This document shows positions 1-42,870 of a stretch of DNA of 42,870 bases, one piece after another. The DNA comes from an uncultured Pelagibacteraceae bacterium (GTDB lineage Bacteria; Pseudomonadota; Alphaproteobacteria; Pelagibacterales; Pelagibacteraceae), in assembly GCA_902539235.1 (NCBI GenBank), contig CACBIC010000007.1, positions 1 to 42,870 on the forward strand. The letters run 5' to 3'. Numbering within the stretch: position 1 is the stretch's first letter; every line of letters starts with the position of its first letter. Both the position numbers and the translations under genes were made by a program. The notes under the pieces were generated by a model. That model was not told the DNA's origin. It saw nothing but the letters and a program-made list of their open reading frames with translations, and did not search any database.

Positions 1-19
1 TGTACACAATTTGTACACA
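1..19. repeat. Tandem TGTACACA repeat at window edge
   Basis: TGTACACA occurs at 1-8 and again at 12-19, an 11-bp spacing of about one helical turn. A third copy, inside TTGTACACA, is at 1093-1101 across the start codon of the 100-residue gene. The copies therefore bracket the three unrecognised minus-strand genes. TGTACA is itself a palindrome, which fits a dimeric DNA-binding protein site, but no role can be assigned from sequence alone. Confidence 0.4.
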
Positions 20-56
20 CTGAAAATTGTTAGTAAAATTTCTGTTTAGCTTTTTA

Positions 57-536
57 TTATTTTATATATTTTGCAATTTGAAGCTCTAAACGTTTTAAAA
101 ATAGTAATTTATTAGGTTCATCCTTTTTAATATTATCCAAGTCCTCAATAGCATCTCCTCTTGCTTTTTCATAAATGGACTTAACCTTTTTATCTTTTAA
201 CTTTTTGTATAAATCATCAAGAATTTTTTTGCAAAATTTATAGCCTAAATGCTGAAAAATATAATCATAATAAGTTACCCAAACATGTGTCCAAATCATT
301 GGCTCCGTATTTTCAGGAAATAATTTATTTTGAGTATATTGAGCAGTCATTAAAGTATAACTAGTAACATAATAATCTTTGTATATTTTTTCTTTTTCAT
401 TTTCAGGCAAGTTTTTAATTAATTCTTTGGCTAACAAAGCTTTATATATTGGAAAAAGAACATTTACACATCTCAAATACTTATCATGATTTGATTTCTC
501 CCATTCTTTGGAAAATTCAAAAGTCATTATATCCAT
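57..536 (-). CDS. Hypothetical protein, 159 aa
   Basis: I do not recognise this protein. It is soluble-looking, with no signal peptide or membrane segment, and is rich in Lys, Tyr and Leu; the second half (about residues 100-159) is highly charged and probably helical. The ATG at 536 is supported by an AAGGA ribosome-binding motif about six bases upstream on the minus strand. An internal ATG three codons later is the alternative. It lies 8 bp after the stop of the 87-residue gene, so the three minus-strand genes at 57-1100 probably form one operon. They lie on the island side of the tRNA scar at 1181-1230, so horizontal acquisition is likely. Existence as a real gene is fairly sure; function is unknown. 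Confidence 0.6.
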   Translation of the reverse strand: MDIMTFEFSKEWEKSNHDKYLRCVNVLFPIYKALLAKELIKNLPENEKEKIYKDYYVTSYTLMTAQYTQNKLFPENTEPMIWTHVWVTYYDYIFQHLGYKFCKKILDDLYKKLKDKKVKSIYEKARGDAIEDLDNIKKDEPNKLLFLKRLELQIAKYIK

Positions 537-544
537 ATCGTTCC

Positions 545-808
545 TTAGTTTTGATTTTCTTGAGTAACAAAATCGTTTTCTCTCATAAATTGTTCTGCTT
601 CTTCTTTCGTCTCAAAATTCCAAGAATTCATAGGTTGAGGAGGGGTTATATTTCTATATTGTACAACACACCAATGCTTTTCTCCCTCTTTGTTTTTGTC
701 TGGATGAGTTAAAGTTTTTGAAACTGTTAATTGATAAATAAATTTTCGATGATCTCGATATTTCCTCGGTATAGGAGGAGGATATATTATTTTATCATCA
801 TTTTTCAT
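545..808 (-). CDS. Hypothetical protein, 87 aa
   Basis: I do not recognise this small soluble protein. It has a proline-rich N-terminus (YPPPIPRKYRDH, about residues 9-20) and a C-terminal segment (about 60-87) with aromatic and acidic residues; no signal peptide or membrane segment is visible. Its ATG at 808 overlaps the end of the upstream 100-residue gene by 11 bp (ATGAAAAATGA), typical of translational coupling. The 159-residue gene starts 8 bp after its stop. The tight junctions on both sides argue that the frame is coding. Island-borne by position. Confidence 0.6.
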   Translation of the reverse strand: MKNDDKIIYPPPIPRKYRDHRKFIYQLTVSKTLTHPDKNKEGEKHWCVVQYRNITPPQPMNSWNFETKEEAEQFMRENDFVTQENQN

Positions 809-1100
809 AATTTAGTTCTGACCCCATTTCATACCAGCATCTCCAGCCAAAGTTTAGTACTTTTACTTTATTACCTTTAGATAAAAAAATTTGCGGATCA
901 TCTGCTGCATAATAAAGTTTTTTACCTGTATCAGATAATGTTAAGTCGCCCTTCTTAATCACTTCATCAACTTTCCAACCTTGATAAACATACATATACA
1001 AATCTTTTTCATCAGAACAATCGACCCACGCTTTATCCTCTGGTAAAAAAATTGCTAGAATAGCAAATCCTAAAAGTAGAGCTAAACATATCTTGTACAC
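798..1100 (-). CDS. Hypothetical exported or membrane-anchored protein, 100 aa
   Basis: I do not recognise this protein. The N-terminus (about residues 2-18, YKICLALLLGFAILAIF) is a hydrophobic signal peptide or anchor, so the remaining 80 residues should be periplasmic or outside. That part has two cysteines (in WVDCSDE and WRCWYE) that could form a disulfide. The only plausible start is GTG at 1100, because the nearest ATG is out of frame. It is the first gene of a three-gene minus-strand run and overlaps the next gene by 11 bp. A TTGTACACA repeat covers its start codon. Function unknown. Confidence 0.55.
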   Translation of the reverse strand: MYKICLALLLGFAILAIFLPEDKAWVDCSDEKDLYMYVYQGWKVDEVIKKGDLTLSDTGKKLYYAADDPQIFLSKGNKVKVLNFGWRCWYEMGSELNYEK

Positions 1101-1180
1101 AGTAATGACACACTTACAAAGACTTTTTGGCTAATTTATGAGATCAAAATATATATTTTACTTGTTTATTTGCTGAGGCA

Positions 1181-1230
1181 GTACACTCATAATGTATTGG
1201 TCCCAGGTTCGAGTCCTGGCGGGCCCACCA
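1181..1230 (+). other. 3' part of a tRNA(CAT) gene, probable att site scar
   Basis: The sequence reads as the 3' two-thirds of a tRNA. It has a 5-bp anticodon stem (GTACA/TGTAT, 1181-1185 and 1193-1197), loop CTCATAA with anticodon CAT, a 5-nt variable region, T-stem CCAGG/CCTGG with a TTCGAGT loop (1203-1219), a 3' acceptor strand CGGGCCC (1220-1226), discriminator A and encoded CCA (1228-1230). No matching GGGCCCG 5' strand or proper D-arm lies upstream. This is what is left at the far end of an element integrated into a tRNA 3' end. By orientation the intact tRNA (Ile2-like or Met) should lie left of the window, with the genes at 57-1100 inside the island. A decayed tRNA is the alternative. 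Confidence 0.8.
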
Positions 1231-1233
1231 ATC

Positions 1234-1830
1234 TTACTTTTTTGAAAACTCTTCTAATTTTTTTATTAATATATTTATATCGCCATTATTAGAGCTTAAA
1301 ATAGATGCAAATTCTTCTTTTTGAGTTCTTGCTAAACTTAAACCTTCCACTATTAAATCTCTGATAAGAGGCTTGTCCTTTTGTTTGGTGTACACTCTCC
1401 AGTCAATGAGTATTTGAGGATCTCCCTCCCCAGGGGTTACTTTTGAATTTACAATAGTGTAGTTCGCACTTTTTTTTTCAAAGTCTGTAACTTCGAATTT
1501 ACTTGATGAATAATCTGATAATCTTGAGGTTAAACTTTTTAAAAAGTATTTTTCAAATGCAATTTGATAATTTTTTAAATCATTTTTTTTTGAAGATTTC
1601 CTAAGTTCCCCTAAAGTATATAGACTTAATGCTTTAATATCCACATTTTCTAAAGCAATTTTTTCAATATATTTTGACTTCTCTTCAATAGTTAAGCTTT
1701 TGTCTGAAAGTTTATTTATAGCGTCATTGACTAATTCATTCACAAACTCTTGAGGTTCTGTACTATATGGTATTGCATTAGTATTGAAATTTACAACAAA
1801 TAAAAAAAACAAGATACTTAATTTTTTCAT
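1234..1830 (-). CDS. mlaC: MlaC-like periplasmic phospholipid-binding protein
   Basis: Resembles the MlaC/Ttg2D family (toluene-tolerance periplasmic proteins), which carry phospholipid between the outer-membrane MlaA and an inner-membrane ABC transporter. Seen: an N-terminal signal peptide (about residues 1-19, KKLSILFFLFVVNFNTNA), then a helical domain of family-typical length (198 aa), including the IDWRVY and DLIVEGLSLARTQ segments characteristic of the family. ATG at 1830 is preferred over the TTG one codon upstream. It follows mlaA by 9 bp on the same strand, so the two are co-transcribed. The MlaDEF transporter genes are not in this window. The stop at 1234 lies 3 bp from the tRNA scar, marking where core genome resumes. 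Confidence 0.85.
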   Translation of the reverse strand: MKKLSILFFLFVVNFNTNAIPYSTEPQEFVNELVNDAINKLSDKSLTIEEKSKYIEKIALENVDIKALSLYTLGELRKSSKKNDLKNYQIAFEKYFLKSLTSRLSDYSSSKFEVTDFEKKSANYTIVNSKVTPGEGDPQILIDWRVYTKQKDKPLIRDLIVEGLSLARTQKEEFASILSSNNGDINILIKKLEEFSKK

Positions 1831-1839
1831 CAAATAAGA

Positions 1840-2583
1840 CTAGTTATCTAGGTTTCCCCAATCGTCTTGAGTATCAGTCGAGTTCTTAATTTTGTTTTCT
1901 CTATCTTGTAAGTAAATACTTTTCAATGAGGAATACAAATCAATAGAGTTTTTTTCTAAGCTCTCAAAATTAGTAATGTTATCTGATCTAAAATCAACAG
2001 CAGCAGTACCTTTAACTGAAAAATAATCTACACTATTTCCAGACATTCCAAACAATTCTTTTTCTTGTATCGTTACATGCGCAAAAGGATCGAGTAAGCT
2101 ATCGGCAATTAGGCCAATCGAGTCTCTTGCTGTAGTTGGCCCTAAAACTGGCAATACAAAATAGCATCCAGGACCAAATCCATATTTACCAAGTGTTTGA
2201 CCTACATCTTCTCTATGTGGCTTTAAGCCGATCTTTTCTGCAGGATTGAGAATACCTAAAATTCCTACAGTTGAATTTATTAAAAAACTTCCGGTAGCGT
2301 GACCGACTTGTTTAATATTCCCCTGTAATAATGAATTGGGTATAGAAAGAAGAGTTGCAACATTTGAAGTAAAATTTCCTGCACCTGCTTTTATAGGCTC
2401 TGGTAGTTTGTTGTAGCCTTTCGCTATAGGTTCAAGGATAATGTCATCAAAAACCATATTAAATTTAAAAACAGATCTGCTAATACCCTCAAAACATTCC
2501 TCAGAAGCTTTTAATCCCGCTGTGGAAACTAGCGTGATTATCAACGCTGATATAAATAAATTTTTGATACGTTTAATGATCAT
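1840..2583 (-). CDS. mlaA: MlaA/VacJ family outer-membrane lipid-asymmetry protein
   Basis: MlaA removes misplaced phospholipid from the outer leaflet of the outer membrane and passes it to MlaC. Family hallmarks seen: FEGISRSVFKFN near the N-terminus, FLINSTVGILGILNPA and PHREDVGQTLGKYGFGPG in the centre, and PVLGPTTARDSIG. The signal peptide (about residues 1-27) ends with LKASEE and no lipobox cysteine, so it seems cut by signal peptidase I rather than lipidated; the family is usually a lipoprotein. ATG at 2583 is taken over the preceding TTG. mlaC follows after 9 bp. The upstream region is a TATA-rich divergent intergenic stretch shared with ampD. Confidence 0.9.
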   Translation of the reverse strand: MIIKRIKNLFISALIITLVSTAGLKASEECFEGISRSVFKFNMVFDDIILEPIAKGYNKLPEPIKAGAGNFTSNVATLLSIPNSLLQGNIKQVGHATGSFLINSTVGILGILNPAEKIGLKPHREDVGQTLGKYGFGPGCYFVLPVLGPTTARDSIGLIADSLLDPFAHVTIQEKELFGMSGNSVDYFSVKGTAAVDFRSDNITNFESLEKNSIDLYSSLKSIYLQDRENKIKNSTDTQDDWGNLDN

Positions 2584-2679
2584 CAATTAAGCTATATATA
2601 TAAATATACAATTTATGCTATACAAATAATAACCTTTAAAAGTTTATATTTGTCATATTTTTGGCAAAATAAGTGAAAA

Positions 2680-3402
2680 ATGAAAAAAAAAATAAACTTA
2701 TCGCTGAATTGCTCCAAAAGTATTAGGAGAAGAAGAGAGATAAAATATGTTGTAATTCACTATACTGGAATGCAATCTGAAATTGAATCTATTGATAGAT
2801 TAAAAAATACTCGTTCAAAAGTAAGTTGCCATTATCTAATCAATAGAAAAGGTTTGATCACCCAGTTAGTATTGGACAATAAAGTAGCTTGGCATGCGGG
2901 TAAGTCAAAATGGAAAAAATTAAATAATTTGAACTCCAGCTCAATTGGCATTGAGTTAGTAAATAAAGGGCATCAATGGGGTTACGAAAATTTTTCTAAT
3001 CTACAAATAAAAACTCTTATAAATTTATGTTTAAATCTAAAAAAAAAATATAAAATAAAAAACGAGAATTTTTTAGGTCATTCAGATATTGCTCCATTAA
3101 GAAAACTTGATCCTGGTGAAAAGTTTCCTTGGAAAAAGCTGAGTAAATTTGGGATAGGGATTTGGTATAAAGCAAAAATTGAAAATGTTAAAATACAAAA
3201 AAGCAAAAGAAATGATTTATTTTTTTATAATTTAAACAAAATTGGATACAGGTATTTCAGCTTAAGAAAAAGAACAAATAAAGATAAGATGATAGTCAAA
3301 GCATTTCAACGAAGGTATTATTCTCATAAAGTAAATGGTTTTATAGATCAGAAAACCCTTAATATTAGCCAATTTTTAGCTAATCAACAGAATTTGTCTT
3401 GA
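2680..3402 (+). CDS. ampD: N-acetylmuramoyl-L-alanine amidase, AmpD type
   Basis: Amidase_2-fold zinc enzyme that cuts the bond between N-acetylmuramic acid and the L-alanine of murein fragments, in recycling or remodelling. Seen: VIHYTGM (about residues 25-31, first zinc His), the HAGKSKW motif (zinc/substrate side), SIGIELVNKG, and GHSDIAPLRKLDPG (about 133-146), which carries the second His and the Asp of the site. The C-terminal 60-70 residues resemble a small peptidoglycan-binding domain (FQRRYYSHKVNGFIDQKT). No clear signal peptide is visible, favouring a cytoplasmic recycling role. It ends 30 bp before rnpB, whose -35 box overlaps its last codons. Confidence 0.88.
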   Translation: MKKKINLSLNCSKSIRRRREIKYVVIHYTGMQSEIESIDRLKNTRSKVSCHYLINRKGLITQLVLDNKVAWHAGKSKWKKLNNLNSSSIGIELVNKGHQWGYENFSNLQIKTLINLCLNLKKKYKIKNENFLGHSDIAPLRKLDPGEKFPWKKLSKFGIGIWYKAKIENVKIQKSKRNDLFFYNLNKIGYRYFSLRKRTNKDKMIVKAFQRRYYSHKVNGFIDQKTLNISQFLANQQNLS

Positions 3403-3427
3403 TAATTGCTCACTAATTAAATAAAAG
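3399..3427 (+). promoter_or_regulatory. Promoter of rnpB
   Basis: A -35-like TTGATA (3399-3404), a 17-bp spacer and a -10-like TAAAAG (3422-3427). Transcription would begin about seven bases later, at about 3434, which coincides with the 5' strand of the RNase P RNA terminal helix. The -35 box overlaps the ampD stop codon. Confidence 0.6.
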
Positions 3428-3432
3428 AAATG

Positions 3433-3791
3433 TGCCAGATAATCGGACATGTTGCTGATAAATATTTTATCGGAGGAAAGTCCGGGCTCCATAAGGACAC
3501 AGTGCCAGTTAACGGCTGGCGAGGGTGACCTCAGGGATAGTGCCACAGAAAATAAACCGCCTGATCGAGGCAAGGGTGAAACGGTGAGGTAAGAGCTCAC
3601 CGGTTTTTTGGTAACAAAAAACGCATGGTAAACCCCACTGGGAGCAAGGTTAAATAGAGAAGACATTGCATTTGCTGCTAAAAACAGTCTTTAGTTAGTC
3701 TTCTGGGTTAACCGCTTGAGCTTAAATGCGAATTTAAGCCTAGATAAATAACATCTTCAATGACAGAACCCGGCTTATAGATTATCTGGCT
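3433..3791 (+). ncRNA. rnpB: RNase P RNA (class A)
   Basis: Catalytic RNA that matures tRNA 5' ends. Seen: a long terminal helix with 5' strand GCCAGATAATC (3434-3444) matched by GATTATCTGGC (3780-3790); the conserved core GAGGAAAGTCCGGGCTCC (about 3473-3490); the ACAGTGCC and GAAACGGTGAGGTAAGAGCTCACCG segments; and the 3' core ACAGAACCCGGCTTA (about 3763-3777). Length of about 358 nt is normal for the family. Short open frames over this stretch on both strands are shadows of the RNA. Confidence 0.97.
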
Positions 3792-3843
3792 TAATCTATC
3801 ATTTTCGTTCTACTTTTGTACTATAAACGCATTTACAATCTTA

Positions 3844-3885
3844 TTGACTATTCCTTAAAAACCCATACTATCCCAAATTATCCCA
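3844..3885 (+). promoter_or_regulatory. dcw promoter with three MraZ boxes
   Basis: A -35 TTGACT (3844-3849) and a -10 TACTAT (3866-3871) with 16-bp spacing place the start near 3878. Overlapping this are three units on an exact 10-bp period: ACCCA (3861-3865), TCCCA (3871-3875) and TCCCA (3881-3885). On the minus strand these read TGGGA-N5-TGGGA-N5-TGGGT, matching the known MraZ recognition pattern of TGGGN repeats separated by five bases. Because they cover the -10 box and start site, MraZ should repress its own operon. Confidence 0.82.
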
Positions 3886-3936
3886 TAATGGAGGGTGATT
3901 TGAAAATTAACAGTAAAAAAGGTTTTTTGATTAGCT

Positions 3937-4401
3937 ATGTTTTTATCAAGTTACGAAAACAAATTAGACAAGAAAGGTCGTGTATCTGTGCCAGCTTCTT
4001 TTAGATCACATTTGAGTTCAATGGGATATAACGGTTTTATTAGCTATCCATCCTTTAACCATGATGCACTCGAGGCTTGTTCTCAAGATAGAATTGAAAA
4101 ACTATCTAATACAATTGATACATTAAATCCATTTGAAGAAAAAAGAGATTACTTCGCTACATCAGTTTTATCTGAAAGTGAAAATTTACAATTTGATACA
4201 GAAGGAAGAGTCTTGATACCAGAAAAATTACTAAACCATGCTAAAATCAAGAGTGTCGTATTATTTGTTGGATTAGGAAAGACATTTCAAATTTGGGAAC
4301 CTAAAAACTTCAATAAATTTAAATCAATTGCTAGAAAAAAAGCTTTTCAAAATAGATCTAATTTAAAATGGGAAAATAAACAGAAAGGGGATGGATCATG
4401 A
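3937..4401 (+). CDS. mraZ: Transcriptional regulator MraZ
   Basis: AbrB-fold DNA-binding protein that in other bacteria represses the dcw operon. It carries two SpoVT/AbrB-like half-repeats, seen as LDKKGRVSVPASFR (about residues 9-22) and DTEGRVLIPEKLL (about 88-100). Length of 154 aa is typical. The ATG at 3937 gives the family-typical MF start; no good ribosome-binding site stands before it, although a GGAGGG lies at 3890-3895, about 45 bases upstream. Its own operator boxes overlap the promoter. The last bases overlap the ftsZ start as ATGA (4398-4401), so ftsZ translation is probably coupled to mraZ. Confidence 0.95.
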   Translation: MFLSSYENKLDKKGRVSVPASFRSHLSSMGYNGFISYPSFNHDALEACSQDRIEKLSNTIDTLNPFEEKRDYFATSVLSESENLQFDTEGRVLIPEKLLNHAKIKSVVLFVGLGKTFQIWEPKNFNKFKSIARKKAFQNRSNLKWENKQKGDGS

Positions 4402-5903
4402 GTATAAATGTTGGTGGTGGTGAGTTAAGAGAATTAAAACCTAGAATATTAGTAATTGGAGTTGGAGGAGCTGGCGGAAATGCAATTAATGCAATGATAG
4501 AGGCAGGTATGCAAGGAGTAGAATTTGTTGCAGTAAACACTGATGCACAAGACCTTAAAATGAGTAAAGCTGATGCAAAAATCCAAATTGGAATGAATCT
4601 AACTAAAGGTCTTGGAGCTGGTGCAAAGCATGATATTGGGCAAGCGGCAGCAGATGAGTCAATTAATGAAATTATAAATTATATTCAAGGAAGCAATATG
4701 GTTTTCATTGCGTCAGGAATGGGAGGAGGAACTGGCACTGGAGCTTCTCATGTTATCGCAAAAGCTGCGAGAGAAATGAATATCTTAACCGTAGGTGTAA
4801 CAACATTACCTTTTGCTTATGAAGGGCCTAAAAGAATGAGAAGAGCAACAGCAGGTTTGGAAGAATTAAAAAAACACTTAGATACTACTATAGTTGTTCC
4901 TAATCAAAATCTTTTCAAAATCGCTAATGAGGCAACAGGCTTTGAGGAGTCATTCAGCCTTTCTAATGATGTATTAAAACATGGAGTTCAAAGTATCACA
5001 GATTTAATGGTAAGACCTGGGATGATAAATCTTGATTTTGCAGATGTTGAAACAGTTATGAGTTCTAGCGGTAAAGCTATGATGGGAACAGGGGAAGCAG
5101 ATGGAGATAACAGAGCCATGGCAGCTACTGAATTAGCATTAAATAATCCTCTTATCGATGAGTATACACTCCAGGGAGCAAAAGGTTTACTGGTAAATAT
5201 TACTGGTGGAAGTGATATTAAACTTTTTGAAGTTGATGCAGCAGTTAATAAAATAAGAGCAGAAGTAGATCCTGAAGCCGAATTAATCTTTGGTGCGATT
5301 AAGGATGAAAATATGAATGGCAAAATTAGAGTTTCTATTGTTGCAACTTCCTTAAAAGGTTCTACGATTTACTCTGAAGGAAAACCAGTCCTTAATGTTG
5401 TTAATGGGTCAAGTAATAGAAATAACAATATTTCAGAAAATTTATTTTCTAAAAATAATATTGAACAAAATATTGTAAACTCAATAGACGGTGCAACAGC
5501 CCTAAAGTTAGACGAGACTTATGAAATTAAAAACAATGAGGAACAGAATGCTCTTATTGAAAATTTTGAGAGCGAAGAGGAAAGCAAAATAGCAGAACAA
5601 ACATCTGCTGTTTCTACATCACCTGATGAAATTCCAGCTGGAGTTTCAATTGAAAGCGCTTCCTATATGGAACACAATGATGATACTAATTATGAAGATA
5701 CACTTCATCAAAATAACTCTTCAAATGAAAAAAACTTTATTGAAGAGTTTACACCTAAACTTTTTTCAGATGAACAAAATCAAGTTGAGGGTGAAACAAA
5801 AGATGTAAGCGAAGAAAATGCTACTCATCAACTTTTAGATCAGGATACTAACGAAGACGAAGACTTCGAAATACCTGCATTTTTAAGAAGACAAAAGTTT
5901 TAA
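4398..5903 (+). CDS. ftsZ: Cell division GTPase FtsZ
   Basis: Tubulin-like GTPase that polymerises into the Z-ring. Seen: N-terminal glycine motif GVGGAGGNAIN (about 21-31), the GTP signature GGGTGTG (109-115), the T7-loop NLDFADV (about 213) that completes the neighbour's GTPase site, an acidic, low-complexity linker of about 160 residues (320-485), and a C-terminal peptide EIPAFLRRQ (about 491-499) that binds FtsA/ZipA-type partners. The 501-residue length is explained by the long linker, common in alphaproteobacteria. Position is odd: it directly follows mraZ with a 4-bp ATGA overlap instead of following ftsA. rsmH follows after 18 bp. Confidence 0.98.
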   Translation: MSINVGGGELRELKPRILVIGVGGAGGNAINAMIEAGMQGVEFVAVNTDAQDLKMSKADAKIQIGMNLTKGLGAGAKHDIGQAAADESINEIINYIQGSNMVFIASGMGGGTGTGASHVIAKAAREMNILTVGVTTLPFAYEGPKRMRRATAGLEELKKHLDTTIVVPNQNLFKIANEATGFEESFSLSNDVLKHGVQSITDLMVRPGMINLDFADVETVMSSSGKAMMGTGEADGDNRAMAATELALNNPLIDEYTLQGAKGLLVNITGGSDIKLFEVDAAVNKIRAEVDPEAELIFGAIKDENMNGKIRVSIVATSLKGSTIYSEGKPVLNVVNGSSNRNNNISENLFSKNNIEQNIVNSIDGATALKLDETYEIKNNEEQNALIENFESEEESKIAEQTSAVSTSPDEIPAGVSIESASYMEHNDDTNYEDTLHQNNSSNEKNFIEEFTPKLFSDEQNQVEGETKDVSEENATHQLLDQDTNEDEDFEIPAFLRRQKF

Positions 5904-5921
5904 TGCCTATTTTTAAAATCA

Positions 5922-6932
5922 ATGAACACTCTAACCTCATCACTGGAATTTTCCCATTTTCCGGTGATGTTGAGTGAAATCATTCAAATCGCCTCTCCAG
6001 AAAAAGGTGGTCTTTTTATCGATTGTACTTTTGGCGGAGGAAGCTATTCAAATGCATTGCTAAAATTTCCAAAGACTAAAGTAATAGGCATTGATAGAGA
6101 TGAAGCTGTTATCTCAAGAGCAAATGAACTACAAAAAAAATATCAAAAAAGGTTTAAATTTTATCAAATTAAATTTAGTGAATTAGATAAGATCTTAAAT
6201 AAAAACGCAGATACAATTATTTTTGATTTAGGCCTATCTTCTATTCAACTTAAAAATTTAAACAGAGGTTTTTCATTTAAATCAAAAAATAAATTAGATA
6301 TGGCAATGGGTCTTAATAATATTTCTGCACAAGAAGCAGTTAATAATTTAAGCGAAAAACAATTAAAATTAATCATTAAAATTCTAGGTGAGGAAACTGA
6401 AGCATCTAATATCGCAAAAAATATAATTAAAGCAAGGTCTGAAAAAAAAATCACTAAAGTAAACGAGCTGGTTAAAATTATTGAAAAGAGTAAAAAAAAA
6501 AAATTTTCATCAAAAATCAATCCAAGTACCAAAACTTTTCAAGCTTTGAGAATATATGTAAACAAAGAAATTTCTGAACTAATTAATGGTATTACTAAAG
6601 CTACTAAAATACTCAAACCTGGTGGTAAACTTGTGATAGTAAGTTTTCATTCAATTGAAGATAAAATTGTTAAATATTTTTTTAATAACTTCTCAAAAAA
6701 TAGATCAAATCCATCAAGGTATTTACCAGAAGATAATAATACAGCCTGTTTTCTTTTTGAAAAATATAACAAAAAAGTGATTAAACCTTCATCTCATGAA
6801 ATAAAAATTAATAATCCTTCACGATCTGCTAAATTGAGATTTGCTATAAGAAGCAAAAATCAATTCTTGTTTCCCAAAAATCTTTTTAAAAAATTTAGTT
6901 ATTATTTAGATATAGAAGGAGTTGATGCTTAA
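5922..6932 (+). CDS. rsmH: 16S rRNA (cytosine-1402-N4)-methyltransferase
   Basis: RsmH (MraW) methylates N4 of C1402 in 16S rRNA using S-adenosylmethionine. Seen: HFPVMLSE at the N-terminus, the SAM-binding DCTFGGGSYS (about residues 37-46) and GIDRD, NADTIIFDLGLSSIQL, the RGFSFK segment and the C-terminal SFHSIEDKIVKYFF and NPSRSAKLR. Length of 336 aa is typical. ATG at 5922 starts 18 bp after ftsZ. In most dcw clusters it directly follows mraZ; here ftsZ separates them. Its stop overlaps the start region of ftsL. Confidence 0.96.
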   Translation: MNTLTSSLEFSHFPVMLSEIIQIASPEKGGLFIDCTFGGGSYSNALLKFPKTKVIGIDRDEAVISRANELQKKYQKRFKFYQIKFSELDKILNKNADTIIFDLGLSSIQLKNLNRGFSFKSKNKLDMAMGLNNISAQEAVNNLSEKQLKLIIKILGEETEASNIAKNIIKARSEKKITKVNELVKIIEKSKKKKFSSKINPSTKTFQALRIYVNKEISELINGITKATKILKPGGKLVIVSFHSIEDKIVKYFFNNFSKNRSNPSRYLPEDNNTACFLFEKYNKKVIKPSSHEIKINNPSRSAKLRFAIRSKNQFLFPKNLFKKFSYYLDIEGVDA

Positions 6933-7263
6933 AATAAAATTTTTAATTTCTATATTTGTTTTTTCATCTTTATTAATTGTAACATCAGTTATAAAGAATC
7001 AAACAAGAGAAATTGAAAAAAAAATTTATAATTTAAGAAATATTATTCTTACTAAAGAAAAAGATTTTAGTGAGTCTCAACTTGATTTTTTCTATTTAAC
7101 ATCGCCCTTTATGATTGAGAAAAAAATAAATCATTTAGACAATCATAATTATATTATTATGGAATATTCAAAAATTTTTCTAAGTATGAGCGACTACATG
7201 AATCTAGACACTAAATACGCCATCCAAGAGATTGAAAATGAAAAAAAAACAAAAAAAAGATAA
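6925..7263 (+). CDS. ftsL: FtsL-like cell division protein
   Basis: Small bitopic protein assigned by position between rsmH and ftsI and by shape. It has one N-terminal membrane segment (about residues 4-22, KFLISIFVFSSLLIVTSVI), then a lysine/glutamate-rich coiled-coil-like periplasmic stretch (QTREIEKKIYNLRNIILTKEK). FtsL normally pairs with FtsB and recruits and activates FtsWI at the septum. ATG at 6925 is preferred to TTG at 6922; AGAAGGAG lies just upstream. It overlaps both neighbours, supporting co-translation. FtsL is poorly conserved, so the call rests mainly on context. Confidence 0.85.
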   Translation: MLKIKFLISIFVFSSLLIVTSVIKNQTREIEKKIYNLRNIILTKEKDFSESQLDFFYLTSPFMIEKKINHLDNHNYIIMEYSKIFLSMSDYMNLDTKYAIQEIENEKKTKKR

Positions 7264-8965
7264 ATATTATAATAAAAATCAAACTAGCTTCTTCTTTGAA
7301 GATTACTTAGAAACTAATAAAAAAAATAAATCTTTAGAAAAAAAAAACATATTACAGGATAGAATTTATCTGTTATTTTTTTTATTTTTTTCTCTGATTT
7401 TAATTTTTACCGTAAGAATTATTCATGTTTCTTTAAATAAAATTGAGATTTATAATAATGAAAGTTTCTCTAAAAAATTTTCTTTATTGAGAAGGGATAT
7501 AGTGGATAGAAATGGTGAAATTATTTCAAGAAATATTAAATCATACCATGCAGCAGTAAATCCAAATTTAATTAATAATAAAGAAAATTTTCTGATAAAA
7601 TTACAATTAAATTTTCCTGAGCTACAAATTAAAGAAATTAAAAAAAAATTAGACAGTGGTAAGTATTTCTATTTGAAAAAACGTATTAGTCATGATGAAA
7701 AAGAAAAATTATGGAGTTTCGGTGAAAAAGGTGTAATCTTTGAGTCCTTTCAGTCAAGAGTGTATACTCATTCAAATTTATTTAGTCACGTGATCGGCCA
7801 AGTTGATTACGATAATTACGGCATCTCGGGCATAGAGAAATATTTTGATAAAGAACTTAAAGATAAAAATTTATCAAAGCAGCCGTTAGAATTAACTTTA
7901 GATACAAATATTCAGTATTTGATAAGCAAAGAGCTTAACGATGCCTTGATTACTTTTAATGCTAAAGGTGGTGGCTCACTACTTATGGATGTAAATAATG
8001 GAGAAATTTTATCATTAGTATCACTCCCAAATTTCGACATTAATGAAAGGGCTACTGTAAAAGATGAAAAATATATTAACAAAATTACTAAAGGTGTCTA
8101 TGAGCTAGGTTCAATTTTTAAAACTTTTACAGTTGCACTTGCCTTAGAGAATAACCTTGTCAAACCCAAAACGATTGTAAATAATATCACAAAATCAATT
8201 AAGTGCTCAAAGCATGAAATTTCTGACATAAAAGAATTTCCTAAAAGCTTATCAGTTGAAGATATATTAATTAGATCATCAAATATTGGAACTTTACTTA
8301 TTGCAAGAAAAATAGGAGAGGAAAAATATAAACAATTTTTAAAAAACTCAGAATTATTAAAAAGTCCTAATATACAATTAGAGGAAGTAGGTAGACCATT
8401 AAAATTTGACTGGAACAAATGTAAATTAGAAACGGTTTCCTATGGTCACGGTATTGCTACAACCCCTTTACAGGCTCTCACAGTATATGCAGCATTAACA
8501 AATGGTGGAGCTATAATTAAACCAAACCTAATCAAAACAAAAAAAAATAATAATTATGGAAGATTAATTTCAAAAAAAACTAGCGATGATATAAATAAAA
8601 TTTTGCGTAAGATTGTTACTGATGAGGATGGAACAGCCAGTTTAGCTGACGCATATGGGTATAATGTTGGAGGCAAAACAGGAACTTCACAAAATTATAA
8701 TAATAAAAGTGAAAATTTAAACACTTTTATATCTGTATTTCCGTCACACAAACCTAAATATGCTTTATTAGTAATGTTAGAAAACCCCCAGGTCGCAAAA
8801 AACTTAATTTACGATTATAGAGGAATGAAAATAAAAGGTACCAGAAACGAGGCTGGATGGAACTCAGTTTATGTTGCTGGCCAAATAATAAAAAAAATTG
8901 GACCAATTTTAGCCATAAAGAGTAAAGATTTTAATCACCAGTATGTTGTTGAAAAAATTAATTAA
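7238..8965 (+). CDS. ftsI: Septal peptidoglycan transpeptidase FtsI (PBP3)
   Basis: Class B penicillin-binding protein that crosslinks septal murein as partner of FtsW. Seen: a basic cytoplasmic N-terminus, one membrane segment (about residues 45-65), the dimerisation-domain LLRRDIVDRNGEI, then transpeptidase motifs SIFK (SxxK, nucleophile Ser near residue 291), SSN (SxN, near 346) and KTGT (near 478). Length of 575 aa is family-typical. ATG at 7238 is chosen over TTG at 7232, and the start lies inside the end of ftsL. The 3' end overlaps the murE-murF start by 23 bp. Confidence 0.96.
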   Translation: MKKKQKKDKYYNKNQTSFFFEDYLETNKKNKSLEKKNILQDRIYLLFFLFFSLILIFTVRIIHVSLNKIEIYNNESFSKKFSLLRRDIVDRNGEIISRNIKSYHAAVNPNLINNKENFLIKLQLNFPELQIKEIKKKLDSGKYFYLKKRISHDEKEKLWSFGEKGVIFESFQSRVYTHSNLFSHVIGQVDYDNYGISGIEKYFDKELKDKNLSKQPLELTLDTNIQYLISKELNDALITFNAKGGGSLLMDVNNGEILSLVSLPNFDINERATVKDEKYINKITKGVYELGSIFKTFTVALALENNLVKPKTIVNNITKSIKCSKHEISDIKEFPKSLSVEDILIRSSNIGTLLIARKIGEEKYKQFLKNSELLKSPNIQLEEVGRPLKFDWNKCKLETVSYGHGIATTPLQALTVYAALTNGGAIIKPNLIKTKKNNNYGRLISKKTSDDINKILRKIVTDEDGTASLADAYGYNVGGKTGTSQNYNNKSENLNTFISVFPSHKPKYALLVMLENPQVAKNLIYDYRGMKIKGTRNEAGWNSVYVAGQIIKKIGPILAIKSKDFNHQYVVEKIN

Positions 8966-11705
8966 ACATATTCCGATTAAGAATAAAAAAATTAATATAA
9001 AAGGTCTAGCTATTAATAGTAAAAAAATTAAAAAAGGTTACATTTTTTTTGCTATTAAAGGTTTAAAGTCCAACGGTGAAAAATATATAGGTGAAGCTGT
9101 TAAAAAAGGGGCTTCAGTAATTATTTGTTCACGAAAATGTAAATATAAAAATGAAAAAATTCCAATTATTAAAACTTCAAATATAAGAAATTATTTAAGT
9201 CAAATTGCGTCTAAATTCTTTCAATTAAAACCAAAAAATATAATAGCTGTTACCGGTACAAACGGTAAAACCTCTGTAGCAGATTTATTTTACCAAATTC
9301 TAAGTTTGAATAATATTCCAGTAGCTTCAATAGGAACATTAGGTTTGAAATATAAAAGGAAAACTATTAAATCAAATTTGACATCTCCTGATACAATTTT
9401 ACTTCATCAAGATCTAGAGAAAATAAAAAAAAATAAAATAGATAACGTTATTATTGAAGCCTCAAGCCACGGCCTTCATCAAAGCAGAATAAATAATTTA
9501 AAACTTAAGGCCGGAATTTTTACAAATTTTAGCCAGGATCATCTCGATTACCATAAAACTATGAAATCATATTTAAATTCAAAATTTATCCTTTTCAAAA
9601 ATATTCTATCAAAAGGAAAAACAATAATTTCTGATAAGACTATTAAAGAGTTTGAGTTTTTGAAAAAGATCGCAAAGAGAAGAAAGTTGAAAATTATAGA
9701 TGTTAGTGTCTTAAATAAAAGAGTATCAAAAACCAAAAATTTAAAATTAAATGAATTTCAGTCAAAAAATCTATCAATGGCGATAGCTGCTGCTAAATTT
9801 TGTAACTTAAACGAGAAAAAAATATTCAATTCTTTAAAAAAAATAAAAGATGTCAGCGGAAGATTAGAGTTGGTAAGAGTCTTCTCTAATAATATCAAAG
9901 TGTATGTTGACTTTGCACATACACCAGACGCTTTAAAAAAAACCTTAAAAGCTTTACGAGATTTGTATGGTGATAATATTTCTATTGTTTTTGGATGCGG
10001 AGGCGATCGAGACTTTAAAAAAAGACCAATTATGGCAAAAATAGTCAATTCACATTGTAAAAAAATTTATATTACTGACGACAACCCAAGAAATGAAAAT
10101 CCTTATAGAATTAGGAAAACAATTTTCAAGTATATAAAAGATAAGGATTGTTTCAACATTGGAAATAGATCAAAAGCTATCCATTCCGCAATTATAAATG
10201 CAGAGCCTAATGACGTTATTCTAATTGCAGGTAAAGGACATGAGACAGAACAAATTTATAAAAATCGAGTAATAAAAATCTCAGACAAACAGATTATTAA
10301 AAGACTAAATAGTAAAATAAAAAAAATATCTATTAGCCAACAAAATTACTTACAAAATCAAAAAATTCTGAGTGAGATTAAAAGTAATTTCAAAGTACAA
10401 AACTTTCATGGAATATCAATAGACACAAGAATGTTAAAAAAGGATAATCTTTTTTTAACAATCAAAGGAAAAAATAATAACGGAGCAAAATTTGTAAAAA
10501 AAGCACTAAAAAAAGGTGCTAAATATATTGTTTCTTCCCAAAATATTAAAAAACAAAAAAACAAAACTATAAAAGTTAAAAATGAAATTAAATTTTTGAA
10601 CAAGTATGCATACAAAAAGAGAGAAAAGACTCAGGCTAAAATAATTGCTGTTACCGGAAGCGCAGGTAAAACTTCTCTAAAAAATTTGATTAAAGATTTG
10701 TTAAATGATTTTGGAAAAACTTTAAGCTCTCCTAAATCTTATAATAATCATTTTGGTGTTCCATTGAGTTTATCTCAATTAAAGATAGAACATAAATTTG
10801 GAGTTTTTGAAGTAGGAATGAGTAAAAAAGGAGAAATAGATAAGCTCACTAAACTAATTAGGCCCCACTTCGGAATAATAACTAATATTGGTGAAGCACA
10901 TATTGAAAATTTTAAAAATTTGCATGGTATTGCAGATGCAAAAGGAGAAATAATTCAAAATATAGAAAAAGGAGGTACTATAATTTTAAATAGAGATGAT
11001 AAGTATTTTACGAATCTTGAAAAAAAAGCCAAAAAGAACAATTTAAAGATTGTTACGTTCGGAATAAATATAAAATCTAATGTTCAACTTGTTTCAAAAT
11101 CCAAAAAAAGAGACCATGAATTACTTACTATTAAAATAAAAGAGAAAATTTTGAAAGTTAAAATTAAAAACATTAATTTTTATAATGTTTTATCCTCCTT
11201 AGCTTTATTAGATGAATTAAATTTAAATCTAAATGCAATAATAAATAATTTTAAAAATTATGAACCATCAGAGGGAAGGGGAAAAATTCATAATATAAAA
11301 AGATACAAAAAAAATTTTAAACTTATTGATGAAAGTTATAATGCAAATCCAATTTCAGTTAAAAATGCGATCCAGAAATTAGGTTCAATTAAAAAACAAA
11401 AGTTTAAAAAATACCTATTACTTGGTGATATGCTTGAATTAGGTCAAAAATCTGAAACTTTGCATAAAAATCTGTCAAAAGTTATTAACAATTCAGATAT
11501 CGATAAAGTGTTCATAAAGGGTAACAAAACTCTCACCACCTATAGAAATATTCATAAAGAGAAAAGGGGAAACATTTTCCAAGAAGAGGAAGATGTAGAT
11601 TTTACTTTAAATAAAATTATAGCTAATAATGATTACTTAATGATTAAAGGATCAAATGCAACTAACTTAAATAATTTAAGCAAAAGGATGATAAAAGGTA
11701 TTTAA
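8943..11705 (+). CDS. murE/murF: MurE-MurF fusion: two successive Mur ligases
   Basis: One uninterrupted 920-residue frame carries two Mur ligases. MurE part (about 1-455): ATP site VTGTNGKTS (near 104), SPDTILLHQDL, EASSHGLHQSR, and DNPRNENP (near 380), the motif of meso-diaminopimelate-specific MurE. MurF part (about 475-920): SIDTRMLKKDNLFLTIKG at its N-domain, ATP site VTGSAGKTS (near 571), SYNNHFGVPLSL, and YNANPISVKNAI. The two add meso-DAP and then D-Ala-D-Ala to the UDP-MurNAc peptide. The linker is short and lysine/glutamine-rich (about 455-475). The genes are normally separate neighbours in this order, so the fusion is a deletion of the intergenic boundary. mraY follows at once. Confidence 0.96.
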   Translation: MLLKKLIKHIPIKNKKINIKGLAINSKKIKKGYIFFAIKGLKSNGEKYIGEAVKKGASVIICSRKCKYKNEKIPIIKTSNIRNYLSQIASKFFQLKPKNIIAVTGTNGKTSVADLFYQILSLNNIPVASIGTLGLKYKRKTIKSNLTSPDTILLHQDLEKIKKNKIDNVIIEASSHGLHQSRINNLKLKAGIFTNFSQDHLDYHKTMKSYLNSKFILFKNILSKGKTIISDKTIKEFEFLKKIAKRRKLKIIDVSVLNKRVSKTKNLKLNEFQSKNLSMAIAAAKFCNLNEKKIFNSLKKIKDVSGRLELVRVFSNNIKVYVDFAHTPDALKKTLKALRDLYGDNISIVFGCGGDRDFKKRPIMAKIVNSHCKKIYITDDNPRNENPYRIRKTIFKYIKDKDCFNIGNRSKAIHSAIINAEPNDVILIAGKGHETEQIYKNRVIKISDKQIIKRLNSKIKKISISQQNYLQNQKILSEIKSNFKVQNFHGISIDTRMLKKDNLFLTIKGKNNNGAKFVKKALKKGAKYIVSSQNIKKQKNKTIKVKNEIKFLNKYAYKKREKTQAKIIAVTGSAGKTSLKNLIKDLLNDFGKTLSSPKSYNNHFGVPLSLSQLKIEHKFGVFEVGMSKKGEIDKLTKLIRPHFGIITNIGEAHIENFKNLHGIADAKGEIIQNIEKGGTIILNRDDKYFTNLEKKAKKNNLKIVTFGINIKSNVQLVSKSKKRDHELLTIKIKEKILKVKIKNINFYNVLSSLALLDELNLNLNAIINNFKNYEPSEGRGKIHNIKRYKKNFKLIDESYNANPISVKNAIQKLGSIKKQKFKKYLLLGDMLELGQKSETLHKNLSKVINNSDIDKVFIKGNKTLTTYRNIHKEKRGNIFQEEEDVDFTLNKIIANNDYLMIKGSNATNLNNLSKRMIKGI

Positions 11706-12791
11706 ATGTTATTTCATTTTTTCACTTCTCTAATTGAACAATATTCATTTTTAAATGTATTTAAGTATTTAACTTTCAGGACAGGTCTATCTGTTATGAC
11801 TTCATTAATAGTAGTTTTTATAATAGGCGCTCCACTTATCAAATTTTTTTCTGAAAAAATGATAACTGGTCCTATAAGGCAAGACGGTCCAATTGATCAC
11901 ATAATAAAAAAATCTGGAACACCTACTATGGGCGGTTTAATAATAATAATCGGTATAATTTTTAGTACATTATTATGGGCGGATTTAACAAATATTTACG
12001 TTTGGACACTTATATTTGTATCTTTAAGTTTAGGCGGTCTTGGGTTAATTGACGATATCTTAAAAATAAAATTTAAAAATTCGAGCGGGTTAAAATCAAA
12101 ATATAAATTCTCAGGGCAATTATTAATTGGAGTGATTGCTTTATTTGTATTGATTAATTATTCAAATCATGAATTTTTATTCAATCTGTATTTTCCTTTT
12201 TTTAAAAATTTAGTTTGGAATATGGGATTGTTTTTTATTCCGTTTGGATTATTCGTAATCATAGGAGCTTCTAATGCGGTAAACTTAACAGATGGTCTAG
12301 ACGGGTTAGCTACAGTCCCTGTAATGTTAGTTGCTCTTTCTTTTACTTTAATTTCTTACGTAGTTGGAAATACAATTTTTTCAGAATATCTTAAAATACA
12401 ATATATTCCTGATGTAGGAGAGCTCTCAATTTTTTGTGGCTCAGTCGTTGGAGCTTGTTTAGGTTTTCTCTGGTACAATGCGCCACCTGCCAAAATTTTT
12501 ATGGGTGACACTGGATCACTTTCTCTTGGAGGCTCTTTGGCAGCTATTGCCATAATTGTTAAACATGAAATTGTATTAGCAATTATAGGAGGACTATTTG
12601 TTTTAGAAACCGTATCAGTAATTATCCAAGTAATTTCATTTAAACTTACTGGAAAAAGAATTTTTAAAATGGCTCCAATTCATCATCATTTTGAAAAAAA
12701 GGGTTGGGCTGAACCAACAATAGTAATCCGCTTTTGGATTATTGCTATAATCTTAGCATTGGTAGGATTGGCAACTTTGAAACTAAGGTAA
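11706..12791 (+). CDS. mraY: Phospho-N-acetylmuramoyl-pentapeptide transferase
   Basis: MraY moves phospho-MurNAc-pentapeptide from UDP to undecaprenyl phosphate, forming lipid I in the inner membrane. Seen: about ten hydrophobic membrane segments; GPIRQDGPIDH and KSGTPTMGGL near the N-terminus; GLIDDILK (conserved Asp pair); NAVNLTDGLDGLA; FMGDTGSL (catalytic Asp region); and the histidine loop PIHHHFEKKGW near the C-terminus. Length of 361 aa is typical. It begins on the base after the murE-murF stop and ends 1 bp before murD. Confidence 0.98.
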   Translation: MLFHFFTSLIEQYSFLNVFKYLTFRTGLSVMTSLIVVFIIGAPLIKFFSEKMITGPIRQDGPIDHIIKKSGTPTMGGLIIIIGIIFSTLLWADLTNIYVWTLIFVSLSLGGLGLIDDILKIKFKNSSGLKSKYKFSGQLLIGVIALFVLINYSNHEFLFNLYFPFFKNLVWNMGLFFIPFGLFVIIGASNAVNLTDGLDGLATVPVMLVALSFTLISYVVGNTIFSEYLKIQYIPDVGELSIFCGSVVGACLGFLWYNAPPAKIFMGDTGSLSLGGSLAAIAIIVKHEIVLAIIGGLFVLETVSVIIQVISFKLTGKRIFKMAPIHHHFEKKGWAEPTIVIRFWIIAIILALVGLATLKLR

Positions 12792-12792
12792 A

Positions 12793-14082
12793 ATGACTTC
12801 TGTCAAAAATTTTAGAAAACTATCCTTTTTAGTTTACGGTTTAGGTTTATCAGGAAAGTCAGTGGTTAATTTTTTTAAAAAAAAAAAAATTAAAAATTTT
12901 TCAGTTTGGGACGATAAGAACAAAGATTTATTTGTGAATAAAATACCCAAAAATTTGGTTAAGATAATTAATGAAGTTGATTACATCATCCTAAGCCCAG
13001 GAATAAATTTAAATAAATCTAAATATTCAAAAGAATTAATAAAAAATAAAAGAAAAATTATAACGGATTTAGATTTATTATTTTTATTTTATGAAGATAT
13101 AAAAAGTGTGGTAGTTACTGGTACAAATGGTAAGTCCACTACATGTAAAATTATAGAACATGTACTTAAGAAAAATAGGTTTAAAGCTTTATTAGGTGGA
13201 AATATTGGCACTCCAGTTCTAAATCTAAAAATTAAAAAAAAATCTTTTGTAATTATTGAAGCATCTTCTTACCAACTTGCATACTCTAAATTTATCCATC
13301 CTAATTTTGCTATTTTATTGAATATAACAAATGATCATTTGGACTGGCACGGAAATATGAAAAATTACATTAATGCAAAATTTAAAATTTTCAGTCTTCA
13401 AAGAAAAAAAGATTTTTCAATAATACATAAGAAATTTGTAAAGAAATTTAAAAAAAGACGTCTTAAAGGAAAATTGATTCTCCCAGATGTCGGTGCTTTT
13501 AAAAAGATAAAACTTAAAATAAATAAGAATATTTTTATAAAATCAAACATTAACGACGAAAATATTTCATTTGTTTTTGCATTATCAAAAATTTTAAAAA
13601 TAAGTGAAAAATCATTCATTAGATCGCTAAAAAGCTTTGTTGGTTTGCCTCATAGATATGAAATTTTTTTAAAGATGAAAGATTACGTTTTTATAAACGA
13701 CTCAAAGGCTACTTCATTTCAAGCAACAAAACTTGCTTTACAAAATTCAACAAATATTTTTTGGATAGTTGGAGGGTTGCCAAAAAAAGATGATAAAATT
13801 GATTTTAGAAATTTAAGAAAAAATATTATTAAATCTTATATAATTGGAAATCATATAAATTTTTTTAAAAATCAACTAAAAGATAAATTAAATTATAGTA
13901 TTTGTAAAAATATAAAAAAAACTATTGTTCAAATTTTGAAAGATATAAAATTTTTAAAAACAAAGAAAAATACAATATTGTTAAGCCCGGCTGCAGCCTC
14001 TTTTGATCAATATCCTAATTTTGAAAAAAGAGGTGAGGAATTTAAAAGATTGAGTAAACTTTATGCTAGAAAATTCTTATAA
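12793..14082 (+). CDS. murD: UDP-N-acetylmuramoyl-L-alanine--D-glutamate ligase
   Basis: Cytoplasmic Mur ligase adding D-glutamate to UDP-MurNAc-L-Ala. Seen: N-terminal Rossmann VYGLGLSGKSV (about residues 14-24) and ILSPGI for UDP binding, ATP site VVTGTNGKSTT (about 108-118), EASSYQL, ITNDHLDWHG, and the late motifs NDSKATSF and LLSPAAASFDQYPNFEKRGEEF. Length of 429 aa is typical. It starts 1 bp after the mraY stop, and the ftsW start lies inside its last 20 bases. Confidence 0.97.
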   Translation: MTSVKNFRKLSFLVYGLGLSGKSVVNFFKKKKIKNFSVWDDKNKDLFVNKIPKNLVKIINEVDYIILSPGINLNKSKYSKELIKNKRKIITDLDLLFLFYEDIKSVVVTGTNGKSTTCKIIEHVLKKNRFKALLGGNIGTPVLNLKIKKKSFVIIEASSYQLAYSKFIHPNFAILLNITNDHLDWHGNMKNYINAKFKIFSLQRKKDFSIIHKKFVKKFKKRRLKGKLILPDVGAFKKIKLKINKNIFIKSNINDENISFVFALSKILKISEKSFIRSLKSFVGLPHRYEIFLKMKDYVFINDSKATSFQATKLALQNSTNIFWIVGGLPKKDDKIDFRNLRKNIIKSYIIGNHINFFKNQLKDKLNYSICKNIKKTIVQILKDIKFLKTKKNTILLSPAAASFDQYPNFEKRGEEFKRLSKLYARKFL

Positions 14083-15190
14083 ATTTATAATTATAAATTA
14101 CTGGCGCAATATAGATAAAAAAATTTTTTTTTGCTTTATTACTTTATTTTTTTTAGGATTGTTTTTTTCATTTTCATCTACATCGTCATTAGCAGGTGAA
14201 AGATTAAATAAAGATTATTATTTCTTCTTCTCTAAACATTTAGTTTTTACCTCTCTGTCGCTCACTATTATGATTTTGATTTCTTTAATTGATACTAATT
14301 TTTTAAAAAAAATTATAGTCCCTTTATTTATTTTATCTTTTATTCTTTTAGGTCTAGTTCCTATTTTGGGCTTAGAAGTAAAAGGCGCAAAGAGATGGTT
14401 AGATTTTTATTTTTTTAGATTACAACCAATTGAATTATTAAAACCCTTTTTTATATTAGTAACTGCGAAAATTTTAATCCTTGATAAATTTAAAAATTCA
14501 CACACAAAATACTTTTTAAGTTTTTTATTATTATTAGCAGTAACAATCTTATTAATCGATCAACCAGATCTCGGGCAAACAATTCTTTTAGTCATAAGTT
14601 GGGGTGCAACGGTATTTATCTCAGGAGTGAGTTTGCTCTTTATTTTAGGTTTTACTTCCATATTTTTGATCTCCATAAGTTTACTATTATTTTTTTTGCC
14701 AGATAAATTTGGTTATATAATTAATCGGCTGGTTTCATTTGTTGATCCAAGTAAAGGAGATAAATTTCAATCGTCATCAGCTTTGGATGCTATTAAGCTA
14801 GGAGGAGTAAAAGGACAAGGAATGGGAGAAGGAATTTTAAAAGACAGCGTTCCCGAGGCTCACACAGATTACATTATTGCAATAATTTCGGAAGAGTATG
14901 GTTCTTTAATATCGGTTATGATAATATTAATTTTTTTATATATCTCTTTTAGAATAATAAAAAATTGTATAAATCAAGACGATAAATTAATGAAGATTTC
15001 ACTTTGCGGGCTTGCGTCTTTATTAATTTTCCAAACATTTATTCATATTGGTGTAAATACAAGTCTCATACCTACAACTGGAATGACTTTACCTTTTTTA
15101 AGTTACGGCGGTTCTTCACTAATGGGGAGTTCTATACTTGCTGGTGTTATTTTAAACTATACCAAAAATACAACTTATCTTTATGAGTAA
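14063..15190 (+). CDS. ftsW: Septal glycosyltransferase FtsW (SEDS family)
   Basis: Polytopic SEDS protein that polymerises lipid II into septal glycan together with FtsI. Seen: about ten membrane segments, the GAKRWLDF segment followed by QPIELLKPFF (family form is QPSE..K), IDQPDLGQT, and PEAHTDYIIAIISEEYG with the conserved Asp of the family, plus SYGGSSL near the C-terminus. Length of 375 aa is normal. ATG at 14063 lies 20 bp inside murD; the end overlaps murG by 8 bp. Confidence 0.95.
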   Translation: MLENSYKFIIINYWRNIDKKIFFCFITLFFLGLFFSFSSTSSLAGERLNKDYYFFFSKHLVFTSLSLTIMILISLIDTNFLKKIIVPLFILSFILLGLVPILGLEVKGAKRWLDFYFFRLQPIELLKPFFILVTAKILILDKFKNSHTKYFLSFLLLLAVTILLIDQPDLGQTILLVISWGATVFISGVSLLFILGFTSIFLISISLLLFFLPDKFGYIINRLVSFVDPSKGDKFQSSSALDAIKLGGVKGQGMGEGILKDSVPEAHTDYIIAIISEEYGSLISVMIILIFLYISFRIIKNCINQDDKLMKISLCGLASLLIFQTFIHIGVNTSLIPTTGMTLPFLSYGGSSLMGSSILAGVILNYTKNTTYLYE

Positions 15191-16280
15191 AAAAATAAAA
15201 GCTGTGATAGCTATAGGCGGTACTGGAGGCCATGTAATTCCAGGGTATAATTTAGCACTTCACTTGAACGAAAATAATTTTATAGTTGATCTAGTTACTG
15301 ACACCAGGGGTTTAAAGTATTTAAAATCATCAAAAAACTTTAAAATTCATACTTTTCCATCATCACCATTTATAAAGAAAAATATATTTGCAATTTTATT
15401 TTCATTTTTAGTTATTTTGTATTCAATTTTAAGGTCACTTGTTTTTTTATTATTTAATAGACCAACTATAATTATAGGGATGGGTGGCTATGCATCATTT
15501 CCAATTTGTATTGCTGCCGCTATTTTAAAAATAAAATTTATTATCTATGAGAATAATCTATTTATTGGAAAAGCTAACAGATATTTACTACCTTTTTCAG
15601 ACAAAATATTGGTTTCATACAAAGAATTAGAGGGAGTCCCAAATAGATTTTACAAAAAAATTTATGAGATAGGAAATATTTTAAAAAAAAAAATTATTTT
15701 CAACTCAAAAAAAACAAATCATATTGAAAAAATTAAAAAATTGAATTTATTAGTGTTAGGAGGAAGCCAGGCTGCAAAAGTTTTTACTGAATCACTTCCT
15801 TTGATCTTTCGTGATTGTTCAAATGTTGGTATTCCTTTAAAAATTTATCATCATTGTTTGCCACACCAAAACGATGAATTAAGCTTATTCTATAAAAATT
15901 CTAAAATAGAATTTGAAATTTTTAATTTTAATCATAATTTAGAAGAATATTTTTCAAAAGTTAATTTAGCGATTACTAGATCTGGTTCATCTGTTTTAGC
16001 TGAACTTACGAATTCAAATATTCCTTTTATTTCAGTTCCACTACCTTCATCGGCAGATAATCATCAACTTAAAAACGCTATCTATTATGAGAGAAAAAAT
16101 TTCGGTTTTTTAATAGAGGAAAAAGATTTAAATTTAAGATTATTTCATTTAATTCAAGATATTTATCGTGATAATTCAAAATTAAACAAAATAATATTTA
16201 ATCAGAGACAATATTCTGACAAAAATGTCTACCAGAATGTTGATAAGGTACTTAAAATTATAATCAATGAAAAAAATTAA
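15183..16280 (+). CDS. murG: Lipid II synthase MurG
   Basis: GT28-family transferase that adds GlcNAc from UDP-GlcNAc to lipid I at the inner face of the inner membrane. Seen: the first glycine loop IGGTGGHVIPG (about residues 11-21), GMGGYASFP, YENNLFIGKANR, the second-domain glycine motif VLGGSQAAK, and ITRSGSSVLAEL plus PLPSSADNHQLKNA, which bind the UDP-sugar. Length of 365 aa is typical. ATG at 15183 overlaps the ftsW stop; murC starts 14 bp before its stop. Confidence 0.96.
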   Translation: MSKKIKAVIAIGGTGGHVIPGYNLALHLNENNFIVDLVTDTRGLKYLKSSKNFKIHTFPSSPFIKKNIFAILFSFLVILYSILRSLVFLLFNRPTIIIGMGGYASFPICIAAAILKIKFIIYENNLFIGKANRYLLPFSDKILVSYKELEGVPNRFYKKIYEIGNILKKKIIFNSKKTNHIEKIKKLNLLVLGGSQAAKVFTESLPLIFRDCSNVGIPLKIYHHCLPHQNDELSLFYKNSKIEFEIFNFNHNLEEYFSKVNLAITRSGSSVLAELTNSNIPFISVPLPSSADNHQLKNAIYYERKNFGFLIEEKDLNLRLFHLIQDIYRDNSKLNKIIFNQRQYSDKNVYQNVDKVLKIIINEKN

Positions 16281-17664
16281 TTTAGGACAAAAAGAAATTA
16301 TTCACTTTGTTGGAATTGGCGGTATCGGAATGAGTGGATTAGCCCAAATTATGAAAAATATGGGTTTTAAAATTCAAGGGAGTGATCAAAGTAAAAATAA
16401 AAACACTGCTAGTTGTTTAAAAGCAGGTATTAAAATTTTTATTGGACACTCAAAAAAAAATGTTAAAAGTTCAACCATCATCGTTCGTTCATCTGCAATA
16501 AAAAATAATAATAGCGAAATAAAGTATGCTAAAGAAAAAAAAATACCTGTTTATTCAAGAGCTGATGTATTAGCAGATGCAGTATCTTTAAAAAAAAATA
16601 TAATAATCACAGGATCACACGGCAAAACCACAACCACTTCCCTGGTTTCAAAAATATTATCAGATCAAAAGTTAGATCCTACAATCATTAACGGAGGGGT
16701 AATAAACTCTTTTAAAACTAATGCGAAGTTAGGCAGGGGAGATTGGGCAATACTAGAAGCTGATGAGTCAGACGGAAGTTTTCTTAAACTACCAATTAAT
16801 TATTCAATCGTTACCAATATTGATTATGAGCATATCGATTATTATAAAAATTTCCAAAATTTAGAAAATTCTTTTATAAAATTTATTGAAAAAACACCTC
16901 CAACAGGAAAATGTATAATTTGTATTGATAACAAAAATGTGAAAAGAATTTTTAATAAATTAAAAAATAAAAATATTCTGACTTATGGTGAGAGTAAAAA
17001 TGCAAATTATGTAGTTTCAAATATAAGATATAAAATTGATTACTCTGTGTTTGACTTGACATTTAAAGATATTAAAAGAAAAAAAAAGAAAATATCTAAT
17101 ATTCAGTTAAAGTTATTGGGAAAACATAATGTACTTAATGCAGCGGCAGCTATTGCAGTTTGTTTAAATCTTGGAGTAAACCAGAATGTAATTAAAAGAT
17201 CTTTAAAAAGCTTTTCAGGTGTTCAAAGAAGAATGACAAAAATTTTTACAAAAAATTTTAATGATTTTTACGACGATTATGCGCATCATCCTACAGAAAT
17301 TTCCTCAATATTAGATGGCGTAAAAAATGTTTATAAAGATAGAAAAATTATTTCTGTATTTGAGCCTCATCGATATTCAAGAGTTTTATCTCTAAAAAAT
17401 CATTTTGCTAAATCTTTCTCTAACTCTAACCTAGTTCTCCTTTGTCCTTTGTATGCCGCAGGAGAGAAGAAAAATTTAAATTTTAATTTAATTAATTTTG
17501 CGAAATTAATTTCTAAATTATCAAAAACTCAAGTAATTATAATCAAAAACTATAATGAGCTTGTAAAATATTTTAAAAAAAATTTAATGAGTAGTGAAAT
17601 AATAATTGGCATGGGGGCTGGCTCAATATCTAAATGGATGAGAGATTTAAAGGATTCAATATGA
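16267..17664 (+). CDS. murC: UDP-N-acetylmuramate--L-alanine ligase
   Basis: Cytoplasmic Mur ligase that attaches the first amino acid, L-Ala, to UDP-MurNAc. Seen: N-terminal HFVGIGGIGMSGLA (about residues 13-26), the ATP site ITGSHGKTTTT (about 114-124), LEADESDGSF, NIDYEHIDYY, and DDYAHHPTEI, a MurC hallmark. Length of 465 aa is typical. It starts inside murG and its stop overlaps the murB start as ATGA. Confidence 0.97.
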   Translation: MKKINLGQKEIIHFVGIGGIGMSGLAQIMKNMGFKIQGSDQSKNKNTASCLKAGIKIFIGHSKKNVKSSTIIVRSSAIKNNNSEIKYAKEKKIPVYSRADVLADAVSLKKNIIITGSHGKTTTTSLVSKILSDQKLDPTIINGGVINSFKTNAKLGRGDWAILEADESDGSFLKLPINYSIVTNIDYEHIDYYKNFQNLENSFIKFIEKTPPTGKCIICIDNKNVKRIFNKLKNKNILTYGESKNANYVVSNIRYKIDYSVFDLTFKDIKRKKKKISNIQLKLLGKHNVLNAAAAIAVCLNLGVNQNVIKRSLKSFSGVQRRMTKIFTKNFNDFYDDYAHHPTEISSILDGVKNVYKDRKIISVFEPHRYSRVLSLKNHFAKSFSNSNLVLLCPLYAAGEKKNLNFNLINFAKLISKLSKTQVIIIKNYNELVKYFKKNLMSSEIIIGMGAGSISKWMRDLKDSI

Positions 17665-18566
17665 AATTAAGTAAACAGCTTGAGAACAAATTTAGTGACA
17701 ATATTTCTAATAATGCACGTCTTGCAAACTATAGTTGGTTTAATTTAGGGGGCCCAGCAGATTATTTGTTCAAGCCAAAAAATAAAAATCAATTAATTGA
17801 ATTTTTAAAAGAAAATAAAAATGAAGGTAAACTTAATATAACTATTATTGGTGCAGGATCAAACACGCTTATTAGAGACAATGGAATTAGAGGCGTGGTA
17901 ATAAAATTAGGTTCAAATTTTTCAGAGATAAAGTTAATAAATAAAAATATTATTCAAGCAGGTGCCGGTTCATTAGATCGTAAAGTAGCTGATTTTGCTA
18001 AAGAGAGCAATTTAAGTGGATTGGAATTTCTTTCTTGCATCCCTGGTTCTATTGGAGGGGCAGTTATAATGAATAGTGGATGTTATGGAAAAGATATTTC
18101 AAAAGTTTTGGTATCTATAAATGTTATAGATATAAATAATTGTGTTGAAAAAGAGATTAATCGTGAGGATATAGAATTTTTTTATAGAGGGACTAATTTA
18201 CCTAGCCAATATATAATCACAGCGGTAAAATTTAAATGTAAGCCAGCTCCAAAGAAAATCATTGAAAAAACACAAAACACGATGATAGAGAGAAAAAAAA
18301 TATCTCAACCAAGCCAAGTAAAAACTTGTGGTAGCACCTTTAAAAATTTAGGCAATAAAAAAGTATGGGAGATAATTAAACAAACAGGTTGTGATAAATT
18401 TAGAGAGGGAGACGCTGTGATATCCCAAAAGCACTGTAATTTTTTTATAAATGAGGGAAATGCGAACTCTTCTGATATTGAAAATCTTATCGATAAAGTC
18501 AAAAAAAGAGTTAATGAAAAAACCGGAGTAAATCTTGAACTTGAGATTAAAATCATCGGTGAGTAA
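17661..18566 (+). CDS. murB: UDP-N-acetylenolpyruvoylglucosamine reductase
   Basis: FAD-dependent enzyme making UDP-MurNAc with NADPH. Seen: NYSWFNLGGPADYLF (FAD domain), IGAGSNTLIRDNGIRG, CIPGSIGGAVIMNSGCYG, the YRGTNLPS segment and CGSTFKN, with the catalytic Ser/Cys region and a late Glu (LELEI). About 301 aa, type II-like in the short C-terminus. ATG at 17661 (ATGAAATTAAG) is preferred over an upstream in-frame ATG deep inside murC, because it gives the ATGA overlap with the murC stop seen at other junctions here. Confidence 0.95.
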   Translation: MKLSKQLENKFSDNISNNARLANYSWFNLGGPADYLFKPKNKNQLIEFLKENKNEGKLNITIIGAGSNTLIRDNGIRGVVIKLGSNFSEIKLINKNIIQAGAGSLDRKVADFAKESNLSGLEFLSCIPGSIGGAVIMNSGCYGKDISKVLVSINVIDINNCVEKEINREDIEFFYRGTNLPSQYIITAVKFKCKPAPKKIIEKTQNTMIERKKISQPSQVKTCGSTFKNLGNKKVWEIIKQTGCDKFREGDAVISQKHCNFFINEGNANSSDIENLIDKVKKRVNEKTGVNLELEIKIIGE

Positions 18567-19497
18567 AAAAAAATTTAAAAAAGTTTTGGTAGTTTTAGGA
18601 GGAACCTCTGGTGAAAGAGCAATAAGTTTAGCAAGTGGAAGAGCTTGTATTAAAGCTTTAAAAAGTAAAAGATATAAAGTTTCGTCATTTGATCCAAAAA
18701 AAAAAAATTTTAATTTAATAGATAAAAAAAAAATTGATGTAATTTTTAATGCTCTTCATGGAAAAGGCGGTGAAGATGGAGTAGCACAAAGCTACTTTGA
18801 ATATTTGGGCATTCCTTATACGCATTCTGGAGTTGTAAGCTCATTTAATTCAATGAATAAACTTATTTCTAAGCAAATATTTCTGAAAAAAAAAATTCTA
18901 ACACCTAAACATTTTTCAATAAATGGTCATGATTATAAAATTTCTACTCTTAGAGAGATAATAAAAAAAAAAAATATAAAATTTCCTATAGTTGTTAAAC
19001 CAGTCAACGAGGGGTCTAGCCTTGGCGTCAATATTTGTAAAAACTTTAAAAGCTTAATTTCATCTTCAAAAAAGCTGTTCAAAAAATATGAAAAAATTAT
19101 ATTTGAAAAATATATCCCAGGTCAGGAAATTCAAGTTGCAATTATTAATAACAAAGCTCTTGGCGCAATTGAATTGATTCCTAAAAGAGCATTTTATGAT
19201 TATAAAGCCAAGTATACCAAAGGAGCAAAAACAAAACATGTAATGCCGGCAAGGCTTACAAAAAAAAATTATAATGAAGTTCTTAGAATCTCAAAACTAG
19301 CACACAATGCATTAGGGTGTAGAGGAGTTTCAAGGTCAGATTTTAAGTTTTATAACAATAAGTTTTATCTGTTAGAGCTTAATACACAACCAGGTATGAC
19401 CAATCTTTCCTTGGTACCTGAAATAGCAAATTATTGTGGAATAAATTTTTCAAATTTAGTTGAGCAAATATTATTAGATGCTAGCATCAATAGATGA
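18559..19497 (+). CDS. ddl: D-alanine--D-alanine ligase
   Basis: ATP-grasp enzyme making the D-Ala-D-Ala dipeptide used by the MurF domain. Seen: LGGTSGERAISLASG near the N-terminus, NALHGKGGEDGVAQ, VVKPVNEGSSLGV, the EKYIPGQEIQVA strand, and LELNTQPGMTNLSLVPEIA with metal ligands. GTG at 18559 is taken as the start: it yields the overlap GTGAGTAA with the murB stop and places the first beta-strand (KVLVVLGG) normally, whereas the upstream TTG would add residues encoded within murB. About 312 aa. Ends 4 bp into ftsQ. Confidence 0.95.
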   Translation: MSKKKFKKVLVVLGGTSGERAISLASGRACIKALKSKRYKVSSFDPKKKNFNLIDKKKIDVIFNALHGKGGEDGVAQSYFEYLGIPYTHSGVVSSFNSMNKLISKQIFLKKKILTPKHFSINGHDYKISTLREIIKKKNIKFPIVVKPVNEGSSLGVNICKNFKSLISSSKKLFKKYEKIIFEKYIPGQEIQVAIINNKALGAIELIPKRAFYDYKAKYTKGAKTKHVMPARLTKKNYNEVLRISKLAHNALGCRGVSRSDFKFYNNKFYLLELNTQPGMTNLSLVPEIANYCGINFSNLVEQILLDASINR

Positions 19498-20153
19498 AAA
19501 AACGATTTTTAATCGGTTTATTATTGCTGCTGCTATTAAGTACTTATAGCTCAAAAAATAGTATCAACAATCAATACAAATTAAACATCAAAGAAATTAT
19601 TGTAGCAAATAATAATATTTTAAAAAAAAAGGAAGTAAAAGAAGAATTTTCTTTTTTATACAATCAAAACATTTTCTTATTAAATGATAAAACTATTGCT
19701 CAAAATTTGAGTAAAAAAAGTTTTATAGAAAGCTTTAAGATAAAAAAAATATATCCAGATAAAATTAAAATTATTGTTTTTGAAAAACAACCAATTGCTA
19801 TTTTACAAAATAAAAAAGAAAAGTATTACTACACTAATAAGAATGAAATTATAGAATTTTCGAATTTAAGAGAATTTCAGAATTTACCAATAGTTTTTTC
19901 CGATAAAGAAAACTTCAAAATTTTTTACATTGATTTAAAAAAAATAGAATTTCCTTTAGATATTATTAAGTCTCTACAATTTTTTAAATCTCAAAGATGG
20001 GATATTATTACAAGAAAAGATCAAACAATTAAACTTCCAACAAGTGAATATAAAAAAAGCTTAAGAAATTTTTTGGAGATAAAAAATAAAGATAATTTTA
20101 ACAGATATAAAATTTTTGATTATAGAATTAAGGATCAACTTATTTTAAGATAA
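19494..20153 (+). CDS. ftsQ: FtsQ-like cell division protein
   Basis: Bitopic divisome protein that links early and late division proteins through the FtsQBL complex. Seen: one N-terminal membrane segment (about residues 4-17, RFLIGLLLLLLLST), then a POTRA-like domain (KLNIKEIIVANNNIL to KIIVFEKQPIA) followed by the FtsQ domain with KEKYYYTNKNEII. At 219 aa it is on the short side and has almost no cytoplasmic tail. ATG at 19494 overlaps the ddl stop as ATGA. Sequence is divergent; position between ddl and ftsA supports the call. Confidence 0.9.
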   Translation: MKKRFLIGLLLLLLLSTYSSKNSINNQYKLNIKEIIVANNNILKKKEVKEEFSFLYNQNIFLLNDKTIAQNLSKKSFIESFKIKKIYPDKIKIIVFEKQPIAILQNKKEKYYYTNKNEIIEFSNLREFQNLPIVFSDKENFKIFYIDLKKIEFPLDIIKSLQFFKSQRWDIITRKDQTIKLPTSEYKKSLRNFLEIKNKDNFNRYKIFDYRIKDQLILR

Positions 20154-20156
20154 AAT

Positions 20157-21353
20157 ATGTCCCAAAATAATTTTAAATTATTTGTAGAAGTAGATGAGAG
20201 AAGATTTACATTTACTGTTATAGACTCTGAAAATAAAGAAGATATAAAAATTGCTCACACAAATCAAACAACAGTTACAGGAGTTATCGAAAACAAAATT
20301 ACAGACCCTAATGTAGTTTATGATATTTTAAAAACAAATACTTTTGAAATTGAGAGAAAGTTAAATTGTGTTTTTAAGGAGGCAATCTTAATTTTGGATA
20401 GTTTTAATTCTTCAATTATAAATCTTTCTGGTTACAAAAAATTAAATGGATCACAACTTACAAAAGAAGATATAACTTTTATCTTGAATTCTTTAAAATC
20501 TGAAATTTACGAAAAAGAGAGTCAAAAATCTACTATTCATATTTTTAATTCTAATTATCATCTAGACAAAAAAAAAATAAACAATCTACCTATAGGTTTA
20601 TTTGGAAATTTTTATTCACAAGAACTTTCTTTTTATCTAATTGATAATAATGATTTGAAAAATTATAATAATATTTTTAATAAATGTAATTTAAGTATTA
20701 GTAAAATAATTTCAAAAAGTTTTTTGGAAGGTGTAAATTTAATTAACCAAAATTCAAATTTAGACTCATTCTTTAATATAGAAATTAATGAATTTGACTC
20801 TAAAATATTTTTATTTGAAAACTCTGCATTAAAATTTATACAAAATTTTAAATTTGGAAGTAATCTTATCGAGAAAGATATATCCAAGGTACTTGCGCTT
20901 AACATTGAAAATGTGAAAAGAATTTTAAGAGATACGCAATTCACTTCAGGAGAAATAAATGAGCAGTTCATCGAAGAGGAATTTTTTAAAAATCAAAATT
21001 TTAGAAAAATAAAAAAAAAACTTATACTAGAAATTGCTGCAGCAAGAATTCAAGAAATTTCAAATATAATCATCTTTAAAAATATAAATCTCATAAGATT
21101 TTTAGATTATCAATTTCCAATTTTTTTAAAAATTAAAGATGTTACAAACCTTAAATGTTTTGAGGAGCATTATAAATTATTCTTTTCGTATAGAAATAAT
21201 TATGAATTACATTTCAAAGAAGATATAACTATTGATAGAATCTATCATGGACTTTTTAAACTTGTTCAATATGGGTGGAAAAGAGAAGCAGTGCCAGTTA
21301 TTCATGAAAAAAAGTCATTAATTGGAAGATTTTTTGATCTCATATTTAATTAA
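20157..21353 (+). CDS. ftsA: Divergent FtsA-like protein lacking nucleotide-site motifs
   Basis: Assigned to FtsA (actin-like Z-ring membrane anchor) by position after ftsQ and by the core stretch FIQNFKFGSNLIEKDISK (about residues 227-244), which matches the family's GG-x-x-(I/L)T-x-DIA region, followed by a C-terminal amphipathic helix KSLIGRFFDLIFN (386-398) like FtsA's membrane-targeting sequence. Unusual: the phosphate-1 loop is VEVDERRFTF, phosphate-2, normally a glycine-rich DIGGGT, reads FNIEINEFDSKIFLF (206-220), and the adenosine-side TGGGA is missing (INLIRFLDYQFP). So ATP binding is probably lost. Length (398 aa) and frame are intact, so it is not an ordinary pseudogene. ftsZ does not follow it. 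Confidence 0.83.
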   Translation: MSQNNFKLFVEVDERRFTFTVIDSENKEDIKIAHTNQTTVTGVIENKITDPNVVYDILKTNTFEIERKLNCVFKEAILILDSFNSSIINLSGYKKLNGSQLTKEDITFILNSLKSEIYEKESQKSTIHIFNSNYHLDKKKINNLPIGLFGNFYSQELSFYLIDNNDLKNYNNIFNKCNLSISKIISKSFLEGVNLINQNSNLDSFFNIEINEFDSKIFLFENSALKFIQNFKFGSNLIEKDISKVLALNIENVKRILRDTQFTSGEINEQFIEEEFFKNQNFRKIKKKLILEIAAARIQEISNIIIFKNINLIRFLDYQFPIFLKIKDVTNLKCFEEHYKLFFSYRNNYELHFKEDITIDRIYHGLFKLVQYGWKREAVPVIHEKKSLIGRFFDLIFN

Positions 21354-21382
21354 ATATGTTTTTTTTTGAAACATTAGTTGTT

Positions 21383-21411
21383 TTAATTTTTTCAGAGGCA
21401 TTGAGTATAAA
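21383..21411 (+). promoter_or_regulatory. Probable lpxC promoter
   Basis: A good -10 TATAAA at 21406-21411 stands six bases before the lpxC ATG (21418). The -35 is weak (TTTAAT, 21383-21388, 17-bp spacing). No ribosome-binding site lies between -10 and ATG, so the transcript would begin at or next to the start codon. Confidence 0.45.
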
Positions 21412-21417
21412 CTCACG

Positions 21418-22344
21418 ATGTCAAAAATTTATCAAAACTCTATAAAAAATGTAGTTACATTTAATGGTACTGGTTTACACTCTGGTAAAAATACTAATGT
21501 TAAATTAATACCCGCTGCAGAGAATGAAGGTATCAATTTCAAAAGAATAGATTTTAATGAAAATAATATAATCAAAGCAGATTATAAAAACGTATCCTCA
21601 GCTACTCTTTGTACAACTCTTAAAAATAGATTTGGTAGAAAAGTTTCTACAGTAGAACATTTACTTGCTGCACTTTATATTTGCGGCATTGATAATGTGA
21701 CTATAGAAACTGATAATGAGGAAATTCCAATTTTAGATGGATCATCTAAAGAATTTATCAATATTTTGAAAAATGCAGATATCAAAAAACAAGACACAAG
21801 AAAAAAATATTTAAAAATTTTAAATAGAATTGAATATCAAGATAAAGATAAAAAAATATCAATTGAACCTAGCTCATCTTTTGAAATAGATTTTGAGTTG
21901 AACTATAGTAATAAGGTAATAGGCAATCAGAGAAATAAAATTAATTTCACAAAAGACAATTTGGAAAACTTAATCGAATCGAGAACTTTCTGTTTGTTCG
22001 AAGATATTGAAAAAATAAAAAATATTGGTTTAGCAAAGGGTGGATCACTGGACAATGCTATTGTTGTTAAAGATGAAAAAATTTTAAATGTAAATGGGTT
22101 AAGAAACAAAAAAGAATTTGTAAATCATAAAATTTTAGATTTAGCAGGGGACTTCATCTTAGCTGGTTATAATATTTTAGGCAAGGTTGAGTGCTATAAA
22201 GGTGGACATGAATTTTCAAATTTATTTATAAGAGAAATTTTGGAAAAAAATAAACACAATTTTGAAATTATCGAATTTAAAGAAAAAGATACAAAAAAAA
22301 TTTCACAAAAAGGTTATTTCACAGGACTTGCTGTAAACGCTTAA
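21418..22344 (+). CDS. lpxC: UDP-3-O-acyl-GlcNAc deacetylase LpxC
   Basis: Zinc enzyme of the first committed step of lipid A synthesis. Seen: the GTGLHSGK start of the fold (about residues 18-25), STVEHLLAAL with the first zinc His, PILDGSS, and late motifs KILDLAGDFILAG (zinc His/Asp from HKILD) and YKGGHEFSN (catalytic His). Length of 308 aa is typical. In many alphaproteobacteria it follows ftsZ; here it follows ftsA because ftsZ has moved. It probably has its own promoter in the 64-bp gap. Presence implies an LPS-type outer membrane. Confidence 0.96.
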   Translation: MSKIYQNSIKNVVTFNGTGLHSGKNTNVKLIPAAENEGINFKRIDFNENNIIKADYKNVSSATLCTTLKNRFGRKVSTVEHLLAALYICGIDNVTIETDNEEIPILDGSSKEFINILKNADIKKQDTRKKYLKILNRIEYQDKDKKISIEPSSSFEIDFELNYSNKVIGNQRNKINFTKDNLENLIESRTFCLFEDIEKIKNIGLAKGGSLDNAIVVKDEKILNVNGLRNKKEFVNHKILDLAGDFILAGYNILGKVECYKGGHEFSNLFIREILEKNKHNFEIIEFKEKDTKKISQKGYFTGLAVNA

Positions 22345-22391
22345 AGAGTAATAAATTTTACCAAATCTTATAAATTTGTTATTAATCAAAG

Positions 22392-26939
<4,548 letters not shown>

Positions 26940-26952
<13 letters not shown>

Positions 26953-28985
26953 TTAAGCATTTTATTTTTTTTATACCGATCCCATCCAGGACTTCTATAC
27001 TCCTCATCAAATTCAATTGTATTATCTTGATTAAACTCAAAGTCATTATTATCATTTAAATCTGTTTCATTTTTTTCCACGCTGTCGTCTGGTATTTCAT
27101 TTATAAATCTTGACGGTAATGCATCCATCCAGTCGCCATGGTAAGCTCTTTTCATTGCAAATGATAAGTAAGCTTCCTTTTTAGCCCTAGTAATACCAAC
27201 ATAAGCAAGTCGCCTTTCTTCCTCTAAAGCGAAATCTCCTTTTTCTTCCAGAGATTTTTGATGAGGAAATAAACCTTCCTCCCAACCTGGTAGAAATACA
27301 ACATCAAATTCTAAACCCTTGGCGGCATGCATTGTCATTAAATTAATTTTAGCACCCTCCCATTCTTGATCAATTGAAGTTGCTAATGCTACGTGTTCTA
27401 AAAAACTCTGTAAGTTTTCATAATCCTGCATGGCTCTAAGTAATTCTTTTAAGTTTTCTAATCTATTTTCATTTTCTAAGTCTTTTTTATTTTTTAACAT
27501 TGAGGAGTAACCTGACTCATCTAATACCAATCTCAATAAATCAAAATGTTTCATTGTAACTGAGTCATTTCTCCATTTTTGAATCATTTTAATTAATTGA
27601 CCAAGTGATGATTTAATCTTGGGTTTAAAATCTCCTTTTTCTATTAATTTCATTATCGAGTCTTCAAGACATAATTTATTCGATTTACCGAAAGTATAAA
27701 TTTGGTTTAAGGTGCTTTCTCCAACTCCTCTTTTAGGTACACCTATGACTCTTTCTAAAGCTAAATCATCAAATTTTTGATAAATAATTCTCAAGTAAGA
27801 TACCGCATCTTTAATTTCAGCCCTTTCATAAAATTTTATTCCTCCTAAGACACGATATCCAATTCCAACTTGAAGAAATCTCTCTTCAAATTCCCTTGTC
27901 TGATATATTGCTCTAACTAAAATTGATATATCGTTTAGAGAATATTTCTTTTTAAGTTTTTGCTCAATTATATCGCTGACTCCTTGAGCTTCATCTTTTC
28001 CAGTTCTGTAACAATTTAACTTTACTAGTTCGCCTTGATTGGCTGAAGACCATAATTTTTTACCTACTCTATTTGAGTTATTAGAAATTAAATTTGATGC
28101 AGTATCTAAAATATTTTTTGTAGATCGATAGTTTTGTTCTAATTTAAATACTTTACAATTTTTATAAATTTTATCAAAAGTGAGAAAGTTTTTTATTTCA
28201 GCACCTCTCCAACTATAAATTGATTGATCGTCATCACCAACACAGCAAATATTTTCATTTTTATTAACTAATAGATTCAACCATTTATTTTGAATGAAAT
28301 TAGTATCTTGAAACTCATCAACTAATATATATTTAAAATTTTTCTGATATATTTCTCTTATATCACCATGATCTTCAAAGAGTTTAACGCAGAATAAGAT
28401 TAAATCACCAAAATCAAAGGCATTTAAATCTTTAGTTTTGTCTTGATATATTTTGTAAACTTTTAATATTGACTTAATAATTGAGCCTGATTTTTCAATT
28501 TTTACTTCATTCGGCAACAAACCTTTGTTTTTCCATTGATCAATATGATACATAATTAATTGTGGAGAAAATTTTTTAGCATCCAAATCCTCACCTTTAA
28601 CAATATTTCTAATTAGTTTTTTTTGATCATCTGTATCAAGAATAGTAAAATTACTTTTGTAACCTAAAGCTTCAGCATGCCTCCTCAAAAATTTTACACT
28701 GATCGAGTGAAATGTCCCCAACCAAGGCACTGCATTTGAACTACCTTTTACATATTGCATTACCCTGTTTTGCATTTCTTTAGCAGCTTTATTTGTGAAA
28801 GTTACGCAGAGTATTTGGTTAGGCCAAGCTTTTTTCTCATTAATTATATGAATAAGTCTTGTAGTCAGAACTCTTGTTTTGCCAGAGCCGGCTCCTGCAA
28901 CAATTAAATTAGGTCCTTCTGTGCTAAGTACTGCTTCTTTTTGTTCTTTGTTAAGGTTTTTAATTAAGCTAACTATGTTATTCAT
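26940..28985 (-). CDS. uvrD: UvrD/PcrA/Rep-type DNA helicase
   Basis: Superfamily 1A 3'-5' DNA helicase for repair. Seen: Q-motif LNKEQKEAV, Walker A AGAGSGKTRVL (about residues 31-41), FTNKAAKEM, Walker B ILVDEFQDTN, GDDDQSIYSWRGA, LEQNYRS, MTMHAAKGLEF and VGITRAKKEAYLSF. 681 aa with an acidic, Asn/Asp-rich C-terminal tail. First gene of a two-gene minus-strand unit with pepP. A TATATAA box lies 15-20 bases before its ATG, and the AsmA-like gene diverges from the same 43-bp gap. Confidence 0.95.
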
Positions 28986-29028
28986 AAGAGAGAAATTTCA
29001 TTTATATACTAGTTGTAAAAATAAAAAA

Positions 29029-30429
29029 ATGTTAAATAAAATTTATAAATTAATTAACAATAATTTCCCAAAAGTCTTAAAATTTGTTTTTTTTCTTAGA
29101 TATCTTTTGCTTATTTTCTTTACTTCTCTTGTCATTTTTATAGTGACACCTATGTTTTTTGATTATGACAAACGACATGCTGTGATTAAATCTCATTTAG
29201 AGAAAAATTATAACCTTAAAGTAGTAAAATCAGAAAGTATAAAATTTTACCCTTTTCCCTTCGCAAGACTAGAGATAAATGATGTGGTGACGAAACTTAA
29301 CTCTAGTAACATAAATATAGTTACAAAAAAATTAATTATTTTTCCAAAAATTGTATCTCTTTATGATTATAAAAATTTTGATTCTAATAAAATTAAATTA
29401 AACAAAAATTTAATTTCTAGTGATTTTTTTAGTCTGAAAGATCTATATGAGTATATTTTAAATATTGAAAAAAAACTGCAAATTAGAAATTTAAATTTAT
29501 TAATAAAGAATTATGATAAAACCTTATTTAAACTCAATGATATAAGTTTTTCAAATTATGGATACAATCAAAATAAAATTAAAGGTGAAGTTTTTGGTAA
29601 AAAATTTAAAATAAATTTAAAAAAAAATCCTAAAAAAATCGATTTTAAAATATTAGAAACTGGGATATCAATATCTCTCAATTTTTCTGACAACAACCAA
29701 TTTAAAACTATTGGTAATATTAAGGGCAAGATCTTAAAAGCAAGGATAAAATCAGATTTCTTGTATGACCAAGAATTGATAAAAATTAAGAATTTTTATT
29801 TCAGAGAAAAAAATTTATCTTTTGATAGTAAAGGCATTATTTTATTAAATCCTTTCTTAGAGATAAATATTGACACACAAATAGTTAATTTTAATAAAAA
29901 ATTAATTAAAAATATAAATTTAGATTCAGTTTTAAACTTTAAAGATATATTTAAGAAAATTAATAGTAATACTAATTTTGGCTTTAAACAAAAAAGATTT
30001 AGCAGAAGTATTATAGATAATCTGAATATGAAAATTAATTTAGCATATGGAAGACTAAATATCGAAAAAAGTTTTTTAATTTCCGAAAGTGAATTAAAAT
30101 GTAAGAGTGAAACAAACTTATTAGAGGAATACCCAGTAGTAATTTTTGATTGCAGTCTTTCATCTCAAGACAAAAAAAAATTTTTAAAAAACTTTGACAT
30201 TAAATATAAGATAAAAAATGAACCTTTAAATTTAGGCGTAAAAGGAAATTTGAATATTTTAAATAATAAGATAAATTTTGAGTCAATTAAAATAAACAAA
30301 GATTATACTGCCACCAAAGAGGATCTAATTTTTTTTAAAGATTCATTTGAAACTATTCTCTTCGATCAGAATTTTTTAAATATTTTTGATTTGTTAAAAA
30401 TTAAAAGCTTTATTGATGAAGTCTCTTAA
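29029..30429 (+). CDS. AsmA-like membrane-anchored protein
   Basis: About 466 aa. One N-terminal membrane segment (about residues 20-42, FFLRYLLLIFFTSLVIFIV), then HLEKNYNLKVVKSESIKFYPFPFARLEINDV, which matches the AsmA-family N-terminal pattern; the rest alternates short beta-strand-like, Asn/Lys/Ile-rich segments, as in long AsmA-like proteins thought to bridge the periplasm for lipid transport. ATG at 29029 is chosen because residues upstream in this frame are antisense to uvrD and not protein-like. It is shorter than many AsmA proteins and lacks an obvious C-terminal domain. Ends 1 bp from the convergent fumC stop. Family call is moderate; exact role unknown. Confidence 0.7.
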   Translation: MLNKIYKLINNNFPKVLKFVFFLRYLLLIFFTSLVIFIVTPMFFDYDKRHAVIKSHLEKNYNLKVVKSESIKFYPFPFARLEINDVVTKLNSSNINIVTKKLIIFPKIVSLYDYKNFDSNKIKLNKNLISSDFFSLKDLYEYILNIEKKLQIRNLNLLIKNYDKTLFKLNDISFSNYGYNQNKIKGEVFGKKFKINLKKNPKKIDFKILETGISISLNFSDNNQFKTIGNIKGKILKARIKSDFLYDQELIKIKNFYFREKNLSFDSKGIILLNPFLEINIDTQIVNFNKKLIKNINLDSVLNFKDIFKKINSNTNFGFKQKRFSRSIIDNLNMKINLAYGRLNIEKSFLISESELKCKSETNLLEEYPVVIFDCSLSSQDKKKFLKNFDIKYKIKNEPLNLGVKGNLNILNNKINFESIKINKDYTATKEDLIFFKDSFETILFDQNFLNIFDLLKIKSFIDEVS

Positions 30430-30430
30430 T

Positions 30431-31819
30431 TTATTTTGGCCTAGTCATTTTAATAGGACTCATAATCTTATCATACTCTCTTTCGCTAATTAGACCTGAT
30501 TTCATAACTTCGTGTTTTAATGTGGTTCCATTTTTATGAGCTGTTTTTGCAATATAGGCTGCTTTGTCATACCCTATATTTGGAGCTAAAGCAGTGACTA
30601 ACATCAATGAGTTGTCTAAAAGGAATTTAATTCGTTTTTTATCTGCTTTAATTCCTTTAACACAATACAAAGCAAATGTTTTTGCTGAGTCACTCATAAT
30701 TTCTATTGATTGCAAAATATTATGTATAATTAAAGGTTTGAATACATTTAATTCAAAATGTCCATGAGAACCAGCCATTGTTATTCCATTATGGTTTCCA
30801 ATAACTTTAACACATACCATCGTTACTGCCTCAGATTGCGTGGGATTTATTTTACCAGGCATAATTGATGAACCAGGTTCGTTTGATGGCAGTATAAGTT
30901 CGCCGTATCCAGCCCTCGGACCCGATCCTAAAAATCTTATATCATTTGCAATCTTCATTAAACATACAGCAGTAGTATTTAATGTTCCCGAAAAATTTAC
31001 AATTTCATCATGAGCGGCTAGCGCAGCGAACTTATTAGTTGAGGGTTTAAATGGAAGTTTTGTAATTTTACTTATCTCTTTAATTATCTTTTTATCAAAA
31101 TTTTTTTTAGTATTCAAACCAGTGCCCACAGCAGTTCCACCTTGGGCTAAAAAGTAAATTTCTTTAAGAGCAGCTTCAATCCTGAAAATACATTTTCTCA
31201 ATTGAGCATGATAGCCTGAGAATTCTTGTCCTAAAGTCAGTGGCGTAGCATCTTGCAAATGAGTTCTTCCAACTTTTACAATTTTACTGAATTCCTTTGA
31301 TTTCTTGTGTAATTCCTTTTCTAAAAGCTTTAATGAAGGTAATAACTTCTCTCTTGATTTTAAAGCTATGGCAATATGCATTGCGGTCGGAAATACATCA
31401 TTAGTCGATTGAGATTTATTTACGTGATCGTTAGGATGTATAGGTTTTTTAGTTCCCATTTTTCCGCCCATTAATTGTATTGCTCTATTAGCAATCACCT
31501 CGTTAACATTCATGTTCGTTTGTGTACCTGACCCTGTTTGCCAGACTTTTAAAGGAAAATGTTTATCATGTTTACCTTTTAACACTTCGTCTGAAGCCCT
31601 GATGATGTATTTACTAATTCTGTGATCTAGATCTTTATTTTTTGCATTAACTATAGCTGCTGCTTTCTTTATTATTGCAATCGAGTGGATAACTAAAGGC
31701 CTTACTAAAAAGTCTCCAATATTGAAATATTTATTTGATCTTTCAGTTGAGGCTCCCCAATACTTATCACCAGGAACTTTTATTTTTCCAATACTATCGA
31801 ATTCTGTTCTGTATTTCAT
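30431..31819 (-). CDS. fumC: Fumarate hydratase class II
   Basis: Iron-free fumarase of the TCA cycle converting fumarate to L-malate. Seen: GDKYWGASTERS at the N-terminus, GSGTQTNMNVNEVIANRA, HPNDHVNKSQSTND, VGRTHLQDATPLTLGQEF, and the superfamily signature GSSIMPGKINPTQ with the mobile catalytic loop. ATG at 31819 gives 462 aa, the family length; the 38 upstream in-frame codons cross the intergenic region and do not resemble the family. It diverges from the pyrophosphohydrolase gene. The start has no clear ribosome-binding site. Confidence 0.97.
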   Translation of the reverse strand: MKYRTEFDSIGKIKVPGDKYWGASTERSNKYFNIGDFLVRPLVIHSIAIIKKAAAIVNAKNKDLDHRISKYIIRASDEVLKGKHDKHFPLKVWQTGSGTQTNMNVNEVIANRAIQLMGGKMGTKKPIHPNDHVNKSQSTNDVFPTAMHIAIALKSREKLLPSLKLLEKELHKKSKEFSKIVKVGRTHLQDATPLTLGQEFSGYHAQLRKCIFRIEAALKEIYFLAQGGTAVGTGLNTKKNFDKKIIKEISKITKLPFKPSTNKFAALAAHDEIVNFSGTLNTTAVCLMKIANDIRFLGSGPRAGYGELILPSNEPGSSIMPGKINPTQSEAVTMVCVKVIGNHNGITMAGSHGHFELNVFKPLIIHNILQSIEIMSDSAKTFALYCVKGIKADKKRIKFLLDNSLMLVTALAPNIGYDKAAYIAKTAHKNGTTLKHEVMKSGLISEREYDKIMSPIKMTRPK

Positions 31820-31868
31820 CTTTGATTCTTTGATATAATACACCTTTATTAGATAATTATAAAATGTA

Positions 31869-31878
31869 AAGGAGAGGG
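31869..31878 (+). promoter_or_regulatory. Strong ribosome-binding site
   Basis: AAGGAGAGGG stands eight bases before the ATG at 31886. It is the strongest Shine-Dalgarno match I noticed in the window and fixes the start of the pyrophosphohydrolase gene. Confidence 0.75.
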
Positions 31879-31885
31879 AATTAAA

Positions 31886-32257
31886 ATGAGTAATTTTGAA
31901 AGTGTTAAGAAATTTATGAAAACTTTTGGGCAAGAAGTTAAGGAAAAAGCCGAATTTCCAACTGATAAAATTACCTCTTTAAGATACGATTTAATTCAAG
32001 AAGAGTTAGATGAGCTAAAAGAAGCGATTGATAATAGAGATATTAAAGAAGTAGCAGATGCTTTGACCGACATCTTATATGTTACTTATGGCGCAGGACA
32101 CGCTTTTGGGATAAATTTAGACAAATGCTTTGCAGAGGTTCAAAATTCTAACATGAGTAAATTAGGAGAGGATGGAAAACCTATTTACAATGAAAAAGGC
32201 AAAGTATTAAAAGGCCCAAATTATTTTAAACCTGACTTAAAAAAGTTTGTAGCCTAA
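31886..32257 (+). CDS. MazG/HisE-like nucleoside triphosphate pyrophosphohydrolase
   Basis: All-helical NTP-PPase family protein, 123 aa. Seen: the metal-binding helix motif QEELDELKEA (about residues 34-43) and the paired EVADALTDILYV (about 54-65), which together form the EExxE...D/ExxD magnesium site; then GHAFGINLDKCFAEV and a C-terminal GPNYFKPDL. Relatives hydrolyse (d)NTPs to monophosphates, in nucleotide-pool sanitation. HisE is less likely because no his genes are nearby. Its stop overlaps the ATG of a 26-residue membrane peptide gene. Confidence 0.8.
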   Translation: MSNFESVKKFMKTFGQEVKEKAEFPTDKITSLRYDLIQEELDELKEAIDNRDIKEVADALTDILYVTYGAGHAFGINLDKCFAEVQNSNMSKLGEDGKPIYNEKGKVLKGPNYFKPDLKKFVA

Positions 32258-32337
32258 TGAAAAAAAATTATCATTGGATATTACTAGGTATTGCAGTTGG
32301 AATAATCTTTTACTTAGTAGATAAATATATTTTTTAG
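32257..32337 (+). CDS. 26-residue single-span membrane peptide
   Basis: A small open frame that starts in the stop codon of the preceding gene (TAATGA at 32255-32260). The product, MKKNYHWILLGIAVGIIFYL and six more residues (VDKYIF), has a basic N-terminus followed by one hydrophobic span of about 15-18 residues. The translation-coupling overlap and the textbook inside-positive membrane topology support that it is made. I do not recognise it. Possible roles, by inference, are a small membrane regulator or simply a membrane tether. Confidence 0.5.
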   Translation: MKKNYHWILLGIAVGIIFYLVDKYIF

Positions 32338-32467
32338 ACATTTTTTTTTAAAAATCAGGTTTAAGTGGTCGACTTTTAAATCAAAATTATTAAAATTTAT
32401 TTTCTTATAAGAATTTTTTTATTGTTAATATTTGATTTGATTAATTAAAGATTATATAGCAATTAGA

Positions 32468-32707
32468 ATGAAAAAACTAAAACCAAAACCTCACCAATTT
32501 TGGGCGTGGTGTTCTACATTAACAATTTTAGCAGGCGCTATAACAGCGGCTTTAGGATTTTATCCTTTATATTGTTATATATTCTTAATAGGTAATAGTG
32601 GACTTGCAATAATATCTTGGTTGTGGAATGAAAAATCTCTGGTCGCTCTTAATACTGGTCTCGCCAGTATTTATTTAATCGGATTAATAAATCTTTATTT
32701 AATTTAG
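32468..32707 (+). CDS. Hypothetical small membrane protein, 79 aa
   Basis: I do not recognise this protein. It has three hydrophobic segments (about residues 13-30, 32-51 and 58-79) with a basic N-terminus (KKLKPKPHQ) and a Trp/Cys-containing first turn (FWAWCS), so it should be an inner-membrane protein with the N-terminus inside. It is preceded by a 130-bp A+T-rich gap with no other gene visible, and its stop is 4 bp before the left copy of the 21-bp direct repeat. No ribosome-binding site is clear. Confidence 0.6.
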   Translation: MKKLKPKPHQFWAWCSTLTILAGAITAALGFYPLYCYIFLIGNSGLAIISWLWNEKSLVALNTGLASIYLIGLINLYLI

Positions 32708-32710
32708 AGA

Positions 32711-32731
32711 GGCGTTCTGTTGCCAGGTGCC
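32711..32731. repeat. 21-bp direct repeat, left copy (duplicate of ssrA 3' end)
   Basis: GGCGTTCTGTTGCCAGGTGCC recurs exactly at 32941-32961, 230 bp away, in the same orientation. On the minus strand it folds as GGC-AC-CTG-GCAA-CAG-AAC-GCC, a hairpin with a GNRA tetraloop. The right copy is the 3' end region of the tmRNA coding piece; this left copy abuts the stop codon of the entericidin-like gene. Confidence 0.85.
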
Positions 32732-32908
32732 TTAATCACCAAGATCTAGATCTCCACATTGTTTTTTGGTGAACACACAAGTGCTATAATGATATATTGT
32801 TTTAGTATCTTTAATAATCCCTCTGGATGTTCCTTCAACAGTTCCTGTCACAGTGTTACATCCAGAAACTAGACAAAAAATTAATAATATTTTTAACTTT
32901 TGAATCAC
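32732..32908 (-). CDS. Entericidin-like small lipoprotein
   Basis: 58 aa. The only sensible start is GTG at 32908, just before a signal peptide with lipobox LVSGC (Cys at residue 17). The mature N-terminus CNTVTGTVEGTSRGIIKDT resembles entericidin-type small lipoproteins (CNT..G...D...G), a family of toxin/antidote-like envelope lipoproteins, though this one continues with a Cys-containing tail (STCVFTKKQC). Upstream codons in frame run into the tmRNA hairpin and are not coding. The whole gene sits between two exact copies of a 21-bp repeat, as a 230-bp cassette. Confidence 0.65.
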   Translation of the reverse strand: MIQKLKILLIFCLVSGCNTVTGTVEGTSRGIIKDTKTIYHYSTCVFTKKQCGDLDLGD

Positions 32909-32938
32909 TTTAAGACTATAACATTTTATTTTATTTAA

Positions 32939-33196
32939 GGGGCGTTCTGTTGCCAGGTGCCCCAAACCCCGTAACTTAATTAACTAGGTTAATTAAGCTG
33001 CAAGTGCAAATTTTTGATTTGCATTTATAATTTAGCCCGTTACGTCGGAGCCATCTCGAACGAAAGAACAGCCTTTAGACACCCGTCGATCCTAATTCAC
33101 CCCCGTAAGTTGTAAATGGTGGAGGTGGTGGGTACTGCCCCCACGTCCGTGATGTTTATTACGAAATTCGTTTATCGTCATAGTTGGAAAACCAAC
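32939..33196 (-). ncRNA. ssrA: Transfer-messenger RNA, permuted two-piece type
   Basis: Rescues stalled ribosomes. Reading the minus strand: the acceptor piece comes first (about 33196-33117), with hairpin GTTGG/CCAAC, T-stem GTGGG/CCCAC and 3' strand CACCTCC-A-CCA. A roughly 12-nt spacer (33116-33105) follows, then the coding piece from GGGGGTG (33104). The acceptor strands pair in seven base pairs with a G.U at the third pair, the alanyl-tRNA synthetase identity element. GGATCGACGGG is tmRNA-typical. The tag frame ends ANQKFALAA then TAA (33022-32993). CGTAAC (33044-33039) and GTTACG (32975-32970) close the tag loop, and a 10-bp hairpin (32997-32975) contains the stop. Exact 3' end is uncertain. 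Permutation is characteristic of Alphaproteobacteria. Confidence 0.95.
32941..32961. repeat. 21-bp direct repeat, right copy (ssrA 3' end)
   Basis: Identical to 32711-32731. Here the outer stem is longer (GGGGC/GCCCC on the minus strand). It is the last structured part of the tmRNA coding piece. The flanks of the two copies differ beyond these 21 bases. Confidence 0.85.
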
Positions 33197-33200
33197 ACTA

Positions 33201-33230
33201 TTAATATAAAACTCTTTTGAAGAGATTCAA
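33201..33230 (-). promoter_or_regulatory. Promoter of ssrA
   Basis: On the minus strand TTGAAT (33230-33225), an 18-bp spacer and TATTAA (33206-33201) predict a start near 33194, matching the 5' hairpin of the acceptor piece. The box lies in the gap shared with the divergent thyX gene. Confidence 0.55.
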
Positions 33231-33244
33231 TAATTAATTCAAAA

Positions 33245-34192
33245 ATGAAACTTACTAAAGAACAAAAGCAAGAAATTGCAGACCAACAAGCACAAAAAAA
33301 TCATACGAAACGAGTAACCTCACATGAATTAGAGAAAATCCTTTATGAAGCTTTACCAGTATTAGACCATGGTTTTGTGAGAGTAGTAGATTATATGGGA
33401 GATGATAGTTCAATTGTACAGTCTGCAAGAGTTTCTTATGGAAAAGGAACAAAAAAAGTTTCTACAGACGAAGGTTTGATAAAATATTTAATGAGACATT
33501 GGCATTCAACACCATTTGAAATGTGTGAAATAAAATATCACGTCAAACTTCCAATTTTTATTGCACGTCAGTGGATCAGACATAGAACAGCAAATGTGAA
33601 TGAATATTCAGCAAGATATTCGATTCTTGATAAAGAATTTTATATTCCGGCGAAAGATCAATTATCTGCTCAATCAACTTCTAATCGTCAAGGAAGAGGA
33701 GATTTAATAAGCGGAGAACAGGCAGACGAAGTATTAAAAATTTTAAAAGAGGATGCCACAAGAACTTATGACAATTACGAAAAAATGCTTAACGAAAGAT
33801 ACGACGGAACCACAATTGATGAGAACAAAGCCGGTTTAGCTAGAGAACTTGCAAGAATGAATTTAACTTTAAATTCATATACACAATGGTACTGGAAAAC
33901 TGATTTATTAAATCTTTTAAATTTTCTATTTTTAAGAGCTGATAGTCATGCTCAATATGAGATTAGAGTTTATGCTGAAACAATGCTTGATACTGTCAAA
34001 AAATGGGTACCAATTACCCATGCTGCTTTTTTAGATTACAGAGTAGGAGCAGTCCATGTGTCTGCCAAAGGAAAAAAAGTAATTCAACTTATGGCTAAAG
34101 GTGAAAAAGTTAGTCATGAAAGCTCGGGTCTTTCAAAGAGAGAGTGGAATGAGTTAATGAATTCTTTTGGATTTACTGAAAAGATCGTTTAA
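33245..34192 (+). CDS. thyX: FAD-dependent thymidylate synthase ThyX
   Basis: Makes dTMP from dUMP using methylene-tetrahydrofolate and NADPH with FAD. Seen: the ThyX signature [15 protein letters not shown] (about residues 116-130), [17 protein letters not shown] before it, and late substrate-binding residues in [14 protein letters not shown]. 315 aa, with an N-terminal extension of about 40 charged residues. No thyA is in the window. Diverges from ssrA and converges on the Mrp-type gene, overlapping its 3' end by 20 bp. Confidence 0.95.
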
Positions 34193-34967
34193 TTTTTTCA
34201 GCTATATCTTTAAATAGTAAAGATATGTCATGATTAGGATCTGAATGAGTTAAAGGATCACCTTTATCAGCTGAACTTCTTAAATCTTGATGTATAGGTA
34301 AATGGCCTAAAAATTCTTTATTAAATTCTTTTGCAGTTTTTTCAACTCCGCTTTCACCAAATATCTTATACTCTTTTCCATCATCACCTTTGAAATAACT
34401 CATATTATTGATCAATCCTAATATTTTGACACCTGTTTTATCAAACATTTGAATTCCTCTTTTAACGTCTAATAACGCTAAATCTTGTGGAGTTGAAACT
34501 ATTACCGCTCCATCAACTTTAACTTCTTGAGCGAATGTTAATTGTGTATCACCTGTTCCTGGTGGCATGTCAATTATAATTATATCCCTATCTTTCCACA
34601 AAACTTTTTGTGTCATCGTTTTAATTGCACTAATAACCATTGGTCCTCTCCATATCATTGGTGTTAATTCATCAACCAACAAACCCATTGACATGCATTG
34701 AGCACCATATTTTGTAACAGGTGTAATTGCCTTGCCATCCTCACTTTTTGGTTTTTCATTTATTTTCATTAATTTTGGCAATGAGGGGCCATAAACATCA
34801 GCATCTAATATTCCTATTTTCAAATCTAAGTTCTGAAGTGCAAATGCGAGGTTCACAGCAACTGTGGATTTTCCCACTCCACCCTTAGCGCTAGAAACAA
34901 GTAACGTATGCTTGGTTCCATTGATAGAAGTTTTAATAAATTGCTTTGGAGGCGGTTTTTGGCTCAT
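34173..34967 (-). CDS. mrp: Mrp/ApbC-family P-loop ATPase, short form
   Basis: Mrp/NBP35 proteins carry iron-sulfur clusters to apoproteins. Seen: deviant Walker [11 protein letters not shown] (26-35), [11 protein letters not shown] (55-64), [27 protein letters not shown] and NNMSYF (187-192). Two departures: the N-terminal MIP18/DUF59 domain of many homologues is missing (264 aa in all), and the CxxC normally right after MSYF is replaced by KGDDGKEY (193-200), so the usual cluster-ligand cysteines are absent. The ATPase core is intact. Converges on thyX; hflK diverges on the other side. Confidence 0.88.
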
Positions 34968-35008
34968 AATTTTATAAGTTAATGGTCATAATAACGCTCT
35001 TACATAAC

Positions 35009-35036
35009 TTGTTTTTGGGACAAAAGTCACTATATA
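35009..35036 (+). promoter_or_regulatory. Promoter of the hflK-hflC-degP operon
   Basis: TTGTTT (35009-35014), 16-bp spacer and TATATA (35031-35036). The hflK ATG is at 35044, seven bases after the -10, with no ribosome-binding site, so the mRNA is probably leaderless. Confidence 0.5.
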
Positions 35037-35043
35037 AAGTGTC

Positions 35044-36159
35044 ATGAGTTTTAAAGACAGAATTTTAAACAATCAATCTCCATGGGGAACACCTCCAGGG
35101 GGAGACGGTGGTCGTGGCTCACCAGGTGGAAACGGGTCAGGTTCAAGGCAAGACCCTCCCAGTGTAGATGATCTTATTAGAAATTTTCAAAAAATAATCA
35201 ATAAATTTTCCGGTGGTAAGTCCGGTGGCTCAAGGCCTATAATAATAGGATTATTGATTGTAGCAGTTCTATATGTTGCAAGTGGTCTTTACAGAGTTTT
35301 ACCAGATGAGCAAGGTGTAGTTCTAAGATTTGGTAAATATGTAAATACAACACAACCGGGTTTACATTATCACTTCCCAACACCCTTTGAGAGAGTTTTA
35401 ACCCCAAAGGTGACAAAAGTTAACCGAGTAGATGTTGGTTTTAGACCAGCAAGCGACAGTGGAAGATCTTCAGGTGTAGGAAATGTTCCTGAAGAAAGTT
35501 TAATGTTAACAGGTGATGAAAACATTGTAGATATAAATTATTCAGTGTTTTGGGTTATCAAAGATGCTCAAAAGTTTTTATTTAATATTCAAAGTCCGGT
35601 AGAGACTGTAAAAGCTGCTTCAGAAACAGCCATGAGAGAAGTAATTGCAAAAAATAGAATTCAAAATATTTTAACAGAGGGAAGATCAAAAATAGAGGTT
35701 GAGGTACAAGAAATAGCTCAACTCATTTTAGATGAATATGGATCAGGAATCCAATTAACTCAGGTTCAAACACAACAGGCCGACCCACCTGAACAAGTAA
35801 TTGATGCTTTTAGAGATGTACAAGCTGCAAGAGCTGACAGAGAAAGATCAAAGAACGAAGCAGAAGCATATGCTAACGATGTTATACCAAGAGCTCGAGG
35901 GGAAGCAGAACAAGTTTTACAGCAAGCTGAGGCTTATAAGAAAGAAGTAGTTGCAAAGGCAGAAGGAGAAGCAAGTCGATTTTTAGCAATTTACAATGAA
36001 TATAAAAATGCCAAACAAGTTACACAAGAAAGAATGTATTTAGAAACAATGGAGAAAGTTTTAGCAGATATAGATAAAGTGATTATAGACAAAGAGTCTG
36101 GCTCAGGTGTAGTTCCTTATCTACCATTACCAGAATTAAAAAAAGGGAGTAACAATTAA
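35044..36159 (+). CDS. hflK: FtsH protease modulator HflK
   Basis: SPFH/prohibitin-family inner-membrane protein that, with HflC, encloses FtsH and restrains its degradation of membrane proteins. Seen: a Gly-rich N-terminus (PPGGDGGRGSPGGNGSG), one membrane segment (about residues 65-83), LPDEQGVVLRFGKYVNTTQPGLHYHFP, and a long SPFH domain followed by a coiled coil (ADRERSKNEAEAYAND to QAEAYKKEVVAKAEGEAS). 371 aa. hflC begins on the next base. Confidence 0.95.
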   Translation: MSFKDRILNNQSPWGTPPGGDGGRGSPGGNGSGSRQDPPSVDDLIRNFQKIINKFSGGKSGGSRPIIIGLLIVAVLYVASGLYRVLPDEQGVVLRFGKYVNTTQPGLHYHFPTPFERVLTPKVTKVNRVDVGFRPASDSGRSSGVGNVPEESLMLTGDENIVDINYSVFWVIKDAQKFLFNIQSPVETVKAASETAMREVIAKNRIQNILTEGRSKIEVEVQEIAQLILDEYGSGIQLTQVQTQQADPPEQVIDAFRDVQAARADRERSKNEAEAYANDVIPRARGEAEQVLQQAEAYKKEVVAKAEGEASRFLAIYNEYKNAKQVTQERMYLETMEKVLADIDKVIIDKESGSGVVPYLPLPELKKGSNN

Positions 36160-37035
36160 ATGAAAGGTGTTAAGTTTATAGTTCCAGCAATCATATTAAT
36201 TGGAGTGGTAATTTTCCAATCATTATTCATTGTTCAAGAAATAAGCCAAGCAATTGTTCTTCAATTTGGAGATCCAAAAAAAATTGTTACTAAAGCTGGA
36301 CTGAATTTTAAGTTACCATTTATTCAAAACGTAGTTTATTTAGATAAAAGAATTTTAAATTTAGATAACGATCCAGAGGAAGTCATAGCTGCAGATCAAA
36401 AAAGATTGATTGTAGATGCCTTCGCGAGATTTAAAATTGTAGACCCTTTAAAATTTTACATCTCAGTTGGGAACGAGAGAGTAGCAAGATCAAGATTGTC
36501 TACAATTATCAATTCAAGAATTAGAGGTGTACTAGGAACGCAAGAATTAGCTACATTGCTGTCTACTGACAGAGCTAGACAAATGCAAATAATACAATCG
36601 CAAGTAAATGATGAGGCAAAGAATTTTGGAATTAACATTGTGGATGTTAGAATTAAAAGGGCTGACCTTCCACCAGCTAATAGTGAGGCGATTTACAAAA
36701 GAATGCAAACCGAAAGAGAGCGAGAAGCAAAAGAATTTAGAGCGCAAGGTGCAGAGATTGCTCAAAAAATTAGATCAACAGCAGATAAAGACGTAACTGT
36801 AATTCTTGCACAGGCTAATAAAAAATCTGAAATAATGAAAGGTGAAGGTGATGGTCAAAGAAATAAAATTTTTGCCAATGCTTTTGGAAGAGATCCACAA
36901 TTTTTTGCCTTCTATAGAGCTATGCAAGCATATGAAAAAGCTTTAATTGGTGGAGAAACATCTTTGGTTTTATCGCCTGATAGCGAATTCTTTAAGTTCT
37001 TTGGTAAATCAATCAAGCCAGCTTTAAAGAAGTAA
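36160..37035 (+). CDS. hflC: FtsH protease modulator HflC
   Basis: Partner of HflK. Seen: N-terminal membrane anchor (about residues 5-24), the SPFH start QAIVLQFGDPKKIVTKAGLNFKLPF, VYLDKRILNLD, DVRIKRADLPPANSEAIYKRMQTER, and the coiled-coil REREAKEFRAQGAEIAQKI. 291 aa, typical. Starts immediately after the hflK stop, and is followed 14 bp later by the DUF2065-like gene, so the complex is made from one mRNA. Confidence 0.95.
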   Translation: MKGVKFIVPAIILIGVVIFQSLFIVQEISQAIVLQFGDPKKIVTKAGLNFKLPFIQNVVYLDKRILNLDNDPEEVIAADQKRLIVDAFARFKIVDPLKFYISVGNERVARSRLSTIINSRIRGVLGTQELATLLSTDRARQMQIIQSQVNDEAKNFGINIVDVRIKRADLPPANSEAIYKRMQTEREREAKEFRAQGAEIAQKIRSTADKDVTVILAQANKKSEIMKGEGDGQRNKIFANAFGRDPQFFAFYRAMQAYEKALIGGETSLVLSPDSEFFKFFGKSIKPALKK

Positions 37036-37049
37036 GTTATTAAGTATTT

Positions 37050-37235
37050 GTGAGTGAGTTCATTATTGCAATTGGATTAATTTTTTTTGTGGAAGGTCTG
37101 TTTTTAGCCATTTTCCCGTCAAGAATTAAAAGCATATTAGAATTAATTAAAAATACACCTGAGAATAAACTTAGATTTACAGGAATCGTTTTTTTGATTA
37201 TCGGTTTTTTAATAATTTGGTATATAAAAAGTTAA
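37050..37235 (+). CDS. DUF2065-like two-span membrane protein
   Basis: 61 aa, GTG start at 37050. Two hydrophobic spans (about residues 3-20 and 42-59) joined by a short basic loop (PSRIKSILELIKNTPENKLR), the shape of the DUF2065 family commonly found beside hflKC. Its stop is followed directly by the degP ATG (TAAATG), so it is certainly in the operon. Function in the family is not established; a link to HflKC/FtsH is inferred from context. Confidence 0.75.
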   Translation: MSEFIIAIGLIFFVEGLFLAIFPSRIKSILELIKNTPENKLRFTGIVFLIIGFLIIWYIKS

Positions 37236-38639
37236 ATGAAATTAGTTAATAAGATATTATTATTTTTAGTTATTTTTAGCTATTCTTTTGCTAATTCAAA
37301 ACCAGTTCCTGAATCTTTTGCGGATTTAGCCGACAAACTGATGCCATCAGTTGTAAATATCTCTACAACACAAACAGTTAGAACAACAACCAACCAATTT
37401 CCCTTTCAATTTCCTCCAGGATCACCTTTTGGAGAAATGTTTAAAGATTTTGAGAGACCTACAGAAAGAAAAGCATCTTCTTTAGGCTCTGGTTTTATAA
37501 TTAAAACAAACGGGACAGTAGTAACAAATAATCACGTCATTGCTGGTGCTGATGATATTTTAGTGCGGGTTGGAGATAAGGAATATAAAGCTAAAGTAAT
37601 AGGTGCTGATCCTTACATGGATATAGCTGTTTTGAAAATGGAAACAAAAGATCAATTTAAGCCAGTAAGCTTCGGTGATTCTGATGTAGCAAGAGTAGGA
37701 GATTGGGCAGTTGCTATTGGAAATCCTTTTGGTTTAGGCGGGACAGTAACCGCAGGAATTATTTCAGCAAGAAACAGAGACATAAACTTAACAAGATATG
37801 ACGACTTCATACAAACTGATGCTTCTATTAATCAAGGAAATTCTGGTGGACCATTGTTTAATTTAAAAGGCGAAGTCATTGGAATTAATACCGCAATAAT
37901 AGCACCAGGTCAGTCTGGCTCTATCGGAATTGGATTTGCCATTCCAGCTAATGCAGCATCGAATGTTATTGATCAACTAATTCAATTTGGTGAAACAAAA
38001 AGAGGTTGGTTAGGTGTAAGAATTCAAGAGGTAACAAAAGAAATAGCAGAAGTAGAAAAATTAAAGAAACCGCAAGGAGCTTTAGTAGCAAGTGTTGGAG
38101 AGAATAGTCCGGCAGATAAAGCAGGAATAAAGGCAGGAGACATAATTTTAAACTTTGACGGAAAAAAAATTGATACAATGAGAACGCTTCCAAAAGTAGT
38201 TGCATCTACAAAAGTAGGTAAGAGTGTAGAGCTTAAAATCTGGAGAAATAAAAAATTAATCTCAAAAAGATTAATTCTTGGGAGACTAGAGTCGTCTGAA
38301 GAATTTAAAGATAAGAAAACAAAGGTAGTAAAAAAAGTTGAAGATATTGAAAAATTAAAAATAGCAGTTAGAGATATAACAGGCGAGGATATTTCTTCTA
38401 GGAATTTAAGTAAAAAAACTGAAGGAGTTGTTATAACAGAAATTTCTAATCGAAGCCCATTAAATAATCTTTTAAGTATAAATGATATAATAATTGAAGT
38501 TCAAAAAACTCCCATTAAATCTTCATCTGATTTAAAAAGAATAGTTGATAATATTTTTAAAAAAGGTGAAAAGACCTTACTATTAACAGTAATTAATAAA
38601 AATAATCAAAGACGTTATCTTGGCGTTAAAATAAATTAA
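37236..38639 (+). CDS. degP: Periplasmic serine protease, DegP/DegQ (HtrA) type
   Basis: Protease/chaperone for misfolded envelope proteins. Seen: signal peptide (about residues 1-21), trypsin-like domain with catalytic His in VTNNHVIAGADD, Asp in DPYMDIAVLKME and Ser in NQGNSGGPLFN, then PDZ1 (RGWLGVRIQEVTKEIAE to AGIKAGDIILNFDGKKID) and a shorter PDZ2 (EGVVITEISNRSPLN onward). 467 aa. Placed in the hflKC operon, and 1 bp before miaA. Confidence 0.94.
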   Translation: MKLVNKILLFLVIFSYSFANSKPVPESFADLADKLMPSVVNISTTQTVRTTTNQFPFQFPPGSPFGEMFKDFERPTERKASSLGSGFIIKTNGTVVTNNHVIAGADDILVRVGDKEYKAKVIGADPYMDIAVLKMETKDQFKPVSFGDSDVARVGDWAVAIGNPFGLGGTVTAGIISARNRDINLTRYDDFIQTDASINQGNSGGPLFNLKGEVIGINTAIIAPGQSGSIGIGFAIPANAASNVIDQLIQFGETKRGWLGVRIQEVTKEIAEVEKLKKPQGALVASVGENSPADKAGIKAGDIILNFDGKKIDTMRTLPKVVASTKVGKSVELKIWRNKKLISKRLILGRLESSEEFKDKKTKVVKKVEDIEKLKIAVRDITGEDISSRNLSKKTEGVVITEISNRSPLNNLLSINDIIIEVQKTPIKSSSDLKRIVDNIFKKGEKTLLLTVINKNNQRRYLGVKIN

Positions 38640-38640
38640 T

Positions 38641-39558
38641 TTGTCTAAAAAATTAGTACTCTTAGCAGGTCCTACAGCTTCAGGAAAATCTAATTTAGCA
38701 ATCAAATTAGCAAAAAAACTTAACGGTGAAATTATAAATGCAGATAGTATGCAAATTTTTAAAGAATTTACTGTTTTATCATCTCGACCTACTTTTAACC
38801 AAACTAAGAAAGTAAAACATCATCTTTATGGAATAATTACAGTAAAAAAACATTTTTCCGCAGGTGAATGGCTTAAAAAAGTAAAAATTAAAATAAACAC
38901 TTGTGTGAAAAAGAAAAAAATTCCAATAATTGTAGGTGGAACTGGTCTTTATTTTAATACAATCACTAAAGGTATAAGTAAAATTCCTGATATTGATCTA
39001 AAAACAAGAAATAAAGTTAGAAACTTATATAAAAAACTTGGAATTAAAAAATTTTATAATGCACTAATTAAGCTTGACCCTAAAAGTAAAGGCAGAATAC
39101 TTCCTACTGATCCACAAAGGATTCAAAGAGCATATGAAGTAAAACTAAAAACAAAAAAATCGCTTTATGAGTGGTTTGAAAAGACAAAATCTGATTTTTT
39201 AGAATTTGATATAAGAAAGATCTTTATTGAAATCCCAAGAGATATATTACTTAATAAAATTTCAATCAGAACGGAACAAATGTTTAAGAAAAAATGTATT
39301 AATGAAGTAAAAAAATTTAATAATCTTAAAGTCAGTAAAAGTTTTTCAGCAAATAAATTAATAGGCGTTCAAGAAATAAACGATTATTTAAAGGGTTTAA
39401 TAACTCTAGAACAGTGTAAAGACTTAATAAATATAAAGACTAGGCAGTATGCAAAAAGACAAAATACTTGGGCTAGAGGCCATATGAAGAATTGGAACAA
39501 GCTTTATTCGAAAAATTTCTCAAATCTTTTAAAAAAATCATTAAAAGTTGTAACCTAG
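38641..39558 (+). CDS. miaA: tRNA dimethylallyltransferase
   Basis: Adds the isoprenoid to A37 of tRNAs that read U-starting codons. Seen: P-loop LAGPTASGKSNLA (about residues 7-19), NADSMQIF, SSRPTF, HHLYGI, IIVGGTGLYFNTIT, and TDPQRIQRAYEV; the late KTRQYAKRQNTWARG is a family hallmark. TTG at 38641, 1 bp after the degP stop, is the start; no ATG gives a complete P-loop domain. 305 aa. Confidence 0.95.
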   Translation: MSKKLVLLAGPTASGKSNLAIKLAKKLNGEIINADSMQIFKEFTVLSSRPTFNQTKKVKHHLYGIITVKKHFSAGEWLKKVKIKINTCVKKKKIPIIVGGTGLYFNTITKGISKIPDIDLKTRNKVRNLYKKLGIKKFYNALIKLDPKSKGRILPTDPQRIQRAYEVKLKTKKSLYEWFEKTKSDFLEFDIRKIFIEIPRDILLNKISIRTEQMFKKKCINEVKKFNNLKVSKSFSANKLIGVQEINDYLKGLITLEQCKDLINIKTRQYAKRQNTWARGHMKNWNKLYSKNFSNLLKKSLKVVT

Positions 39559-39561
39559 AAC

Positions 39562-39589
39562 TTGACGCAATCCATTTCTAGGCTAGATT
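39562..39589 (+). promoter_or_regulatory. Promoter of ilvBNC
   Basis: Near-consensus TTGACG (39562-39567), 16-bp spacer and TAGATT (39584-39589). The ilvB ATG is at 39596, six bases after the -10, with no ribosome-binding site, so transcription should start at the start codon. No attenuator leader fits in the 37-bp gap. Confidence 0.6.
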
Positions 39590-39595
39590 GTATGA

Positions 39596-41361
39596 ATGCC
39601 GAAATTATTAAGCGGAGCAGAAATTGTTTTTAAAGCATTAGAGGACCAAAAAGTAGAATATATTTTTGGTTACCCTGGGGGTGCAGTTTTGCCTATTTAT
39701 GATGAATTAAAAAATCATAAATCTATTAAACATATTTTAGCCAGACATGAGCAAGGAGCAGGCCACTCGGCTGAGGGATATGCAAGATCAAGTGGTAAGC
39801 CAGGAGTTTTATTAGTTACATCCGGTCCAGGTGCAACAAATGCTGTAACTGCTTTGACAGATGCTTACATGGATTCAGTTCCTCTTGTATGTATCTCTGG
39901 ACAAGTGCCGACACATCTAATCGGAACAGATGCATTTCAAGAATGTGATACGACTGGAATTACACGACCATGTACAAAACATAATTGGTTAGTAAAAGAT
40001 GTAAATGATCTCTCAAAAGTTTTACACTTAGCTTTCGAGGTGGCAACCACAGGGCGACCCGGACCAGTTTTAGTTGATATTCCAAAAGATATTCAATTTA
40101 AAAAAGGTAAATATAAATTTTTTAAGAATAGACTTAAAAAAAAACTTAATGGCAAAGCATCTCGCAAAATATCTAACTCAGAATTAGATAAATTTATTGA
40201 TTTGATGAAAAAATCCTCAAAGCCTATCTTTTATACAGGCGGAGGAGTTATAAACTCAGGACCTGATGCTAGTAAACATTTGCGAGAATTAGTTTCTCTA
40301 ACCGGCTTTCCGATTACTTCAACTCTACAAGGACTCGGGGCATATCCTGGCGATGATCCACAATTTTTGGGCATGCTTGGTATGCACGGAACTTATGAAG
40401 CAAATAACGCGATGCATGACTGTGATTTAATGATAAACATTGGAGCAAGATTTGATGATAGAATTACCGGAAAGGTTGATGAGTTTTCACCTGGTTCAAA
40501 AAAAATTCATGTCGATATTGATCCTTCTTCAATTGGAAAAAATATAAAAGTTGACCTTGCTATAGTTAGCGACGTTACAGAGCTTTTGATGTCTTTAAAC
40601 AAAAGATTCAAAGAGAAAAATAAAAACTTTGTAAGTTCTAACAAACAGAAAACATCAAAATGGTGGGAACAAATCGGAAAATGGAGAGAAAAAAAGTCTT
40701 TAAATTTTATAAATAGCAATAAGGTTATAAAACCTCAACATGCAGTACAAAGGCTGTATGAACTCACAAAAAATCAAGACACTTTTATTACGACAGAGGT
40801 TGGTCAACACCAAATGTGGGCAGCACAACATTATAAATTTAATAAACCTAATAGATGGATGACATCTGGCGGACTTGGAACAATGGGGTACGGACTTCCA
40901 GCTGCAATTGGTGTTCAAATTGCTAATCCTGGAAAACTTGTTGTTGATATCGCAGGAGAGGCATCTGTGTTAATGACTATGCAAGAAATGTCTACAGCTG
41001 TTCAATATAGGTTACCAATAAAAATATTTATTTTAAATAACGAATACATGGGAATGGTAAGGCAGTGGCAAGAACTTTTACATGAAAAAAATTATTCCGA
41101 AAGTTACACTGCTGCTCTCCCAGACTTTGTTAAACTAGCAGAGTCTTATGGTTGTGTAGGAATAAGAGCAAAAACACCTGAAGAGTTGGATGAAAAAATT
41201 AAAGAGATGATTAATGTTGATAAACCAGTAATATTTGATTGTGTTGTCGATAAAGCAGAAAATTGTTTTCCAATGATACCTTCGGGTAAACCACACAACC
41301 AAATGATCTTAGGCCCAGAGGAAGAGGAAGAAATATCTGATGAAGGGAAAATTTTAGTTTA

Positions 41362-41362
<1 letters not shown>
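39596..41362 (+). CDS. ilvB: Acetolactate synthase large subunit
   Basis: Thiamine-diphosphate enzyme condensing pyruvate with pyruvate or 2-ketobutyrate, first common step of valine/leucine/isoleucine synthesis. Seen: FGYPGGAVLPIYDEL (about residues 19-33), RHEQGAGHSAEGYARSSG with the catalytic Glu, TSGPGATNAVTAL, FQECDTTGITRPCTKHNW, and GLGTMGYGLPAAIG; the Mg-ThDP motif is represented by DIAGEASVL to NNEYMGMVRQWQ. 588 aa, normal. Its stop overlaps the ilvN start (TAATG). Confidence 0.98.

Positions 41363-42870
<1,508 letters not shown>

Follow-up and report, generated by a model that had tools for sequence, protein, structure and literature searches.

An FtsA orthologue of a SAR11 genus without recognisable ATP motifs, a candidate nucleotide-independent tether of FtsZ

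The ftsA locus and the identity of its product

The window, meaning the whole stretch of 42,870 nucleotides that was analysed, belongs to contig CACBIC010000007.1 of an uncultured Pelagibacteraceae bacterium (assembly GCA_902539235.1), and its features of interest are listed in Table 1. The genes follow the order ftsQ-ftsA-lpxC, lpxC taking the slot held by ftsZ in most of the alphaproteobacterial controls, which are the 30 best-scoring among 289 genomes of the class and, being chosen in this way, overstate uniformity. A 113-aa frame at the place of ftsL had no Pfam or NCBIfam match, and further downstream a 920-aa MurE-MurF fusion occupies a single frame, with murE at residues 17-455 and murF at residues 493-912, each above its cut-off; the bifunctional MurE/MurF model PRK11929 matched the fusion under its cut-off.

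Table 1. Genes, motif counterparts and candidate functional residues in the window
Feature	Positions	Strand	Remarks
mraZ	3937..4401	+	upstream of ftsZ
ftsZ	4398..5903	+	sole ftsZ found in own genome; between mraZ and mraW
FtsZ C-terminal peptide	5868..5900	+	EIPAFLRRQKF, FtsZ residues 491-501; presumed FtsA-binding tail
mraW (rsmH)	5922..6932	+	downstream of ftsZ
frame at ftsL's place	6922..7263	+	113 aa
murE-murF fusion	8943..11705	+	920 aa, single frame
ftsQ	19494..20153	+	POTRA_1; upstream neighbour of ftsA
ftsA orthologue	20157..21353	+	398 aa, ATG start, uninterrupted to stop; ATP motifs not recognisable
phosphate-1 (P1) counterpart	20181..20210	+	residues 9-18, FVEVDERRFT; acidic E11 retained, Gly gone
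E11 (E. coli E14 position)	20187..20189	+	proposed partner of K187
domain 1C (SHS2)	20400..20639	+	conservation above random columns in genus
K187 (E. coli A188 position)	20715..20717	+	beside Mg2+ in E. coli FtsA
phosphate-2 (P2) counterpart	20769..20798	+	residues 205-214, FFNIEINEFD in place of VCVVDIGGGT
GSNLIEKDI	20856..20882	+	residues 234-242; retained stretch, not P2
R297..E300 (E. coli R300/E303)	21045..21056	+	putative FtsZ-tail docking residues
adenosine motif counterpart	21120..21149	+	residues 322-331, IFLKIKDVTN in place of IVLTGGAAQ
C-terminal amphipathic helix	21318..21347	+	residues 388-397; pLDDT 45-57 in last two blocks
lpxC	21418..22344	+	TIGR00325 above cut-off; downstream neighbour of ftsA

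The ftsA product was matched by the FtsA model TIGR01174 with an E-value of 5.5e-21 over model positions 14-301 of 371, at a score of 75.1 bits that does not reach the curated equivalog threshold of 175.85, and the Pfam SHS2_FTSA and FtsA models each matched it below their cut-offs. Its top match among solved structures was E. coli FtsA (7q6d, E 7.7e-7) and the profile of the genus matched FtsA alone in the PDB (best E 2.6e-17), while the PilM model TIGR01175 gave an E-value of 0.058 and 12.4 bits against a cut-off of 133. By homology the window protein is assigned to FtsA, though as a remote member with a weak score, in agreement with the original prediction that the gene sits at ftsA's position. 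It is FtsA by descent, yet it misses two of the tested defining features, namely the ATP motifs and the curated score.

Structure prediction with AlphaFold2, using the window protein and 79 relatives as input, gave a model with a pLDDT of 87.9 and a pTM of 0.84. When this model was submitted to Foldseek, rows 1-19 were FtsA entries (one of them, 3wt0, bears the title 'Cell Division Protein' only) and PilM came next, so that FtsA structures rank first, as the identity proposed at the outset implied. In VIA-align the first 11 rows were FtsA entries throughout, with Z scores between 24.1 and 22.0, versus 18.1 for PilM. The rmsd was 5 to 7 Å over about 350 residues and domain angles may therefore differ from the crystal forms. 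The FtsA fold, including domain 1C, is thus predicted to be kept. PilM, the actin-like protein of type IV pili, shares the actin fold with 1C and is the next-best structural match, but it has been solved in ATP- and ADP-bound forms, and the window protein lies far below the PilM cut-off.

A second FtsA was rejected as an explanation, since none was found in the own genome (808 kb, 71% complete), where the only other weak match to the FtsA family was a 641-aa DnaK-like protein. In two genome sets no member of the genus had a match above the FtsA family cut-off; the genomes with such a match (3 and 38 in the respective sets) all belonged to other genera or to a second family, f2. The single window protein as query in a scan of genome contigs retrieved no relative. 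All 80 relatives kept of 125 in named genomes were Pelagibacteraceae, Pelagibacterales or Candidatus Pelagibacter, and FtsAs of the genus were 34-56% identical to the window protein, bar one relative at 91%. The relatives within the window's genus include HIMB058, assigned to SAR11 clade II in a passage of PMC4771312, from which we infer that the genus is, or includes, clade II, the order name Pelagibacterales being drawn from the relatives in the same way.

An ftsZ match was obtained in 21 of 25 SAR11-order genomes, on ftsA's contig in 17 of these 21 and then 14-17 kb upstream. It is adjoined by mraZ in 22/22 loci and by mraW in 21/22, and the mraZ-ftsZ-mraW order (3937-6932, + strand, in the window) occurs in both sampled families of the order. 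None of the SAR11-order patterns listed, at most six per group, has ftsZ near ftsA within the retrieved stretches; in at least 24 of the 30 controls it lies within 200 bases downstream of ftsA. From these neighbour patterns, whose labels place overlapping upstream genes downstream, only the ftsZ and lpxC entries were taken. The relocation of ftsZ is real and order-wide, and not particular to the window's lineage. Because it also occurs in genera whose P1 and adenosine motifs are kept, it is independent of the loss of the ATP site, and a tie between the two was rejected. The suggestion that the ftsZ move signals a rebuilt mode of Z-ring anchoring is accordingly not supported, the presumed FtsA-FtsZ interface residues being unchanged as well. 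One SAR11-family genome (G417, 2% contamination) carries two different ftsZ genes (L260 and L273), which points to either a paralogue or a contaminant.

Loss of the ATP motifs across the SAR11 order

For the comparison with E. coli, 211 distinct FtsAs were aligned, obtained from 246 loci after merging identical proteins; a containment filter added 24 rows to a later, larger row set, and one truncated row (L080) was left out of the counts over 93, 110 and 121 rows. The window FtsA does not match the DxG, DxGGGT and GG(A/G) nucleotide loops of actin-fold ATPases. The P2 glycine G214 (E. coli numbering throughout) was present in 30/30 alphaproteobacterial controls versus 0/181 SAR11-order rows. 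The P1 glycine G16 was found in 2/94 rows of the window's genus, g1 (2/110 with more rows), in 0/4 rows of its sister genus g229 (1/11 once rows were added), in 1/40 rows of f2 and in 41/42 rows of nine other SAR11 genera. The adenosine glycine G336 was absent from all 94 genus rows, one of them truncated, and from all 110 of the larger set; it was likewise missing in g229 (0/4, then 0/11) and g234 (0/1), whereas f2 has it in 40/40 rows and the nine other genera in 41/42. The FtsAs of these other genera and of f2 are therefore like that of the window in lacking G214 throughout and in having ftsZ beside mraZ, and unlike it in that the nine genera keep both the P1 and adenosine glycines, whereas f2 keeps the adenosine glycine and has no Lys at position 188.

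By alignment, all three ATP motifs are indeed unrecognisable, as first read from the window, and the loss is common to orthologues throughout the genus and not peculiar to the own genome; that reading has to be amended for the P1 acid, since E11 remains and its position (E14 in E. coli) is still acidic in 84/93 genus rows and 101/110 with more rows. A core stretch resembling GG-x-T-x-DI had also been described as kept. The stretch concerned, FGSNLIEKDI (residues 233-242), is retained, with its Gly and Asp in 93/93 full-length genus rows, but it aligns with YAGNVVTSDI of E. coli and is not the P2 motif.

Conservation of the motif columns was then compared with that of random column sets in the genus, the nine other genera, f2 and the alphaproteobacterial controls. 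For P1, P2 and adenosine columns respectively, 0.61, 0.86 and 0.97 of the random sets were equally or more conserved in the genus, against 0.04, 0.05 and 0.00 in the controls, 0.006, 0.003 and 0.002 in the nine other genera, and 0.05, 0.15 and 0.001 in f2, where P2 is not above background. No disguised pocket shows in the genus, as its motif columns are conserved no better than random ones. An ATP pocket that persists in unrecognisable residues, with divergent binding of ATP or some other nucleotide, is consequently unlikely, the more so as the adenosine Gly is gone from every genus row and a basic residue occupies the position beside Mg2+. Such a pocket would agree with the P1 and P2 hairpins, which are still strand-turn-strand in the AlphaFold2 model, with the P1 acid, retained as a genuine Mg2+ site would retain it, with the nine SAR11 genera whose columns stay conserved despite an altered P2, and with the FtsAs of other alphaproteobacteria that exceed the family cut-off and likewise lack GGGT.

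The latter are among the low-scoring FtsAs of other alphaproteobacterial families, for which 15 of 20 picks had a match: GGGT was read at P2 in 0/15, and five of the 15 nonetheless scored above the family cut-off. The P2 change alone is therefore weak evidence and not unusual. The mark of the clade is instead the combined loss of the P1, P2 and adenosine glycines, to which only one of the 15, from genome G137, came near. In this 600-kb alphaproteobacterial genome the P1, P2 and R300 regions of FtsA (L285) are nearly all unrecognisable, so that FtsA may have decayed independently in this reduced genome.

Two other causes of the motif loss were rejected. Drift in base composition does not account for it, since MreB of the same genus has all three motifs intact in 8/8 genus genomes (from MreB-type matches) and the DnaK-like protein of the own genome has P1 and P2 intact; an assembly artefact does not either, since the loss is found in 94 distinct genus proteins from many separate assemblies. 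In an FtsZ tree, whose very long E. coli branch led us to rely on this grouping only, g1 and g229 were joined with support of 100/99, and in an FtsA tree (58 of 121 rows, arbitrary root) g229 falls among the genus rows. Because the FtsZ tree joins the two genera, one shared P1/adenosine loss can explain both, and the glycine losses of g234 and f2 are separate from it. By parsimony the loss was stepwise, the P2 glycines having gone before the split of the sampled families and those of P1 and the adenosine motif thereafter, in the common ancestor of g1 and g229.

Retained interfaces, selection and a probable role in tethering FtsZ

The E. coli residues R300 and E303, which we take to dock the FtsZ tail in subdomain 2B, a role reportedly described by Szwedziak in 2012 and by Pichoff and Lutkenhaus in 2007, have their equivalents in 110/110 full-length genus rows and in 11/11 rows of g229. 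R300 is missing in 10 of the 15 low-scoring alphaproteobacterial FtsAs. A literature search on R300/R300E returned no relevant paper on the docking role; indirect support comes from passages of PMC4281207, which place FtsZ binding in strands S12-S13 of FtsA subdomain 2B, and from the FtsA:FtsZ(336-351) complex (PDB 4a2a), which was among the Foldseek matches. Conservation in the genus does not exceed background for the surrounding stretch, E. coli 297-307 (0.14 of random sets equally or more conserved), or for the whole of subdomain 2B (0.38), and only the R297 and E300 positions are invariant. In the window the FtsZ tail reads EIPAFLR(R/K)Q, as it does in 20 of 22 other loci, the remaining two being an EIPSFLRRQ, with S for A, and a tail that runs off its contig. 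At the other end of the presumed bridge, the best hydrophobic moment in the tail of the window FtsA is 0.68, and the genus mean is 0.69 versus 0.44 for internal stretches; the tail helix is amphipathic, as had been noted at the outset, and a predicted membrane anchor.

SepF and ZipA tether FtsZ by its tail without ATP and have folds unrelated to FtsA; they share the presumed job of the window FtsA. In 61 genus genomes, 4 of them at least 90% complete, neither SepF nor ZipA was found, control matches being 7/14 and 1/14 respectively.

Domain 1C, for which 0/5000 random sets were as conserved in the genus, is the reverse of the alphaproteobacterial controls (0.98), and this, together with the unremarkable conservation of subdomain 2B, would suit a protein that has taken up a new job, for example binding late division proteins only through 1C, with FtsZ tethering lost. 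With R300/E303 equivalents in every full-length genus row, a conserved FtsZ tail and no SepF or ZipA found as replacement, such a change of function is quite improbable.

Selection on the gene points to maintenance. An ftsA match at E <= 1e-30 was obtained in 117 of 169 genus genomes and in 14/14 of those at least 90% complete, and no internal stop was present in any listed match of the 117, nine of which are fragments lying at the end of a contig. Compared with the 91% identical relative, the gene has a dN/dS of 0.34 (NG86; bootstrap 0.19-0.59, 0/500 at 1 or more), above the 0.05 to 0.20 of four compared neighbour genes. By these values the remainder of FtsA, outside its dismantled actin-type nucleotide site, is under purifying selection, and the full-length frame was rightly ascribed to selection. 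That the gene is instead decaying, FtsA having become dispensable through streamlining and FtsZ being carried by some other tether, is very improbable given the uninterrupted frames, the bootstrap range and the retention of 1C, R297/E300 and the tail, even with the low identity within the genus, a dN/dS exceeding that of the neighbours and the nearly stripped FtsA of G137 in its favour.

The window gene is an ftsA orthologue, probably turned into a nucleotide-independent adaptor between FtsZ and the membrane, with the predicted fold kept and the loops of the cleft lost, and the conservation of the docking residues, together with the FtsZ tail and the membrane helix, agrees with the proposed nucleotide-free tethering of FtsZ. 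In this adaptor, subdomain 2B would grip the C-terminal peptide of FtsZ through R297/E300, the C-terminal amphipathic helix would insert in the membrane, domain 1C would touch FtsA or late division proteins, and the Mg-ATP cleft would be without its phosphate and adenosine loops. The retained P1 acid counts against it. From homology, the predicted fold, the motif loss and the retained docking residues, tail and 1C, which the analysis shows, we infer three things, that no ATP is bound, that FtsZ is still tethered and that this protein is the main tether. Most likely it works like FtsA as a tether, minus FtsA as an ATPase. Like canonical FtsA (E. coli, T. maritima, V. maritimus), it follows ftsQ, has the predicted fold with 1C, the docking Arg/Glu and the C-terminal amphipathic helix, and was found in one copy; unlike it, it has neither P1, P2 nor adenosine motif, scores less than half the curated cut-off, carries a Lys at the A188 position and does not have ftsZ adjacent. 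As far as these residues tell, the changed trait seems to be nucleotide control, the presumed FtsA-FtsZ interface residues being unchanged.

The role of ATP in FtsA is a long-standing question. Passages of PMC5832921 state that ATP binding is required for polymerisation and membrane attachment of S. pneumoniae FtsA, and passages of PMC10213515 that ATP-site substitutions abolish function in E. coli FtsA. Titles and abstract openings retrieved for SAR11 or Pelagibacter FtsA and for nucleotide-free or divergent FtsA held nothing on loss of the ATP site. A clade without the ATP site but with the other interfaces offers a natural experiment in which the nucleotide cycle and tethering come apart, and a sequence of losses is suggested by the series over SAR11 genera. 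Division in this branch of the abundant SAR11 bacteria may run without a step presumed to control it elsewhere. According to a passage of PMC9589681, clade II accounted for about 25% of SAR11 in an ocean survey.

A possible charge pair at the former Mg2+ position

Since E. coli ATP-site mutants fail to complement, an inactive site would be expected to carry a cost in the absence of compensation. In the relevant passages of PMC10213515, E14 and A188 of E. coli FtsA lie 2-8 Å from Mg2+, the E14R, S84L, A188V and D210A proteins do not complement, and the E14R and S84L proteins remain on membranes without ATP. Of the 93 genus rows, 88 carry D, N or E at position 84. Position 188 has a base in 94% of the genus, against 5% for the other nine genera, and in no alphaproteobacterial control; Lys at 188 is absent from the nine other genera and f2, with two Arg in the other genera. 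Two alignment methods concur on the register of positions 14 and 188.

Over the 121 rows of g1 and g229, the residues at 14/188 were E/K in 104, D/K in four, E/R in two and K/D in two, giving opposite charges in 112/121 rows, with the polarity swapped in two. Spanning the former Mg2+ position, a salt bridge between E11 and K187 would shut the cleft as a structural pin replacing ATP. That this bridge holds the cleft closed in place of ATP is a tentative proposal, somewhat less probable than its contrary, and it rests mainly on one clade, because five of the six rows without a base at 188 share a single seven-row clade. The 2x2 test of 14 against 188 gave a p of 2e-4, which overstates the association, one or two events being enough to account for it when the rows lacking the base are so clustered. 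Position 14 is the top covarying partner of column 188, but the pair ranks only 1879 of 77028 (z 2.3), and 188 is not among the six best partners listed for column 14.

The full proposal, in which clade II FtsA is nucleotide-free and the E11-K187 bridge, swapped in one subclade, locks it as an always-'on' sole tether of FtsZ, is doubtful; were it true, a group abundant worldwide would anchor its Z-ring independently of the ATP cycle of FtsA. In five rows the acid at 14 is lost while the base at 188 is kept, and these include the 91% identical relative of the window protein (L078, the same protein as L092), which has Gly at 14.
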